Assembly (NCBI RefSeq): GCF_018437505.1
Contig: NZ_CP072467.1
Coordinates: 2,790,001-2,854,000 of the forward strand
From: Spiractinospora alimapuensis
Lineage (GTDB): Bacteria; Actinomycetota; Actinomycetes; Streptosporangiales; Streptosporangiaceae
DNA: 64,000 nucleotides
Direction: 5' to 3'
Shown here: positions 1 to 64,000 of the stretch, in pieces
How positions within the stretch are numbered: position 1 is the stretch's first letter
Layout: the number at the start of each line of letters is the position of its first letter
Translations under genes and position numbers: made by a program
The notes under the pieces: generated by a model
The model's input: the letters and a program-made list of their open reading frames with translations, nothing else
What the model was told of the DNA's origin: nothing
Database searches by the model: none

Positions 1-1047
1 GATCTCGGTGGCCTCACCGTCGAGCACCACGGCGTTGTCCTGCGCCTCCACCGCCTCCTGGGTGGAGGTCGAGTCGTGGTTGCCCCGGACCCACACGTAG
101 GGGACGTCGAGGTCGGAGATCTCGTCGGCGAACACGTCCTCGGCCGGGTTCCCGCGGTCGGTCAGGTCACCGGAGTCGACGATGAAGTCGGCCTGGAACT
201 GGTCGCGCAGGGAGCTGATGATCGTCCACGCCGCCGGGTTGAGATGGATGTCGGAGACGTGCAGCACCCGCACCGTGGACTCGTCGTCCTCCTCGTACAC
301 CGGGAGCGTCGACGTCACCTGGTACAGCGTGGAGACGTTGCCCACGAGGCCGGCGAGCTGCTCCTGGTACTCCTCGAACCGGTCGACGACGTCGTAGGCG
401 TTGCCCACCACCTGGGGCGCGCCGGCGAGGAGGCCCGTGTATCGGGGTTCGGCGATGGCGTTGGCGTTGAACGTGCCGACGGCGGTGACACCGACCGCCC
501 CCAGCGTCACCAGGGCGCCCGCGGTGGCCCCGGCGGTGCGGCGGACGTCCCGGAACAGGACGCCGCCCGCCAGCGCGGCGCCGAGGACCCCGAAGAGCAG
601 CGCGTGCGCTCCCATCCGGATCACGCCGTCGCGCACCTCGGAGGCCACCGACTCCGCCATCCGGTTGATCGCGTCGGGATCGTCGATGATCTCCTCGGCG
701 GCGTCCAGGCGGATCTCGACGATACGGGCGTCGATCCGGAGCGGTCCCGTGTGGGTGTCGAAGCTGAGCCGCCCCAACGGGGAGACGTCCACCACGGTCT
801 CGCCCTGCAGCGCGGGGCGGAGGGAGAGCTGGACGTCGGCGGGCCCGATCGCCGTGGTGACCGATCCGCCGGCGGCGACGCCCACTCCGGCCCCACCGAC
901 GCCGACCAGCAGCACCAGGACGACACGGGTGACGCGGGCGCGGGCGAAGGTCCGCAGGCGGTCACGCAGTCTCGCGCCTGGGCCGGCCGCGAGTCCGCGT
1001 CCGGCCGCGCGCAGGCGATTCCACAGGTATCTCAGTGTTTCCCGCAT
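1..1047 (-). CDS. Metallophosphoesterase, membrane-anchored (3' end outside window)
   Basis: The minus-strand frame is open from ATG at 1047 to the window edge (349 codons), so the C-terminus is missing. Residues near 30-50 form a transmembrane stretch; a second hydrophobic block follows in the middle (around residues 150-190). The last third has calcineurin-type phosphoesterase motifs in order: D-x-H in VLHVSDIHLNP, GDLTDRGNP and VRGNHDS, the residues that bind the two metal ions. It probably hydrolyses a phosphoester at the membrane; the substrate cannot be told. The usual later histidine motifs would lie beyond base 1. Confidence 0.85.
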   Translation of the reverse strand, partial: MRETLRYLWNRLRAAGRGLAAGPGARLRDRLRTFARARVTRVVLVLLVGVGGAGVGVAAGGSVTTAIGPADVQLSLRPALQGETVVDVSPLGRLSFDTHTGPLRIDARIVEIRLDAAEEIIDDPDAINRMAESVASEVRDGVIRMGAHALLFGVLGAALAGGVLFRDVRRTAGATAGALVTLGAVGVTAVGTFNANAIAEPRYTGLLAGAPQVVGNAYDVVDRFEEYQEQLAGLVGNVSTLYQVTSTLPVYEEDDESTVRVLHVSDIHLNPAAWTIISSLRDQFQADFIVDSGDLTDRGNPAEDVFADEISDLDVPYVWVRGNHDSTSTQEAVEAQDNAVVLDGEATEI

Positions 1048-1162
1048 CGGTTCGGAACCCCCGGTACGTCACTCACACACCGATCACTCCGCCCCTTCCG
1101 CGGTGGCCCCCCGACCATGATCAGCGGCGCTGCTCGGGGAGCGCGTTGGTCCTACTCCCTCA

Positions 1163-1522
1163 TCAGGCCCAACCCAGCTCAGCCAACCGATCGTCCTCGA
1201 TCCCGAAATGGTGGGCTATCTCATGGATCACTGTGACCGCGACCTCATGCACCACGTCCTCGTAGTTCTCGCACAGCCGGAGCGTGGGGTTCATGAAGAT
1301 CATGATGTGGTCGGGAAGCACGCCACCGTAGGAGTCACCGCGTTCAGTGAGCGGGGTCCCGTCGTAGAGGCCCAGCAGTCCGGGCTCCTCGGGTGGGGGT
1401 TCCTCCTCCACGAAGACCGCGACATTGTCCATGAGGTTCGCGAGTTCGACCGGAATCCGGTCGAGGGCTTCGCTGACCAGGTCTTCGAACTCTCTCCGCG
1501 TCATTTCGAGCACATCGCCCAT
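1163..1522 (-). CDS. Zincin-like metallopeptidase family protein (DUF1025 type)
   Basis: A 119-aa protein with a zinc-peptidase motif HEIAH at residues 100-104, followed by HFGIEDDRL, the pattern of the small PF06262 metallopeptidase family common in actinobacteria. Length is normal for that family. The ATG at 1522 has no clear Shine-Dalgarno sequence, so a leaderless mRNA or a start at the second ATG (residue 7) is possible. It stands alone between the phosphoesterase and a divergent MFS gene. Substrate unknown. Confidence 0.85.
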   Translation of the reverse strand: MGDVLEMTRREFEDLVSEALDRIPVELANLMDNVAVFVEEEPPPEEPGLLGLYDGTPLTERGDSYGGVLPDHIMIFMNPTLRLCENYEDVVHEVAVTVIHEIAHHFGIEDDRLAELGWA

Positions 1523-1690
1523 TGTGCTTGGGCCGCACGTTCGCCGTCGAGATTGGTCGATCAGGTTGCGTCTTGACCACCAATCGGGGACATTGAGTCA
1601 CGACAAGCCAACCAATAGTGATGCATACGCCCGGAAGTCTGTGGCCCCCCGGCGGCGACACCGACCGAGGGGGCTCGTTGGGAGAGTCCG

Positions 1691-3025
1691 GTGGGCAAAG
1701 CGCGTGCCGACGACCACGACCACCCGCCCGACGCCGCGAAGCCACTCCCGCCTCCGCGAATACCCCGACAGCGGGCCGCGGCCGAGAGCGCGAACGGGGC
1801 GACCTACCGAAAGGTGCTCGCCGTCGGGGAGTTCCGCGCCGTGTGGCTTGGCCACGCGGTGTCCACGATTTCGTCGAACCTGCTGCTCCTCTCGGTGGCG
1901 ATGCTCGTCTACCAGCGGACGGGCATGCCGGCCGCCGCGGGGTTCACGGTGGCGCTCACCTTGCTGCCCCCCATCTTCGCGGGACCGCTGCTGTCCATCA
2001 TCGCCGACCTCTGTCCTCGGCGCAGGGTCATGGTGATCAGCGATCTGGTTCGCGCCGCACTCATCGCGGCGATTGGACTTCCAGGCATGCCAATTTGGGG
2101 CATCTGGCTCCTGGTGGCGCTCGCGACTCTTCCGGGTGTCCCGCACAACGCCGCCCGCGCCGCCCTGCTCGCCGAGATCCTCCCCGGGAACCGCTATGTC
2201 ACCGGGTCGTCGCTGGCGCACATGACCTCACAGGTGAGCGTCATGTTCGGCCTGTTGCTCGGTGGGGTCGTGGTGTCGGCCATCGGCCCGGGTCCGGCGA
2301 TGCTGTACAACGGCCTGGGGTTCGTGGCGGCGGCGTTCATCGTCCTGGTCGGGGTCCGGTCGCGGCGGGCACCGCGACCGTCGGGCCCGCGCCACCAGGG
2401 ACTGTGGGCGATCACCGCCGAGGGCGCGGTTCTGGTCTTCAGCGATCCGCGGCTGCGCACCCTCGCGCTGTTGTCGTGGCTCGCCGGGTTCTACGTGATT
2501 CCCTCCGGGCTCGCCGCCCCGCTGGCCGACGAGATGGACGCTGGCGCGAGCGGGATGAGTCTGCTCATGGCCGCCGTACCGGCGGGTGCGCTGATCGGCA
2601 GCATCGTCTGGACGCGACTGGTGCCTCCCGCCCCCCGAGCGCGCCTCCTGGCGGTGCTGGCGGCCTTCGCGTCCCTCCCCCTCGTCGGAATCGCGTTCGA
2701 CCTGCCGCTGGAGCTGGTCGCCCTGCTGCTCCTCGTCTCCGGCGTGTTCGGGGCCTACCAGTTCGTCGCCAACGCCACGTTCGTGCTGTGCGCGCCCGCG
2801 AGTGGCCGGGGTCGCACGTTCGGCGTGGCCTCCGCGGGGCTTCAGTCCTCCCAGGGCTTGGGGATCCTGGCGGGCAGCGTCCTCGCGGGGAGCATCGGCG
2901 CCCACTCGACGATCGCCGTCGCGGGTGCCGGGGGCGCGATCTGCGCGTTGGCGCTCATCCCTACGTGGCGCAAGGTCGCGCCCAGCACGATCGAACCTCT
3001 CCAGGAGTCAGAGCAGAGAACGTAG
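1691..3025 (+). CDS. MFS transporter
   Basis: A 444-aa protein starting with GTG. After a proline-rich cytoplasmic tail of about 45 residues come roughly 10-12 hydrophobic segments, with a basic loop ADLCPRRRVM after the second segment, as in MFS transporters. It resembles the MFS branch that lacks a clear substrate signature (enterobactin/drug exporter-like), so export is an inference. The gene ends 36 bp from the convergent PspC gene. Confidence 0.85.
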   Translation: MGKARADDHDHPPDAAKPLPPPRIPRQRAAAESANGATYRKVLAVGEFRAVWLGHAVSTISSNLLLLSVAMLVYQRTGMPAAAGFTVALTLLPPIFAGPLLSIIADLCPRRRVMVISDLVRAALIAAIGLPGMPIWGIWLLVALATLPGVPHNAARAALLAEILPGNRYVTGSSLAHMTSQVSVMFGLLLGGVVVSAIGPGPAMLYNGLGFVAAAFIVLVGVRSRRAPRPSGPRHQGLWAITAEGAVLVFSDPRLRTLALLSWLAGFYVIPSGLAAPLADEMDAGASGMSLLMAAVPAGALIGSIVWTRLVPPAPRARLLAVLAAFASLPLVGIAFDLPLELVALLLLVSGVFGAYQFVANATFVLCAPASGRGRTFGVASAGLQSSQGLGILAGSVLAGSIGAHSTIAVAGAGGAICALALIPTWRKVAPSTIEPLQESEQRT

Positions 3026-3060
3026 TCTCCCGTGCTTCCCCCGGATTCCCGCACGGCGAC

Positions 3061-3300
3061 TCAGTTCTTCTTGGTGAAGGAGCCGATGATGTTCTCCAGC
3101 ACGGAGCTCGGCGCCCCGCTCTCCGGGATGACCAGCCAGGCGATGATGTAGAGAAGGATGCCGCTCCCACCGAAGAGGGTGAAGACGGCGAACGCGAGAC
3201 GGATGATGTTGGCGTCCACGTTGAAGTACTCGCCGATGCCTCCACAGACACCGGTCAGGAGACGGTTGTTGACGCTGCGTCGTAGCTTCTTGTCGCTCAT
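3061..3300 (-). CDS. PspC domain protein
   Basis: A 79-aa protein starting at ATG 3300 (an upstream in-frame extension to 3480 is rejected because family homology starts at MSDKKLRRS). It has the PspC N-terminal pattern, basic start then LLTGVCGGIGEYFNVD, followed by one long transmembrane segment LLYIIAWLVIP and a short tail. PspC-type proteins sit in the membrane and respond to envelope stress; here there is no partner gene. Confidence 0.88.
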   Translation of the reverse strand: MSDKKLRRSVNNRLLTGVCGGIGEYFNVDANIIRLAFAVFTLFGGSGILLYIIAWLVIPESGAPSSVLENIIGSFTKKN

Positions 3301-3554
3301 ACCTCTACCGTGCCCCAAATAGGCCGCGACGTGCATCGGGCACGCCCCTGGCCTGTCCCTGAGTCGACCCTCACCTGGGGTAGAGGGCTCCCTGGCCGCG
3401 GTCTCGCGCCCCCGTGTCGGGGGCTCAGGGGCGACCCGCGAGCCACGGTCGGCCAGCGCATATCCGGACGGCGGTCGCACGAGCTTTCGCCGAGGGTGGT
3501 GCGAACCTAGGCTTGGGGTGCGCTGTCCATCGTCCGATGTCAGGAGTTGACACT

Positions 3555-4361
3555 GTGCCCGATCCCCACGGTTCCCCCCAGCGTCCCCCTGCGTTCGACA
3601 CGTCCGTCCCGCACTCGGCGCGGGTCATGAACTACTGGCTCGGCGGAAAGGACTGGTACCCGGCGGACCGGGCGATGGGCGACCAGATCCTTGAGTCGTT
3701 TCCCGAGATCGTGGCGGTGATGCGGGCCGACCGGGTCTTCCTGGAGCGCGCCGTCACCTTCCTCGTGCGGGACGCGGGAGTGCGGCAGTTCCTCGACCTC
3801 GGCACCGGGCTTCCCACGGCCAACAACACGCACGAGGTCGCGCAGGCCATCGCCCCGGAGTCGCGGATCGTCTACGTCGACAACGATCCGTTGGTGTTGA
3901 CCCACGCCCGGGCGCTACTCACGAGCGCCCCTCAGGGGGCGACGGAGTACGTGGACGCCGACGTCCGGGACACCGACCGGATCCTCACAGAGGCGGCCGC
4001 GACCCTGGACTTCTCGAAGCCCATCGCCGTGTCCCTGCTGGGGATCACCACGCACCTCGAGGACGACGAGGCGTACGGGGTGGTGCGACGCTACGTGGAC
4101 GCCCTGCCGGTGGGGAGCTATCTCGCCCTGTGCGACTGCACCGACACCAGCGACGCGATCGTCCGAGCCGCCAGTCGGTGGAACGAGTCCGCCTCTCCCC
4201 CGGTGCGGCTGCGCACGATAGAGGGAATCACCAGCTTCTTCGACGGACTGGAGGTCCAGCCCCCGGGTGTGGTTCCCGCGCTGCGCTGGCGGCCGGGTCA
4301 CACCGACATCGGGGGCGTGAAGGACGTCGACCTCTACGGCGGGATCGGTCGGAAGGTCTGA
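3555..4361 (+). CDS. SAM-dependent methyltransferase, DUF574 family
   Basis: A 268-aa protein from GTG 3555, chosen because AGGAG at 3542-3546 lies 8 nt upstream; ATG 3537 is an alternative. Family marks: N-terminal ARVMNYWLGGKDWYPADR, the SAM-binding motif FLDLGTGLPTANNTHEVAQ and VYVDNDPLVLTHARALL. DUF574 (PF04672) proteins are abundant in Streptomyces and relatives; their acceptors are mostly unknown. Monocistronic; divergent from the PspC gene. Confidence 0.9.
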   Translation: MPDPHGSPQRPPAFDTSVPHSARVMNYWLGGKDWYPADRAMGDQILESFPEIVAVMRADRVFLERAVTFLVRDAGVRQFLDLGTGLPTANNTHEVAQAIAPESRIVYVDNDPLVLTHARALLTSAPQGATEYVDADVRDTDRILTEAAATLDFSKPIAVSLLGITTHLEDDEAYGVVRRYVDALPVGSYLALCDCTDTSDAIVRAASRWNESASPPVRLRTIEGITSFFDGLEVQPPGVVPALRWRPGHTDIGGVKDVDLYGGIGRKV

Positions 4362-4643
4362 CGCCCGACTCCGATCGCGCCGGTGGAGCATCGCCACCGT
4401 ACCCCGGTGCCCCACACTCAGGGCCGTCCACCGTCGCCTGGCCGGCACGCGGCGAACGACACCTCCGCGACCCGGACTATCGGAGGAAAGGTCAGCGGGC
4501 GCGGCCGCCCAGGGAGGGGTGTTGGGCGGCCACGCCCGCGGGTGCCACCGTGCGGCGGGAGTGGGAAAAGGTTCCGCACGGCGGCTGGAAGACCTGCCGG
4601 CCGAGCGCACTGGCGCCTGCGCTCGCCCGGCAGGTGGCTCTAT
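4362..4643. other. Intergenic region, convergent genes
   Basis: Between the methyltransferase stop and the ATPase stop. No gene is supported here; open frames lack ribosome sites and family features. No perfect long hairpin was found. Confidence 0.5.
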
Positions 4644-5129
4644 TTATGTTGTACGAGGAATGGAGAACGCGGCCCAGACGACCTTGCCGCGACCATCCCT
4701 GTGCTCCCAGCCCCATTCCTGGCTGAAGCGTTCCACCAGGTGAAGCCCGCGTCCCGACTCCGCGGTCTCGTCCACGCGGGCCAGGGCCGGCTCCCGTGAG
4801 CTGGAGTCGGAGACCTGACACACTACGGCAGAACGTCCGCGGAACAGGCGCAGTTCGATTTGTTCGTCGGCGTGTCCCTTGTCGGAGGCATGCCGCCAGG
4901 CGTTGGTGACCAGCTCCGAGACGACCAGCCGGACGTCCTCGCACAACTGTGCGAGTCCCCAGCGAGCCAGGACCGACACGCTGAAGTCCCGCGCGTGTCC
5001 GGCCGCGGTCTCCTGACCGGCAAGGCCGCACACGGCGGTGTCCGCCGCAGCGTGGCTGTCGCTGGCTGAGAGCGCCGGCTTCCCGGTACCGCCCTCGGCC
5101 TCTAGGTCTGGCGAGTTCATCACGTCCAT
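4644..5129 (-). CDS. ATP-binding protein, anti-sigma-factor-like HATPase
   Basis: A 161-aa protein, start ATG 5129 with GGGGA about 5 nt upstream. It has a single GHKL-type ATPase domain: N box LVVSELVTNAWRHA and G box ESGRGLHLVERFSQEWGWE. Stand-alone HATPase_c_2 proteins of this size are relatives of RsbW/SpoIIAB anti-sigma factors. In actinobacteria they are often encoded next to XRE-DUF5753 and DUF397 genes, exactly as here. It is divergent from the XRE gene across a 238-bp promoter region with a palindrome. Confidence 0.88.
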   Translation of the reverse strand: MDVMNSPDLEAEGGTGKPALSASDSHAAADTAVCGLAGQETAAGHARDFSVSVLARWGLAQLCEDVRLVVSELVTNAWRHASDKGHADEQIELRLFRGRSAVVCQVSDSSSREPALARVDETAESGRGLHLVERFSQEWGWEHRDGRGKVVWAAFSIPRTT

Positions 5130-5199
5130 CGCGTTCCCCACAGAGGTCTGCTCCCGACCTCTTGCACACCCACCCCTGCACACTCAAATGCAAGAACGG

Positions 5200-5211
5200 A
5201 TGCACGTGCAA
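5200..5211. promoter_or_regulatory. Palindrome TGCACGTGCA, candidate operator of the XRE regulator
   Basis: The 10-bp palindrome TGCACGTGCA (5201-5210) lies in the divergent promoter region between the HATPase gene (start 5129) and the XRE gene (start 5368). The same core occurs upstream of the DUF397 gene at 6613-6622. Occurrence in front of all three members of the trio suggests a shared operator (inference). Confidence 0.45.
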
Positions 5212-5367
5212 TTGAAATCACAGCTATGGTAACCGACGGGGGCCCGGTATTGGAATGGTGCGGACCAGGAATTTACCCTTCGGGTCGGCAGCGCCCGAGA
5301 TCACGCGTGATGGACCCTCAGGGACCGCCCGGGTAGAGTCCATGATCCGTTGGAAGGGCAGGACCCC

Positions 5368-6273
5368 ATGGCCACAGAGCACCCTGTCGACAACCTGGCC
5401 GTCACCGAGCTCGTCGCGCACTCCCGTGGCGGGCCGACCGTCATGCGCATCCTCCTGGGCTCGCAGCTCCGCCGGATGCGCCTCGCGCGGGGCATCTCGC
5501 GGGAGGACGCGGGGTTCGCGATCCGCGCCTCACACGCCAAGATCACGCGGTTGGAACGGGGCCAGGTCGGCTTCAAGATCCGTGACGTCGAGGACCTGCT
5601 GACGCTGTACGGTCTCACCGACCCGAAGGAACGGGCGGCGATGATCGACCTGGTGCGCCAGGCCAACGCCCACGGCTGGTGGCACAAGCACAGCGACGTC
5701 CTACCGAGCTGGTTCAACGTCTACATGGGCCTGGAGGAGGCGGCCTCCGTCATCCGCGCCTTCGAGGTGCAGTTCGTGCCGGGGCTGCTACAGACCGAGG
5801 CCTACGCGCGCGCCGTCATCGGACTCTCGCGCACCGCGACGACGACCGCCGAGATCGACAGCCGGGTGGACATGCGGATGCGGCGCAAGGAACGTCTCCT
5901 CGAGGGCGGCTCCCGCCTGTGGGCCGTGATCGACGAGGCCGGATTGCGGCGGCCCTACGGGGGTGACGACGTGTTACGCGAGCAGCTTGACCACCTGATC
6001 CAGCTCGCCGACCACCCCAGGGTCACGATCCAGCTCGCGCCGTTCTCGATGGGCGGGCACCCAGCGGCGGGCGGTCCGTTCACCATCCTGCGTTTCGCGT
6101 CGGACCAGCTCCCTGACATCGTCTACCTGGAACAGTTGGCCAGCGCCCTCTACCTCGACAAGTACGAGGAGACGCACGGCTACACCGAGATCATGGACCA
6201 CGTGACGATCCAGGCCCCGGTACCCGCCGAAACCCCCGCCCTGTTGGCACGGATCCGGGACTCCCTTCCCTAG
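5368..6273 (+). CDS. XRE family transcriptional regulator, DUF5753 domain
   Basis: A 301-aa protein; start ATG 5368 preceded by GGAAGG and AGGA. An N-terminal helix-turn-helix (about residues 30-85, LRRMRLARGISREDAGFAIRAS) is followed by a DUF5753 region carrying QFVPGLLQTEAYARAVI. This is the WhiJ-like family of Streptomyces and relatives, which usually acts with a DUF397 partner. The partner lies 387 bp downstream and the HATPase is divergent upstream. Confidence 0.92.
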   Translation: MATEHPVDNLAVTELVAHSRGGPTVMRILLGSQLRRMRLARGISREDAGFAIRASHAKITRLERGQVGFKIRDVEDLLTLYGLTDPKERAAMIDLVRQANAHGWWHKHSDVLPSWFNVYMGLEEAASVIRAFEVQFVPGLLQTEAYARAVIGLSRTATTTAEIDSRVDMRMRRKERLLEGGSRLWAVIDEAGLRRPYGGDDVLREQLDHLIQLADHPRVTIQLAPFSMGGHPAAGGPFTILRFASDQLPDIVYLEQLASALYLDKYEETHGYTEIMDHVTIQAPVPAETPALLARIRDSLP

Positions 6274-6310
6274 GCCGACGCGCCGGAACCCTCTCCGTCT
6301 CTCCGTCCCG

Positions 6311-6341
6311 CGGGGCTCGCGGGGCTCGCGGGGCTCGCGGG
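6311..6341. repeat. Short tandem repeat, 9-bp unit CGGGGCTCG, about 3.3 copies
   Basis: Units at 6311-6319, 6320-6328 and 6329-6337 are identical and a fourth begins. It follows the XRE stop codon by 38 bp. Function unknown. Confidence 0.9.
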
Positions 6342-6573
6342 ACGCGCGTACGCGCACGGGCCGCCGCGCGGCGAGCTCATGGCGTCCCTCCCGCCCGGTC
6401 GGCGGTGAGCGGTCGACGACCAACGGCAAACCGGAAAATCTTGCCGTTTTCTGGACGTACCACCCATCCGACAACGTGTACGACATGCCGCCCCTGCGGC
6501 CGTCCGACTCCCGCGCCCGAGCCACCCCGCGGGGACCCTCGAAACGCGCAAACCCCTGTGGTTGAGAGCTTCT

Positions 6574-6625
6574 GTGCATCGGACGGACTTATCGTGCATC
6601 TACAATTACAAATGCACGTGCATTT
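6574..6625. promoter_or_regulatory. GTGCAT half-sites and perfect palindrome AAATGCACGTGCATTT
   Basis: A perfect 16-bp palindrome occupies 6610-6625, ending 35 bp before the DUF397 start. GTGCAT is also found at 6574-6579 and 6594-6599, 20 bp apart, i.e. on the same face of the helix. The TGCACGTGCA core matches the site at 5201-5210. Probable binding site of the local XRE protein (inference). Confidence 0.5.
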
Positions 6626-6660
6626 CCCCGCCCCTCGCCGATGTCAAAGGAGCCTTCGGC

Positions 6661-6873
6661 ATGCGACCGATCCATGGCGACACCTGGCGCAAGAGCAGCC
6701 ACAGCAATCCCAACGGCAACTGCGTGGAAGTGGCCACGGTCGGTCCACGGAAAACAGCGCTGCGTGACTCCCAGTCCCCCGGTGGCCCGGAGCTGGCCTA
6801 CCCCCACGCTGAGCTCGTCGTCTTCCTGCACTCCCTCAAGACCGAGACGCTCACCACGGCGAGCGACGGCTAG
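6661..6873 (+). CDS. DUF397 domain protein
   Basis: A 70-aa protein, ATG 6661 with AGGAG 8 nt upstream. The family pattern is clear: TWRKSSHSNPNGNCVEVA near the start, then LRDSQSPGG and a C-terminal block ending FLHSLK. DUF397 proteins are small partners of XRE-DUF5753 regulators in actinobacteria (WhiJ-type loci, in which the small protein modulates the DNA-binding protein). The matching regulator is just upstream. Confidence 0.92.
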   Translation: MRPIHGDTWRKSSHSNPNGNCVEVATVGPRKTALRDSQSPGGPELAYPHAELVVFLHSLKTETLTTASDG

Positions 6874-6971
6874 AACGGGACTCGCGACCGCGTCCCATCG
6901 AGGGTCCCCGGGAACGACCGGCGACGCGACCGTTGACGGGCGCGTGGCGAAGCCGGCCCGCGACGCGGAGA

Positions 6972-8015
6972 CTAGAGCCGAACCCCCCGCTCCGCGGCCT
7001 GGGACCGGAGACGGGACACGACCTGTTCGGCGGGAACCGCGGCGGCGCCGGTGAATCCCTCGCCTGCCCACAGGGCCATCCCGCCGGTGTCCCCCACCGC
7101 GGCGGCCTCCGCGCGCAGGGGTCGCGTCATGTGGTGGACCTCAGGGTAGGCGGCGGGTGCCGCCGGGTGCTCACCCATGAAACGGTTCTCCAGCCCCCGC
7201 GCGAGACGGCCGGTGAAGGCGCGCGTCAGCGCCGTCGTGGTGAACCCCGGATCACCGAGCGCACTCTTGTGCGCTGGGTGAGCTCCGCTTTCAGGACAAC
7301 GGAGGAACGCGGTACCGACCTGGACTCCGGCCGCACCCCTGGCCGTCAAGGTCGCGGCGTCCCGGCCCTCCGTCACACCGCCGGCGGCCACGACGGGAAC
7401 GTCCACGGCGTCGACGAGTGCCGACACCAGGTCCCGCACGGGGTACCCCGGGTCCGCCTCAGGGTCGAACGTCGCCCGGTGCCCACCGGCCTCCAGACCC
7501 TGCGCGCAGACCCCACCGGCCCCACGATCGACCGCCTGTCGGGCCTCTTCCGTACGGGTCACGCTCACCATGGTGAGGACGCCCGCCGCGTGGAAGCGGC
7601 GCAGGGTCTCCGCGTCGGGGCACCCGAAAGTGAAGCTCACCAGGGGGACGGCGAGCCGAATGGTGAGGTCGATCTTCTCCCGCCACCCGTCGTCGTCGTG
7701 CACGGGTTCACCCGCTCCGGGACCCAGTTCACGGCGGTAGCGACGCACCGCGTCCTCGTCCCCCGGTGGGCCTGGGACGAAGAGGTTCACGCCGAAGTCG
7801 ACCACGCCGGCGGCGCGCACCGTCGCGATCTGTTCCTCGAGCCGAGCCGTCGGAAGATATCCCCCGGCCAAGGATCCGAGACCGCCGGCGGTATCCACGG
7901 CGACGACGAATTCCGGGGTCCCCACGCCACCCGCCATCGGTGCGAGCAGCAGCGGCCGTTCCCGCAACAGTCCGGACAGATCGCGAGGTCCCGACGGACC
8001 AGACAGACGCGCCAC
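6972..8015 (-). CDS. Nitronate monooxygenase family protein
   Basis: A 347-aa TIM-barrel flavoprotein starting with GTG 8015 (GGGAGG upstream). Family marks of the 2-nitropropane dioxygenase type: PLLLAPMAGGVGTPE, VDFGVNLFVPG, VCAQGLEAGGHRATF, PVVAAGGVTEGRD and GVQVGTAFLRCPES. It probably oxidises alkyl nitronates with FMN, a detoxification role, though some homologues act on other substrates. Divergent from the ThDP enzyme gene. Confidence 0.9.
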   Translation of the reverse strand: MARLSGPSGPRDLSGLLRERPLLLAPMAGGVGTPEFVVAVDTAGGLGSLAGGYLPTARLEEQIATVRAAGVVDFGVNLFVPGPPGDEDAVRRYRRELGPGAGEPVHDDDGWREKIDLTIRLAVPLVSFTFGCPDAETLRRFHAAGVLTMVSVTRTEEARQAVDRGAGGVCAQGLEAGGHRATFDPEADPGYPVRDLVSALVDAVDVPVVAAGGVTEGRDAATLTARGAAGVQVGTAFLRCPESGAHPAHKSALGDPGFTTTALTRAFTGRLARGLENRFMGEHPAAPAAYPEVHHMTRPLRAEAAAVGDTGGMALWAGEGFTGAAAVPAEQVVSRLRSQAAERGVRL

Positions 8016-8235
8016 GTTCTCGTCCCTCCCACCGGCAGCGGACCCAGCCTACGGCGACGGCGGTGGCGGCCACGTACACGGGTCCCGTACGCGCGATGGT
8101 GCCCGGCGGGCTTCGACGACCCCTCAGGTAGGGATCCACTGTGTCGCCCGACACAGCGTGTAGGAGACACTCGGCGAAGCGGCCGTCGGCGACGGCCCGG
8201 GCAGCGCCCCGCCAGACACAACCGAGGGAGGCCCT

Positions 8236-9924
8236 GTGACCGCAGGCTCTGACAGCCCAGGCGTCCGATCGACCGTGGCCTACGCGGTGGGTGAGACCAT
8301 CGCCCGGCTTGGCGCCCGTCGGTGCTTCGGCGTCGTGGGGTCGGGCAACTTCCACGTCACCGTCGCCCTGCGCGCGGCCGGTGTGGAGTTCGTCGCCGCG
8401 CGGCACGAGAACCACGCCGTCACGATGGCGGACGCCTACGCGCGGCTGACCGGTGAACTCACGCTGGTGAGCCTGCACCCAGGCCCGGGACTGACCAACG
8501 CCACCACCGGAATCGCCGAGGCCGCCCGCAGCCGCACTCCTCTGCTGGTGCTGGCGGGAACGACGGCCAACGGCGCGCTCCGCTCCAACTTCCGGATCGA
8601 TCAGGAGGACCTCGCCCGTTCCGTCGAGGCGGTCGCGGAGCGTCTCCACTCTCCCCACACCGCGCTGGCCGACACCGCCCGCGCGGTCGAGCGAGCGATG
8701 TGGGACCGTCGGACCGTCGTCCTCAACATGCCACTCGACGTGCAGGACGCCCCCCTCCCGGAGAACACTCCGCTACCCGTGGCGCGCGCGGTGGCCAACC
8801 CACCCATCCCCACCCCCGAGGCGGTAGGTGCCCTCGCGGACGCCGTCGAAGGGTCCCGACGCCCGCTCGTCTTGGCGGGGCGCGGCGCCGTCCTCTCCGG
8901 CGCAGGGAAGGCACTGCGCGAGCTGGCCGACCGGACCGGGGCCCTGCTGGCCACCACGGCCTGCGGCCACGGGCTCTTCGCGGACGATCGATGGTCGGTC
9001 GGAATCTCGGGCGGTTTCTCCTCCAACGAGGCGGCGCGTCTCATCCGGGAGAGTGACCTCATCCTCGGCTTCGGCGCGAGCCTCACCCAGTGGACCACCC
9101 GGCACGGTCGGTTGATCGGCCCCGCGACGACCGTGGCCCAGATCGACGTCGAACCTGGCCGGCTCGGCAGCCAGCGGGACGTGGACCTCCCCGTCGTCGG
9201 CGACGTGTCCCGGACGGCCGCCGCGCTCCGCGGTGAGCTCGACGCCCGGGGCCACGTGGCGACGTCCGAGCTGCGGACCGCGGAGGCGGCCGAACGCGTG
9301 CGGAAGGCGGACAACCACCACGAGCCCTTCACCGACACCTCGACGGAACAGCACATCGACCCCCGGACGCTGAGCATGCGCGTCGACGAGCTCCTGCCCG
9401 CGGACCGCACGGTCGTGGTGGACTCCGGACACTTCATGGGCTGGCCGGCCCGGTACTTCCGGGTGGCCGACGCGAGGTCGTGGTGCTTCACCCAGGGCTT
9501 CCAGTCCATCGGCCTGGGTCTGCCCACGGCGATCGGCGCCGCGCGGGCCGCGCCCGACCGTCTGGTCCTCGCCGGGGTGGGGGACGGCGGGTTCCTGATG
9601 TCGATCGCCGAGCTGGAGACCGCCGTCCGCCTCGACATCACCCTGTGCGTCGTGGTGTACGACGACGCCGCCTACGCGGCCGAGGTTCACCACTTCGGGC
9701 CCGAGGGGCACCCGACCGACACGGTGCGCTTCCCGGACCGGGACATCGCCGCCATCGCGCGGGGGTTCGGCGCGGAAGGGATCGTGGTGCGTACGCTCGA
9801 CGATCTGCGTCCGCTGCGGGACTGGGTGGCCCAGGGACCGCGGGGGGTGTTCGTGGTGGACGCCAAGGTCACGCCGGACCTGGTCGCGGACTGGCTGGAG
9901 GAGGCCTTCCGCGGCGAACACTGA
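8236..9924 (+). CDS. Thiamine diphosphate-dependent enzyme (acetolactate synthase-like)
   Basis: A 562-aa protein starting with GTG after GAGGGAGG. It has the three domains of the family: an N-terminal pyrimidine-binding domain with the catalytic glutamate in RHENHAVTMADAYARL, a central domain (residues ~190-330), and the C-terminal ThDP/Mg site GVGDGGFLMS followed by VVVYDDAAY. No regulatory subunit gene is adjacent, so it is less likely to be the housekeeping acetolactate synthase and more likely a catabolic member (benzoylformate decarboxylase or sulfoacetaldehyde acetyltransferase-like). Substrate not assignable. Confidence 0.88.
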   Translation: MTAGSDSPGVRSTVAYAVGETIARLGARRCFGVVGSGNFHVTVALRAAGVEFVAARHENHAVTMADAYARLTGELTLVSLHPGPGLTNATTGIAEAARSRTPLLVLAGTTANGALRSNFRIDQEDLARSVEAVAERLHSPHTALADTARAVERAMWDRRTVVLNMPLDVQDAPLPENTPLPVARAVANPPIPTPEAVGALADAVEGSRRPLVLAGRGAVLSGAGKALRELADRTGALLATTACGHGLFADDRWSVGISGGFSSNEAARLIRESDLILGFGASLTQWTTRHGRLIGPATTVAQIDVEPGRLGSQRDVDLPVVGDVSRTAAALRGELDARGHVATSELRTAEAAERVRKADNHHEPFTDTSTEQHIDPRTLSMRVDELLPADRTVVVDSGHFMGWPARYFRVADARSWCFTQGFQSIGLGLPTAIGAARAAPDRLVLAGVGDGGFLMSIAELETAVRLDITLCVVVYDDAAYAAEVHHFGPEGHPTDTVRFPDRDIAAIARGFGAEGIVVRTLDDLRPLRDWVAQGPRGVFVVDAKVTPDLVADWLEEAFRGEH

Positions 9925-10342
9925 GGACCTTCGTACCGGCACCGGGCCGGCTCGCACTCTATTTCCCCCGCCGGCCGTCCCGAGTCGGATGACCCGACGG
10001 AACCTCCATCCTCCTCGGAACGCACGGTGAGCGAGGAGAGGCACCGGAGCGTCGGGGTGCGGGTCGACAACGGACAGGCGGGCACTCCCCGTTGCTCTCC
10101 GCGCAATCGGCGATATTTCGGGCGGGCGCATTCCGTGACCGTTGCTGCCTGATTCGGCGGCCGAGAGGGCCTGATCGCGCGCGGCTCCGGGGAGCCGCGC
10201 CGCCGACCGCAGGGGTGATGGACGGCGCCACCGGAGCCGTTCCTTCGGGCACGGCGGTGATCCGTGGAAAACGGACCTGAAATGTGGTGCCAACGCTACC
10301 CTTGGGGAACCCGCCCTTTCCGGCACGGCGACGAGGTGTACT
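9925..10342. other. Intergenic region upstream of IclR gene
   Basis: 418 bp without a supported gene. It holds a perfect hairpin at 10179-10200 and presumably the IclR promoter. The other open frames have no ribosome site. Confidence 0.6.
10179..10200. terminator. GC-rich hairpin, possible terminator
   Basis: GCGCGGCTCC and its exact complement are separated by 2 bases (10 bp arms). It lies 255 bp after the ThDP enzyme stop and 142 bp before the IclR start, with no U-run, as is common for terminators in high-GC actinobacteria. Confidence 0.4.
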
Positions 10343-11089
10343 GTGAGTGACTCTCCTCGCAACCCAACGCTCATCGGGTCGGTCCAGCGTGCCCTTCGGT
10401 TGTTGGACACGGTGGGTTCCAGCAACAGTCCGGTCACCGCGAAACAGTTGGCCCGCCAGACGGGCCTCGCCATGCCCACGACCTACCACCTGTTGCGCAC
10501 GCTGGTGCATGAGGGATACCTGCACAAACTCAGCGAGGGGTACGTGCTCGGGGAGCGCGTCAACGCGCTACAGACCCGCTCCACTCCGCAGACGACCGTC
10601 GCACAACTGTCTCCGACACTGCATCGACTCCGGGACGAGCTCTCGGCGGCGGTTTACCTCGCGTCGTTCGACGACGGGGAGATCGTGCTGATGGACGTCG
10701 CGGACGGCCCCAAGACGCCTCGGGTGGATCTCTGGGCCGACTTCCGGGACGCCGCGCACGCCACCGCGATCGGAAAGAGCCTCCTGTCCAGCGTTGACTC
10801 CGAGACCCAGCGGGACTACCTGAGTAGGCACCCCCTGGTGGGGCTGACTCCCCGCACGATCACCGACAAGTGGCGACTGATGCACACCCTGCCCAACGCC
10901 GGTGAGGTCGCCGTGGACGAGGGCGAGTACTCGCTGAACACGGCCTGCATCGCGGCACCGCTCTGCACTCCGAGCCTGGTCGGCACCCTGGCGGTGTCCG
11001 TGCCCGAGTACCGGTTCGACTCGGTGATGAGCATGCGTACCCGCCTGGCCAGCGCGGCCAAGTCCGCCGCGCTCACTCTCACGGTGTAA
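10343..11089 (+). CDS. IclR family transcriptional regulator
   Basis: A 248-aa protein from GTG 10343. The N-terminal winged helix (residues 10-65) has SVQRALRLLDTV and LARQTGLAMPTTYHLLRTLVHEGYL, and the effector-binding domain follows with HATAIGKSLLSS and SLNTACIAAPL. IclR proteins usually control catabolic genes next to them; candidates are the upstream ThDP enzyme and the downstream lipoyl-like gene. Confidence 0.92.
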   Translation: MSDSPRNPTLIGSVQRALRLLDTVGSSNSPVTAKQLARQTGLAMPTTYHLLRTLVHEGYLHKLSEGYVLGERVNALQTRSTPQTTVAQLSPTLHRLRDELSAAVYLASFDDGEIVLMDVADGPKTPRVDLWADFRDAAHATAIGKSLLSSVDSETQRDYLSRHPLVGLTPRTITDKWRLMHTLPNAGEVAVDEGEYSLNTACIAAPLCTPSLVGTLAVSVPEYRFDSVMSMRTRLASAAKSAALTLTV

Positions 11090-11210
11090 CGAGCACAAAT
11101 GAGCACCGCTACGGCCGCCCACCCACGAATCAGTATGTGAAATCGCAACCGTTGTTCCGCGGCGGGTCCGGACGGGATAGTCGTGTCCAGGCGTCCCCCC
11201 GGAGGCATCT

Positions 11211-11606
11211 GTGCACTATAGCTGGTTCGAACCCATCACCGACGACGGTCCCGAGAAGCCCCTGTTACGGCAGGAACGCACCCGTCAACTAGCGCGGCTC
11301 GATAATGCGCGAATGCGACGCGTGCGCACGCCCAGCCCCCGCCGGGGAGGAGGAGCGAGCCCCTCCCTCAGTCGAGCTGTCTTCTTCCCCGTCATCACCG
11401 GCGGCGCGGAATCCGAACGCGACGGGGTCCTCGCGACCTGGTTCGTCCCCGACGGCGCCCAGGTGACCGAGGGCGAACGCCTCGCCCAGGGAGCCATCGG
11501 CACGCAGAGCGTCGACGTCACCGCCCCCAAGAAGGGCGTCGTCCACCTCCTCGTCGACCAGGGCAACGCCGTGGTTCAGGGAACCCCCATCGCGTTCATC
11601 GACTGA
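11211..11606 (+). CDS. Lipoyl/biotinyl-like domain protein without the modified lysine
   Basis: A 131-aa protein from GTG 11211 (GGAGG 6 nt upstream). The first ~55 residues are basic and look unstructured. Residues ~60-131 follow the biotinyl/lipoyl hammerhead: GVLATWFVPDGAQVTEGERL, then VDVTAPKKGVVHLLVDQGNAVVQGTPIAFID. At the turn where lipoyl domains have ETDKA this protein reads IGTQS, so the lysine that carries the cofactor is replaced by glutamine. It cannot be lipoylated at the normal site. It could be a scaffold or a decoy of an acyl-transfer complex (inference). Located 121 bp after the IclR gene. Confidence 0.7.
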   Translation: MHYSWFEPITDDGPEKPLLRQERTRQLARLDNARMRRVRTPSPRRGGGASPSLSRAVFFPVITGGAESERDGVLATWFVPDGAQVTEGERLAQGAIGTQSVDVTAPKKGVVHLLVDQGNAVVQGTPIAFID

Positions 11607-11718
11607 GGACGGCGCGAACGACGGGAACCTCGTACCGTGGGGACACCGCCGTGACCTCCCCACCGCACCCGAAGTCGACCTGATCAGCGCCGATGACGCG
11701 AGGCGTGCGCCACGCGGT

Positions 11719-12753
11719 TCACGCTGACCGAGCGGTGTGCGTGATCCCCCGGTCGGCGAGGTAGGTCGCGATCGTGGTCGTACTCAGGGTGGTCGCGGGG
11801 TCCTGGATCCGGCGGAACAACGCCTGGGCCGCGAAACGCCCCAGGGACGGGGTGTCGTAGCCGACCACCGTCACGGGGTAGGGCAAGAGTTCGGCGAACT
11901 CGACGTCGTCGAAACCGGCGAGCCGAACGTTCTCACCCCTGGCCACGACCTCCGCGACCGCCCCCGACAGGACACGGTTGTTCCCGCAGAAGATCGCGGT
12001 CGGAGGCTCGGGGAGGTCGAGCATCGTCGCCGTCGCGCGGCGGGCGGTCGCCGGATCGTCGGACGCGATCTCCACCAGGTGACTGCCCGAGAGGATCGCG
12101 TGGGCCATGAGCTCGTCCCTCGCCCCGGCCCGACGCTCCCGCATGGTGGGCGCGTTCAGGGCGTCGGTGATGACACCGATGGAACGATGCCCTTCGGTGA
12201 CCAGCATTCGAACCGCGTTCCTGGCGCCACCACGGTTGTCGATGAGGATCGTGTCCCCGTCCAGTCCCACGGGTGGCCGGTCCACGAACACGACCGGCGT
12301 GCCGCGCTCGATCTCCGGGGCGAGATAGGCCAGGTCCGCCCCCGACGGCACGACGATGAGACCGTCCACGCGACGCCGGCACAGGTCCAGCGCGAGATCA
12401 CGCTCCTGCTGGTCGTCCCAGCCCGAGCTCGCCGTGAAGAGCTGTCTCCCGTGCTCTCTGGCCACCTCGGCCACCGCGGCGGCGATGGTGGAGTAGAAGG
12501 TGTTGGCCAGATCGATGATGATCAGGCCGATGGTCGCCGTGCTCTGACCACTACGCAGGGACGCCGCGACACTGTTGCGCTGGAACCCCAGCGTGCGCAT
12601 CGCGTCCACAACGCGCGACGCGAGTTCCGGGTCGACCGTGGGGACACCGTTGGCGACCCGGGAGACGGTCTTCACGCTGACTCGGGCGGCAGCCGCGACG
12701 TCGACCATGGTGGGCCGGCGCGTGCGCGCGGCCGAGGGGTCGCCGTCGTTCAT
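11719..12753 (-). CDS. LacI family transcriptional regulator
   Basis: A 344-aa protein. ATG 12753 is chosen because GGGAGGA lies 9 nt upstream; an extension to 12789 is less likely. Helix-turn-helix: TMVDVAAAARVSVKTVSRVANG, hinge RNSVAASLRSGQ, then a periplasmic-binding-protein-like sugar domain (IGLIIIDLANTFYSTI). It is divergent from the mannose-6-phosphate isomerase / sugar ABC operon. Two near-identical CAACGTTG palindromes lie in the shared upstream region, one 108 bp before its own start, which suggests control of both units. Confidence 0.92.
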   Translation of the reverse strand: MNDGDPSAARTRRPTMVDVAAAARVSVKTVSRVANGVPTVDPELASRVVDAMRTLGFQRNSVAASLRSGQSTATIGLIIIDLANTFYSTIAAAVAEVAREHGRQLFTASSGWDDQQERDLALDLCRRRVDGLIVVPSGADLAYLAPEIERGTPVVFVDRPPVGLDGDTILIDNRGGARNAVRMLVTEGHRSIGVITDALNAPTMRERRAGARDELMAHAILSGSHLVEIASDDPATARRATATMLDLPEPPTAIFCGNNRVLSGAVAEVVARGENVRLAGFDDVEFAELLPYPVTVVGYDTPSLGRFAAQALFRRIQDPATTLSTTTIATYLADRGITHTARSA

Positions 12754-12860
12754 GCCGCTCGTCCTCCCGATCAGTCGACCACGGTCCACACACGGTCATC
12801 GCCTCCGCACGGACGGACTTCGTCCCCCACCCGCCGACAGTCGCCACCCTAGAACATCGC

Positions 12861-12875
12861 GGACAACGTTGCCTC
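12861..12875. promoter_or_regulatory. LacI-type operator O1 (GGACAACGTTGCCTC)
   Basis: A palindrome centred on CAACGTTG, 108 bp upstream of the lacI-type start. Its reverse complement matches the O2 site at 12992-13009 over the core and one flank. LacI-family operators commonly have a central CG, as here. Confidence 0.6.
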
Positions 12876-12957
12876 GCCGCAGCCCGCTCACCTGCGCTCG
12901 GATGATCGCCCCGCCGGATGCGATGGACCAGTCACTCCCGGAAGAACGGTGGGACTC

Positions 12958-12987
12958 TTGACATGGTGACGCAATACACATCACTCT
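12958..12987 (+). promoter_or_regulatory. Promoter of the sugar operon
   Basis: A perfect -35 TTGACA at 12958-12963 with CACTCT at 12982-12987 as a weak -10 (18-bp spacer). Transcription would start near 12994, inside operator O2, so a bound repressor would block initiation (inference). Confidence 0.45.
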
Positions 12988-12991
12988 GCCC

Positions 12992-13009
12992 TGAGGCAAC
13001 GTTGTCTCA
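12992..13009. promoter_or_regulatory. LacI-type operator O2 (TGAGGCAACGTTGTCTCA)
   Basis: An 18-bp palindrome with a single mismatched pair, 16 bp before the start codon of the mannose-6-phosphate isomerase gene and just after the predicted promoter. Confidence 0.65.
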
Positions 13010-13025
13010 CTGCGGAGTGGTGCCT

Positions 13026-14078
13026 ATGGAGCCGGTCATGCTCCCGGTCTCGGTCATGGAGCACGTCTATCGAGGTGGACGCTCCATCGCCGCGCTGCGC
13101 GGTGGCCCGGCACGGCCGACACGGTCCCCCGAGGAGTGGCTCGGCTCGGTGACCACCCGGTTCGGTCGTGCGACGGACGGGTTGTCCCGCCTGCCCGACG
13201 GCGGCCTGCTGCGTGACGCCGTCGGGGAGAATCCGCGCGCCTGGCTCGGCGCGGAGCACGTTGGGAACTGGGGTGACTCTCCCAACCTCTTGGTCAAACT
13301 GCTCGACGCGGGGGAACGGCTGCCCATCCACCTGCACCCCGACCGGAGTTTCGCCCACCGACACCTCTCCTGCTGCCACGGCAAGACCGAGGCGTGGGTC
13401 GTCCTGGACGCCGCACCCGGGACCACGACGCACCTCGGGTTCAAGGAGCCCGTCACCGCGGACGAACTCACCGATCTGGTGTCCCGCCAGGACACGGAGG
13501 GGCTTCTGTCCCGGATGCACGAGGTGCCGCTCCACACCGGGGACGCCGTGCTCATCCCCTCCGGCCTTCCGCACGCCCTGGGGCAGGGGGCGTTCGTCGC
13601 CGAGGTCCAGGAGCCCACGGACTTTTCCATCATGTTGAACTGGGCGGGACTCCCACTCGACGGGGAGGTGGAAGGCCACCTGGGGCTGGGCTTCCCGCTG
13701 GCCTTGGAGGCGGTGACCCGCACCGCGCTCACCACGGACGAGATCGAGGACCTGTTCGTACGAGGCGCTCTCTTGGCCGAGGCGTCGAACACACCGCTCC
13801 CCCTGCTGCCACTGGGCGCCGCACCGTTCTTCCGCGCCGACCTCCTCACCCCTCCCAGGGAGGACCCCACAGGAGCGGCGATTCCGGCGGACTTCGCGGT
13901 GCTGCTGGTGCTGGAAGGACGCGGACACCTGCGCTCGACCCCAACGACACCCTCGGGTCCTCCGACGCGGCGGACTGTCGCCCGTGGGGACGCCTTCGTG
14001 CTCCCCCACTACTCCGGGCCGCACGCACTGCGCGGCGACGTGCGCGCGCTCCTCTTCCGTCCGCCGCACGCTCCCTGA
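13026..14078 (+). CDS. Class I mannose-6-phosphate isomerase-like protein
   Basis: A 350-aa protein; ATG 13026 has GGAG 8 nt upstream and follows the operator. Cupin-type zinc site as in class I phosphomannose isomerases: H102 and H104 in PIHLHPD, E122 in GKTEAW, H183 in IPSGLPHALG. It would interconvert mannose-6-phosphate and fructose-6-phosphate, or a related aldose phosphate. First gene of a LacI-controlled operon with a ribose-type ABC importer, so it probably handles the imported sugar; no sugar kinase gene is present. Confidence 0.88.
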   Translation: MEPVMLPVSVMEHVYRGGRSIAALRGGPARPTRSPEEWLGSVTTRFGRATDGLSRLPDGGLLRDAVGENPRAWLGAEHVGNWGDSPNLLVKLLDAGERLPIHLHPDRSFAHRHLSCCHGKTEAWVVLDAAPGTTTHLGFKEPVTADELTDLVSRQDTEGLLSRMHEVPLHTGDAVLIPSGLPHALGQGAFVAEVQEPTDFSIMLNWAGLPLDGEVEGHLGLGFPLALEAVTRTALTTDEIEDLFVRGALLAEASNTPLPLLPLGAAPFFRADLLTPPREDPTGAAIPADFAVLLVLEGRGHLRSTPTTPSGPPTRRTVARGDAFVLPHYSGPHALRGDVRALLFRPPHAP

Positions 14079-14112
14079 TCGGCGACGGCACCGACCACCG
14101 AAAGGACCACAC

Positions 14113-15078
14113 ATGAGCTGTCCCCGTACGACGATGATCGTTTTCACTCTCGCCGTAGGAGCGTTAGCGCTCACCGCGTGCAGCGAGGAACCCCTCGGTG
14201 TGTCCGGCGACGACGGGGGCGACGGTGGTGACGTCGAATCCGTCGCGCTGATGGTGCAGGACCTCAGCAACCCCTTCTTCGCCGCGATGCAGGAGGGCGT
14301 GGAGTCGGCGGCGGAGGAGATCGGGGCCAGCGTCGTCACCGAGGACGGTCGTCAGGACCTCAACGCGCAGAACGAGCAGATCGACTCGTTCATCCAGCAA
14401 GACATCGACGTCCTACTGCTCAACCCGGTCGACACCGAGGGGATCACCCCGGCCGTCGAGCGCGCGGTGGACGCCGGAATCACCGTGGTGGCCGTCGACG
14501 TCGCCGCCGAGGGGTCACACGCCACGATCATGTCGGACAACGTGCAGGCCGGTGAGCAGGTCTGCACCCATCTCTTCGAGGAACTGGACGGCGAGGGCGA
14601 GATCCTCATCGTCGACGGGCGCCCGATCAGCTCCATCCAGGAACGGGTCGAGGGCTGCGAGAACGTCCTGGAGGACTACCCGGACATCGAGGTGGTCGGA
14701 CACCAGAACGGCGACAACAACCGCAGCGAGGCACTGGATATCGCCACCGACATGCTCACGGCGACCCCCGACGTGGACGGCATCTTCGCGGTCAACGACC
14801 CGACCGCGCTGGGGGCGACGCTCGCCGCGGAGCAGCGGGGGATCGACGACCTGCTGATCGTCGGGGTCGACGGCTCTCCCGAGGCCGAGGAGGAACTCGG
14901 GAAGGGCGACTCCCCGTTCGTGGCCACCGCGGCCCAGAATCCGCGAATGCAGGGCGCCCAGGGCTTGGAGATGGCGGTGGCGCTCCACGCGGGCGAGTCC
15001 CTCGACGACGAGACGACCCTGGTGGACACCGAGCTGATCACCGCCGACGACCTGGACGACTACGAGGGGTGGGAATGA
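14113..15078 (+). CDS. Sugar ABC transporter substrate-binding lipoprotein (RbsB-like)
   Basis: A 321-aa protein from ATG 14113 (AAAGGA upstream). Lipobox LTAC at residues ~20-23 of a signal peptide, then an acidic linker and a type I periplasmic-binding fold: VALMVQDLSNPFFAAMQEG, LLLNPVDTEGITPAV, GIFAVNDPTALGA, IVGVDGSPEAEEEL. This is the ribose/galactose family (PBP1_ABC_sugar). Its stop overlaps the ATPase start by 4 bases. Confidence 0.93.
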   Translation: MSCPRTTMIVFTLAVGALALTACSEEPLGVSGDDGGDGGDVESVALMVQDLSNPFFAAMQEGVESAAEEIGASVVTEDGRQDLNAQNEQIDSFIQQDIDVLLLNPVDTEGITPAVERAVDAGITVVAVDVAAEGSHATIMSDNVQAGEQVCTHLFEELDGEGEILIVDGRPISSIQERVEGCENVLEDYPDIEVVGHQNGDNNRSEALDIATDMLTATPDVDGIFAVNDPTALGATLAAEQRGIDDLLIVGVDGSPEAEEELGKGDSPFVATAAQNPRMQGAQGLEMAVALHAGESLDDETTLVDTELITADDLDDYEGWE

Positions 15079-16646
15079 CGCAGGACGCGTCTCCCCCACT
15101 CCTGTCGATGACCGGGGTCAGCAAGGGGTTCCCCGGCGTGCAGGCGCTCTCGGAAGTCCAATTCGAACTGCACGCCGGCGAGGTCCACGCCCTCATGGGC
15201 GAGAACGGGGCCGGAAAGTCGACCCTGATCAAGATGCTGGCCGGCATCCACGCGCCCGACGCCGGAGAGATCGCGGTGGACGGCCGGCCGGTCACCATCG
15301 ACAGTCCACAACGCGCCGCCGACCTGGGGATCGCGGTGATCCACCAGGAGCTGAACCTGGCGCCGAACCTCACGGTCGCCCAGAACCTGGCCCTGGGCGA
15401 GGAGCCGCGTACGTCCTGGGGCCTGTTGGACCGACGCCGTATCCGCGCCGACGCCGTGGAGAAACTCGCCCGGGTGGGGGCCGATCTCGCCCCGGACACC
15501 CTCGTCGGTGAACTGAGCGTCGGAATGCAGCAGGTCGTGGAGATCGCTCGCTCCGTCGCCCGCGACGCGCGGATACTCGTCCTGGACGAGCCGACCGCCG
15601 CCCTGTCCGAGGCGGAGGCCACACGTCTGTTGGACCTCGTCCTGGAGATGCGCAACGCCGGGATGGGCCTGATCTACATCAGCCACCGCATGGAGGAGGT
15701 GTACCGGCTGGCGGACACCGTGACCGTGTTCCGCGACGGCCGGTGGGTGGACACGGCGCCCCGATCGGCACTGTCCGCGGAGGACGTCGTTACGCGGATG
15801 GTGGGGCGCCAGATCGATGACCTCTACACGCGGGAACGCCAACCCCCCGGATATGAGGTCGTCGAGGCCCGCGGACTGGGCGACGGAGCGGGTGTGGGAC
15901 CCGTTGACCTCACCCTGCGCGCCGGAGAGGTCGTCGGACTCGCCGGACTGATCGGCGCCGGCCGCAGCGAGACCGCGCGGCTCCTGTTCGGTGCCGACCG
16001 GGCGCGAACCGGTGAAGTCGTCCTGGAGGGCCGTCCCGTCACGATCAGGACGCCGCGAGACGCCGTGCGACACCAGATCGGGCTCGTCCCGGAGAGCCGC
16101 AAGGAGCAGGCGCTGTTCCTCCAGTTGGCGATCCGGGAGAACATCGCGGTGACCGAGCTTGGCCACCTCAGCCGGTTCGGACTCCTCAGCGGTCGTCGGA
16201 TCACTCGGACCGTCGACGAACACGTCCACGCCCTGCGGGTCCGGTGCTCCTCCCCGCGCCAGCGGGTCCGGGAACTCTCCGGAGGGAACCAGCAGAAGGT
16301 GGTGCTGGCGCGGTGGTTGGAGATCCGCCCCCGTGTCCTGCTGCTGGACGAACCCACGCGCGGCGTGGACGTCGGCGCGAAACAGGAGATCTACCGCATC
16401 ATCGACGAACTGGCGGCGGACGGGGTGGCGATCCTGGTCGTGTCCTCCGACCTCCCGGAGGTGATCGGGATCAGCGACCGCGTCCTGGTCATGCGGGGCG
16501 GGCGGATCGTCACGGAACTCCCGCACCAGGAGGCGACGGAGGAGGCCGTGATGCTGCACGCCACCGGGGTGGCGCGGGCGGGCGCCCCCGGAGCCGCCTC
16601 CGACGTGACGTCCTGGCAGGCCGCGAACGACGAGGAACCCTCATGA
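15075..16646 (+). CDS. Sugar ABC transporter ATP-binding protein (RbsA-like, double ATPase)
   Basis: A 523-aa protein from ATG 15075, which overlaps the preceding stop (ATGA). It contains two ABC domains. The first has Walker A GENGAGKSTLIK and LSVGMQQVVEIARS. The second has the degenerate Walker A GLIGAGRSE typical of RbsA/MglA and LSGGNQQKVVLARWL. It energises the importer formed with the permease gene downstream. Confidence 0.94.
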   Translation: MTQDASPPLLSMTGVSKGFPGVQALSEVQFELHAGEVHALMGENGAGKSTLIKMLAGIHAPDAGEIAVDGRPVTIDSPQRAADLGIAVIHQELNLAPNLTVAQNLALGEEPRTSWGLLDRRRIRADAVEKLARVGADLAPDTLVGELSVGMQQVVEIARSVARDARILVLDEPTAALSEAEATRLLDLVLEMRNAGMGLIYISHRMEEVYRLADTVTVFRDGRWVDTAPRSALSAEDVVTRMVGRQIDDLYTRERQPPGYEVVEARGLGDGAGVGPVDLTLRAGEVVGLAGLIGAGRSETARLLFGADRARTGEVVLEGRPVTIRTPRDAVRHQIGLVPESRKEQALFLQLAIRENIAVTELGHLSRFGLLSGRRITRTVDEHVHALRVRCSSPRQRVRELSGGNQQKVVLARWLEIRPRVLLLDEPTRGVDVGAKQEIYRIIDELAADGVAILVVSSDLPEVIGISDRVLVMRGGRIVTELPHQEATEEAVMLHATGVARAGAPGAASDVTSWQAANDEEPS

Positions 16647-17632
16647 CCGAGACGAGTGCCCAACCCCCCGCCGCGCCTGGCATGCCGCGCCCGGGACGTC
16701 CCCGATTCGCGGCACTGTGGGACAGGTACGGCATCCTGGGCGCGCTGGTGCTTCTGACCGTCATGATGGCGGTCTTCGCGCCCAACTTCCTCTCCCTGGA
16801 CAACGCCTTCAACGTCGCGCGGGCCGCGTCCATCAACGCCATCCTCGCGGCCGGGATGACGTTGGTGATCCTGACCCGGGGGATCGACCTCTCCGTCGGG
16901 TCCAACCTCGCGGTCAGCGGCATCGTCGCGGTGCTGATGTGGACCACCGGAATGCCGGCCCTGGTGTGTGTGCTCGGCGGCGTGACGGTGGGAGCGCTCT
17001 TCGGGCTGCTCAGCGGTGCACTGGTGGCCTACCTCGCGCTGCCGGCGTTCATCGTGACCCTCGGAGGGCTGACCTACCTACGGGGAACCGCGTACCTCCT
17101 GACCGACGGCCGGCCGCTCATCGCAGACGACCTCGGGTACCGGCTGCTCGGTGACGGGTTCATCGCGATCATCCCGGTTCCCGTGGTCATCATGCTCGCG
17201 GTGTTCCTCGTCCTCTGGTTCCTCCTGCGGTTCACCCGGTTCGGGACCGAGGTCTACGCGATCGGCGGCAACCCGGAAGCGGCGCGCCTGGCCGGGATCA
17301 AGGTCAAGTGGACCCTGGTGAAGGTGTACGTGATCGCGGGCGCGTGCGCGGGACTGGCCGGGGTGATCTTCTCCGCGCGCGTGATGTCGGGGCAACCGAC
17401 CGCGGGTGAGACGTACGAACTGGACGCCATCGCGGCCGTCGTGCTCGGCGGAACCAGCCTCATGGGAGGCATCGGCACGGTGCAGCGCACCCTCATCGGA
17501 GCCATGATCATGGGTGTGCTCAGCAACGGCCTGCTCCTGCTGAACGTCCCGTTCTTCTACCAACTGATCATCAAGGGCGCCGTCATCGTGGTCGCCGTCG
17601 CGATCGACAGCCTGAAGAACTGGCAACGCTAG
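16643..17632 (+). CDS. Sugar ABC transporter permease (RbsC-like)
   Basis: A 329-aa protein from ATG 16643, overlapping the ATPase stop by 4 bases. About nine hydrophobic segments; family motifs AILAAGMTLVILTRGIDLSVGS and AIGGNPEAARLAGI, and late AVVLGGTSLMGGIGTV. Belongs to BPD_transp_2. Last gene of the LacI-controlled sugar operon. Confidence 0.93.
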   Translation: MTETSAQPPAAPGMPRPGRPRFAALWDRYGILGALVLLTVMMAVFAPNFLSLDNAFNVARAASINAILAAGMTLVILTRGIDLSVGSNLAVSGIVAVLMWTTGMPALVCVLGGVTVGALFGLLSGALVAYLALPAFIVTLGGLTYLRGTAYLLTDGRPLIADDLGYRLLGDGFIAIIPVPVVIMLAVFLVLWFLLRFTRFGTEVYAIGGNPEAARLAGIKVKWTLVKVYVIAGACAGLAGVIFSARVMSGQPTAGETYELDAIAAVVLGGTSLMGGIGTVQRTLIGAMIMGVLSNGLLLLNVPFFYQLIIKGAVIVVAVAIDSLKNWQR

Positions 17633-17667
17633 GAGGTCCGCACGGCCGGCCCGAGGACGGTCCCCGC

Positions 17668-18648
17668 TCAGGGGATGATCTCGTCGAGGTTGGGCGGCTC
17701 GTCGATCAGACCGTCCTGCTCGGCGAGGTCCGCCAGGAGTCGCACCGACTCCTCGTTGATGGACCCCGGCCAGTTGGGCAGGATGAGTTCCTGGGCGGCC
17801 GCGTCGTCGATCTCGGTGTAGGTGGTCAGGACCCGGCGTGCCTCGTCGGGGTTGTCCTGGGCGTAGGCCGAGGACTCGTTCATCGCCTCGGTGAACCGTT
17901 CGACCAGGTCCGGATCGGATTCAATCTGGTCCGGGGTCGCGAAGTAGGTCGCCGCGGTCAATTCCTCGTGGGTTCCGGCGTAGTTGGCCGCCACGACCCT
18001 CATGCCCGAGTTGAGGGACGACGTGACGAACGGTTCGTTCATCCACGCTGCGTCGACCCGTCCTTCGTCCACCGCCGCCGGCATGTCGGGGAACGGCATC
18101 TCGACGAACTCGACATCCGTGGCGTCCCCGCCGGCCTGCTCCACCATGTGCCGGATCGTCGTGTCCCCGATGTTGTTCAGGGTGTTGACGGCGACGGTGC
18201 GTCCCGCCAGTCCCCCGGCGTCGGTGATCGGGCTGTCCGCCGCCACCACGACAACGCTGTAGTCCTCCTCGACGTCACCCGTCGTGGCGCTGCCCGCGCT
18301 CACCATGTGCAGCGGGATGCCCTCGGCGTTGGCGACCAGCAGGGAGGTGGTGTTGGAGAAGCCGAACTCGTACTGGCCACTGACGACGGCGGGCACGATC
18401 GCCGCACCGCCCTGCGCGAGTTCCGTGTGGAGGTCGATGCCGCGGGCCTCGAAGAACCCCTGCTCGATTCCGAGGTAGACCGGGGCGACGTCCACGATCG
18501 GGATCAGGCCCACCGTGACCTGCTCCAGGCCATCCTCCCCGGCCGCGACATCACCGTCCCCGCCGCACGCCGAGGCCAGCACGGCAGCACCCCCCGCCGC
18601 GACCGCGGCCCGGACGGCACGCCCCCGTCGCCGACGCGGCTCTGGCAT
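17668..18648 (-). CDS. Orphan NMT1/SsuA-type ABC substrate-binding lipoprotein
   Basis: A 326-aa protein; ATG 18648 with GGGAGG upstream. The signal peptide ends in a lipobox LASAC. The mature part matches nitrate/sulfonate/thiamine-precursor binding proteins: LIPIVDVAPVYLGIEQGFF, AAIVPAVVSGQYEFGF and VDAAWMNEPF. It has no permease or ATPase next to it, and is clearly similar to the binding protein at 61112-62110 (same motif order, AQDNPDEAR versus AQEDPDEAR near the end). It may use that system's permeases (inference). Confidence 0.85.
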   Translation of the reverse strand: MPEPRRRRGRAVRAAVAAGGAAVLASACGGDGDVAAGEDGLEQVTVGLIPIVDVAPVYLGIEQGFFEARGIDLHTELAQGGAAIVPAVVSGQYEFGFSNTTSLLVANAEGIPLHMVSAGSATTGDVEEDYSVVVVAADSPITDAGGLAGRTVAVNTLNNIGDTTIRHMVEQAGGDATDVEFVEMPFPDMPAAVDEGRVDAAWMNEPFVTSSLNSGMRVVAANYAGTHEELTAATYFATPDQIESDPDLVERFTEAMNESSAYAQDNPDEARRVLTTYTEIDDAAAQELILPNWPGSINEESVRLLADLAEQDGLIDEPPNLDEIIP

Positions 18649-18805
18649 GGGGCCTCCCTCGGATCCTTCGACCATGGGGAATGCTAGCCCGTCCACCTCC
18701 CCCACCCGAGGCCCGGCCTGCGCCAAGAGCCCCTTGGCGCACACGCGCTGATCGGCGACCCTGGAGGGACGTGGCTAATCAAACCACCGAAGCCGAGGAG
18801 GCACC

Positions 18806-18979
18806 ATGCTCCGCCGACTCACCGCCGCGCTCCTGACCACACTCGCCATCACCGCCGCGGCCTTCGCCACCGCGACACCGGCCACCGCCGAATCCGTAGA
18901 CACAGCGAGCGCCGTCGAAACCATGAAGGTCAAGGGGCTCCCGCAGGACACCGGCGACACGGGCACACGCATCACATAA
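18806..18979 (+). CDS. Small secreted peptide, 57 aa
   Basis: ATG 18806 is preceded by a strong GAGGAGG. The product has a basic N-terminus (MLRRL), a hydrophobic Ala/Leu/Thr-rich core and an Ala-rich cleavage region ATPATAES, leaving a mature peptide of about 30 residues rich in Thr, Asp and Gly. It has no cysteines and no recognised family. It may be secreted; function unknown. Confidence 0.5.
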   Translation: MLRRLTAALLTTLAITAAAFATATPATAESVDTASAVETMKVKGLPQDTGDTGTRIT

Positions 18980-19062
18980 CTCCGCTGGGTCGCGCGACTC
19001 TGCCGGCGGGGACGCGAGTCCTGGAGAATCGAGTGGATCCGAGCGGGTGAGAGCGTCCCCTC

Positions 19063-19572
19063 GTGAACACCATCGATGACGTCCTCGCCTTGGCCGCCAC
19101 CCACGGCCTCCACCTGTCCGTCGAGAGCGCGACTCCGAACGAGGCCGGCTTGGACTACCGGGTCGTGATGGCCGTCGACACCGACGGACGCCGGTGGGTT
19201 CTGCGGGTGCCGCGCCGCCCGGACGTCAGCGAGGGCATGGCCGCTGAGGTACGTGTCCTCGACCTGGTCGGCCCGGCTCTGACCACCGATGGTGTCGCGG
19301 TGCCGGATTGGCGAATCCGTACACCGGAACTGATCGCCTATCCGGCCCCGCCCGAGACCTGTCCGCCCAGTACGGAGCCGCCGGCGAGGAGATTCCGCGG
19401 ACCACCCTGGACGGCTACGCCGAGGCAGGCGGCCCCATCCACCCCGGCCTGGCCACACAAGCCCGCCACCTCTGGGACGCCTCCCGCATCGGCTACGCCC
19501 CTCTACGCCCTCGCAACCCAAACCGAGACCGACATGACCGCGGCGGCCGTGATGCTGAATCCGGAAGACTGA
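19063..19572 (+). pseudogene. Macrolide 2'-phosphotransferase (Mph-like) remnant
   Basis: The first ~87 codons match the Mph family N-terminus: LAATHGLHLSVESATPNEAGLDYRVV, RRWVLRVPRRPDVS and VPDWRIRTPELIAYP. Then the catalytic core (the HGD and DFG-like motifs) is missing. A C-terminal piece, DGYAEAGGPIHPGLATQARHLWD, follows in another frame, and the last codons (PLYALA) return to the first frame. So there is one large internal deletion (roughly 130-140 codons, judged from the ~300-aa family length) plus frameshifts. The enzyme cannot be active. Confidence 0.75.
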
Positions 19573-19634
19573 GCGGTCTGCTTCCTCAAGAACCCTTTCG
19601 CCGCAGCCGGTCCGTGAATCACCGAGGAGACCAA

Positions 19635-20528
19635 GTGACGCACTTCGTCCTGGTCGTCGCCGCCGACGACCCCGACGACGTCCCGGAATTGATGGAGCCC
19701 TTCAACGAAAACATTGAGGTGCCCGACCGTCCCCAATACCTCACTGACTGGCGTTGGGAGTACCAACGCGAGCTCGCCGAGATCGCCGCACATCCCGAGC
19801 GCACTCGCCGGGGGGTGGACTATGACAACCCGGCAGAGGTTCTGGAGTACATGTGGGGGGAAAGGGTCTACCAAGACGACCAGGGCGAGTTCTACGTCAT
19901 GTCCACCGTCAATCCCAACGCGAAGTGGGACCTGTGGTCTATCGGAGGGCGCTACGGCGGCTTCTTCCGGCTCGCCACCACTGTCCCTCCGGACTTGCCT
20001 GATGATCTGGAACATACCGCGTATGAGGACGGCGCCGTGAACGGTGCGCCCAAACGCTTCCTGGACCTGGAGGGCATGCGGTCGGAAGCCGCCGACCGGG
20101 CCGGGCGTGCGTGGGACGCCTTCGAGGCCGTGCGTTCCCAACACCCGCAGGCCAAAGGATGGAGTGCCTTTCACGAACGCTTCCGGGCCAATCCCATCGC
20201 CTACCCCATCACCCAAGCACGGAACGACTACTGGGACCAGCCGCTCGTCCGGGAACCTCTCCCCGAGGATGTGCGTTCGTCCCCATGCCCGATAGACCGG
20301 TTCAACACGAGCCGCAGTGTCCATACCCGCCGCGCTTATGACCGCGGCCCACTCGGCTTCGCCCTACTCACCCGAGAAGGGGAGTGGATGGCCCCCGGCC
20401 GGATGGGATGGTTCGCCACCACCGATGCCACTCAAGCCGACTGGGAGACCTACGCCACCAAGGCCAATGCCTACATCGATGCCCTCAGCGGCGATACATA
20501 CCTGATCGCAGTCGACTGCCACATCTGA
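19635..20528 (+). CDS. Phage-like hypothetical protein
   Basis: A 297-aa protein from GTG 19635 (GAGGAGA upstream). It is soluble, rich in Trp, Tyr and Arg, with a central motif NPNAKWDLWSIGGRYGGFF of the kind seen in phage and plasmid hypothetical proteins (WDWY-x-GGRW). The last part, DWETYATKANAYIDALSGDTYLIAVDCHI, also looks like such proteins. No catalytic motif recognised. It lies between a pseudogene and a tRNA gene, in a stretch with signs of transfer. Confidence 0.7.
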   Translation: MTHFVLVVAADDPDDVPELMEPFNENIEVPDRPQYLTDWRWEYQRELAEIAAHPERTRRGVDYDNPAEVLEYMWGERVYQDDQGEFYVMSTVNPNAKWDLWSIGGRYGGFFRLATTVPPDLPDDLEHTAYEDGAVNGAPKRFLDLEGMRSEAADRAGRAWDAFEAVRSQHPQAKGWSAFHERFRANPIAYPITQARNDYWDQPLVREPLPEDVRSSPCPIDRFNTSRSVHTRRAYDRGPLGFALLTREGEWMAPGRMGWFATTDATQADWETYATKANAYIDALSGDTYLIAVDCHI

Positions 20529-20542
20529 TCTACAACGACGAG

Positions 20543-20566
20543 AACCCCGCCCACCAGAGCGGGGTT
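20543..20566. terminator. Rho-independent terminator
   Basis: AACCCCGC and GCGGGGTT form a perfect 8-bp stem with an 8-base loop, 15 bp after the stop of the phage-like gene. It also lies 20 bp past the 3' end of the opposite-strand tRNA-Lys, so it may serve both. Confidence 0.75.
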
Positions 20567-20585
20567 CGTGTGTGTGGCAGTTCGG

Positions 20586-20658
20586 TGGGCCCCCAGGGGA
20601 TCGAACCCTGAACCCACGGATTAAAAGTCCGTTGCTCTGCCAGTTGAGCTAAGGGCCC
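20586..20658 (-). tRNA. tRNA-Lys (anticodon TTT)
   Basis: The reverse strand folds as a tRNA: acceptor GGGCCCT pairs with GGGGCCC, the D-arm has AGCTCAACTGGCAGAGC, the anticodon loop is CTTTTAA, and the T-arm has GGTTCGATCC. CCA is not encoded. Confidence 0.95.
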
Positions 20659-20932
20659 GCGTGTGTGTCGCGAGATCACGGTGCCACACGCGCTTCTCTA
20701 AGGCTAGCGGTTATCAGCAGGTGGGTACGCCTCGCACGACACGCGTGGCGCGATGTGGCCGCGCTGGGGTTTTGTCGGGATCGTGGGTCCAGTTGATCAA
20801 TGGGCTGGTCGGTGCGTGTGACGGGAGGCACTGTTGTGGGCACTGCTCACCGGTGGATCAGACCGATGAGTTCCGTGGTCCGCCCTGGTCTGTCCGAACA
20901 CGTGAACCAAACGAGCGGAAGGAACTGGGCGC

Positions 20933-21541
20933 ATGAAGTTGGTGACGGTCACGAACGTCTCTGTTGACGGGGTGCTGCAGGGGCCGGGGACGTCGGTGGA
21001 GGATCGGCGGGGTGGGTTCGAGCGGGGCGGGTGGGCGCTGCCGCTGTTCGACGACGAGATCGAGGAGTTCCTCGACGGGGTGTTCCAGCGGGCGGAGGCG
21101 TTCCTGTTCGGGCGGCGGACCTATGAGATCTTCGCTGGTTCGTGGGGGGCGATGGAGGATCCCGGGTCGAGCCCGATCGCGGACGCGCTGCACGCTCGGC
21201 CGAAGTACGTCGCGTCGACCACGCTGACCGACCCCCGGTGGGTCAACACCAGTGTCCTCGACGGCGACACCGCTGCCGCCGTCGAGGAACTGAAGACCAC
21301 GGGTGCGGGCGAGCTGCAGGTCCACGGGAGTGGACGCCTGGTGCGTTGGCTGCTCGACCATCACCTGGTCGACGAGCTCATCCTCATGGTCTACCCAGTG
21401 CTTGTCGGCCAGGGCACCCGACTGTTCCCCCAGGACGGTGCGGACGCGGCGCTCGAACTGGTGGAGTCACGTACCGCCCGGAACGGGGTCATGCTGCAGA
21501 CCTATCGACCCGCCGGGAGGCCTCGGTACGAGGTGCGATGA
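20933..21541 (+). CDS. Dihydrofolate reductase family protein (RibD C-terminal domain)
   Basis: A 202-aa protein with the bacterial bifunctional deaminase-reductase C-terminal fold: N-terminal VTVTNVSVDGVLQGPG, FLFGRRTYEIFAGSW, then LQVHGSGRLVRWLLDHHLVDEL and YPVLVGQGTRLF. It probably reduces a pterin- or uracil-type substrate with NADPH; actual substrate unknown. Its last 53 bp overlap the convergent MFS gene. Confidence 0.9.
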   Translation: MKLVTVTNVSVDGVLQGPGTSVEDRRGGFERGGWALPLFDDEIEEFLDGVFQRAEAFLFGRRTYEIFAGSWGAMEDPGSSPIADALHARPKYVASTTLTDPRWVNTSVLDGDTAAAVEELKTTGAGELQVHGSGRLVRWLLDHHLVDELILMVYPVLVGQGTRLFPQDGADAALELVESRTARNGVMLQTYRPAGRPRYEVR

Positions 21542-22685
21542 CGCCGAGCAGCGGCAGGGCGACGGCCAGAGCGATCGCGAGCAACAGGCCGCTGGCCCAG
21601 ACCGGGCCGGGGGCTCCGAGGCCGGCATGGAGGCTGGCCCCCGCGACGACGGGGCCACCGACGGCGCCGAGGTTGAGGGCCGCGGTGGCGTAGGCGCCGC
21701 CCATGGTGGGCGCCCCCGCGGCCGTGTAGATCACGCGGGCGATCAGGGTGCTGCCCAGGGCGAAGGAGAGCACGCCCTGGGTGAACACCAGGACCAGCAG
21801 AACGATCGGGTGTGCGGCCAGGACGGCGAGGGCGATCCATCCGACCAAAACGAGCGGTCCACCGATCGCGATGAGCTCGCCGGGACGCTGGTCCGACAGC
21901 CGACCCGCGATCCGCACCCCCAGGAACGACCCGACACCGAAGAGCACCAGCACCGCGGGAACCCAGAGCTCGGCCAGTCCCGCGGTGTCGGTGACGATGG
22001 GAGCCAGGAAGGTGAACGTGGCGAACGTCGCGCCGTTGACGAGCGCCGCGACCACCATGACCAGCACCAGGCGCGGGTTGAGGAGTTGGCGGAGCTCACC
22101 TCGCAGGCTGACTGTCGGGTGATCGTGTCCCTCCGCACCGGGGCGAGCGGGAATCCCCCACACGACACCCAAGGCGGCGGGCAGACACAGCATGACGATC
22201 GCCCAGAAGGTGGCCCGCCAATCCACCAGAGTGCCCAGGACCGCGCCACCGGGCACCCCGGCGACGATGGCCACCGTCGTCCCGGCCAGGAGCACCGCCA
22301 GGGCACGACCCTTCTGGTTCGGAGCCACGAGGGTGGCGGCGGTGGCCAACGCGACGGCCAGGAAGCCCGCGTTCGCCAACGCGGCGACGACACGGGTGAT
22401 CAGCAGAACGGAAAAACTGGCGGTGAGCGCGCCAACGACGTGGACGGCCGAGAACACCAGCACGAAACCGAGCAGGCCGCCCCGAGCGGGCCAGCGGCGC
22501 GCGATTCCCGCCATCAGGGGCGCACCCAGCACCATCCCGACCGCGTAGGCCGAGGTCAAAAGGCCGGCCGCACCAACCGACACATCCAGGTCGGTGGCGA
22601 TGTCCGGCAACAGGCCGGCGAGCATGAACTCCGACGTGCTCATGGCGAAGACCGCCACGGCGAGCAGAGTGAGCGCGAGAGGCAT
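21489..22685 (-). CDS. Cmx/CmrA-type chloramphenicol efflux MFS transporter
   Basis: A 398-aa, 12-segment protein. ATG 22685 is chosen for the GGAG 7-8 nt upstream and because family homology begins at MPLALTLLA. It is very similar in motif order to the corynebacterial/rhodococcal chloramphenicol exporters: AMSTSEFMLAGLLPDIA, SALATGV-like helix ANAGFLAVALATAATLV, GRLSDQRPG and APTMGGAYATAALN. A 21-codon leader peptide and a hairpin precede it, suggesting drug-induced attenuation. Substrate by homology only. Confidence 0.85.
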   Translation of the reverse strand: MPLALTLLAVAVFAMSTSEFMLAGLLPDIATDLDVSVGAAGLLTSAYAVGMVLGAPLMAGIARRWPARGGLLGFVLVFSAVHVVGALTASFSVLLITRVVAALANAGFLAVALATAATLVAPNQKGRALAVLLAGTTVAIVAGVPGGAVLGTLVDWRATFWAIVMLCLPAALGVVWGIPARPGAEGHDHPTVSLRGELRQLLNPRLVLVMVVAALVNGATFATFTFLAPIVTDTAGLAELWVPAVLVLFGVGSFLGVRIAGRLSDQRPGELIAIGGPLVLVGWIALAVLAAHPIVLLVLVFTQGVLSFALGSTLIARVIYTAAGAPTMGGAYATAALNLGAVGGPVVAGASLHAGLGAPGPVWASGLLLAIALAVALPLLGVIAPRTEASRRVDRSAA

Positions 22686-22768
22686 CAAAGGACTCCGAGG
22701 TGAAGAGATCAACGAGAGAGAGGCATCTCGTCACCGCGGCCAGCGCCCGAACGACGCGCGCGAGCGGG

Positions 22769-22788
22769 CCCGACCACTCGTGGTCGGG
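22769..22788 (-). promoter_or_regulatory. Leader hairpin upstream of the cmx-like gene
   Basis: CCCGACCAC and GTGGTCGGG form a perfect 9-bp stem with a 2-base loop. It lies between the leader peptide stop (22804) and the exporter start (22685), as in a translational or transcriptional attenuator. A smaller hairpin (GAACC/GGTTC) spans the leader stop codon. Confidence 0.5.
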
Positions 22789-22803
22789 ACGCGAACGTGG
22801 AAC

Positions 22804-22869
22804 CTAGGGGTTCAGGGAGCTGACGGCGTGACCGAAAGCCCCCACCCTGGACGCTTCAGGAGTCGACAT
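22804..22869 (-). CDS. Putative 21-aa leader peptide of the cmx-like exporter
   Basis: An ATG at 22869 opens a 21-codon frame starting MSTPEAS and ending at TAG 22804. A promoter places the transcription start exactly on this ATG (leaderless). Short leader peptides beginning MST precede other chloramphenicol exporter genes such as cmlA, where ribosome stalling induces expression. Role here is inferred. Confidence 0.45.
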   Translation of the reverse strand: MSTPEASRVGAFGHAVSSLNP

Positions 22870-22876
22870 GGCTGGC

Positions 22877-22905
22877 ACCCTACCCACCAGCCGCGACCAC
22901 CACAA
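22877..22905 (-). promoter_or_regulatory. Promoter of the leader peptide / cmx-like gene
   Basis: -35 TTGTGG (22905-22900), 17-bp spacer, -10 TAGGGT (22882-22877). The predicted start, 7 nt further, is the A of the leader ATG. Confidence 0.5.
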
Positions 22906-22955
22906 TCGAATTCCTCCCTAGCCACGGCCAGGAACCGCTGCTAAGGATTGGCCGT

Positions 22956-23981
22956 ATGAGACAGATTCTGGTCGGCACCTACACGGGTGAGCGGGGCGGC
23001 GGGCGGGGCATCTACCGGATGTGGCGCGAGGCCGACGGGGCGCTGACGCAGCCAGAATTGGTGGCCGAGCAGGACAGTCCGTCCTATCTCGCGCTTCACC
23101 CCGGTGGGCGGGCGCTGTACGCCGTGGCGGAGAGCGCCGACAGCGGCGTGGTCCACTACGACTTCGTGGACGGGCGCCCACGGCTACGGGGGCGACGGGC
23201 GATACCGGCCGGGCCGTGCCATCTGGTCGTCACGCCCAGCGGTGAGGCGGTGCTCTCGGCCAGCTACGACGCGGGCACGGTGAATTCCCAGCCGCTAGGG
23301 GTGGACGGTGGGTTCGTCGGGGCCACGACCAGTGTGGCCGGCTATGGCAGCGGGCCCGATCCCGAGCGGCAGGAGGGGCCGCACGCGCACGCGGTGGCGA
23401 TCGCCCCGGACGGCACGGTGCTCAGCACCGACCTCGGCGCCGATCTGGTGCGGGCCCACCGGCTCGACGCGGAGACCGGGACACTGCGGCCGGTCGCGGC
23501 GATTCCGCTGCCGGAGGGCTGCGGACCCCGGCACGTCGTGGTACATGCCTCCGGCCATGTCTACGTGCTGACCGAGTTGGCGGGAGGCATCGCCGTCCTG
23601 GCCCCCAGATCGGGCTACGCGGACCTGGAGCTGCTCGCGCACGAGCCGGCCACGCGGGACGACGTGCCGGGGGACGCCCTGGGGGCGGCGATCCGGGTCA
23701 GCGACGACGGCCGATTCGTCTACACCTCCACCCGGGGCGCCGACCTGGTGACCACCCACCAGGTCAAGGCGGACGGCACCCGGCTCCGCCCGGTGGCCGA
23801 CGTCCCCACGGGCGGACGCTGGCCACGGGACTTCTGCGTGGACGGGCAGTGGCTGCACGTCGCGAACGAGCACTCCGCCACGGTGTGCACCTTCCGGCTA
23901 TCACCACGGACCGGCGCCCCCGAACCCTTCGGTGATCCGGTACCGGTGCCATCGCCGGTGTGCCTGCTGCCTTTGCCGTAG
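22956..23981 (+). CDS. Lactonase family protein (beta-propeller, 6-phosphogluconolactonase-like)
   Basis: A 341-aa seven-bladed propeller of the YbhE/Pgl family: ILVGTYTGERGGGRGIYRM at the start, SPSYLALHPGGRALYAVAE, GPCHLVVTPSGEAVLSASYDAGTV, and the conserved GPHAHAVAIAPDG-like block EGPHAHAV with GCGPRHVVVH. It probably opens a sugar lactone. Single gene, divergent from the MFS exporter. Confidence 0.88.
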   Translation: MRQILVGTYTGERGGGRGIYRMWREADGALTQPELVAEQDSPSYLALHPGGRALYAVAESADSGVVHYDFVDGRPRLRGRRAIPAGPCHLVVTPSGEAVLSASYDAGTVNSQPLGVDGGFVGATTSVAGYGSGPDPERQEGPHAHAVAIAPDGTVLSTDLGADLVRAHRLDAETGTLRPVAAIPLPEGCGPRHVVVHASGHVYVLTELAGGIAVLAPRSGYADLELLAHEPATRDDVPGDALGAAIRVSDDGRFVYTSTRGADLVTTHQVKADGTRLRPVADVPTGGRWPRDFCVDGQWLHVANEHSATVCTFRLSPRTGAPEPFGDPVPVPSPVCLLPLP

Positions 23982-24111
23982 AGGGGCCCGTGCGCGGAGG
24001 ATCGGAGATCCATACGGGGCCAGGAATTCTCACGCTACCTGGCGAAGTCACGCACCAAAAGTTAGCGGAGACATCACTTGGTAACGTGCCCGCTGCGCGA
24101 CTTTCCCGGTT

Positions 24112-24447
24112 TCACGTCAACCCCGTCCTTTTCGCCGCGCCAGCCTGCCGAGCGGCCCATTGGAACGGCCCCACGGCGACTTCCGCCGCGTCCTCGGCAG
24201 ACTTCTTCATCGCGGCACCCAAAGCCCGGGGGGACATCCGGGGGCCCCGGTTGTCCGAAGGCTCATCCGCGCTGGCCTCCACGAGATCATCCCTCAATGG
24301 CAGCGGCTTCACCTTACCTGGCGTCCTCCCGGTGACATCCTTCGCACGCTGGCCGTTCTTTTCCCCCGCCGAGGGGTTTTTCGGATCCTTGTCCTGGCTC
24401 CGTTTCTGCTCTTTCTCCCATTTCTCTTGCTCCCGCCGCATACCCAT
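24112..24447 (-). CDS. Hypothetical hydrophilic protein, 111 aa
   Basis: ATG 24447 has GGAGG 5 nt upstream. The product is highly charged (Lys, Arg, Glu, Asp) with a Lys/Gln/Glu-rich N-terminus likely to be helical or disordered, and an Ala-rich C-terminus. No known domain recognised. The surrounding 24.0-24.7 kb stretch is visibly lower in GC than its neighbours, so this may be acquired DNA. Confidence 0.55.
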   Translation of the reverse strand: MGMRREQEKWEKEQKRSQDKDPKNPSAGEKNGQRAKDVTGRTPGKVKPLPLRDDLVEASADEPSDNRGPRMSPRALGAAMKKSAEDAAEVAVGPFQWAARQAGAAKRTGLT

Positions 24448-24662
24448 AATTCCTCCACGCCCTCTCGGCACGCGACACGCCTGTCGCGACAATATTGGAT
24501 GATCATACTCAAACCGACTGAATCGTGAAAGATGGTGGCTAGCCTAGTGGGAATCGACTCGCATATCAGCAGCGCATGCTGCCGTTCAATCACTCGGGAT
24601 AAACGTCCGATGTCCAGACGTTTTCCCATTGCGCAACTGAAGCCGCCGCCCCAATACGCCCA

Positions 24663-24699
24663 ACGAGGTGACCGGTATCGCTCGCACCGGCCACCTCGT
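24663..24699 (-). terminator. Terminator of the FtsX-type ABC operon
   Basis: ACGAGGTGACCGGT and ACCGGCCACCTCGT form a 14-bp stem with one mismatch and a 9-base loop, 36 bp past the permease stop. A second smaller stem (AAACGTC/GACGTTT, then TTTT on the plus strand) lies at 24601-24624. Confidence 0.65.
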
Positions 24700-24734
24700 G
24701 GTGTCGCTGTCCGCCGGCGACGGAACCCCGCCGG

Positions 24735-26993
24735 CTACGAGGCCGCGGCGTCGACCGGTCCGCGTCGGACCGCCTGCCAGGCCGGGAGCAGCGTGGCCAG
24801 CAGGGTGACGAGCACCGTCCCCGCGACGACCGTGACGTAGATCCACGGTGAGCCGGTCCACTGCGTGGTGTCGGCGCGGCCGACGCTGAACGCCACGAGT
24901 GGCACGACGGCCGCGATCGTGCCGAGGACGATGCCGATCGCCGCGATCAGCAGGCTCTCGATGGAGAGCATCCGCATGACCTGCTCGCGGGTGGATCCGG
25001 TGAGGCGTTGCACCGCGAACTCTCGGGTCCGGGCATTGGTGCTGGAGGCGAGGGTGTTCACCACCGAGATCACGCTGTAGGTGACGATCATGACGACGAT
25101 GGTGTAGATCGCGAACGACTCGATGTCCTGGTTCTCCGCGTAGGCGTCGGCCAGGGCCTCGCTGCTGGATACGTCCACCCCGGCCTGGCCGGTGGCGAAG
25201 TCCTCGAGTTCGGCGAGCATCTGATCCGTGGCGGTGCCGTCCGCGGCGGAGACGAGGATCTCGGTCGCGTGCCCCGCGGTGGTGTGGGCGGCGAGGGTCT
25301 CGGTCGGGAGCAGGAGGGTGTTGTCGTCGCCGCCGACGTCGAAGAGGGCGACGAGTTCGACATCGAGGGGGGCGTTATCGCCCATCCGCACGGTGAGCGT
25401 GTCGCCGACCGCCAGTCCGAGTTCCTCGGCGTTTCCGCTGTCCATGGCCACGGTGGCCCCGCTCAGGGCGTCGGCCGAGCCGTCGGTGACCGGAGCGGAC
25501 CACACCGCGCCCACACCGCCCGGGTCGACACCCTCCAGGATCCAACCGTCCCACCGGGCCTCGCCCTCCCAGTTCTCCGGGTCGTCGATAGGGTGCTCGA
25601 GGAAACCTCTGCTGTTGACGTATCCGGAGACCTCCCCGACCTCGGGGAGGTCGCGCACGTTGTCCACGAGTTGGCCGTCGACTCCGCCCTCCGCCGTGAC
25701 GACAGCGTCGGAGGACAGACCGTCGACGTACTCCTGGTGTACCGCGTCCTTGCCGGTGTTGTGCATGTACAGCAATCCGGCGCTGATACTCGTCAGCAGG
25801 ATGACCGGCATCGCCACCGCGGCCGTCCGGTCGACGCCGGCGCGCACGTTGAGCATGGCCAGCCGGCCCGACTGGCCCATCAGTGCCCCCAGCGGTGACA
25901 GCGCCGCGGCGAGGGGCCGCGTCAGCGCGGGACTGAGCACCGCCAACGCGATCCCCATGACGATCACGGCCGGCGAGCCGGTGGTGGAGGCGTAGCTTCC
26001 ACTGTTGACGGTCATGGTCACGACACACAGGGCGATGCCACCGAGGAGCAGGGCGACACCGAGCAGGGGACGCCAGAACCCGATGCGGTTGCGCTCGGGA
26101 AGCCCGGCGCTGGCCAGGGCCTCGGTGGGACGGGTCCTGGCCGCCGCGCCCCCCGCGACGGCGGCGCCGCAAACGGCCGCGAGCAGCGCCGATCCGATCC
26201 CGATGGTGATCGGGATCCACCCCATCTGGAACGCGATCTCGTCGATGGTGACCCCGTTGCGGACCATCTGCAGTTGGAGGAACTCCGCGAGCCAGCGTGC
26301 GGGGAGGATCGCGAGTCCGGTGGCGAGGGCGGACAGGATCACCGTCTCGCCCAGGATCAGGGCACGGAGCTGCCCGGGTGTGCTCCCGACGGCCCGGAGC
26401 AGTGCCATCTCGCGTCTGCGTTGGTGGATCGTGAGAGCCAGCATCGACGCCACGCCGAACACCGCGATCATGATGGCCCAGGAGCCGAACACGCCCGAGA
26501 GGACGACGAGTCCCTCCGCGTGGATGGCGGCGTCGGGGACCTCGGCGACGCCCCGGTCGTCGCCGACCAAAGCCACCGCGCCGCCGGGGATCTCGGCCTC
26601 GATGAGCGCACGGAGCTGGTCGACCTCGACTCCGGGTTCGGCGACGACGGCGATCGCGTCGACGGTGCCGGCGGGCGCCGGGTCGTCGATGGTGTGGTTG
26701 GTGGCCTCCCGCACCCCGGGTACCGCGGCGACGGCGTCGACCAACGCGGCGTCGATCCGGGCCCGCTCCTGCATGGGCGCCGTGTACTGCATCTCCGGGA
26801 CCTCGTACTGCTGGTCGCCGGCGACGACGACGTCCGCACCGTCGAGTTGTCGCGGCGGAACATCCCCTCGGATGCCCGTCTCCATCAGCCCGCCGCAGGC
26901 CATGACGATCGTCGCGCCGAGGAACATCGTCAGGAAGGCCGCGAGGAAGCTCCCCTTGCGGTGCCGCAGGGTGCGCAGCGCCAGCCGGATCAT
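24735..26993 (-). CDS. ABC transporter permease, FtsX/MacB type
   Basis: A 752-aa membrane protein with an N-terminal helix (LTMFLGATIVMACGG), a large extracytoplasmic domain, and two FtsX units. The first has the motif IHQRRREMALLRAVGSTPGQLRALILGE (near residue 200); the second ends with TNARTREFAVQRLTGSTREQVMRMLSIESLLIA. Between them another large soluble domain is present. Such proteins pair with LolD-type ATPases to export peptides or lipoproteins or give antibiotic resistance. ATG overlaps the ATPase stop by 4 bases. Confidence 0.92.
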   Translation of the reverse strand: MIRLALRTLRHRKGSFLAAFLTMFLGATIVMACGGLMETGIRGDVPPRQLDGADVVVAGDQQYEVPEMQYTAPMQERARIDAALVDAVAAVPGVREATNHTIDDPAPAGTVDAIAVVAEPGVEVDQLRALIEAEIPGGAVALVGDDRGVAEVPDAAIHAEGLVVLSGVFGSWAIMIAVFGVASMLALTIHQRRREMALLRAVGSTPGQLRALILGETVILSALATGLAILPARWLAEFLQLQMVRNGVTIDEIAFQMGWIPITIGIGSALLAAVCGAAVAGGAAARTRPTEALASAGLPERNRIGFWRPLLGVALLLGGIALCVVTMTVNSGSYASTTGSPAVIVMGIALAVLSPALTRPLAAALSPLGALMGQSGRLAMLNVRAGVDRTAAVAMPVILLTSISAGLLYMHNTGKDAVHQEYVDGLSSDAVVTAEGGVDGQLVDNVRDLPEVGEVSGYVNSRGFLEHPIDDPENWEGEARWDGWILEGVDPGGVGAVWSAPVTDGSADALSGATVAMDSGNAEELGLAVGDTLTVRMGDNAPLDVELVALFDVGGDDNTLLLPTETLAAHTTAGHATEILVSAADGTATDQMLAELEDFATGQAGVDVSSSEALADAYAENQDIESFAIYTIVVMIVTYSVISVVNTLASSTNARTREFAVQRLTGSTREQVMRMLSIESLLIAAIGIVLGTIAAVVPLVAFSVGRADTTQWTGSPWIYVTVVAGTVLVTLLATLLPAWQAVRRGPVDAAAS

Positions 26994-27793
26994 CGCGCCG
27001 CTCCGGACGTTGGCGGGGTCGTGGTGTCGTCCGCCCAGGCGCCCAGATGCGTCATGCGTTCGGCCACCGCCTCGGCAGTGGGGTTGTAGAGCTCGCGCGC
27101 CAACCGTCCGTCCGCCATGAACACGACCCGGTCGGCGTAGGAGGCGGCGACGGGGTCGTGGGTGACCATCACGATGGTCTGTCCGGCCTGCCGCACCGCG
27201 TCACGCAGCAGGGCGAGGACGTCGCGGGCGGATCGTGTGTCGAGCGCACCGGTGGGCTCGTCGGCGAACACGACGGCCGGGTCCGTGACCAGGGCCCGGG
27301 CGATGGCGACGCGTTGCTGCTGCCCTCCGGAGAGCTCCGCGGGTCGGTGCTTACGCCGCTCCTCCAGGCCGACCTGACGCAGGGTCTCGGTCACCCGTTG
27401 ACGATTGGGGCGGCGCCCGGCCATCTCCATGGGCAGCCGGACGTTCTGCGTCACAGTCAGGGCGGGGAGCAGGTTGAACGCCTGGAAGACGAACCCGATC
27501 CGCTCGCGGCGCAGCATGGTGAGCCGCTTCTCCTTTAGCGGCCCGATGTCCTCGCCATCGAGGTAGACCGAGCCCGAGGTGGGCCGGTCGAGCCCCGCCG
27601 CACAGTGCAACAGGGTGCTCTTGCCCGAGCCAGACGGGCCCATGACCGCGGTGAACGTGCCGCGGTTGAACTCGACGCTCACCTCGTCGAGCGCGGCCAC
27701 CGCGTTGCCACGCCGGCCGTACACCTTGCGTACCTCGGCCAACCGCACCACTGCCTGGGTGGTGCCGTCCGGCGATTCCCCATCCGGTATCAA
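26990..27793 (-). CDS. ABC transporter ATP-binding protein, LolD/MacB type
   Basis: The frame is open from GTG 27847. TTG 27793 with GGGAG 5 nt upstream is the start I prefer, because the DNA before it carries operator-like repeats and the 18 extra residues are basic and not family-like. Motifs: Walker [16 protein letters not shown]-loop [14 protein letters not shown], signature [14 protein letters not shown], Walker [12 protein letters not shown]. Coupled to the FtsX permease downstream. Confidence 0.88.
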
Positions 27794-27840
27794 CGTCGCT
27801 CCCTTACCGATTCGCGTACGTCCCACCCTGCGTGTCGGTC

Positions 27841-27901
27841 CTGACACCCGGGGGCCACGGCGCTGACACGCGTTCCTTCTGAGGGCCGGACCGTGTCAGC
27901 G
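27841..27901. promoter_or_regulatory. Repeated CTGACAC motif with 10-bp inverted repeat
   Basis: CGCTGACACG (27861-27870) and CGTGTCAGCG (27892-27901) are exact inverted repeats 21 bp apart. A further CTGACAC stands at 27841-27847. They lie in the region shared by the divergent FtsX-type and DrrAB-type exporter units and could be a common operator. Confidence 0.45.
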
Positions 27902-27943
27902 GCACGGCCGGCCGGTGACAGGGCGGGCGCCGACGCTGTCCCT

Positions 27944-28885
27944 ATGACACGCTCAGCGATCGCGGTCTCGGGACTGCGCAAGTCATTTGGGAACAGAGTC
28001 GTCCTCGACGGCGTCGACTTCGATATCCGCGCCGGAACCGTGTTCTCCCTGCTCGGTCCGAACGGGGCGGGCAAGACCACTGCCGTCAACGTGCTCACCA
28101 CGCTGACGAAGCCCGACGGCGGGTCGGTGCGGGTCGCCGGGCACGACGCGGTGACCGCCCCGCGGGCGGTGCGGTCGGCGATCGGGGCCACCGGCCAGTT
28201 CGCGGCGGTGGACGAGCTGTTGACAGGGCGGGAGAACCTCCGGCTGATGGTGGACCTGCGTCCCCGTGGATCCACCGGCGACAGGACGGTGGTCACGGAG
28301 CTACTGGAACGCTTCGACCTGGTGGACGCGGCGGACGATTCCGCGTCCACGTACTCCGGCGGGATGCGTCGAAAACTGGATCTGGCGATGACGCTCGTCG
28401 GGTCGCCACGGATCATCTTCCTCGACGAGCCGACGACGGGCTTGGACCCCCGCAGCCGTCACACGATGTGGGCGATCATCCGAGAGTTGGTCACCGGCGG
28501 GGTGACCGTCTTCCTCACCACCCAGTACCTCGAGGAGGCCGATCAGCTCGCCGACCAGATCGCGGTGCTCGACCACGGTCACATCGTCGCGCAGGGGACC
28601 CCCGACGAACTCAAGCGTCGGATCCCCGGCACCCACGTGCGGCTCCGTTTCGCCACCACGAAGTCGCTCGACGCCGCCGCGCGCGCCTTCGCGGGTTCCA
28701 TCCGCGATGAGGAGTCCCTGACGTTGCGTGTCCCCGGCGACGGCGGAACCCAGGCGCTGCGCGCCGTGCTGGACCGGCTCGACGAGCACGCGCTCATCGC
28801 CGAGGAGATCTCCGTCCAGACACCTGACCTGGACGATGTCTTCCTCGCCCTGACCGGCGAAACCACTGGGGAGGTCTCCCGATGA
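27944..28885 (+). CDS. Daunorubicin-resistance-type ABC ATPase (DrrA family)
   Basis: A 313-aa protein from ATG 27944. Walker A LGPNGAGKTTAVN, signature YSGGMRRKLDLAMTLV, Walker B IIFLDEPTTGLD, and the DrrA-type H-loop TTQYLEEADQLAD. The C-terminal ~90 residues form the usual extra domain ending QTPDLDDVFLALTG. Works with the DrrB-like permease next to it to export a drug or metabolite. The upstream region shares repeats with the divergent exporter. Confidence 0.92.
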   Translation: MTRSAIAVSGLRKSFGNRVVLDGVDFDIRAGTVFSLLGPNGAGKTTAVNVLTTLTKPDGGSVRVAGHDAVTAPRAVRSAIGATGQFAAVDELLTGRENLRLMVDLRPRGSTGDRTVVTELLERFDLVDAADDSASTYSGGMRRKLDLAMTLVGSPRIIFLDEPTTGLDPRSRHTMWAIIRELVTGGVTVFLTTQYLEEADQLADQIAVLDHGHIVAQGTPDELKRRIPGTHVRLRFATTKSLDAAARAFAGSIRDEESLTLRVPGDGGTQALRAVLDRLDEHALIAEEISVQTPDLDDVFLALTGETTGEVSR

Positions 28886-29631
28886 GAACCAAACCTCACG
28901 CGGTCGTGATGCTGCGCCGCAACGTCACCCACATCGTCCGCGATCCCACCTCGGTGTTCAACTCGGTCGTGATGCCGATCGTGATGATGCTGATGTTCGT
29001 GTACGTCTTCGGAGACGCGTTCAGCGTCGGCGTGAACTACGTCGACTACGTGACCCCGGGATTGTTACTCCTGGCGATCTGCTACGGGCTCGGATCCGTG
29101 GCGGCAGGGGCGAACTCCGACATGAGCAAGGGCATCATCAACCGGTTCAAGGTCATGGACGTCTCCCGGGGCGCCGTCCTCAGCGGTCAGGTGATCGCCA
29201 GCGTGTTGATCAACCTCGTTTCGGTGGCGGCCATGCTCGGGATGGCGCTGCTGCTGGGGTTCAGACCCTCAGCCGGGTTTCTCGACTGGCTGGGCGTCCT
29301 GGGCATGGTCGTGCTCGTCGGCGTCGCGTTGGCGTGGATGACCGTCGCTCTGGGGCTGGCGGCGAAGTCCCCGGAGTCGGCGGGACTCGTGGCCGTGCCG
29401 CTGATCATGCTGCCGTTCTTCAGCAGCGCCATCGTTCCCGCCGAAATGATGGGAACGGGGGTGCGGCAGTTCGCGGAGTACCAACCATTCACCCCCATCA
29501 TCGAAACCCTTCGCGGGCTGCTCGCCGGATCGCCCTCCTCCGGCGACGTGGTCCCGGCGGTTCTCTGGTGCCTCGGGCTCGCGGCGGTGGGCTACGCCTG
29601 GGCGCGGTACGGCTTCACGAGGAGAGCGTAG
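28882..29631 (+). CDS. ABC-2 type permease (DrrB family)
   Basis: A 249-aa protein with six hydrophobic segments, ATG overlapping the ATPase stop. Family marks: FNSVVMPIVMMLMFVYVFG, NYVDYVTPGLLLLAICYG, SKGIINRFKVMDVSRGAVLSG, and the late MLPFFSSAIVPAEMMGTGVRQFAEYQPFTPIIETLRGLL. Last 17 bp overlap the convergent SARP gene. Confidence 0.92.
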   Translation: MRTKPHAVVMLRRNVTHIVRDPTSVFNSVVMPIVMMLMFVYVFGDAFSVGVNYVDYVTPGLLLLAICYGLGSVAAGANSDMSKGIINRFKVMDVSRGAVLSGQVIASVLINLVSVAAMLGMALLLGFRPSAGFLDWLGVLGMVVLVGVALAWMTVALGLAAKSPESAGLVAVPLIMLPFFSSAIVPAEMMGTGVRQFAEYQPFTPIIETLRGLLAGSPSSGDVVPAVLWCLGLAAVGYAWARYGFTRRA

Positions 29632-32600
29632 CTTCCGCGAGCTGGGACCAGTCGGCTCGTGCTCCCTGCCGCGAGATCTCGGTGAACCGTGCGGCACCGA
29701 GACGGCCCCGCACCTCCTTCTCGATCCGAACGGCGTCGGGGCTGGAGAGGTCCGCCATACCCCGGACAGCCGTACTCGCGGCCAGCAGGCGGGCCGCCTG
29801 CTCGGGCTGGTCCAGGCGCACGGCGAGATCCGCGACACCGACGAGTACCCGCGCGAGGAAATAGGGCTCTCCCGTCTCCGTGGCGGCCTGCCAGGCGACG
29901 ACCCGGTGGCCCCGTGCGTCGGGGAGGTCCTCGGCCAGGTACCCCACCATGTCGTTGATCTCCGCCCGGGTCTCCGCCTGTTCCGCGTGATCCTCCAGGA
30001 GCGTCGCCGCGATCCCGAGCTGCTCGCGGGCCGTCCCGACGTCTCCGCGCAGCCGGGAGAGCTCGGCCCGGGCGAACGCCAGCTCGGCGAGGGCGTAGGG
30101 CCAGGCGACCCCTTCCGCGAGTCGCTCCGCCTCCCCCAGGGCCGACGCGCTGGCCACCGGATCTCCGTCCAGCCAGTGCAGCCGGGCGAGGAGGGTGCTG
30201 AGGTGGATGACGTCCTCGGTGGCACCGACCTCGGCGATCGCCGCGATCGCCTGGGCCACGTGCTCACACGCGTTCGCGAACTCACCACGCATGGCGATGA
30301 GTTCCCCCAGTTGGGCGAGAACGAGCGAGGTCCCGAACCGATCGCCCAGGGCCTGGAACTCGGCGAGCGCAGTCACCAGTTGCGTCTCCGCGTCCTGTCC
30401 ACCTCGGCCGCCCCGGATCGACATCTTGCCGACCTGCCAGCGGGCCAACGCCCGCACCCACGGGTCCTCGCTGTCCAACAGCGACTCGAAGGCGGGGATC
30501 ACGGTGTCCGGCGCCGTCAGCATGCGCTCCAGCGGGATGACGAGGTCCAGGAGCGGCACCCGGTGATCGGACCGCTGGCTGAACCGGTGCGCCTTGTGGA
30601 TCCATTCCGCGCCGAGGTGGATGTCGCCTCGGCTCGAGGTCACGAACATCACCACCATGCCGTACACCATCGCTCGCGCGTCGTCGTCCACCTCCCCGGG
30701 GAGGTTGGCGGCGGCGACGAGCAGCTCGACGCCCTCGCCCCGACGTCCGCTGAGCCACCAGTACCAGCCGGCCGCCGCGGCGAGCCGCATCGCGGACTGT
30801 GCCTCGCCCGCGGCGAGCGCGCCCCGCAGCGCGGCGCTGATGTTGTCGTGCTCAGGCTCCAACGCGGCGAGCCATTCCACCTGTTCGGCGCGACGCAGGT
30901 AGGGCTCGGCCGCCTCGACGCGTTCGACGAAGTAGGCGAGGTGGGCGCGGCGCGTCCGCACGGTCTCTTCCGCCTCGGCCAGCCGGCGCGCGGCGTAGTC
31001 CCTGATTGTGGTGAGCATTCGGTACCGGGGGGATCCGTCGTCGGCCGCGACCACGAGTGACTTCTCCACCAGCGAGCTGATCAGCGGAAAGACGTCCTCC
31101 TGCCCGACCCCGTCCCCGGCGCAGACCCGTTCGGCTCCATCCAGGCCGGCGCCGCCGGCGAACACCGAAAGCCGGCGCAGCACGCGGCGCTCGGCATCGT
31201 CGAGCAGTTCCCAGCTCCAGTCGACCACGGCGCGCAACGTCTGGTGCCGGGGCATGGCGGTGCGGCTCCCGGTGGTCAGCAGCCGGAACCGGTCGTCGAG
31301 TCGGTTGGCGAGCTGGTCCAGGGGCATCGTGCGCAGCCGCGCGGCGGCGAGTTCGATCGCCAGGGGCATTCCGTCGAGGGAGCGGCACACCCGCGCCATG
31401 GTGGACAGGGTGGCGTCGTCGATGGTGAGGTTTCTGCGCACCGCGGCGGCCCGGTCCCGCAGCAGTTGGACGGCCGGCGACGAGCGGATCTGGTCGGGGG
31501 TCGCGTCGCCGGGCGGCGGGTCGAGCGGCTCCACCGTCCACAGTGCCTCGCCGGTGATGCCGAGCGGCTCCCGGCTGGTGGCCAGCACGCGCAGGCGTGG
31601 GCACTCCCCCAGCACGCGATCGGCGAAGGCGGCGGCCTCGTCGACCACGTGCTCGCAGTTGTCCAGCACGAGAAGGGTGTCGCGGTCCCGGATCGCCGTG
31701 ATCAGCCGCTCCGCCGGGTCCGACCCGTTGGGGGTTCCGGCGAGGAGGGCGTCCCGCAGGCCGATGGCGGTGAGCGCCAGCCGGGCGGGGTCTCCGTCGG
31801 GTTCGACGGTGGCGAGCTCAACGAGCCAGACCCCGTCCGGTACGTCCTCGAGGAGGGTCCGCGCCGTCTCGGTGGCCAGTCGGGTCTTGCCCGAGCCTCC
31901 TGGCCCGACGAGCGTGGTGAGCCGGTTCTGGGTGACGAACGAGGCGAGCGCCTCGACGTCGGCGGTCCTGCCCACGAAGCTCGTCAGGACCGATCGCAGG
32001 TTGGTCGTCGGCCGCTCGTCGCGCCCTGTCTCTCCGCGTAGCAGAGCGGTGTGCAGCGCGGAGAGTTCCGGGGAGGGGTCGGTGCCGAGTGCGTCCGCGA
32101 GCGCGTCGCGGGTGCGCTGGTACACCAGAAGGGCCTCGTTGTCGCGACCGGCGGCGGTGAGGGCACGCATCAGCGCGCCGACGAACCGCTCCCGCAGCGG
32201 ATGGGCGGCGACCAGGTCGGTCAGTTCCGTGACCACTCCGGCGGCGTCGCCGAGACCGACCTCCGCCTCGAACCGGTCCTCGGTCGCCGTGAGTCGGAGC
32301 CCCTCCAACCGGGTGACGGCCGCGTCCAGAGCCGCGGTGTCCCGGAGCCCGACGTCCGCGCAGGCGGGGCCGCGCCACAGTCCCAGGGCCTCACGCAGGA
32401 GACGGACCCGGCGCGGACCGTCCTCGGCTCGGGCCTGGCCGACCAGGTTCTCGAACCGAGCCGCGTCGACGGCGTCCGCGTTCACCGCCAGTCGGTAACC
32501 TCCGGCCTCCCCCAGCACCACGTCGGGTCCGAGCGTCTTGCGCAGCCGCGACACCAGGCGCTGCAGCGCGTTCGCGGCGTCAACGGGCGGGCGCTCCCCC

Positions 32601-32755
32601 CAGATCCAGTCGACGAGCGCGGACCTGGACACCACCCGCCCCGGCGCGAACGCGAGCGCGACCAGCAACCCCCGCAGCCGAACCCCAGCCACGTCGACGA
32701 CCACCCCGTGATCCGTACGCACATCAAGTGGCCCAAGTATCCCGATCTGCACCAT
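29615..32755 (-). CDS. AfsR/SARP family regulator with NTPase and TPR domains
   Basis: A 1046-aa protein; ATG 32755 with GGAAG upstream. Order: OmpR-like winged helix (residues ~1-90, VQIGILGPLDV, LRGLLVALAFAPGRVVS), bacterial transcriptional activation domain (~95-245, LRERFVGALMRALTAAGRDNEAL), then an NTPase with Walker A VGPGGSGKTRLA near residue 290 and LLVLDNCEHV, and a C-terminal TPR-like helical half. AfsR-type proteins activate antibiotic or secondary-metabolite genes; no biosynthetic cluster is in this window, so the target may be the neighbouring exporters (inference). Confidence 0.92.
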   Translation of the reverse strand: MVQIGILGPLDVRTDHGVVVDVAGVRLRGLLVALAFAPGRVVSRSALVDWIWGERPPVDAANALQRLVSRLRKTLGPDVVLGEAGGYRLAVNADAVDAARFENLVGQARAEDGPRRVRLLREALGLWRGPACADVGLRDTAALDAAVTRLEGLRLTATEDRFEAEVGLGDAAGVVTELTDLVAAHPLRERFVGALMRALTAAGRDNEALLVYQRTRDALADALGTDPSPELSALHTALLRGETGRDERPTTNLRSVLTSFVGRTADVEALASFVTQNRLTTLVGPGGSGKTRLATETARTLLEDVPDGVWLVELATVEPDGDPARLALTAIGLRDALLAGTPNGSDPAERLITAIRDRDTLLVLDNCEHVVDEAAAFADRVLGECPRLRVLATSREPLGITGEALWTVEPLDPPPGDATPDQIRSSPAVQLLRDRAAAVRRNLTIDDATLSTMARVCRSLDGMPLAIELAAARLRTMPLDQLANRLDDRFRLLTTGSRTAMPRHQTLRAVVDWSWELLDDAERRVLRRLSVFAGGAGLDGAERVCAGDGVGQEDVFPLISSLVEKSLVVAADDGSPRYRMLTTIRDYAARRLAEAEETVRTRRAHLAYFVERVEAAEPYLRRAEQVEWLAALEPEHDNISAALRGALAAGEAQSAMRLAAAAGWYWWLSGRRGEGVELLVAAANLPGEVDDDARAMVYGMVVMFVTSSRGDIHLGAEWIHKAHRFSQRSDHRVPLLDLVIPLERMLTAPDTVIPAFESLLDSEDPWVRALARWQVGKMSIRGGRGGQDAETQLVTALAEFQALGDRFGTSLVLAQLGELIAMRGEFANACEHVAQAIAAIAEVGATEDVIHLSTLLARLHWLDGDPVASASALGEAERLAEGVAWPYALAELAFARAELSRLRGDVGTAREQLGIAATLLEDHAEQAETRAEINDMVGYLAEDLPDARGHRVVAWQAATETGEPYFLARVLVGVADLAVRLDQPEQAARLLAASTAVRGMADLSSPDAVRIEKEVRGRLGAARFTEISRQGARADWSQLAEATLSS

Positions 32756-32976
32756 CCCAGTCTTCCATTGGTCACAGGGACGTGCCCCGCACCGGATCGC
32801 GACGGACACCACTCCCGTGTCCGTCCCGTCGCCACGGCGTGTGTGGGGCCTCGTGGCGTGGCGAGAGGTATGCCTCCCGTCGCGCCGCCGATCGCGGTGG
32901 CAGCACGGTGTTGCCGCACCCAACAAGATCCGCGTCCACGCGCCCCCGACATCGGCCGGGGTCGGACGTGCGAACC

Positions 32977-33606
32977 TCAGAGTTCGGGGGTGTTGGCCAC
33001 CACGACCTCGCCCGCTCGGACCGCGAGGTAGCAAGGGTCATCAGACTGCGCCTGGAAGAACAGTCCGTGATCGTCGGAGAGCGCGAGGTCCAGGTTGCAC
33101 GCTCCCCCATAGTCCGTGGTGTAGGCGGGGTACCCGGAGACGTCGACGTAGTCGGTCACTTCCTCCACCTCCTCGGCGTCGGTGAACGCGGACTGGAGCG
33201 TGAGCCACGCCATCGTCCGGTCAGTGGCCATCCCCTCGTTGACCTTGACGCTGATGGTCCCGGTCATCGGGTCGCTGTAGAAGCAGCTGGACTCGGTCTG
33301 CGAAACTCCCGCGCCGTCGTCCGGGAGGGCTCCGAGGTCGCGGGCCTCCTCGTCGGGGAGGAGCTCGCACGGTTCCACCGCTGTTGGGTCGAGGGCGGGG
33401 ACGTCGAACTGGGCGATGGAGTCACGCTGCTCCAGCGGGACGTCCTCGGCCTCCGCGGTCTCGGGGTCCCCCTGCTCGTCGGCCCCATCCTCGGGCGTGG
33501 CCCCTCCCCCACAGCCTGCGGTCAGCAGGGCGACGGTTAGCAGCGACACGGCGACACCCGTGCGACCGTCGCGGCTGCCTCTTTCCGCGGCACCTGGCGT
33601 GGACAT
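32977..33606 (-). CDS. DUF3558-like lipoprotein
   Basis: A 209-aa protein from ATG 33606 (GGAGGAA upstream). Signal peptide with lipobox LLTAGC, an acidic linker, then a domain with CELLPDEEA, SSCFYSD and a C-terminal ACNLDLALSDD ... CYLAVRAGEVVVANTPEL, the pattern of the DUF3558 family of actinobacterial lipoproteins. Two cysteine pairs may form disulfides. Function unknown. Confidence 0.75.
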   Translation of the reverse strand: MSTPGAAERGSRDGRTGVAVSLLTVALLTAGCGGGATPEDGADEQGDPETAEAEDVPLEQRDSIAQFDVPALDPTAVEPCELLPDEEARDLGALPDDGAGVSQTESSCFYSDPMTGTISVKVNEGMATDRTMAWLTLQSAFTDAEEVEEVTDYVDVSGYPAYTTDYGGACNLDLALSDDHGLFFQAQSDDPCYLAVRAGEVVVANTPEL

Positions 33607-33717
33607 CGGAATTCCTCCACCGTTGGGCGTCTCCAGGGAGGATGATGCTGCCAGAAGGCCGAACCGTCCGCTACCCTTCGCGCACGAATGGTTACACCGT
33701 TTTGGAAGGCGGCCCTT

Positions 33718-34554
33718 CTACGTGTACTCGGCCGCTTCGAGGACCTCTCTGGCGGCGGTGTAGGCCGCGCGGGCCGCCGCGTCGGGGCCGCGCCGGGTGA
33801 GCTCGTCGGAGATGACCTCCACGCTGAGGAGGTCCGGTCGGATGTCGCGGGCGGCGAGGTCGCGGAGCAGTCCGACGACGTCGCCGTGTCCTTGGCCGGG
33901 GAGCCAGCGGTGGTGCAGGGACTCGGTGCGGAGTGGGTGCAGCGGGGTGGGTCCGACGTCGCAGAGTTGGATCGACGCGACGTCGCCCGGGGGGACGACG
34001 TCCAGATCGGCGGACGTGCTTTCGGCCCGGGCCCAGTGCCAGGCGTCGATGATGAGGGCGACGTTCTCGCGGCCACAACGCTCGGCGACCCACGCCGCCG
34101 TGCCCAGGTCCGGAATCCCGCTGTAGGGCATGAACTCCACGGCGACGACGAGTTCCTCCGCCCGGTCGCAGAGGTCGCGCAGGGCCGCGACGATGTCTTC
34201 CTCTGGGAGGTGCTCCAACAGTCCGGTGTTGACGTGCGGCACACCGAAGCGGCGGGCCATGTGGAAGATCGTGCGCTCCTTCTCCCGCTGCGCCTCGTCG
34301 CGGTCCACGGAACGTCCCCAGGAGGTGACGTACTCGGTCTCCGTCAGCGCGACTCCGTGCCGGGCGAGGACGGCGTCCATCGCGTCGTCGGAGTAGCCGT
34401 CGGCCCCCGCGCGCACGTAGTCCTCGGCGCGGAGCCCGACACCGGTGAAACCGGCGGCCGCGGCGGCACGGACGCGTTCACCGAAGTCAACCTCGGAGCT
34501 GATCCCGTAGCCGGCCAGGGTCAGACCAAACGAGGTCGTCCTCCCGTTACTCAC
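33718..34554 (-). CDS. Sugar phosphate isomerase/epimerase family protein (TIM barrel)
   Basis: A 278-aa protein. GTG 34554, with GGGAGGA upstream, overlaps the stop of the flavoenzyme remnant. AP-endonuclease-2-like barrel: AAAAAGFTGVGLRAEDYV, HVNTGLLEHLPEEDI, VAVEFMPYSGIPDLG, LIIDAWHWARAE and SIQLCDVGPTP, with conserved Glu, Asp, His metal ligands. Members act on inositols, sugars or keto acids; substrate unknown. Confidence 0.85.
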   Translation of the reverse strand: MSNGRTTSFGLTLAGYGISSEVDFGERVRAAAAAGFTGVGLRAEDYVRAGADGYSDDAMDAVLARHGVALTETEYVTSWGRSVDRDEAQREKERTIFHMARRFGVPHVNTGLLEHLPEEDIVAALRDLCDRAEELVVAVEFMPYSGIPDLGTAAWVAERCGRENVALIIDAWHWARAESTSADLDVVPPGDVASIQLCDVGPTPLHPLRTESLHHRWLPGQGHGDVVGLLRDLAARDIRPDLLSVEVISDELTRRGPDAAARAAYTAAREVLEAAEYT

Positions 34555-34717
34555 CCGTCGTCCTCCCGATGATCTCGTCGAACTCGTCCAACGCTGGGGC
34601 ACGCGCTCCGGCGAGGGTGACGCCCGCGACGTGCCCGAACGTCATCGCGGGGCCCAGGTTGATCCCTCCCGCAGGGTAATGACCACCCATGACGCTCACC
34701 TGGTCGTTTCCACAAAC
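34547..34717 (-). pseudogene. 3' remnant of an FAD-dependent oxidoreductase gene
   Basis: The last ~55 codons of a flavoprotein are recognisable: MGGHYPAGGINLGPAMTFGHVAG followed by VTLAGARAPA, the C-terminal FAD-site pattern of fumarate reductase/KstD-like enzymes (glycine-rich GG-x-x-L-x-x-A-x-T-x-G). The first several hundred codons are absent and the upstream DNA runs into the modC stop. The stop TAA overlaps the isomerase GTG, so the two were once coupled. Confidence 0.6.
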
Positions 34718-34770
34718 ATGCGGCGCCAGGGCAGGCCGAGGTCCCCTGGGGGGCCGCATTGGCACGCGCC

Positions 34771-35823
34771 TCAGGCCGGGTACGTGGTGATCTCCGTGGC
34801 CTTGACGCAGGCCCATACCTCGTCACCGGTGGTCAGGCGGAGGTCGGCGAGGGCGGCGGGGGTGATCTCGGCGATCAGGGTGATCTGTCCGCGGAGGTGG
34901 ACGCGGACGTGGTCGCCGAAGCTTTCGACGCCGTCGACGGTGACGCGCCAGGTGTTGCGTGGGCTTCCCTCCGGTTTGGCGCGGAAGAGGGCGACGGCGC
35001 TGGGAGGGAAGGACACGAACACGTCGCCGTCGTGGGGGTCACCGATGGTGACCTCCCCGCCGTTCTCGCTCGGGGCGACGGCGACCGTCGTGCCGTCGGC
35101 GCGACCCCGATAGAGGTTGAGGCCGACCAGGTGGGCGATGTACTCGGTACGCGGGTGGCGGGCCACCTCCGCCGGGGTGCCGCGCTGGACGACGGACCCT
35201 TCCTCGATGATGGTGACGCGGTCGGCGAGCACCATGGCCTCCAGCGGGTCGTGGGTGACCACGATGGTGCCTCCGTCGAACTCGCTGAGGTGGCGACGCA
35301 ACTGGGAGCGCACGCTGAGCCGGGTGTGGGCGTCCAGCGCGGACAGGGGTTCGTCGAGTAGCAGGAGGCGTGGCTCAGCGGCCAGGGCGCGGGCGAGAGC
35401 GACGCGCTGCGCCTGTCCGCCGGAGAGCGCTCCCGGGCGTTTGCGTTCGTGCCCGTCCAGGCCCATGTGCCGCAGCTGCTCCGCGGCGAGTTCCCGGGCC
35501 CGGCGCTTGTCGACCCCACGGCAGCGCGGGCCGAAGGCGACGTTGTCCAACGCGCTCAGGTGTGCGAAGAGCAGGTAGTCCTGGAACACCATTCCGATGG
35601 CCCGGTTCTCCGTGGGCGCGCGGGTGACGTCCTCCCCGGCCAGGACGACCTGGCCGTCGGCGAGGGGTGTGAGGCCGGCCAGCGCACGCAGGGCGGTCGA
35701 CTTACCGGAGCCGTTCGGGCCCAGGAGCGCCAGCACCTCCCCGGGCGCCACGGTGAGGTCGACGTCCAGGCGGAAACCGGGGCGGTCGACCTGGAGACGC
35801 GCGTCGAGACCGTGGGTACTCAC
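34771..35823 (-). CDS. modC: Molybdate ABC transporter ATP-binding protein
   Basis: A 350-aa protein; GTG 35823 overlaps the modB stop (GTGA). Walker A LGPNGSGKSTAL, Q-loop MVFQDYLLFAHLSA, signature LSGGQAQRVALARAL, Walker B LLLLDEPLSALD. The C-terminal ~90 residues (from about 260) are a Mop/TOBE domain, NTWRVTVDGVESFGDHVRVHL ... EVWACVKATEI, which binds molybdate or tungstate. The frame upstream stays open to 36585 by chance; the start is fixed by the modB overlap. Confidence 0.93.
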   Translation of the reverse strand: MSTHGLDARLQVDRPGFRLDVDLTVAPGEVLALLGPNGSGKSTALRALAGLTPLADGQVVLAGEDVTRAPTENRAIGMVFQDYLLFAHLSALDNVAFGPRCRGVDKRRARELAAEQLRHMGLDGHERKRPGALSGGQAQRVALARALAAEPRLLLLDEPLSALDAHTRLSVRSQLRRHLSEFDGGTIVVTHDPLEAMVLADRVTIIEEGSVVQRGTPAEVARHPRTEYIAHLVGLNLYRGRADGTTVAVAPSENGGEVTIGDPHDGDVFVSFPPSAVALFRAKPEGSPRNTWRVTVDGVESFGDHVRVHLRGQITLIAEITPAALADLRLTTGDEVWACVKATEITTYPA

Positions 35824-36668
35824 AGCCCACCGATCCATTTCTCTCGCAGGCTGGTGAGGATGACCAGCGACACCGCCAACAGGACCAGACTGAGGACGAT
35901 CGCCGAGGCGGGGTCCGACTGCATCGCCACGTACACGGCGATCGGCATCGTCTGCGTCACTCCGGGCAGGTTCCCCGCGAAGGTGATGGTCGCCCCGAAC
36001 TCGCCCAACGCGCGAGCCCAGCACAGCACCGCCCCCGCCGCCACTCCCGGCAACACCATGGGCAGCGTCACCCGGCGGAAGATCACCGCCCGAGTGGCGC
36101 CCAACGTGGCCGCCGCCTCCTCGTAGCGTCGGTCCGCACCACGCAGCGCACCCTCCACACTGATCACGAGGAAGGGCATCGCGACGAAGACCTGCGCGGC
36201 GACGACCGCGACGGTCGTGAAGGGGATCTGGTACCCGAACCACTCGTACAGGTGCTGGCCGACCACACCGCGCCGGCCGAAGGCCAGCAACAACGCGACG
36301 CCGCCGACGACGGGCGGCATCACCATCGGCACGGTCACCAACGCCCGCACGTAACGACGGCCGGGGAAGGTGGTGCGGGCGAGCAGCCAGGCCAGCGGGA
36401 CACCGACCGCCAGGGAGATCAGGGTGGCGACCGTGGCCGTCCCCAGGGAGAGCAGCAGGGCGTCGCGGACCTCCGGCATCAGCAGCCGGGTGCCGAGCGT
36501 CCCCCACGGGGCACGAATGAGAAGCCCGGCGAGGGGCAGGACGAGGAACAGGACCCCCACCAGGGCCGGAAGCATCAACACCCACGGGACACGGCCCGCC
36601 CGGATCGAGACGTCGCGACGGGGCCGCGTGGTCGCCTCGGGGTGTCGCACCGGGTGACGCGGACTCAT
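35820..36668 (-). CDS. modB: Molybdate ABC transporter permease
   Basis: A 282-aa protein with about six membrane segments; ATG 36668 overlaps the modA stop. The EAA loop is clear: LRGADRRYEEAAATLGATRAVIFRRVTLPM followed by LCWARALGEFGATITFAGNLPGVTQTMP, typical of ModB. Confidence 0.92.
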   Translation of the reverse strand: MSPRHPVRHPEATTRPRRDVSIRAGRVPWVLMLPALVGVLFLVLPLAGLLIRAPWGTLGTRLLMPEVRDALLLSLGTATVATLISLAVGVPLAWLLARTTFPGRRYVRALVTVPMVMPPVVGGVALLLAFGRRGVVGQHLYEWFGYQIPFTTVAVVAAQVFVAMPFLVISVEGALRGADRRYEEAAATLGATRAVIFRRVTLPMVLPGVAAGAVLCWARALGEFGATITFAGNLPGVTQTMPIAVYVAMQSDPASAIVLSLVLLAVSLVILTSLREKWIGGL

Positions 36669-37474
36669 GGGGTGCGGAATCCGGCGTCGGTCAGTACCGC
36701 CTGGCCCTCGTCGGACGTCACGAGCCGGACCCACTCCTCGGCGAGGTCGGGCTCCGCGGCCTCCGTCAGCACGGCGATGGGGTAGTCGTTGACGGCCTCC
36801 TCGGCCTCGGGGAACTCGATGCTGACGACGGACTCCCCGGCCGCCATCACGTCGGTCCGGTAGACGAGAGCCGCGTCGACCTCACCCAGCTCCACCTTGG
36901 TGAGGGCGGCGCGTACGTCCTCCTCCAACGTGGCGGGGTCGATGTCCACCCCGCTGTCCTCCATCACCGTCTCCGACGCGGCGCCACACGGCACCTCCGG
37001 AGAGCACAACGCGACCACCACGTCGTCCGCTGCGAGGTCGTCGAGTTCCTCGACGCCGGCCGGGTTGTCCGCGGGGACGGCGATCTCCAGGATGTTCTCC
37101 ACGAAGACCGTCTCCTCCCCCGCGACGTTGCCCTCCTCCGCGACCAAATCCATGTTCGCGGGGTTGGCGGAGGCGAACACGTCGGCGGGCGCCCCTTCGT
37201 TGATCTGCTGAGCGAGTTCGGAGCTGCCGGCGAAGTTGAGGTCCACGGTCACTCCGTGTTCCTCCTCGAACCGCTCACCCAGTTCGCCGAACACGTCGGT
37301 GAGCGACGCGGCCGCGAAAACCCTCAGGTTCCCGGAGCCGCCCTCCGCGTCCCCACCACCGTCGTCGCCCGGGACGTCGCCGCAGGCCGCGGTGGCGAGA
37401 ACGGCGACCGCCACAGGCACCGCGGCGAGCGTGACGGAGAGGGGGAAGGGACGGCGCGGGGTGGGGTCAGGCAT
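36665..37474 (-). CDS. modA: Molybdate-binding lipoprotein
   Basis: A 269-aa protein; ATG 37474 (GGGAG upstream) overlaps the end of the regulator gene by 8 bp. Lipobox TAAC near residue 28-31, then ModA motifs LRVFAAASLTDVFGELGERFEEEHGV, NFAGSSELAQQINEGAPADVFASA, CSPEVPCGAASE and VDAALVYRTDVMAA. Captures molybdate outside the cell. Confidence 0.94.
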   Translation of the reverse strand: MPDPTPRRPFPLSVTLAAVPVAVAVLATAACGDVPGDDGGGDAEGGSGNLRVFAAASLTDVFGELGERFEEEHGVTVDLNFAGSSELAQQINEGAPADVFASANPANMDLVAEEGNVAGEETVFVENILEIAVPADNPAGVEELDDLAADDVVVALCSPEVPCGAASETVMEDSGVDIDPATLEEDVRAALTKVELGEVDAALVYRTDVMAAGESVVSIEFPEAEEAVNDYPIAVLTEAAEPDLAEEWVRLVTSDEGQAVLTDAGFRTP

Positions 37475-37871
37475 GACGGGCTCCCGTCGAGGGGTCGGTC
37501 TCCATGATGACGTTGGTCGACTTCACGATCGCGGTGACGATCGATCCCACCTCGAGCGACAGGTCGTCCAGGGACTCCCGACTCATCAGCGACACCACCC
37601 GATGCGGCCCGGCCTGCACCTCGACCTGCGCCATGACGGCGTCGCGCACCACGTTGGTCACGATCCCCCGGAACCGGTTCCGCGCGGAGGAGGACCGCAG
37701 GGCGGGATCCTCCGTGGCCCCCTCCCGCAGGAAGGCCGCCAGGTCGGCGCTGGCCACCAATCGGCGCCCCTGACCGTCCCGCTCGGCGGGCAATCGTCCC
37801 GTGTCCACCCACCGGCGCACCGTATCGGGACTCATGCCCACCAACGTGGCCACATCGTTCACTCGCAACAT
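37467..37871 (-). CDS. HTH-TOBE molybdate-responsive regulator (MopB-like)
   Basis: A 134-aa protein from ATG 37871. Residues 1-50 form an excisionase/MerR-type helix-turn-helix (MLRVNDVATLVGMSPDTVRRWVDTGRLPA). Residues ~68-132 form one Mop/TOBE domain (SARNRFRGIVTNVVRDAVMAQVEVQAGPHRVVSLMSRESL). It takes the place ModE has in Proteobacteria and is the first gene of the mod operon. No clear Shine-Dalgarno; TATACG at 37891-37886 may be the -10 box. Confidence 0.88.
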   Translation of the reverse strand: MLRVNDVATLVGMSPDTVRRWVDTGRLPAERDGQGRRLVASADLAAFLREGATEDPALRSSSARNRFRGIVTNVVRDAVMAQVEVQAGPHRVVSLMSRESLDDLSLEVGSIVTAIVKSTNVIMETDPSTGARHA

Positions 37872-37945
37872 CGACACAGAAGAAGCGTATAGCACGCAAT
37901 CGCGACAGTTAATCCCGGTTCGGTCTCGTATTTGCGAGAGATCAA

Positions 37946-37974
37946 TCCCACGAGGGCGCGAGGCCCCCGTGGGA
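37946..37974. terminator. Hairpin, possible terminator
   Basis: TCCCACG and CGTGGGA pair perfectly; inside, after one mismatch, GGG pairs with CCC around a 7-base loop. Between the SDR/small-frame region and the mod operon promoter. Confidence 0.35.
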
Positions 37975-38125
37975 CACGGGTGCCGCCGTCAGATCCGGCC
38001 GCCGCGGACCTCCCCTCCGCGGTGGGAACCCCCGAGGCTGACGTGCCCCACCTGGAAGCCCCGCGCCAGCCGGGGTGTGAGTTGTCGGGGGCTGACGTGG
38101 GGACCTGGGGATACGGACCGTTCGA

Positions 38126-38266
38126 ATGATGTCGCCGTGCGCCGTGGACGAGCGGTCGCATCTCACCCGGCTCTGGCAGGCGTCCGGACGGGCCGACGCG
38201 TTCCGTCGTGCGACGGAGCCTGTCCAGGCCGCTCTGGATCAGGCGGCCCACGGGAACCTGTGGTGA
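38126..38266 (+). CDS. Possible small ORF, 46 aa
   Basis: ATG 38126 to TGA 38266. The product is soluble with LWQASGRADAFRRATEPVQ and shows amino-acid use like real actinobacterial proteins, but there is no clear ribosome site and no family match. Weak call. Confidence 0.2.
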   Translation: MMSPCAVDERSHLTRLWQASGRADAFRRATEPVQAALDQAAHGNLW

Positions 38267-38294
38267 GCGGCCCCTGTCCTCGGGTGGGGCCTTG

Positions 38295-39053
38295 CTACCG
38301 CGCCAGGTAGCCACCGTCGACGGGGTAGTAGGCGCCGGTGACGAAGGACGCCGCGTCGCTGGCGAGCCAGGCGACGATCTCGGCGACCTCCTGGGGTTCG
38401 CCGAGACGCTGGAACGCGTGCTGGGACTTGAGGAACGCCAACGCGTCGTCGTCGAGGGACTGCTCGACCAGTGGGGTGCGGATGAAGCCGGGGCCGACCG
38501 CGTTGATCCGCACCCCGTCCGCGGCGTGCTCCCAGGCTGCGGCCTGGGTCATGCCGACGACTCCGTGCTTGGCGGCGACGTAGGCGCTGGCGTTCATGAA
38601 TCCGACCTGACCCAAGATCGAGGCCATGTTGATGATCGTGCCCCCGCCGGCGGTGCGCATCGCGCGGATCGCGGCCCGTTGGGTGTAGAAGACCCCGTTG
38701 AGGTTCACGTTGATGACGGCGCGCCACCCGGAGTCGGAGTAGTCACCGGAGGAGGCCTGCTCACCACCGATCCCGGCGTTGCCGACCACGATGTGGACGC
38801 GGCCGAACTCACGCACCACGGTGTCCATCGCGGCGTCGACGGCGGCGCTGTCCCCCACGTCCACCGCGGCGCTGTGGGTCCGGTGCCCGTGCGTCCGCAA
38901 CGCGGACGCCGCCTCCTCGGCCGCGTCACCGTTGAGGTCCCACACCGAGACGGCCGCCCCGGACCGAGCCAGCGCGTGCGCGCACGCCAACCCGATCCCC
39001 GAGGCCCCGCCCGTCACGACAGCGGTCTTCCCACCCAGCCCATAGTTGATCAT
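38295..39053 (-). CDS. SDR family oxidoreductase
   Basis: A 252-aa classical short-chain dehydrogenase. NAD(P) site TGGASGIG near residue 16, D-L-N at the end of the second strand (VWDLNGDA), NAG motif VGNAGIGG, catalytic Ser/Tyr/Lys with Y-V-A-A-K, and the C-terminal VTGAYYPVDGGYLAR. Start ATG 39053 with GGGGGG upstream. Substrate unknown; stands alone. Confidence 0.92.
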   Translation of the reverse strand: MINYGLGGKTAVVTGGASGIGLACAHALARSGAAVSVWDLNGDAAEEAASALRTHGHRTHSAAVDVGDSAAVDAAMDTVVREFGRVHIVVGNAGIGGEQASSGDYSDSGWRAVINVNLNGVFYTQRAAIRAMRTAGGGTIINMASILGQVGFMNASAYVAAKHGVVGMTQAAAWEHAADGVRINAVGPGFIRTPLVEQSLDDDALAFLKSQHAFQRLGEPQEVAEIVAWLASDAASFVTGAYYPVDGGYLAR

Positions 39054-39193
39054 GATCCCCCCTGTGCGGGAGCCTAACCAACCCCGACCTGGAGTTTCAC
39101 GAGGTCACAGCATGCGGCGTGGCGCCCTGTGGGTGTGGGGACACGCGCGGGACGAACGTCCGCCACCCACGGCGCGGCGGCCGGCCTCCGTCC

Positions 39194-41816
39194 TCAGATC
39201 AGGATTCCCGTACCCGGGTGGACGACGCCACAGTAGAACTTCGCGGCCATGAGATGGTCCCAGCTCGTCGGACGGTGCCCGTCCCGCAGGACGTCCAGGG
39301 CGGGCTCGGAGAACGCCGCGAGTGTTGGATCGGTGGATTCGCTCATCGCCCGGGTCGCTCTGACCTGGGAGAGGGTGACGTTCTCGGTGGGCAGGATCGT
39401 CCCGCCGACCTCCTGGAAGTTCTGGTCGACCGCCTCACACGTCTCCGTCCCCTCGCGGCTCTCCCGTTGGACCGGCTCCCGCGCGGCCTGCGTCACCGAT
39501 TCCGTGAGTGGACCGCCACCGACGCCCTCTCCAGGCGCCAGCCGTGCTCCCTGATCAACAACCGCGATCACGGTGACCAGCAGGAGGGCGGCCGTGGCCA
39601 GCACGCTGGGGACGTGACGTCGCGGGGGATGGAACTCCCGAGGCGCGCCCAGGAGGAGGGCCCGTGCCGCGGACGCGGTGAGGGCGGCTCCCCATGCCGG
39701 CAACAGCAGGACGACGAACGCGTAGGTGCCCAGGGATACCCCGGAGGACGCGGCGAGGTCACTGAACAGTCGATCGGACCAACAGTCCAGCGTGGGGTTC
39801 GGAATACGAGCGCAGTTGCCCGTCACCCCGCCTATCCGGGTGGCGGGTACCACGAAGAACGCCTGCAGGAACACGCTGGCGGCGACGGCGTTGAGGACCC
39901 GCCCGGACGAGCCGGCTCCGCCCAGCGTCCACCCCAGGATCGCGGCGCCCGCCAGTGCCACGACCCCCACCAGGAGGAATGTGGGAAGGAGGGCCGTGGC
40001 CGACGCTGTCGGAGAGAAGTCGTCCCCCACCTCTGGAGCCGCCGAGCGCAGCAGTGGGGTCATCAGGGCCACCGCGACGGCCATCCCGAGCGTCGTGAGG
40101 GCAGCCGCTCCTACCGGTAGCCACGGCGGGCACACACGGTGCCCGAGCTGGAAGGAAGGGGATCCGACGCCCCGCCTCCGCGCCCAGGCGAGGTAGGCCG
40201 CCATGGGCAGCGACGCGCCCAGGCCCACCGCCACGGTCAACCAGACGTGCCCGTCCGTGAACGTCACGGTGATCGCCCACGTCACCATCCCCGACCAGTG
40301 GTGCGAGGTCAGCGAGAGGGTCTGCACCGCGGCGAACCACGTCATGAGGACGAAGCCAACCATCGAGGTGCCGACCACCGCCGCCGCCCACATCGGCCAT
40401 TGGGCGCGTGTCACGCTCAACCACAAGGCGGCGTCGCGCGACATCCATCGCGTGACGAGGTAGCAACCGCCGAACAGGAAACCCGCGAGCACGATGGCCG
40501 GTACGGGCGCCTCGACGAGTGAACGGCCCCAGGTGGTCGGGGGCAGCGCGGGCAGCATCAGTTGGCCGACGAGCAGCCCGCCGGTGAGACTGAGCGCGAT
40601 CGGCCATGGTCGCGGAGCGGGGCCACCACCGAGCACGGCACGCAACACCGACCGCCACACGATCACCGTCAGGATGACCGCCAACGGCAGGCCGATCAGC
40701 AGCGCGACCAGGCCACCCGACCAGGAGTCGTCCACGAGTTGGGAGATCACCCTGCTCAACCCAGGGAACGCCATCCCCGCCGCACATCCGGCGTAGGACA
40801 TCGAGGAGTCCGCCGCGCAGCAGACGCGCGGGGTCACGCAGCACCGCGATCCGCTCGTGGGCCGGAGGATGCCGCCGATGCAGGGCACTCCACCATCGGA
40901 TCGCGGAGGCGGAAGGGTCACGGTCGACCGTGGAGAGAAGGCGTGACAGTTCGGCACGGATCTCAGGGCGTTGCCCGGCGCGCACATCGGCGTAGCACTC
41001 GCGTACTCGCAGCACCCGCGATCGTGCGTAGCTCAGCAGCACCAGCGAAGCGAGCAGGGGGAGCGCGACCTGTGGCAGCACCGGCGGAACCGCGACGAAG
41101 GGCAGCATCGCGACCGCGACGACGAAGAACCCCCACCAGACGGAGATCGTCAGATAGGTGATGTCGATGTCGCGGTTGCGCACGTGGGCGGCTTCGTGGT
41201 GAATGACCGCGGCGCCACGGGGCGCCCCTCCGCCGGGCGGATCGCCACTGGCCAATGCCGACCGGTCGACCGCCACCCAGTAGCGGCCCCACGCCCCGAA
41301 GGCACGCGCACCCCCCGCGGTTCCGGGGGTGATGAGCAGCCTGATCCTCTTGCGTGTGGGACCCAGCGCTTGACGGAGTTCCGTGTCGGCTCTCTCGTAG
41401 AGAGAGGCATGGGACTCGCGGGGCAACGGGGCAAGGCGACGTCGCACGACGAACGGGAAGACGCTGTAGATGACCACACCCAGCAGCAGTGGGGTGAGCA
41501 TGCCGACGACGACCAAGGCCTCCGCCGCCTGCGCCGCCGCGCGTACGCACGCGACGTAGGACTCGACCAGCCGCTCGCCCGTCCCCTCGGGCGCCGCGGC
41601 CCGCGCGTTGGTGACGCACGCCTCCCGCCCGTGTTCCGGCAGCACCCCCACCGACCGGAAGGCGAACACCAGCGGGTCCACCAGTGGAACGGTCACCCCG
41701 ACCGTGGCCGTGATCAGTACGAGGAAGCGGAGCGTGGTCGCCGAGGGCAACTGTGCCGCGCCGTCGGGTCGGGCGGCCGTCCTACAGGTGCTCTGGACTG
41801 TCCGGAGAGGGTTCAT
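39194..41816 (-). pseudogene. M48-type membrane metallopeptidase gene with a frameshift
   Basis: From ATG 41816 the first frame encodes two membrane segments, then a zinc motif HEAAH (residues 207-211) in AVIHHEAAHVRNRDIDITYL, further membrane helices and HPPAHERIAVLRDPARLL. Near 40793 the family sequence leaves this frame: LLDVL should continue with AGCAAGMAFPGLSRVISQL, which is in the +1 frame and then gives about nine hydrophobic segments to the stop at 39194. The original product would be about 870 aa. The first frame stays open far beyond without membrane segments, by chance. Either a recent mutation, a sequencing error, or recoding at CTA-CGC. Confidence 0.7.
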
Positions 41817-42300
41817 GAGCCTCGACGGGTTTCCCCAGTTCGCAGATGATCGCCGCGGCGATCTCACCGGCGGCCTGCGGTGGGATCCCGGCCCGAACGG
41901 CGTGCGTGGTGATCGCCTTGGTGACGGAGGCGACGTTGGCCGGCGTGATGAGCGGGAGGACCGCGTCGGTGTCCGCCGCCGGGGCCGCTTTCCGGCGACC
42001 CAGCTTCGCCCGCACCCACAGCCACGCCCGCTGCCACCACGGCCGGAGGATGTCGGTGAGCGAGCCCGTCACCAGCTCGATGAGGACCCCCACCGCCACC
42101 CCGGTGACCAGACTGACCGCCGCGGCGCCGAACCCTAACGGATTGTCCGCAGGCCGGGGCGGACGCCCGCCACGCGTGAACACGTCGTCGCGCACGTTCT
42201 CGTAGTAGGGAAGCTCGTCCGGGGCGCAGCGTTCGACCACGCGGGTGGCCACGGCGTCGAGCGTTCTGTCCGCACTTGAGCGAGGCGGAGACGCGGTCAC
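41782..42300 (-). CDS. Hypothetical membrane-associated protein, 172 aa
   Basis: An N-terminal soluble part (residues 1-55), one hydrophobic stretch LGFGAAAVSLVTGVAVGVLIELVTG, a basic Trp-rich segment (PWWQRAWLWVRAKLGRRK), and an Ala-rich helical C-terminus ending in an acidic tail. The last 35 bp overlap the M48 peptidase start, suggesting translational coupling. No known domain; perhaps a partner of the peptidase. Confidence 0.65.
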   Translation of the reverse strand: MTASPPRSSADRTLDAVATRVVERCAPDELPYYENVRDDVFTRGGRPPRPADNPLGFGAAAVSLVTGVAVGVLIELVTGSLTDILRPWWQRAWLWVRAKLGRRKAAPAADTDAVLPLITPANVASVTKAITTHAVRAGIPPQAAGEIAAAIICELGKPVEAHEPSPDSPEHL

Positions 42301-42459
42301 GAGGAGACCTCCAACAGGAGAGCTTGGTGCGCAGCGTAGCGCGCATCCCCCTACCGCGCGAGGGTTTTCGCACGGCCAGCGGCGGCGCGAGAGGTCCGAG
42401 ACCGGAGGGTCGTGTCGGGGGTGAGGCGGATGGCGCGCGGACCACGGCCCCTCCGCCGG

Positions 42460-42900
42460 TCAGTCGCCGAAGCCGGTGACGGCGCCGGTCTCGTCGAACC
42501 GCGCCGTGGAAGCCCAGGCGATCTCCCATCGGTTGCCTTCGGGGTCGGCGATGTAGCCGGAGCGGCCTCCCCACGGCCGGTCGACGGGGTCGGCGACGGC
42601 GGTGGCGCCAGCGCGCAGAGCGGCTGCGTAGGCGCGGTCGACCTGGTCGGGGGTGTCGACGTTGCACGCCAACGTGATCCCGGACCAGTCGGCGCCGGTG
42701 GGGGGTTCGACGCCGGCCTCGTCGGCGAGTTCGGCCACCGGGTAGAGCGCGAGCACGACGCCGCCGAGGAGGAAGGCCGCCCAGTCGTCGTCGCTGCCGG
42801 AGACCTCCCGCCAGTCGAGGTCACGGTAGAACTGGCGAAGTCTGGGCAGGTCACGCGCCCCGAGAGTCACCACGGACAAGCGTGCGGGAACGTCAGTCAT
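42460..42900 (-). CDS. VOC family protein (glyoxalase/bleomycin resistance fold)
   Basis: A 146-aa protein with two beta-alpha-beta-beta-beta units: SVVTLGARDLPRLRQFYRDLDW at the start and the second unit ending GYIADPEGNRWEIAWAS, with the metal-ligand Glu in this last motif. Typical of single-domain VOC proteins such as antibiotic-binding or isomerase members. Function not assignable. Confidence 0.88.
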   Translation of the reverse strand: MTDVPARLSVVTLGARDLPRLRQFYRDLDWREVSGSDDDWAAFLLGGVVLALYPVAELADEAGVEPPTGADWSGITLACNVDTPDQVDRAYAAALRAGATAVADPVDRPWGGRSGYIADPEGNRWEIAWASTARFDETGAVTGFGD

Positions 42901-43103
42901 ACCTGGAGGCTACGGGAAGCCCCTGGGAGCGGCGTCACTCCCGCGGCGGGTGTGCGGTCGCCTTCCGGCCTTGACCGTGAGGGCATCATCCGCCGTGAGG
43001 CGCTTCCGTTCGGTCCGGAAATGTGCTGTCCGATGACCGCCTCGCGAGCCGCGCGGCCGGCGGGCACCATCGCCGCGTCGGGTACGGCGTCACCACGACT
43101 GAC

Positions 43104-43994
43104 CTACGCGCCGCGGAGCGTTCGCTGGGCCCGGTGCACGATCTCGGTGGTCAACGCGTCCAAGGGCTTCGAGGTGACGGTCCACTGTTGCCAGTACAGG
43201 GGGACGGAGATGTCGGGTCCGCCGAGGGGGACCAGGGTTCCGTCGGCGACCAACGGCTCGGCCTGTTGGGTGGGGAGCATCGCCCAGCCCATGCCGAGCT
43301 CCACAGCGCGGGCGAAGTCGTGGGTGGAGGGGATGAGGTGCCGTGGCGGGTCCTGGGGCGAGATGGCGTGTGCCGCCAGCCAGTCGGCTTGGAGACCGTC
43401 GTTGCGGTCGAAGTCGACGTACGGGGCGCGGCGCAGGACCTCTGAGTCGAGTCCGGCGGGCGCCCATCGCGCCATCCAGCTCGGTGCCGCCATCGCCTCG
43501 TACACCAGGCTGCCCAGCGCACGGACCCGACATCCGGTGACGGGAGTCACCTGCGAGGTCACCGCCGCCATGACCGTTCCGGACTCGAGCAGGCCGGCGG
43601 TGCGGTCCTGGTCGTCGCGGTGGAGGTGGATCTCCACGCTGTGGCGTTCCGCGACCGCGGCCAGCGGTTCCAGGAACCAGGTCCCCAGGGAGTCGGCGTT
43701 GACCGCCACGGACAGACGGGGCCTGGTCGACCCCTCCGCCAGTCCGAGGTCGGCCGTGACGTCGTGTTCGACGAGGGCGAGCCGACGCGCGTAGCGCAGC
43801 ACCGCCTGACCCGCCTCCGTGGCCCGCACCGGTTTGGTCCGCACCACGAGCCGCTGGCCCACCCGGTCCTCCAGGGTCTTGACGCGCTGGCTCACCGCCG
43901 ACGGCGTGAGGTGCAGTCGCGCCGCCGCCGCGTCCAGAGTGCCCTCCTCGACGACGGCGACCACCGTCGCGGCGAGAGTCGGATCGATCCACAT
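43104..43994 (-). CDS. lysG: LysR family regulator, LysG/ArgP type
   Basis: A 296-aa protein from ATG 43994. N-terminal helix-turn-helix LDAAAARLHLTPSAVSQRVKTLEDRVGQRLVVR, then an effector domain with VNADSLGTWF, the LysG/ArgP signature, and LYWQQW near the end. Divergently encoded from a LysE exporter with 72 bp between them, as in Corynebacterium lysG-lysE, where lysine or arginine acts as inducer. The symbol follows that arrangement. Confidence 0.88.
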   Translation of the reverse strand: MWIDPTLAATVVAVVEEGTLDAAAARLHLTPSAVSQRVKTLEDRVGQRLVVRTKPVRATEAGQAVLRYARRLALVEHDVTADLGLAEGSTRPRLSVAVNADSLGTWFLEPLAAVAERHSVEIHLHRDDQDRTAGLLESGTVMAAVTSQVTPVTGCRVRALGSLVYEAMAAPSWMARWAPAGLDSEVLRRAPYVDFDRNDGLQADWLAAHAISPQDPPRHLIPSTHDFARAVELGMGWAMLPTQQAEPLVADGTLVPLGGPDISVPLYWQQWTVTSKPLDALTTEIVHRAQRTLRGA

Positions 43995-44066
43995 ATGAAG
44001 CCAGGCTAATGATCCTTGAAAAATCTTCGCTGGTGCTGACGATCCGAGCGCCTCTACCGTTGCCGT
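43995..44066. promoter_or_regulatory. lysG-lysE divergent promoter region
   Basis: For lysE, TACCGT (44055-44060) is a -10 box placing the start on GTG 44067 (leaderless), with no good -35, as expected for an activator-dependent promoter. For lysG, TAGCCT (44008-44003) would give a start at or near its ATG. LysG should bind in between. Confidence 0.4.
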
Positions 44067-44717
44067 GTGCTGACAGTCATCCCTGGTTTCCTGATGGGCC
44101 TGACCCTGATCGTGGCGATCGGGGCGCAGAACGTCTTCGTGCTTCGACAGGGTTTGCGCCGTGAACACGTCGGTGTGGTCGTGGCGATCTGCGCGGTCTC
44201 CGACGCGGTGCTGATCCTGACCGGTGTCGCGGGGCTGGGACGGTTGCTGGACACCGCGCCGGTTCTCGTCACCGCGGCCACCTGGGGTGGCGCCGCGTTC
44301 CTGTGCGGCTACGCCGTCGTCGCCGCGCGGCGTGCGCTTCGTCCCGGCGGACACGGCCTGCTCAGCGACGACGACGCCGGTCCGGACTCCCCCGCTAGTC
44401 CGTCCGGTCCACGTGGGACTCTCACCGGGTCGCGCGTCGTGGCGGTCGCGGGGACCACGGCGGCTCTGACCTGGCTGAATCCGCACGTCTACCTGGACAC
44501 TGTGGTGTTCCTGGGGTCGATCGCCGCCTCGTACGGAGAAACGCGTTGGTGGTTCGCCGGCGGCGCCGTACTGGCCAGCCTGGTCTGGTTCTGCGCCCTG
44601 GGGTTCGGGGCCCGGTTCCTGGGCCGGTGGTTGCGTACACCCACGGCGTGGCGGGCCCTGGACGGCGCGATCGCGGTGGTGATGCTCGGTCTGGCCGTCT
44701 CACTCGTGCTGCGCTAG
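44067..44717 (+). CDS. lysE: LysE/ArgO family amino acid exporter
   Basis: A 216-aa protein with six membrane segments. Family motifs: PGFLMGLTLIVAIGAQNVFVLRQGLRREH at the start, and LTWLNPHVYLDTVVFLGSI in the second half. Exports basic amino acids when intracellular levels rise. Controlled by the divergent LysG-type regulator. Confidence 0.92.
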   Translation: MLTVIPGFLMGLTLIVAIGAQNVFVLRQGLRREHVGVVVAICAVSDAVLILTGVAGLGRLLDTAPVLVTAATWGGAAFLCGYAVVAARRALRPGGHGLLSDDDAGPDSPASPSGPRGTLTGSRVVAVAGTTAALTWLNPHVYLDTVVFLGSIAASYGETRWWFAGGAVLASLVWFCALGFGARFLGRWLRTPTAWRALDGAIAVVMLGLAVSLVLR

Positions 44718-44727
44718 ACCTCGGCGC

Positions 44728-44761
44728 GCGGTCGGTGGGGCCGTCAGAACCCACCGACCGC
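44728..44761. terminator. Bidirectional terminator between lysE and the 121-aa gene
   Basis: GCGGTCGGTGGG and CCCACCGACCGC form a perfect 12-bp stem around a 10-base loop, 10 bp after the lysE stop and 19 bp from the convergent stop. Confidence 0.8.
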
Positions 44762-44780
44762 CGGCCTGTTCCTCGTTCCG

Positions 44781-45146
44781 CTAGCCGAACTCGGCGCCGC
44801 GGAGGATCCCCTTGGACTCGTACGCCTGGCGGACCACGGTGTAGAGGCGGTCGAGCTCCGTGCGTACCTTGGCGAGTCCGATCGCTCCCCCGGACATGCC
44901 GGTGTTGCCGAGGAAGACCGACGCCACGATGGAGCCGTCCGGCGCCTGGTCGATCTGCAGGTTGTACTTGAAGTGCATGGCCAGTGCCCCGAGCAACATG
45001 GCCTTGGTCTTGCTGCCCTTCTCCGCGAGCCCTCGGTACTCGTTCTCCCAGGACATGCGGTAGCCCTGCTCGGAAAGCGCGTTCTCCAGGACGGTACGCG
45101 CGTCAGCCGGCCCAACCGTTAATTGGAACTTCGCGAATTTTGCCAT
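44781..45146 (-). CDS. Conserved hypothetical protein, 121 aa
   Basis: ATG 45146 with GAGGG 6 nt upstream. A small soluble alpha/beta protein: KFQLTVGPADARTVLENALSEQGYRMSWENEY then a Gly-rich GNTGMSGGAIGL and a helical end KVRTELDRLYTVVRQAYESKG. No family recognised; looks like a lipid- or ligand-binding fold of the kind found in many actinobacterial hypotheticals (weak inference). Confidence 0.7.
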   Translation of the reverse strand: MAKFAKFQLTVGPADARTVLENALSEQGYRMSWENEYRGLAEKGSKTKAMLLGALAMHFKYNLQIDQAPDGSIVASVFLGNTGMSGGAIGLAKVRTELDRLYTVVRQAYESKGILRGAEFG

Positions 45147-45501
45147 GTGAACCCTCTTATTTGATCATGGATTCGACGAAGGGAACGGACGCGGGCCGGA
45201 GCCATGGGGGAAGGACTCGATACCCGAATAACGGGAATCTCGCGCACTGACCACCGACAACAGCGCCGTCGTCGAGGAGAAAACATTACATGTGCTTCCG
45301 CCCCATGAATCACGATTCTGACGCGCTGGCGGGAAATTCCTCGCTCCACACAGGGGATCGACGAGGGAAACATAGGGAGAATCGCGTTCTCGTTGTGGTC
45401 AATCACCCATCGCGCCGTCCCAGCCCGTCCCAGGGCCGAGCGTGTCGTCATGCGTTGGGTCGGGGCACGGGGATCCCCCCATGCCCCAACCGAACGGATG
45501 A
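45147..45501. other. Intergenic region
   Basis: 355 bp without a supported gene. Locally lower GC near 45150-45400, consistent with a promoter zone for the minus-strand 121-aa gene. No long hairpin seen. Confidence 0.5.
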
Positions 45502-45735
45502 CTAGGAGGTGCGGTCCTCGTCGGTCCCCTCCTCCGGCGCGGAGCGCCCGCGCAGGCCGTCAACGGCTCCCTTGACGGAGTCCTTGACGTCCTCCTTCGT
45601 CTCGCGCAACTGGCCCTTCGCCTGCTCGGTGCGGCCCTCGTTGCGGAGACGCTCGTCGCCGGTGACGTTTCCGGCCGCCTCCTTGAGCTTGCCCTTGACC
45701 TGTTCGACCTTGCTCTGGTTCTTCTCCTCGCTCAC
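45502..45735 (-). CDS. CsbD family stress protein
   Basis: A 77-aa protein from GTG 45735 (GGAGG 5 nt upstream; a longer in-frame extension is rejected). It has the CsbD repeat pattern: KVEQVKGKLKEAAGNVTGDERLRNEGRTEQAKGQLRE, then an acidic tail. CsbD proteins are small, charged general stress proteins. Confidence 0.9.
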   Translation of the reverse strand: MSEEKNQSKVEQVKGKLKEAAGNVTGDERLRNEGRTEQAKGQLRETKEDVKDSVKGAVDGLRGRSAPEEGTDEDRTS

Positions 45736-46019
45736 GATGACCTCCGATCGTGGTCTGGATGCTCGGTCGTCGGGACTCACTACCGGGCCTTCCACGCCAT
45801 TCGCGGCGCTATGTGTCACGACGTGGTGAAACATCTCATCCTGAGCGCGAGGCCCCCGGATCACCACCCTGGAGCCCCCAGGGATGACCATGGGGCGGCC
45901 CGGTGTCCCACCAGGCGCCGACCCGACGGGACGGGTGTCGACCAGCTCCACCGGGCGCCCCTTGGTTCTGTACCGGCTTCGTCCGTGGCTGGGCGGGGCA
46001 GCGTGCCACGGAGCCGCGG

Positions 46020-46550
46020 TCAGAACTGCGTCCCGCGTTGCGCGATGGTCGTGGCCACCAAGTAGCAGGCGGTCGCGGCGACGGTGAGGAACCACAGCGC
46101 GAAACGGGGCCAACGGTAGCGACTCAGCGGAAGCAGCACCCCGGTGAGGAGCGCGAGGAGGCCACCGAACACGGTGCCGAAGGTCGCGACCATCCCCAGA
46201 AGATGTGCCGCTTCGGTTGGTGAGATGCCCGCCTGGATCCACATCATCAGGAAGCCGAGTGGCCCCGCGAAGCCCAGGAAAAACGCGGTGATCAGGAGCA
46301 CCCACGCCCTCCAGTGGGCGAGGATCCCGACGACCCCCATGGGCGCGACGTAGGCGAGAGCGCAGATCGAGGCGACACCCCAGAGCGGCACGACCAGACT
46401 GTCGCGGCCCGGCACCGAATCGACGAGAACGAGCGAGAAGAAGACCAGGAGAACGGAGTAGATCGTGGCCCCCACGGCCAGAACGGTGACCCACCGGGAC
46501 GGCGCGGGCTCTGTCGTGGGCGCGGGACGACTCTCGGGAACGCTGTGCAT
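46020..46550 (-). CDS. Hypothetical membrane protein, 176 aa
   Basis: ATG 46550 with GAAGGG upstream. A proline-rich N-terminus (~20 residues) is followed by five hydrophobic segments (VTVLAVGATIYSVLLVFFSLVLV; VASICALAYVAPMGVVGIL; VLLITAFFLGFAGPLGFLMMW; GMVATFGTVFGGLLALLTGVL; FALWFLTVAATACYLVATT). No family recognised. Confidence 0.65.
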   Translation of the reverse strand: MHSVPESRPAPTTEPAPSRWVTVLAVGATIYSVLLVFFSLVLVDSVPGRDSLVVPLWGVASICALAYVAPMGVVGILAHWRAWVLLITAFFLGFAGPLGFLMMWIQAGISPTEAAHLLGMVATFGTVFGGLLALLTGVLLPLSRYRWPRFALWFLTVAATACYLVATTIAQRGTQF

Positions 46551-47076
46551 GTGGCGGCCCTTCGGTCCAATCGGTGGATTGGTGGAGGATTCCGGGTGGC
46601 CTGCGACAACAGTGCGCCGATTTTAGCGACCGCGACGCTCCCGTACGGGGCCGGCGCACCGCGCCGACAGGGGCCAGCCACCTGGCCGGCATCCGGTCGC
46701 CCGGACGAGCCTCGGAGAGCGACGCCCTCACCTCGGGAAACCGAAGCAACCACGTGTGATCTTGGCCTCATTGCTGGCCGCACCGTCCGCCCCGCCACCC
46801 CCTCCCGCCCCTCCGCACCGCTGTCCAGCGCTGGAGGCCCCCGACTGTGGCGCGGGGCCGGAATCGCCGTCCCCGTCGGCGAAATGGCGACACGACGCCG
46901 TCCTCCCGACAGAGGAAACGAGGGGTCGCGGCCACCGAATCCCGCCACGGCTCGGTGAAGCCGGATCCCCGCATGAGGTCCGCTACGTCAGCCGAAATCA
47001 CGCAATCAGTGGCTTATTCAGGCCTGATTCACATACAGTGAGCCAATCTCTCTGAAACCCACCGGAAGGTACCCCC
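46551..47076. other. Intergenic region upstream of the Lrp-led operon
   Basis: 526 bp with no supported gene; the plus- and minus-strand frames here are Pro/Arg-rich and lack ribosome sites. The right end holds the operon promoter region (separate entry). Confidence 0.5.
47004..47039 (+). promoter_or_regulatory. Operator-promoter region of the Lrp-led operon
   Basis: AATCAG (47004-47009) and CTGATT (47024-47029) are inverted repeats 14 bp apart, and TCAGGCCTGA (47018-47027) is a perfect 10-bp palindrome within them. TACAGT at 47034-47039 could be the -10 box. A palindrome next to the -10 suggests autoregulation by the Lrp-type product. Confidence 0.4.
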
Positions 47077-48090
47077 GTGGCTGATCACGCACTCTCCGAG
47101 CTGGACCGGCGCATCGTGGCCGCGTTGCAGCTCGACGGGCGCAGTCCGTGGTCCGAGATCGCGCGGCGGGCCGGGACCACCGAGAGCACGGCGGCGCGGC
47201 GCGCCGGGCGGCTCATCGAGGACGGCGTCGTGCGGGTCGTCGGTGTCGCCGACCCGCAGGTGTGTGGTCTCGGGCAACCGGTGCTGGTTCAGTTGGCGTG
47301 CCCTCCGACGGAGGTGCGGTCGGTGGCCGACGCTCTCGAGACCCGCCCCGACATCCGCTTTCTCACCATATGCACTGGTGAGTGGGATGTCGTCGCCGAG
47401 GTCGTGGTTCCGGGCCGGGACTCGCTGGGCCGGGTTCTCGTCGACGAGCTGGGCGCGCTTCCCGGCGTCCACCAGAGCTCGACCGCAGTGATCACACGGA
47501 ACTTCAAGATGCGGCACGACTGGAGCAGCGCCCTGCTGGCCGACCTCGCCGAGGAGGGGCCGGGGCGTCGGGAGCTCTCCGTACCCACCCAGCCCGCAGC
47601 CGTCACCCTGGACGACACCGACCGTCACATCCTCGCGGCGTTGGCCGACGACGGACGCCGCTCGCACCGGGAGCTCGCCGAGGGGCTGGACATCGGCGAG
47701 ACCGGTGTTCGCCGCCGGGTGAACCGCCTGCTGGACACCCGGGCCCTGGTCATCAGCACCGTGGTCGACCCGGCGGTCCTCGGGTTCGAACTGGAGCTCA
47801 TCGCCTCGCTCAAGGTGGATCTCGCCCGCCTCGGCGACATCGCCGCCCGACTCGCCGACCACCGCCAGGTGCGCTACGTCTCCGCGACGGCCGGATCGGC
47901 GGACCTGGTCTGTGAGGCCATCCTGCCGAGCTTCGCCGACATCTACCCCTTCACCACGGAGGTCCTGGGTGACCTGCCCGGAGTACAGCGGGTGGACGTC
48001 GGTGTCGAGCTCGAGAACCGGAAACGCGCCTACCGACCCTTCACCTCCCCTTCCACCCCCGCTCGGGGCACCGACCCAGGGAACTCATGA
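47077..48090 (+). CDS. Lrp/AsnC family regulator, duplicated domains
   Basis: A 337-aa protein from GTG 47077 (GGAAGG upstream). Two complete Lrp units in tandem: helix-turn-helix LSELDRRIVAALQLDGRSPWSEIARRAG with ligand domain to ~150, then LDDTDRHILAALADDGRRSHRELAEG with a second ligand domain (RVDVGVELENRKRAYRPF at the end). Twice the normal Lrp length of ~150 aa. Its stop overlaps the racemase start, so it is part of the operon it probably controls, with an amino acid or dipeptide as effector. Confidence 0.92.
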   Translation: MADHALSELDRRIVAALQLDGRSPWSEIARRAGTTESTAARRAGRLIEDGVVRVVGVADPQVCGLGQPVLVQLACPPTEVRSVADALETRPDIRFLTICTGEWDVVAEVVVPGRDSLGRVLVDELGALPGVHQSSTAVITRNFKMRHDWSSALLADLAEEGPGRRELSVPTQPAAVTLDDTDRHILAALADDGRRSHRELAEGLDIGETGVRRRVNRLLDTRALVISTVVDPAVLGFELELIASLKVDLARLGDIAARLADHRQVRYVSATAGSADLVCEAILPSFADIYPFTTEVLGDLPGVQRVDVGVELENRKRAYRPFTSPSTPARGTDPGNS

Positions 48091-48872
48091 TGCGACTCAC
48101 CTACCTCCTCCCGGCGCCGATGCACGCCACGGAGCTCGGAGAAACCGAAATGCGCCGCCGTGCCGGACTCCTCGCCGAGTGGAGCCCACCCGGCACCGAG
48201 ATCACGGTCTCCGCGGTGTCCCGTGGCCCCGTCTCGATCGAGTCGGCCTACGAGGACTACCTCTCGATCCCGGCGATGGCCGACCAGGCCTGCGCGTCCG
48301 TGGACGCCGGCGCGGACGCGATCGTCGTCGGGTGTTTCGGTGACCCCGGGCTGGACGGCCTGCGGGAACTGGTGCGGCGACCGGTGATCGGCCCGTCGGC
48401 GGCGGCGATGTCGCTCGCCGCGAGTCTGGGCCACCAGTTCTCCGTGGTGACCGTCGTCGAGGGTGTGCGTCCGCTGCTGCGTCGGCTCGCCTGGGAGGCC
48501 GGACTGTCCGACGCCCTGGGCGTCATCCGCGCCGTCGAGTTGCCGGTCATCGACCTGAACCGGGACCACGAGCGCGCGTTCTCCGTCCTGCGCGGCGAGT
48601 GCGAGCGGGTTCTCGCCGAGACCGACACCGACACGCTCGTCCTCGGCTGCATGAGCATGGGTTTCCTGGGCGCCGCGGAACGACTCACCGAGGAGCTCGG
48701 GGTCCCGGTCGTGAACCCGGTGCGTGCCGCGGTGCACCAGGCGGACACGCTGCACCGGATGGGGCTGGCGCACAGCCCTCGGGCCTACCGCACGCCGGCC
48801 AAGCTACGCCAAGGAACCAATCGAGCGGACCTGATCCGCACCACTGACGCCCCATTGGAGGTCACGCCATGA
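48087..48872 (+). CDS. Aspartate/glutamate/hydantoin racemase family protein
   Basis: A 261-aa protein with the two catalytic cysteines of the Asp/Glu racemase superfamily: C83 in VVGCFGDPGLDGLRE and C188 in LVLGCMSMGF. The closest pattern is hydantoin racemase (HyuE). It probably inverts a chiral centre of an amino acid or hydantoin. Starts within the regulator stop (ATGA) and overlaps the next gene the same way. Confidence 0.88.
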   Translation: MMRLTYLLPAPMHATELGETEMRRRAGLLAEWSPPGTEITVSAVSRGPVSIESAYEDYLSIPAMADQACASVDAGADAIVVGCFGDPGLDGLRELVRRPVIGPSAAAMSLAASLGHQFSVVTVVEGVRPLLRRLAWEAGLSDALGVIRAVELPVIDLNRDHERAFSVLRGECERVLAETDTDTLVLGCMSMGFLGAAERLTEELGVPVVNPVRAAVHQADTLHRMGLAHSPRAYRTPAKLRQGTNRADLIRTTDAPLEVTP

Positions 48873-49564
48873 GCGCGCGCTCCACCTCACTGTGGGCCAC
48901 GGCGGCCGCGACGGTCGTCGTCTTCGCCGGCCTGACGACACCAGCGGTCGCGGACACCGACGGCGCGGACGGACCCGAGCTCGCCACGGCCGAGGTCGAC
49001 ATCGCCGTGCACGCCGACGGGTCGGCCAGCGTCCAGACCCGCTACGGGTTGGACGCGCCGCTCGCGGAGAACACCGAGATCCCGTTCCTGCTCATGCCGC
49101 ACGACGGTGTGGAGGTCACGGAGCTCGCGTCCACCACCTCGGGCGTCGAGGTCGACCCCCCGGAGCCCGGCCGCGTCACCGCGACACTGTCCGCGGGTAC
49201 CGAGGAGTTCGACGTCGAGCACACCGTGGAACGCGCCGACGCCAGTGCCGCCGTCCTCCTCGCGGTGCCCGAGATCGCGACCTCACGCACCGCGGACGTG
49301 GCCATCACCGTCGCCCTGCCCGAGGGACAGAATCCGGCCGGCGACACCATGCCGTCCTTCCGTCAGTCCACGGCCGACGACGGCACCGTCATCCTCGAGC
49401 ACCAGAGTGGTGACCTTCCGTCGGTCGTCGTCGCGGGCACCGACGACCAGCCCGGTCCTCGGCTGGGCACCGCGCTCTCCGCCGGAGGGCTCGGGGGGCT
49501 CGCCGTGCTCTTCGCTCTCTGGTTCCTGCTCACCCGTGGCCGGGACAGGAAGGAAACCCCATGA
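48869..49564 (+). CDS. Secreted membrane-anchored protein of unknown function, 231 aa
   Basis: Signal peptide (residues 1-28, cleavage after AVA), a ~165-residue extracellular acidic beta-rich domain (repeated Val/Thr-rich strands, AEVDIAVHADGSASVQTRYGL), one C-terminal membrane helix GGLGGLAVLFALWFLLT and a basic tail RGRDRKE. No family recognised. Its gene overlaps the racemase and the next small gene by 4 bases, so it should work in the same transport process, perhaps as an extracytoplasmic accessory of the symporter. Confidence 0.75.
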   Translation: MSARSTSLWATAAATVVVFAGLTTPAVADTDGADGPELATAEVDIAVHADGSASVQTRYGLDAPLAENTEIPFLLMPHDGVEVTELASTTSGVEVDPPEPGRVTATLSAGTEEFDVEHTVERADASAAVLLAVPEIATSRTADVAITVALPEGQNPAGDTMPSFRQSTADDGTVILEHQSGDLPSVVVAGTDDQPGPRLGTALSAGGLGGLAVLFALWFLLTRGRDRKETP

Positions 49565-49710
49565 CCGCAGCGACCCTGCTCACGCCCTTCGGCGTTCCCT
49601 TCGACACCGCGGTGATCGTGGGAGCGGTGTTCGTACTGCTCGCCGTCCTGCTGAGCCGTCTCGGAACCCCCGACTCACGCTCGAGTGAGAACACGGAGGA
49701 GCGCTCGTGA
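49561..49710 (+). CDS. Small membrane protein, 49 aa
   Basis: ATG 49561 overlaps the preceding stop, and its own TGA overlaps the symporter GTG. One transmembrane segment VIVGAVFVLLAVLLSRLG, then a Ser/Glu-rich hydrophilic tail. Small one-helix proteins are encoded next to several SSS symporters and may be subunits of them. Not in any family I can name. Confidence 0.7.
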   Translation: MTAATLLTPFGVPFDTAVIVGAVFVLLAVLLSRLGTPDSRSSENTEERS

Positions 49711-51179
49711 ACTTCACCACCACGTTCCTGCTGCTGCTCGGTGGCGTCATGCTGTTCATGATCATCGAGGGGTACCGCTCCTACCGCAACAACAAGACCG
49801 AGCAGGACTTCTTCGTCGCCGGGCGCCGCGTTGGTGCCTGGCTCGGGGGAGCCAGCATCTCCGCCACGCAGATGAGCGCGGGGACCTTCGTGGGAACGGT
49901 CGGCATCCACTACCTGACCGGCGCCTCCTTCATCTGGGGCTGGCTGGGGATCTGGACGGCCTTCCTGCTCGCGGCGTTCGTCATCGCCCCGCGTCTGCGC
50001 CGGTACGCGCACGAACGCAACGCCCTCACCTTCCCGGACTTCATCGCGGACCGGTTCGGCAGCAAGGCGGCCCGGGGCCTGGTCTCCGTGCTGCTCGTCC
50101 TGTCCTACCTGGTGTTCATGTCCGCGCAGTACCAGGCGGGCGGCATCATCCTGGAGACGGTGTTCGGTATCCCGTTCATCTGGGGTGCCGTGATCCTGAT
50201 GGTCCTGGTGGTCGCCTACACCGTCGTCGGCGGGATGACCGCCGTGGTTCGTACGGACTTCCTGCAGCAGATCGCGATGGCGCTCGGGGTCGCGGTGGCG
50301 CTGCCGCTGCTCATCAGCCACGCGGGCGGGATGTCGTCGCTGGCCGTCAGCCTGCCCACCGTGGCGCCCGAGTTCATCGGTTGGAGCATGGGCTGGAACG
50401 ACATGCTCGGCTTCTGGCTCGGGATGGGGTTCGCCGCCATGTGCGCGCCCTACCTGCTGCTGCGGTTCTACATGATGCCCGACGACAAGACGTGCCGCCG
50501 CGCGTCCGGGGTCGCGTTGCTGTTCGTGCTGCTGATCGGCATCTGCATCTGCATCGCCGGAATGACGATGCGTGTCCTGTACCCGACCCTGTCGGTCTCG
50601 GACGCGGCCTCGACGATCCTCGCCTCGGAGGTGCTGCCCCCGATCGTGGGCGCGCTGCTGATGACGGCGGTGGTGCTGGCCGTGGTGAGCACCGTGGACT
50701 CGGTGCTGCTGGTGGCCGGACCGGCGATCTCCTACGACCTCTACTACTCGCTGCTGCGTCCCGACACCCCGGAGCACACCCGGACGCGGATCAACCGCAT
50801 CGTCACCCTGGTGATCGGCGCCCTGCCCCTGTTGATCACGCTGCAGGAGCTGGACATCGTGCAGTTCGTGGTGCTGAGCTACGCGGGCCTGCTGGCCAGC
50901 ACCATCACCGCGCCGGTGCTGCTGGGGCTGTACTGGCGGCGGGCGACGAAGGTCGGCGCGATGGTGTCGATGATCTCCGGGTTCCTCACCTGCCTGGTCT
51001 GGTACCTCATCGGGGGCCCGTTCGTCGATCCGGCCGTGCCGGGCGTGGCCGCCGGGTTCATCGGGATGATCGTCGGCTCGATGCTGAGCCGGCCCATGTC
51101 CGACGACCAGCTCACCCTCTTCTTCACCCCGCGGCGGTCGCCACAGACCCCCGAGGCCTCCCTGGAGTCCGTCCGCTAG
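49707..51179 (+). CDS. Sodium:solute symporter (SSS family)
   Basis: A 490-aa protein from GTG 49707 with about 13 hydrophobic segments. SSS marks: GGASISATQMSAGTFVGTVG, YTVVGGMTAVVRTDFLQQ (the conserved GG-x-x-A-V-x-x-T-D-x-x-Q block), and ILASEVLPPIVGALLMTAVVLAVVSTVDSVLLVAG. Takes up an organic solute with sodium. In this operon the solute is probably a dipeptide, amino acid or hydantoin. Confidence 0.92.
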   Translation: MNFTTTFLLLLGGVMLFMIIEGYRSYRNNKTEQDFFVAGRRVGAWLGGASISATQMSAGTFVGTVGIHYLTGASFIWGWLGIWTAFLLAAFVIAPRLRRYAHERNALTFPDFIADRFGSKAARGLVSVLLVLSYLVFMSAQYQAGGIILETVFGIPFIWGAVILMVLVVAYTVVGGMTAVVRTDFLQQIAMALGVAVALPLLISHAGGMSSLAVSLPTVAPEFIGWSMGWNDMLGFWLGMGFAAMCAPYLLLRFYMMPDDKTCRRASGVALLFVLLIGICICIAGMTMRVLYPTLSVSDAASTILASEVLPPIVGALLMTAVVLAVVSTVDSVLLVAGPAISYDLYYSLLRPDTPEHTRTRINRIVTLVIGALPLLITLQELDIVQFVVLSYAGLLASTITAPVLLGLYWRRATKVGAMVSMISGFLTCLVWYLIGGPFVDPAVPGVAAGFIGMIVGSMLSRPMSDDQLTLFFTPRRSPQTPEASLESVR

Positions 51180-51321
51180 CGATCGCGGGTGGCCGCACCA
51201 CGCCCCGCGGCCACCCGCACCCCGGCACGACCGGGACACCGGAGGCCCCGTCCGAACCGGAACCGGGACCACCTCCGCACCTCAAGTCACAACCGATACG
51301 ACGGGAACGGAGACACCGACG

Positions 51322-52536
51322 ATGGTGCAGAAATCAGGAGCCCAGCCGAACAAGTACCAGGGATACCGGTCCTTCGACGCGCTGACGCCCGGTGAGGACT
51401 ACCGCGAGTTCGCGCTGGCCCCAGAACTGGGGCGGGTGCCCTCCACCGGTCCCGAGCTGACCGACGAACAGCGGGCCCGCGCGGCGAAGCTGCTCGCCGA
51501 CAACACGGTGATCTCTCTGCACGACCACACCTCCGTGTTCCCCGAGAACATCGAGGAGACCGTCGAGTACAACCGCACCGGGCGCCACCACACGGGCTAC
51601 GAGGGGCTGTCGGTCTCCGGCATCGACGCCGTGTTCGAGAACTTCATGGACGGCACCTGCTGCATCACCTCGCCCTCGGGGTGGAAGTGGGACGACGTGC
51701 TCATCGACCTGGGCATGCGCTTCTCCGACATCGCCAAGCAGGACTTCATCGTGCGCGCCGAGCGGGTGACGGACATCGCCGCGGCCCGCGCCAACGGCCA
51801 GATCGCGCTCGTGCCCGGCCTCGAGGCGGCCACGCCGATCCAGAACGAGGTCGACCGGATCGACGTGCTGTACGGCTTCGGCGTCCGCCAGATGGGCATC
51901 GCCTACAGCGAGGCCAACACGCTGGGCAGCGGACTGCGTGAACGGCACGACGGCGGGCTGACCTTCTTCGGCGAGAAGGCCGTGCGGCGCATGAACAAGC
52001 TGGGCATCGCCATCGACGTCTCGCACTCCGGTGACCGCACCAGCATGGACACCATCAAGTACTCCGAGCACCCCATCTTCATCACCCACGCCGGCGCCCG
52101 GTCGGTGTGGCCGACCAACCGCATGAAGCCCGACGACGTGATCAAGGCGTGCGCCGAGCGCGGCGGTGTGATCGGCATCGAGGCGGCGCCGCACACCACC
52201 ATGAGCAAGAACCAGCCGGTGCACAACCTCGACGCCTTCATGGAGCACTTCACGTACTGCGTGGACCTCGTCGGCATCGACCACGTGGCGTTCGGCCCGG
52301 ACACCCTGTTCGGTGACCACGTGGGCCTGCACGACCTCTTCGCCCGGCACCTCTCCATCGCCGCCGCCCACGAGGCGGAGTTCACCAAGGTGGACTACAT
52401 CGACGGCATCGAGAACCCGGCTGAGGAGTTCCACAACATCACCGGCTGGCTCGTCGCCCACGGCTTCTCCGACGACGAGATCGCCAAGGTCCTCGGCGGC
52501 AACATCCTGCGGGTCCTGGACCAGGTCTGGTCCTAA
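51322..52536 (+). CDS. Membrane dipeptidase family protein (peptidase M19)
   Basis: A 404-aa protein from ATG 51322. Renal-dipeptidase-like motifs: zinc entry LHDHTS (H67, H69), GLEAATPIQNEVDRIDVLYGFGVRQMGIAYSEAN, DVSHSG, ITHAGAR and GIDHVAFGPDT. Here the usual H-x-D pair is H-x-H. No signal peptide, so it acts in the cytoplasm. M19 enzymes cleave dipeptides, often with a D-residue at the C-end, which fits the racemase and Lrp partners. Gap of 142 bp to the symporter; a strong terminator follows. Confidence 0.9.
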   Translation: MVQKSGAQPNKYQGYRSFDALTPGEDYREFALAPELGRVPSTGPELTDEQRARAAKLLADNTVISLHDHTSVFPENIEETVEYNRTGRHHTGYEGLSVSGIDAVFENFMDGTCCITSPSGWKWDDVLIDLGMRFSDIAKQDFIVRAERVTDIAAARANGQIALVPGLEAATPIQNEVDRIDVLYGFGVRQMGIAYSEANTLGSGLRERHDGGLTFFGEKAVRRMNKLGIAIDVSHSGDRTSMDTIKYSEHPIFITHAGARSVWPTNRMKPDDVIKACAERGGVIGIEAAPHTTMSKNQPVHNLDAFMEHFTYCVDLVGIDHVAFGPDTLFGDHVGLHDLFARHLSIAAAHEAEFTKVDYIDGIENPAEEFHNITGWLVAHGFSDDEIAKVLGGNILRVLDQVWS

Positions 52537-52607
52537 CCCGCCCGGGGGCCGTCCCACGGGACACCCCATCGCGCGACGCCACGCGGGCACGCCGCGCACG
52601 AAGACGT

Positions 52608-52641
52608 TCGGCCGGGTGGAGTCCACACTCCACCCGGCCGA
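52608..52641. terminator. Strong terminator of the symporter-dipeptidase operon
   Basis: TCGGCCGGGTGGAGT and its exact complement form a perfect 15-bp stem with a 4-base loop, 71 bp after the dipeptidase stop. No U-run. Could also serve the minus-strand permease gene at 52838. Confidence 0.85.
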
Positions 52642-52837
52642 CGCTCGTCGCGCACCTGTTCCTGGTCGTCCCCCTCAGCGGCGATGGGTCGGGGCCCCGC
52701 GTGACGGCTCGCTGTCACCCAAACCACGATGCTCGAATCGACAGCGGCGGGGCGAAGATCGACCTCCGCCCCGCCGTCGTCGTCCCTCGACTGGGTTCTC
52801 GAGACGCGGGGCTCACCCGTCCCCGCCGCGGTATGGC

Positions 52838-55267
52838 CTACTCCCGTGCCGCCACCAGGGCGGCCGGAGGCTGGCGCAGAGCGCGCGACGCTGGGATCAC
52901 CGCGGCCAGTAGCCCCAAGGCGAGGCACGCGACGAACACGACCCCGAGGGTGGGCCACGGGAGGTGGACCGATACGTCGGCGACCTCCCCCGGACGGAAG
53001 TCGTCGCGCATGCCCGTCGCGAGGGCGAGAAGTGCCGGTGCGGAGATCAACCCTCCGACCAGCAGGCCGATGGTTACCACGAGACCCGACTCCGCGACCA
53101 CCAGCCCCCCGACCTGACGGGACTGCGCGCCGGTCACCCGCAGCAGTGCCAGGTCCCGGCGGCGCGCCGACGTGGCGAGGGACAGCGTGTTGGACATCGA
53201 GATCGAGGCGTACCCCACCGCGAGGACGAGGATGACGCCAGTGAACATCTCGATGAGACCGGTCTCCTGGGCGACCCCCGCGTCGATCAACGTCGCCCCC
53301 ACGTGCGCCTCGGACCCCTGGTCCGCGACCGCCGCGGAGAGCGCGTCGACGTCGGATTCCGGCGGAGGGTAAACGTTGCTGACGAAGGCCGCGGGATCGT
53401 GCTCGCGCGCGAGGTCGTGCGGCATGGCCAGGTCCGCCCACAGCTCCGTGTAGAAGGGGTGCGGGCCGACCGTCACCGGTATCCGCCCCGTCGTTCCGTC
53501 GCGCCAGGTCAGCTCCACGGTGTCGCCGTCCGCCCATCCGAGCTCGGTGGCGATCTCCGGCGACGCCCGAATGGTGCCCGCCTCGGGGGCGTCCTGGTGC
53601 AGACCGGCCGCGTCCACCCATCGCCCGTCCACGTACACGCCGGTGGCGAGCACACTGGTGACGGCCCCGTCGGAGTTCTCCTCGACCCTCCGCAGCGCGG
53701 TCTCCGTGACCCCGACATCACCGTCGGGGCCGGTCACCATCGTGTCCCCGGGGAGATCACCCACGGAGTGCTCGGCGATCGCACCGTTGATCGTGCTGGT
53801 CATACCGAGCATGGTGACCGCGAACGCGGCGACGAGCAGGACGGGCATCATCGTCGAGGCCAGTCGTCTGGCCCCCGCCCGCGCCTCCGCGTGCAGCAAC
53901 TCCCCCAGCGCCGAACCTCCGATCGGAAGCACCCGGACCAGGCGCGGCAGGTAGGCCGGCGCGGAGGCTGTCGCGGCCAGCACCAGGAACATGGTGGTTC
54001 CGAGCGCGTAGCCAATGATGTCGTCCTTCTCGGTCAGGACCGCACCCGCCGCCGCTCCCGCGGCGAGGAGGACCGACAGTCCGGCGCCCCACCAGCGCCA
54101 CCGGGGCATGGTCGCGTCCGCCCGCACCTCCTCGGGACGAAGAGCCTCCAGTGGGGCGACCGCCGCTCCCCTGACGGACGCGGCCCAGACGCCCATGAGA
54201 GCGGTGGTGATCCCGACGGCCACGGCCGCGCCCACGGGCAGTGCGACGGCGCGCATCTCCCAGGTCGGGGCCAACAGGTCATTCCGGACCAACCACTCAC
54301 TCAGCACCGAGGCGCCGCCAACGCCCAGCGCGGCCCCGACGAGCGACGCCGCGACCCCCACGACGGCGGCCTCGCGCATCAGCATCGACCGGACCTGTCG
54401 CGGCGTCGCCCCCACGGCCCGCAGCAACCCCAGCTCCCGACGACGCACGGCCACCTGGAAGCTGAACGTGGCCCCGACGATGACGACCGAGGAGAACAGT
54501 GCGACCAACACGATCATGATCAACAACTGCATCCCCAACCAGTTGTTGGAGTTGTCGAACTCCGACCGCGCGGCACCGCTGTCGATGTCGGTGAAGACCT
54601 CCGCCGTGGGGCCGAGGACCTGTCGCACGTGCTCGCCGACCTCGTCCGGCGAGGCGTCGTCCACCGCGACCACCCCGATGAGGGAGACGGAGGTGGCCAC
54701 ACTGTCGGCGAAGGCGTCGGGCAGGAGCACATCCTGACCGTCGGTAGTCGCCGCGACCGTCATCCGCTCCTCGGCGTCGGCCGTCAACACGGTGACGGTG
54801 TCCCCGGGGGACCGTCCGTAGGACTCCGGCAGCACGACACCGGTCTCGCCGCTCGGCGGCTCACCGTCCCGTAGTTCGACGTCCCCGAGGGGGAGACTCG
54901 ACATGCCGGCACCGTTGGGATCGCCGGGGACGGCATCACCGAGAACCTGGTCGCCGTCCATCACGCGGACCTCGAAGCGGCGCTCGGCCACCGCCCGGGC
55001 GACACCGTCCGCCCGCCCGACCTCCTCGGCCAGGGCGTCGGCCTCGTCCATCCGCCACACTGCGCGGCTGAACTCACCGTCGTAGGTGAGCCCGGTCCGC
55101 TCGGGGACGGCGAGGACGTCCGCCCCGGCGTAGTGCCGTGGAACGGTCGGGGTGGAGGAGGCCATGACGATGATCGACGCCGCGAGCAGCGCGACCCCCA
55201 GCGCGAGCGCGACGAACCCCCCGAGGGTCGAGCGCCACCGGTGCAGGATCGAGGAGATCGTGTTCAC
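52838..55267 (-). CDS. ABC transporter permease, FtsX/MacB type
   Basis: An 809-aa protein from GTG 55267, whose start overlaps the stop of the ORF upstream (GTGA). It has an N-terminal helix and large extracellular domain, a first FtsX unit with FQVAVRRRELGLLRAVGATPRQVRSMLM, a middle membrane block, a second extracellular domain and a second FtsX unit with SARRRDLALLRVTGAQSRQVGGLVVAE. Paired with the LolD-type ATPase at 55854 and with the divergent two-component system; probable peptide-antibiotic or lipid exporter. Confidence 0.9.
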   Translation of the reverse strand: MNTISSILHRWRSTLGGFVALALGVALLAASIIVMASSTPTVPRHYAGADVLAVPERTGLTYDGEFSRAVWRMDEADALAEEVGRADGVARAVAERRFEVRVMDGDQVLGDAVPGDPNGAGMSSLPLGDVELRDGEPPSGETGVVLPESYGRSPGDTVTVLTADAEERMTVAATTDGQDVLLPDAFADSVATSVSLIGVVAVDDASPDEVGEHVRQVLGPTAEVFTDIDSGAARSEFDNSNNWLGMQLLIMIVLVALFSSVVIVGATFSFQVAVRRRELGLLRAVGATPRQVRSMLMREAAVVGVAASLVGAALGVGGASVLSEWLVRNDLLAPTWEMRAVALPVGAAVAVGITTALMGVWAASVRGAAVAPLEALRPEEVRADATMPRWRWWGAGLSVLLAAGAAAGAVLTEKDDIIGYALGTTMFLVLAATASAPAYLPRLVRVLPIGGSALGELLHAEARAGARRLASTMMPVLLVAAFAVTMLGMTSTINGAIAEHSVGDLPGDTMVTGPDGDVGVTETALRRVEENSDGAVTSVLATGVYVDGRWVDAAGLHQDAPEAGTIRASPEIATELGWADGDTVELTWRDGTTGRIPVTVGPHPFYTELWADLAMPHDLAREHDPAAFVSNVYPPPESDVDALSAAVADQGSEAHVGATLIDAGVAQETGLIEMFTGVILVLAVGYASISMSNTLSLATSARRRDLALLRVTGAQSRQVGGLVVAESGLVVTIGLLVGGLISAPALLALATGMRDDFRPGEVADVSVHLPWPTLGVVFVACLALGLLAAVIPASRALRQPPAALVAARE

Positions 55268-55857
55268 GCTTCCTCCAGCATCGCCATGGGAACGGTGATC
55301 GACTCGGTGTTCCCGTTGTCCTCGGCGCGGGCGGCTGCTTCGGCCGGCGAGTGGGCGTCATCAACGCCACACGGTGACCTAGGCACGGTCACGCGTCCCT
55401 CGACCGCGCCACGTATCGGGACGCCCGGCCGCTCGGGCCGCACGCGGTCGAGGGCCGGGTCGCGTGACCGGCCGAGGCCCGGGCGCGCACACGTCCTCGC
55501 GCCTCTCGACGTGAGCCTCGTCCCGCCCACCTCCAACGTCGCCATGGCCACGGAGACTGACCCGGTGTTCCGGTTGTCCTCGGTGTACACGGCGGCGTCG
55601 CCGGCCTGGCCTCCACGCCCGGCTTCTACCGGAACGTGAGACGCGACGGGGGCACGTGGCGACCTGGGCGCGGTCACGTGTTCTTCGGCCTCGCCACGTC
55701 CCGGGACGCCGGGCCGTTCGGGCCACACGTGGTCGAGGGCTCGGGGCGGTGACAGAAGGACGTACGGGCGGGCACGCCTCCTCCCCCTGACCCGCTTCGC
55801 CACGTCCGTGCGAGCGACGGCGAAGCTGGTCGGTCGTGGAACGAGGGTCGTCTTCAC
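55264..55857 (-). CDS. Chimeric repeat ORF between ABC ATPase and permease, 197 aa
   Basis: GTG 55857 overlaps the ATPase stop and TGA 55264 overlaps the permease GTG, so the frame is coupled at both ends. Its last 20 residues (EDNGNTESITVPMAMLEEA) copy the ATPase C-terminus (DTLDTESVAVRMAKLEEA). An earlier internal copy (EDNRNTGSVSVAMATLE) follows a repeated block PERPGVP...VTAPRSP. Its start region GTGAAGACGACC copies the permease start GTGAACACGATC. It is Arg/Pro-rich with no known domain. Probably born by tandem duplication of the ATPase-permease junction; may be translated only as a coupling leader. Confidence 0.45.
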   Translation of the reverse strand: MKTTLVPRPTSFAVARTDVAKRVRGRRRARPYVLLSPPRALDHVWPERPGVPGRGEAEEHVTAPRSPRAPVASHVPVEAGRGGQAGDAAVYTEDNRNTGSVSVAMATLEVGGTRLTSRGARTCARPGLGRSRDPALDRVRPERPGVPIRGAVEGRVTVPRSPCGVDDAHSPAEAAARAEDNGNTESITVPMAMLEEA

Positions 55858-56594
55858 GCTTCCTCCAGCTTCGCCATCCGCACCGCGACGGACTCCGTGT
55901 CCAGGGTGTCGCCGGCGTGGGCGTCGATCTCGTCGACGATCCGTCCGTCGGCCATGAACACCACACGGTCGCCGCGTGCGGCGACGGCCGGATCGTGGGT
56001 GACGACCACGACGGTGCGGCCGTGGGCGTCCACGACCGAACGCAGATGCTCCAGGACCTGTCGGCCCCGAGCCAGGTCCAGTGCGCCGGTGGGCTCGTCG
56101 GCGCAGACGACGGCGGGCTTGGTGAGGACGGCGCGGGCGATGGCGACGCGTTGTTGCTCCCCACCGGAGAGCTGGTGAGGGCGATGGTCGGCACGGTCGC
56201 GCAGGCCGACCGAGTCGAGGGCGTCCAGGGCGTCGGTCGGTCCGACCCGGCGGCCGGCGAGGCGAGCGGGAAGGAGCGCGTTCTGGGCGGCGGTGAGGGC
56301 GGCGATCAGGTTGTAGCTCTGGAAGACGAACCCGATCCGTTCCCGCCGGAACTCCGTGAGCTCCCGCTCCCCCAGTCCGCCGAGTTCGACACCGTCCACG
56401 ACGACGCTGCCGCTGTCGGGGCGATCGAGCCCCACCGCGCAGTGCAGCAGGGTCGACTTGCCCGATCCGGAGGGGCCCATGATCGTGGTGAAGGTCCCGC
56501 GGGCGACGTCGAGGGACGCGCCGGCCAGGGCAACGACCTCATGGTCTCCCGTGGAGTAGCGCTTGGCCACTGTCTCGAGGCGAATGGCAGTCAT
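55854..56594 (-). CDS. ABC transporter ATP-binding protein, LolD/MacB type
   Basis: A 246-aa protein; ATG 56594 (GGAG lies too close upstream, so initiation may be leaderless or unusual). Walker [16 protein letters not shown]-loop FVFQSYNLIAALTA, signature [14 protein letters not shown], Walker [13 protein letters not shown]. It pairs with the permease at 52838. A repeat-derived ORF lies between them. Confidence 0.9.
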   Translation of the reverse strand: MTAIRLETVAKRYSTGDHEVVALAGASLDVARGTFTTIMGPSGSGKSTLLHCAVGLDRPDSGSVVVDGVELGGLGERELTEFRRERIGFVFQSYNLIAALTAAQNALLPARLAGRRVGPTDALDALDSVGLRDRADHRPHQLSGGEQQRVAIARAVLTKPAVVCADEPTGALDLARGRQVLEHLRSVVDAHGRTVVVVTHDPAVAARGDRVVFMADGRIVDEIDAHAGDTLDTESVAVRMAKLEEA

Positions 56595-56652
56595 GCTCCA
56601 AGCACACCGGGTGGACGCCTCCCGGGGCGGGTGCCTCGGGTGGAGAGTTCGG

Positions 56653-56670
56653 GGTAGACCCTGGTCTACC
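56653..56670. promoter_or_regulatory. Perfect palindrome GGTAGACCCTGGTCTACC, probable response-regulator site
   Basis: 18 bp with 8-bp arms. It is centred about 44 bp before the predicted leaderless start of the histidine kinase and 59 bp before the divergent ATPase start, the position of an activator site serving both units. TACCGT at 56693-56698 is the likely -10 box of the kinase gene. Confidence 0.55.
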
Positions 56671-56705
56671 GCGCGGAGGGCCACCGAACGTCTACCGTCG
56701 GATCC

Positions 56706-57926
56706 GTGCCCACATACACCGCACGCCTGGCGATCACCCGGGCTCCGCATCGCTTCCTGCTGTCGTGGTGGCCGTGGCGCGCCCTGCTGTACCTGGTGTT
56801 GGGCGCGCTGCCCGCCGTGGTTCTGTTGGGTGCGGTCAACATGATCCAGCTCGCCACCGAGGCCGACCCGGTTTGGATCACGGTGGCGCTGTTGGGCTTC
56901 CTGGTGGTGGTCCTGGGCGGGGCACCGCTCGCGGCGCGCTGGGCCCGAGTCTCCGCCGGCCTGGTGGGTGAGCCGTTGGAGCGACCGGTCGCACGGTCCA
57001 CTTCCGTGGGGCTCCGAGACCGACTGGCCGCTCCGTATCTCTGGCGGGAGGTGGCCTACTCCGTTCTCAGCGTGAGCGTCCTGTTCGTGCTGGACGTCGC
57101 GGTCCTGGTCATCGCGGTCGGCGCTCCCGTGCCCGCGATCGTCGCCTACGCGAACTCCGACGTGCTCACGCTGGTGGAGCGCGCCATCACGGTCGTCGCC
57201 TGGGCGTCACTCTGGCTGGTGGGGGCGTACCTGCTCACGGCGTGGGCGTCGGCTCGGGCGGAGATCGTCCGTGCGGTACTGGCGCCGCGGGACGAGCGCC
57301 TCGCGCGGGAGCTACGGGAGATGACGCGGTCGCGCGCGGCCTTGGCCGAGGCCTTCGACCAGGAGCGGCAACGCATCGAGCGCGACCTGCACGACGGCGC
57401 GCAACAGCGGCTGGTCGCCGTCAAGGCGTCCCTGGGGCTGGCCCGCCTGGACCTGCCGCCGGACGCTCCGGCCGCCGACGCCGTCCGCGAGGCGCGGGAG
57501 CAGGTGACGGCGGCCCTGGACGAGCTGCGTGATCTCGTTCGCGGCATCTACCCGCTGGTACTGACCGAGCGGGGGCTTCCCGCCGCGGTGTGGGACGTCG
57601 CGGCCCGTGCCGCCGTGCCCGTCGAGGTCGAGTTCCACCTACCCGACCGCCTGCCGGGGCCGGTTGAGTCCACGGCGTACTTCGTGGTCTGTGAGGCGAT
57701 CGCGAACGCGGCCAAGCACGCGCCGCGGTCCACGGTGCGGGTGGAGGGATCGGTTCGGGGTGCCCGGCTACGCGTGGACATAGTCGATGACGGTCCCGGT
57801 GGCGCCAGCCCGTCGGGTGGCGGCCTGAGCGGGCTGCGCAACCGGCTGGCGATCCTCGGGGGCACGTTGGTCGTGGACAGCCCGGACGGCGGGCCGACCC
57901 GGGTACGACTGGAGATTCCCCTGTGA
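56706..57926 (+). CDS. Sensor histidine kinase (HisKA_3 family)
   Basis: A 406-aa protein starting at GTG 56706, likely leaderless (TACCGT ends 7 nt before). Two pairs of membrane helices within residues 1-190, then the dimerisation/phosphorylation motif FDQERQRIERDLHDGAQQRLV with H229, and an ATPase domain with EAIANAAKHA (N box) and GLSGLRNRLAILGG. Probably senses a peptide antibiotic or envelope stress and drives the divergent exporter. Confidence 0.92.
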   Translation: MPTYTARLAITRAPHRFLLSWWPWRALLYLVLGALPAVVLLGAVNMIQLATEADPVWITVALLGFLVVVLGGAPLAARWARVSAGLVGEPLERPVARSTSVGLRDRLAAPYLWREVAYSVLSVSVLFVLDVAVLVIAVGAPVPAIVAYANSDVLTLVERAITVVAWASLWLVGAYLLTAWASARAEIVRAVLAPRDERLARELREMTRSRAALAEAFDQERQRIERDLHDGAQQRLVAVKASLGLARLDLPPDAPAADAVREAREQVTAALDELRDLVRGIYPLVLTERGLPAAVWDVAARAAVPVEVEFHLPDRLPGPVESTAYFVVCEAIANAAKHAPRSTVRVEGSVRGARLRVDIVDDGPGGASPSGGGLSGLRNRLAILGGTLVVDSPDGGPTRVRLEIPL

Positions 57927-58609
57927 CGAACCCCGCGACGAACATCGAAGAGACGTCGGGCGGCGTGAACGTCGTGGTCGCCGACGACTCGGTCCTGCTG
58001 CGCGAGGGTGTGGCCGGTGTCCTGCGCCGATTCGGCCACCGTGTACTGGCCGCGGTGGGAGACGCTGACGCCCTGGAGACGGCGGTGCGTGACCACTCCC
58101 CCGACCTGGTCGTTACCGACGTACGGATGCCTCCCGGCTACCGCGACGAGGGGCTGCTGGCCGCGGTGCGCATCCGACGCGCCCATCCCCACCTGGGGAT
58201 CATCGTGCTCAGCCAGTACGTCCAACCCACCTACGCCTCCGATCTGCTGGAGATCGACGCGCCGGCCGGCGTGGGCTACCTCCTGAAGGAACGCATCGGC
58301 GACGTCGAGGAGTTCGCCGACGCCGTCACGAAGGTCAGCGCCGGCGGATCCGTACTCGACCGCGACGTCGTCCGCGTCATGCTCGCGGCCCGCTCCAACC
58401 CGCTCACCCGCCTCGCCCCACGGGAACGCGAGGTCCTCAGCCTGATGGCCCGCGGCGAGTCCAACACCACGATCGCCCGAGAACTGGTGGTCTCCGACGC
58501 CGCCGTCCGCAAACACATCGGTTCCATCTTCACCAAGCTCGACCTCGCCCCCGAAACCGAGGGCCACCGCCGGGTGTTGGCCGTCCTCACCTACCTCGCC
58601 GGAGAGTGA
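57923..58609 (+). CDS. NarL/LuxR-type response regulator
   Basis: A 228-aa protein; GTG overlaps the kinase stop. Receiver domain with VVADDSVLLREGV, phospho-acceptor D66 in VTDVRMPP, and K in YLLKERIGD. The C-terminal LuxR helix-turn-helix has LAPREREVLSLMARGESNTTIARELVVSDAAVRKHIGSIFTKLDL. Partner of the kinase; its target is probably the 56653 palindrome. Confidence 0.93.
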   Translation: MTNPATNIEETSGGVNVVVADDSVLLREGVAGVLRRFGHRVLAAVGDADALETAVRDHSPDLVVTDVRMPPGYRDEGLLAAVRIRRAHPHLGIIVLSQYVQPTYASDLLEIDAPAGVGYLLKERIGDVEEFADAVTKVSAGGSVLDRDVVRVMLAARSNPLTRLAPREREVLSLMARGESNTTIARELVVSDAAVRKHIGSIFTKLDLAPETEGHRRVLAVLTYLAGE

Positions 58610-58693
58610 CACCGGACGGACCACAACGAGCGCGCGGCCCGTCCCCCGGACCAGCGTAGGGACGGGCGCCCCACCCCCGACGCCTCACGCCCC

Positions 58694-59479
58694 CTATGTG
58701 GCGTGGTGGGTCGGCTCGGCGTCGGTGCTCTTCACTTCGCGGTAGATGCGGGTGCGTACGTCGGTGAACTCCGGGAGGGCCTTGGTCTCCAGGTGGCTGC
58801 GTTGGGGTGGCAGGTCGACGTCGACCACCGTGCGGACCTCGGTGGGGGACGGGGTGAGGACGACGACGCGGTCGCTGATGTAGGTGGCCTCGTCGATGTC
58901 GTGGGTGACCAGCAGGACCGTCATGGCGAACCGTTCGCGGACGGCGAGGATCAGGTCCTCGAGGTCCTCGCGGGTCTGGGCGTCGACGGACGCGAACGGC
59001 TCGTCCATGAGCATGATCTTCGGCCGGTAGGCGAGCGCGCGGGCGATCGCGGTGCGCTGTTGCATCCCGCCGGACAACTCATACGGGCGGCGGCCGGCGG
59101 CGTCGGTGAGGCCGACGGCCTGGATGGCCTCGTCCACCAGACGCGCCTCCTCGGCCTTGCCCAGGGACTTGCCGCGCAGCGGGAAGCGGACGTTCTCCCG
59201 GACGGTGAGCCAAGGGAACAGCGACCGGGAGTAGTCCTGGAACACGATGGCCATTCCCTCGGGCGGCCCCTGGACGGGGGCTCCCTGGAGCGTGACGTCG
59301 CCGGAGGTTGGCTCCATCAGGCCGCTCACGCACTTCAGCAGCGTGGTCTTGCCGCACCCGGACGGGCCGACGACACTGACGATCTCGCCTTCGTTCACGT
59401 CGAAACCGACGTCACGGAGGGCGAGGTGGCCCGAGTCCTCGGTCCCGTAGCGCTTGGCGAGTCCGGACACCTGCAACAT
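58694..59479 (-). CDS. ABC transporter ATP-binding protein, SsuB/TauB type
   Basis: A 261-aa protein from ATG 59479 (GAGGAG upstream). Walker A VGPSGCGKTTLLKC, Q-loop IVFQDYSRSLFPWLTV, signature LSGGMQQRTAIARAL, Walker B IMLMDEPFASVD. This ATPase type drives nitrate, sulfonate, taurine and thiamine-precursor importers. Last gene of the import operon that starts at 63865. Confidence 0.92.
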   Translation of the reverse strand: MLQVSGLAKRYGTEDSGHLALRDVGFDVNEGEIVSVVGPSGCGKTTLLKCVSGLMEPTSGDVTLQGAPVQGPPEGMAIVFQDYSRSLFPWLTVRENVRFPLRGKSLGKAEEARLVDEAIQAVGLTDAAGRRPYELSGGMQQRTAIARALAYRPKIMLMDEPFASVDAQTREDLEDLILAVRERFAMTVLLVTHDIDEATYISDRVVVLTPSPTEVRTVVDVDLPPQRSHLETKALPEFTDVRTRIYREVKSTDAEPTHHAT

Positions 59480-59529
59480 GCTTACTCCTCGTTTCGTCCG
59501 CGGCGTCTGCGCCGCACGGTCGGCGGCGC

Positions 59530-60297
59530 TCACGCGGCGGCGCCCCGGCTCGCGTGCTGCCAACCGACCACCCGGCGCTCCAGGCGTTCGAAGGCCAGGT
59601 TCAGTAGGTAGCCGATGATGCCCAGGAGCACGATCCCGGACCACATGTCGGCGAGGGCGAAGGACCGCTGCGCCTGGAGCACGAAGAACCCGATCCCGTT
59701 GGTGCTGCCGACCAGCTCGCTGATCACCATGGTGATGACGGCGAGGGACAGGGCGGTGCGCAGGCCCGCCATGATGCGTGGCAGCGCGGCCGGCAGCAAC
59801 ACCCGCAGCAGCAGGGGCCCGTGCCCGACACGGAAGCTCCGCGCCGTCTCGACCATGGTCCGGTCGACGCCGGTGAAGCCCTCGGTCGTGTTCAGCAGGA
59901 TCGGCCACACGCACACCATGACGATGAGGAAGATCTTCATCTCGTCGCCGATACCGAACAGCGCGACCGCGAAGGGCAGGAGCGCCGGCGCGGGGACCGC
60001 GCGCAGGAACGCCGCGATGGGCTCCAGCAGTCGGGCGATCCACCAGACCGATCCGGCCGCCATCCCCAGGCCGATGCCCAGGACCGCCGAGAGCCCGAAT
60101 CCGGCGAGGAGCCGGTACAGGCTGGGCAGGACGTCGGTGATCAGCCTCTCGGAGAACCAGTTGTAGCCGAACGCGACGGCGATCTTGTCCAGCGGGGTGA
60201 GGTAGAAGGAGTCGGACACCCGCGAGACCAGCCACCACAGGCCGACCAGCAGGACCGGGACACCGATCTCCAGAACGAGCGCGATTCGGTTCCTCAA
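59530..60297 (-). CDS. ABC transporter permease, SsuC/TauC type (second permease)
   Basis: A 255-aa protein; TTG 60297 with GAGGT 6 nt upstream overlaps the first permease's stop. BPD_transp_1 fold with the loop VETARSFRVGHGPLLLRVLLPAALPRIMAGLRTALSLAVITMV. Two different permease genes make this a heteromeric importer, less usual than the single-permease SsuABC layout. Confidence 0.9.
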   Translation of the reverse strand: MRNRIALVLEIGVPVLLVGLWWLVSRVSDSFYLTPLDKIAVAFGYNWFSERLITDVLPSLYRLLAGFGLSAVLGIGLGMAAGSVWWIARLLEPIAAFLRAVPAPALLPFAVALFGIGDEMKIFLIVMVCVWPILLNTTEGFTGVDRTMVETARSFRVGHGPLLLRVLLPAALPRIMAGLRTALSLAVITMVISELVGSTNGIGFFVLQAQRSFALADMWSGIVLLGIIGYLLNLAFERLERRVVGWQHASRGAAA

Positions 60298-61115
60298 CGT
60301 TCACCTCGCTGGGACGCGTGCCAGGACAGCAGCCGCCGCTCGGCCGCCGCCACGGCGCCGTTGCAGACGTAGCCGAGCATCCCGGTCACGATGATGAGCG
60401 CGTACATGGTGGGCAGGTCGCCCGACTCCTGGGCCACGGTGATCTGGCGACCGAGGCCGGGCATCCCGATCACCAGCTCCGCCGTGATCGCGAGGACGAG
60501 TGAGATCGAGAACGCGATGCGCAGGCCGGTCAGGATGTAGGGCGACGCGCTGGGGATGACGACCCGGGTGAATGTGCGCAGCCGGCCGGTGCGGAAGGAG
60601 CGCGCCGTCTCCAGGGCGGTCCGGTCCAGGTCCCGGATGCCGTACACGGTCTGCACGAGCATCGGCCAGAAACACGCGAACGCGACCAGGAACAGGGCGG
60701 CCTCACGTCCGGTGCCGTAGGCGAGCACGACGAGGGGGACGAGCGCGACCGACGGGATGGGGCGCAGGAACTCCACGACCGCTCGGACGGACCGGTAGGC
60801 GAGGTCGTTGGACCCGATCACCGCCCCCGCCACGATCGCCAGCACGGACGCGACGGCGAGGCCCACCAGGGCACTGATCATGGTGTCGGCGGCGGCCCGC
60901 CACAGGTCGGCGCCGGAGGCCATGGACACCAGCGTCGAACCGATCTCGCCCACGCTGGGGAAGTACGCGGCCGGGAGGACGCCGAGGATGATCGTCAGTT
61001 GGTAGCCGCCCACCGCGAGGACGGCGGAGAGCACGGCCCAGACCGGGCCGGGCAGGTCTCGCGCGCCGGACCGGCGGCGCGGGCGGGACACAGTCGCGGT
61101 CGCCGTCGCGGTCAT
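60294..61115 (-). CDS. ABC transporter permease, SsuC/TauC type (first permease)
   Basis: A 273-aa protein; ATG 61115 overlaps the binding-protein stop. Six membrane segments, loop LETARSFRTGRLRTFTRVVIPSASPYILTGLRIAFSISLVLA. It forms the importer with the second permease. Confidence 0.92.
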   Translation of the reverse strand: MTATATATVSRPRRRSGARDLPGPVWAVLSAVLAVGGYQLTIILGVLPAAYFPSVGEIGSTLVSMASGADLWRAAADTMISALVGLAVASVLAIVAGAVIGSNDLAYRSVRAVVEFLRPIPSVALVPLVVLAYGTGREAALFLVAFACFWPMLVQTVYGIRDLDRTALETARSFRTGRLRTFTRVVIPSASPYILTGLRIAFSISLVLAITAELVIGMPGLGRQITVAQESGDLPTMYALIIVTGMLGYVCNGAVAAAERRLLSWHASQRGER

Positions 61116-62110
61116 CGGTCCACTCCTGGGTCGATCAGGTCGGGATCGGGACGCGTGTGCGCCATGTCGTACTCGACCATCATGTCGGCGAGCTCGTCGA
61201 CGGAGTCCCAGTTGATGTCGGGGCTCCAGTAGGGCAGGTTGATGCTCTCGGCCTGCTCCGGCGTGATGTCGGTGTAGGTGGGGATCATGGCCCGTGCCTC
61301 GTCGGGGTCTTCCTGGGCGGTCTCCAGCGAACGGTTCATCGCCCGCCGGAACGCGTCCACGACCTCGGGGTTGTCCTCCTGGAACGCCCCGGAGGTGAAG
61401 AACATGGCGTTCTGCAGGCCGGGGACGGTGTCGGTGTAGGGGCGCAGAACGGGGATGTTGCCCTCCTCGACCATCGCGGTGGCGAAGGGTTCGGCGGTCT
61501 TGGCCGCGTCGATGCGGCCCTGGGCGAGGGCCACCGCCTGCTCCGCGCTGGACAGCTCGACGATCTCCACGGTGTCGCTGTCGCCCCCGTGGGCGTCGAT
61601 GCTGGCCTTGAGGGTCAGGTCGACGATGCTGTTGAGGGAGGCGACCCCGATGACCGCGCCGTCGAGGTCGGCGGCCTCGGTGATGTCGCTGTCGGGAGCC
61701 ACGCTGAGCAGGTCGAAGGTCGGCTCCTCCGGTGGGGGGAGCGGGGCGTCGGGGTCACCGGACAGGGCGCCCGAGGCGACGACGCTCAGGTCGATGCCCT
61801 GCTGCGAGGCGAGCAGCAGGGTGACGGGGTTCGCCCACCCGATGTGCATGTCGCTCTTGAGTACGGCGGGCAGCAGCGCGGCCCCTCCGCTGGACACCTC
61901 CGGGCGGACGTCCAAACCCTCGTCGGCGAAGTAGCCCATCTCGATGCCCATGTACAGGGGCGCCGCCTCCGCGACGGGGATCGTGGCCACGTCGACGACG
62001 GTCAGCCCGTCGTCGTTGGTGGCCAGCGTGGTGTCAGTGCCCGTGCAGCCGGTCAGACCGACCACGACGGCCGTGGCCGCCGCGAGCACTGGGGGGACGC
62101 GCACGCGCAT
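61112..62110 (-). CDS. ABC substrate-binding lipoprotein, NMT1/SsuA type
   Basis: A 332-aa protein from ATG 62110 (GGGAGG directly upstream). Lipobox GLTGC, then IPVAEAAPLYMGIEMGYFADEGLDV, GAALLPAVLKSDMHIGWAN, VAQGRIDAAKTAEPFA-type core. It binds an unknown small organic substrate. Clear paralogue of the orphan binding protein at 17668-18648. Confidence 0.9.
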   Translation of the reverse strand: MRVRVPPVLAAATAVVVGLTGCTGTDTTLATNDDGLTVVDVATIPVAEAAPLYMGIEMGYFADEGLDVRPEVSSGGAALLPAVLKSDMHIGWANPVTLLLASQQGIDLSVVASGALSGDPDAPLPPPEEPTFDLLSVAPDSDITEAADLDGAVIGVASLNSIVDLTLKASIDAHGGDSDTVEIVELSSAEQAVALAQGRIDAAKTAEPFATAMVEEGNIPVLRPYTDTVPGLQNAMFFTSGAFQEDNPEVVDAFRRAMNRSLETAQEDPDEARAMIPTYTDITPEQAESINLPYWSPDINWDSVDELADMMVEYDMAHTRPDPDLIDPGVDR

Positions 62111-62198
62111 GCCTCCCTCTCCTTTCCTCTGGCCCGGGCTCGACCGTGCAGGACCGAACTCCGGGCGGATCCGTGGGCGCCGAACCGGCGCGGGTGGG

Positions 62199-63017
62199 TC
62201 AGGGTGCCGCGGCCAACTGGGCGCCACCGCAGACGTGCAGGACCTCGCCGGTGATGAAGCCGGCGTGCGGTCCAGCCAGGAAGGCGACCGCCTCGGCGAC
62301 GTCGTCGGGGGTGGCGAGCCGCCCCAACGGTGTCATCGCCGTGTGTCGCGCGGTGAAGGCGGCGTACTCCTCGGCGGAGCGGTGCCCCCGGGTGAACGGG
62401 GTTTCCACCATGCTCGGCGCGACAGCGTTGACGGTCACGCCGCGTGGCCCCAGCTCGAGCGCGAGGGACCTGGTCAGTCCGACGAGTCCGGCCTTGGACG
62501 CGGTGTAGGCGGGCGGTCCGCCGCTGAGCCAGGTACGGGACACGATGTTGACGACGCGTCCGCCCTCGGCCGGCCACAGTGGGAGCACCGCGCGGGCGAG
62601 TTGCATGGGCCCGCGCAGGTTGACCGCCATCACCGCGTCCCAGTCGCCGCTTCCGGTGTCGGAGAGCGGATGTTGGCTGCTGACCGCCGCGTTGTTGACC
62701 AACTGGTCCACCCGCCCGTACCGGTCTCGTGTCCAGTCGGCGAGTTCCCGCACCTGGTCGCCGTCGGCGACGTCGGCCCCGTAGCCGACCGCTCGCGCGG
62801 GAGCGGCGGTGTCGGCGAGTCCGCCGGTGAGGTCGCCGGCGGCGCGTCGCGCATCGGCTCCGTCGCGGTCCACCAGTACGACCCGGGATCCGCCTCGGGC
62901 CAGCCGGGCCGCGATCGCGAAGCCGAGGGCGCCGGCGGCTCCCGTCACGATCGCGACGGGACGCGTGTCCTCGCTGCCCGGCGCCGGGTCGGTGGCGTCG
63001 TCGGTGTGGATCGTCAC
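62199..63017 (-). CDS. SDR family oxidoreductase
   Basis: A 272-aa classical SDR: TGAAGALGFAIA nucleotide site, D of LVDRDGAD, NNAAVSSQ, catalytic Y-T-A-S-K, and the end VTGEVLHVCGG-like ITGEVLHVCGGAQ. GTG 63017 overlaps the isomerase stop. It probably oxidises or reduces the imported compound; 88 bp separate it from the binding-protein gene. Confidence 0.92.
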   Translation of the reverse strand: MTIHTDDATDPAPGSEDTRPVAIVTGAAGALGFAIAARLARGGSRVVLVDRDGADARRAAGDLTGGLADTAAPARAVGYGADVADGDQVRELADWTRDRYGRVDQLVNNAAVSSQHPLSDTGSGDWDAVMAVNLRGPMQLARAVLPLWPAEGGRVVNIVSRTWLSGGPPAYTASKAGLVGLTRSLALELGPRGVTVNAVAPSMVETPFTRGHRSAEEYAAFTARHTAMTPLGRLATPDDVAEAVAFLAGPHAGFITGEVLHVCGGAQLAAAP

Positions 63018-63865
63018 CGGGCACCTCCGGCGGGGGTCGCGAACGCGGGCTGGCTTCGGAGGTACCGGGCGTTGTGCTCCAGCGTCTCCCGTGGGGATCG
63101 GTCGGTGCTGAAGTCCTCGACGGAGACCCAGCCGCCGTAGTGGACCGCCGTGAGCGCGTCGAGCAGGGCGGGGACGTCGAGGAGGCCGTCGTCAAGGGGG
63201 GACCAGCGGTGGGTCCACGCGCCGCCGTCCGCGGGACGGACGTACTGGGCGTTCTTCACGTGCACGTGCGCCAGGTGGTCGCCCAGGATCTCCAGCGCGA
63301 TGCCGTGGTCCTCGTATCCCTCGACCAACAGATTTCCGGCGTCGTAGTTGACGCCGACCCGCTCGGGGTCCAGGCCCTCCACCAGCCGCGCCCCGAGGGA
63401 GGCGCTGGGGCAGAGGGACCGTTGGTGGAGTTCCAGGACGGCCCGCACCCCCGTCCGACCCGCCAGGTCGGCGAGGTCGGCGAAGTGGGCCCGGGCGCGG
63501 TCGAAGAGCGACGTGAAGGAGGTTCCGTCCCGCCACGGTGCGCGGACGCGCACCATCGGGGCGCCGGCGGCGCGGGCCAGGCGCATCGCGTGCTCCACGC
63601 CGACGGTGTCTCCGAACTCGACGTAGGGACAGAGCCCGATCACGGTGAGTCCGGCCTCCGCGCACTGGCTCGCGACGCTCTCCATCACGTCCGGCTCCGG
63701 GGCCAGGGTGCAGTGGTTGGCGGAGAAGAAGTCCGGGGGCGCGGACGGCGGCGGCGGCGAACCCACCCGCCATTCGATTCCTGCATAACCGGCGCGCCGA
63801 ACTGCGTCGACAGCCGCCGATGGCGACATATCGGGCAGTGAGATCGAGTAGACGCCGGGCAGCAT
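63014..63865 (-). CDS. Sugar phosphate isomerase/epimerase family protein (TIM barrel)
   Basis: A 283-aa protein from ATG 63865 (GAGAGGA upstream). AP-endonuclease-2 barrel: AVDAVRRAGYAGIEWRVG, VLELHQRSLCPSASL, VGVNYDAGNLLVEGYEDH, LAHVHVKNAQYV and GGWVSVEDFS, with the metal ligands Glu, Asp, His, Glu in these motifs. First gene of the import/catabolic operon. Typical substrates are hydroxypyruvate, inosose or keto sugars; not resolved. Confidence 0.9.
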   Translation of the reverse strand: MLPGVYSISLPDMSPSAAVDAVRRAGYAGIEWRVGSPPPPSAPPDFFSANHCTLAPEPDVMESVASQCAEAGLTVIGLCPYVEFGDTVGVEHAMRLARAAGAPMVRVRAPWRDGTSFTSLFDRARAHFADLADLAGRTGVRAVLELHQRSLCPSASLGARLVEGLDPERVGVNYDAGNLLVEGYEDHGIALEILGDHLAHVHVKNAQYVRPADGGAWTHRWSPLDDGLLDVPALLDALTAVHYGGWVSVEDFSTDRSPRETLEHNARYLRSQPAFATPAGGAR

Positions 63866-64000
63866 GAAACGTCGGTCCTCTCCACGGGGTGGGGCGCGTT
63901 CGCCGCCGGGGGCCGACGACCAGTCCTTACTGGGGTGCGACCAGGGGTGATGCCGGGAACGCGATAACGTGCACCATTACAGCCCATGACGTCCGTCACG
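63866..64000 (-). promoter_or_regulatory. Upstream region of the isomerase-SDR-ABC operon
   Basis: 135 bp to the window edge. Contains CTGTAATGG and GTTATCGCG around GTGCAC (63954-63959), an imperfect palindrome that could be an operator. No gene seen. Confidence 0.3.

Follow-up and report, generated by a model that had tools for sequence, protein, structure and literature searches.

The analysed window, a 64,000-nt stretch of the Spiractinospora alimapuensis genome, contains a transporter module composed of an ABC ATPase, a permease and a two-component system. The ATPase gene (55854-56594, minus strand; 246 aa; Pfam ABC_tran, E 5.4e-32) is the upstream member of the transporter pair and encodes a MacB/LolD-like protein, with MacB and LolD as its top NCBIfam matches, each under its cut-off. 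The downstream member (52838-55267, minus strand) encodes an intact FtsX-type permease of 809 aa (Pfam FtsX-like permease C-terminal, E 4.3e-28) that is 55-60% identical to seven orthologues. Transcribed divergently is a sensor histidine kinase gene (56706-57926, plus strand), which adjoins the ATPase gene in seven Nocardiopsis loci out of eight; the exception is a contig fragment. The response regulator gene (57923-58609, plus strand) was assigned to the same module from an NCBIfam match and the Nocardiopsis neighbourhood. The kinase and regulator genes have a 4-nt overlap of their own, at 57923-57926. MacB/LolD-type ATPase/permease/two-component modules have been linked to antibiotic sensing.

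Between the ATPase and the permease lies ORF197, a 197-codon open frame with a GTG start (55264-55857, minus strand). As the earlier note had described, this frame is joined to both neighbours by GTGA overlaps: its GTG overlaps the ATPase TGA in the four nucleotides 55854-55857, and its own TGA overlaps the permease GTG in the four nucleotides 55264-55267. With overlapping pairs defined by a stop/start overlap of 1 or 4 nt, ORF197 forms such a pair at each of its ends.

Relatives of the module mostly have a single, direct ATPase-permease junction. Matches to the permease at E ≤1e-60 were found in 45 of 341 family genomes, its own included, and junctions were examined in 30 loci, with loci L055-L058 left out of the locus analysis. 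An overlap was counted when any listed start gave -4 or -7, and by this measure 27 of the 30 loci have a direct overlap of 4 or 7 nt, in agreement with the earlier expectation that some relatives would have one. The remaining three are the genome studied here (+586), a distant transporter with a spacer, and a locus without an ATPase on its contig (L067). An alignment-based search of named-genome contigs returned eight loci, all from Nocardiopsis (N. listeri NBRC 13360, N. coralli, N. suaedae, N. potens, N. halophila, N. ganjiahuensis, Nocardiopsis sp. JB363 and a metagenome-assembled N. listeri fragment), which are the eight nearest family loci already counted and add no independent evidence; a query with the permease only gave no match. 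Kinase, regulator, ATPase and permease follow in the same order in all of these except the fragment, and in the seven closest orthologues seen the ATPase/permease overlap is 4 nt. The same four components make up the MacB/LolD-like module described here, and the difference seen from its Nocardiopsis orthologues is the insert between ATPase and permease. On this comparison, the 586-nt junction is the derived state.

A gap of a different kind was observed in a distant genome (G264, locus L085, about 3886-4870, minus strand), where a related transporter has 973 nt, or about 1 kb, between its ATPase and its permease. This gap has stops in all three forward frames and was judged, by reading it, to be unrelated to the insert.

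The end of the insert resembles the end of the ATPase gene, as the earlier note had claimed. The final 108 nt of ORF197 (55268-55375, minus strand), immediately before the permease start, align with the roughly 112 nt that lead up to the ATPase stop (55858-55969, minus strand), with small indels and with only the end of the copy in the ATPase frame. The local alignment score of 54 was reached by none of 300 dinucleotide shuffles, which scored at most 41, and 41 was also the maximum among 834 window-strand pairs elsewhere in the 64 kb (overlapping 450-nt windows, junction excluded). Two of the windows, at about 33.4-33.9 and 27.0-27.6 kb, gave insert scores of 41 and 38 and were dismissed on inspection as GC-rich matches of about 40 nt. 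When the insert was searched against its own genome, with 40 of 126 first-look candidates scored, the best non-self match was again the ATPase tail (76% identity over 66 nt, E 1.1e-5). The locus comparison gave the copy a score of 54 against its own ATPase and at most 34 against those of 28 other loci, which places its origin in this lineage, with the local gene as the template. Similarity extends through the junction itself: the original block of GGAGG Shine-Dalgarno-like motif and GTGA (55845-55870, minus strand) aligns at 22 of 26 nt with a duplicated block before and at the permease start, GGAGGAAGCGTGA (55255-55280, minus strand). The copies resemble the flanking genes in the same order and orientation, as a tandem duplication predicts, with only about 13 nt on the permease side.

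Within the insert there is a second repeat. The first copy (55622-55783, minus strand), which carries a PERPGVP...PRSP block, and the second (55337-55498, minus strand), which continues into the last ATPase-tail copy, are 71% identical over 162 nt without gaps; aligned with each other, the halves of the insert score 117, and none of 300 shuffles exceeded 35. Spacings between the halves are 285 and 258 nt, both multiples of three. A middle, decayed copy of the ATPase tail (55516-55591, minus strand) emerged from the internal repeat family and a three-way alignment, and has retained GGAGG while its GTGA start/stop is gone. Taken alone its similarity to the ATPase is not significant (101 of 300 shuffles were as good), although among 29 loci its best match is its own ATPase, at 34 compared with 28 or less elsewhere; we assigned it to the ATPase tail because it is linked to it via the last copy.

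These results uphold the earlier claim of at least two rounds of duplication with a repeated PERPGVP...PRSP block, and qualify others. The middle ATPase-tail copy stands on its locus match and its link to the last copy, not on its own alignment. The proposal that the start of ORF197 copies the permease start holds for 10 of 13 nt, and nothing significant follows: the next three 13-mers match at 3 of 13 each, the insert is no more similar to the permease 5' end than chance allows (140 of 300 shuffles score equally well), and the permease 5' end is ruled out as a source past about 13 nt. A clean duplication of the ATPase-permease junction, as first envisaged, is not supported by the insert. About one third of its 586 nt can be traced, namely the 108 nt of the last copy, the 76 nt of the middle copy and the start. 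For the other two thirds or so, including the twice-occurring PERPGVP/PRSP block, no source was found in the flanking genes or in the genome itself, where, among the 40 of 126 candidates scored, no other source or copy of the internal block rose above noise and the best further match was 39 nt at E 0.005. The likeness of the internal block to either gene is at chance level and the insert as a whole does not derive from the two flanking genes; duplication of flanking genes therefore explains only part of it.

ORF197 is an orphan in the searched set. Searches of Pfam (up to E 1) and NCBIfam (up to E 0.1) gave no match, and neither did the eight Nocardiopsis loci at E ≤1e-6. Matches at E ≤0.01 occurred in 11 of the 341 family genomes, this genome included, and the best outside this genome had E 1.8e-4 and 32% identity over residues 3-96. 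Across the 341 family genomes, the eight Nocardiopsis loci, Pfam and NCBIfam it is without a convincing homologue, in a searched collection that covers about half of GTDB species and contains one genome of the genus. A long protein conserved at this position in all relatives, which the earlier note had named as evidence against its own reading, was found neither in the orthologues examined nor in the 341 family genomes.

Codon usage separates ORF197 from established genes. Its codon score of -0.159 is under those of all 36 real-gene windows (minimum 0.320), on a model trained on the same eight window genes used for comparison and thus biased towards them, and it exceeds those of all 500 shuffles (maximum -0.188). 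Only one of seven sub-windows, the ATPase-tail copy, has a gene-like codon score. GC content by codon position is 0.74/0.63/0.81 in ORF197 and 0.73/0.52/0.90 in the permease, and the predicted product, with a pI of 10.5, 14% Arg and 11% Pro, is unlike the four neighbouring proteins. Differences between the two halves of the insert are spread flatly over the codon positions (11/20/16, of 54 each), with a dN/dS of 0.81 that falls within the 0.61-2.31 spanned by the five remaining frames. A comparison of the middle and last tail copies, only 76 nt long, gives a dN/dS of 0.54 in the ORF197 frame; this is the lowest value among the six frames, two of which come close at 0.55 and 0.63.

An open frame of this length is not improbable at 73% GC. 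The ORF197 frame was open in 121 of 2000 shuffles, and 500 runs of a neutral simulation left it open 59 to 209 times, by the divergence assumed. Over the divergences tried, one would expect about 1 to 4 nonsense mutations, and the chance of none is 0.35 to 0.02; ORF197 has none. In the wrong frames of nearby real genes, 196-codon windows were open in 0 to 111 of 159 cases, by frame. The absence of stops and a codon score above the shuffles could mark some selection. Overall the coding tests lean towards a sequence largely free of selection, though a slight hint of constraint remains, and the evidence for ORF197 as a gene is mixed and weak. The birth of a new gene, which the earlier note had suggested, finds no support in codon usage, substitution pattern and amino-acid make-up, all of which are mostly non-coding in look. 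Its companion suggestion, that the arrangement could preserve translational coupling, agrees with the GTGA overlaps at both ends of the frame.

We consider it probable, at roughly 0.7, that the locus holds a decaying, lineage-specific insert that arose in at least two steps, including local tandem duplication, and whose open frame may serve as a translational relay. The comparisons show that the ATPase tail was duplicated, that this state is derived, that the frame overlaps both neighbours and that the sequences searched contain no convincing homologue. The ATPase 3' end, together with its stop/start junction, would have been duplicated locally in tandem as one part of this insertion of two or more steps, which would have parted ATPase and permease genes that formerly overlapped. 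Most of the insert would now be a decaying relic, with one open frame kept or present by chance. Because this frame overlaps both genes, a ribosome path from ATPase through ORF197 to permease is possible in principle, and the relay would have two steps: ribosomes leaving the ATPase would reinitiate on ORF197 and then on the permease, where the copied Shine-Dalgarno/GTGA block would provide the restart. When 38 nt separated the genes of E. coli test pairs, reinitiation fell by 80-90% in two of them and was abolished in a third (PMC10666635), so an untranslated gap of 586 nt should uncouple the permease. Of 14 overlapping pairs tested in E. coli and an archaeon, 13 showed strict coupling (PMC6728339). 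Ahead of the permease the block retains GGAGGAAGCGTGA, and the middle copy only GGAGG; keeping GTGA before the permease while losing it in the middle copy is as expected if selection acts on the permease start only. The ORF197 peptide is probably not under selection, and we infer that it has no function as a protein. On this reading the permease would depend on the relay; alternatively, it could start independently at its Shine-Dalgarno-like motif.

Other accounts of the locus give ORF197 a larger role. A duplicated stop/start junction would place a new frame in a coupled operon, where it would be translated at once without an evolved promoter or ribosome site, and ORF197 might then be a gene in birth, held open by the need of the permease for passing ribosomes; we regard this as rather unlikely. 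We think it unlikely that ORF197, born in the duplicated junction, already works as a protein peculiar to this lineage, be it a new third member of the transporter operon or a regulator. The Shine-Dalgarno-like GGAGG, the overlaps at both ends of an open frame, a codon score that beats every shuffle, repeat spacings in multiples of three, the conservation of PERPGVP and PRSP between the halves and the low dN/dS of the tail copies speak for such a protein, but the flat substitutions and dN/dS of the main repeat, a codon score lower than in any real-gene window, the lack of a Pfam or NCBIfam match and a best match of 32% identity in the other family genomes argue against it.

Two further readings concern the origin and nature of the DNA itself. 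A permease-like start followed by an ATPase-like tail is also the signature predicted if the whole ATPase-permease pair had been doubled in tandem and large internal deletions had left only the ends. This collapsed operon duplication would require two rounds, and it sits poorly with an insert that shows no permease similarity beyond 13 nt of copied start and carries an internal block unlike either gene; we consider it quite improbable. We hold it very improbable that the insert, in place of a coding or relay segment, represents an RNA element (regulatory or structured) or the decayed remains of a mobile element. Its predicted folding is a little stronger than that of shuffles (z -1.78, with 3 of 100 as good) and most of its length is without a located source, but Rfam gave no match at E ≤1, a check for terminator- or promoter-like sites was negative, and no second genomic copy rose above noise among the 40 of 126 candidates scored; the folding, Rfam and terminator/promoter checks lend the RNA reading little support. 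Target-site duplications are usually much shorter than the ATPase-tail similarity, which far exceeds their usual length.

The insert, with its possible relay frame, shares features with two kinds of known system. Like the pairs for which termination-reinitiation coupling at short overlaps has been described (Huber et al., 2019, PMC6728339; Huber et al., 2023, PMC10666635), it has 4-nt stop/start overlaps, a Shine-Dalgarno-like motif and genes for subunits of one complex. It differs from them in that the subunit genes are separated by a third frame, without evident function, that overlaps each of them, and in that coupling is here a prediction. Bacterial orphan genes and proto-genes, for example an overprinted gene (PMC4683798), resemble ORF197 in being lineage-specific open frames without convincing homologues. 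ORF197 differs from that gene, having arisen with duplication at a gene junction and with no overprinting, and is known only as a predicted frame in the DNA. Among the titles and abstract openings that made up the literature surveyed, no frame born via duplication of an overlapping junction turned up, which is no proof of absence. As a single case in a single genome, the ORF197 locus is a natural test of whether coupling can outlast a 0.6-kb insertion through a relay frame, and also of whether coupling alone keeps a meaningless frame open until a gene forms.

Elsewhere in the window, at 24735-27847 (minus strand), a second ABC ATPase lies beside a permease-like gene, both named by eye. This pair has an ordinary 4-nt overlap, with the permease ATG ending at 26993 and the ATPase stop at 26990-26992.
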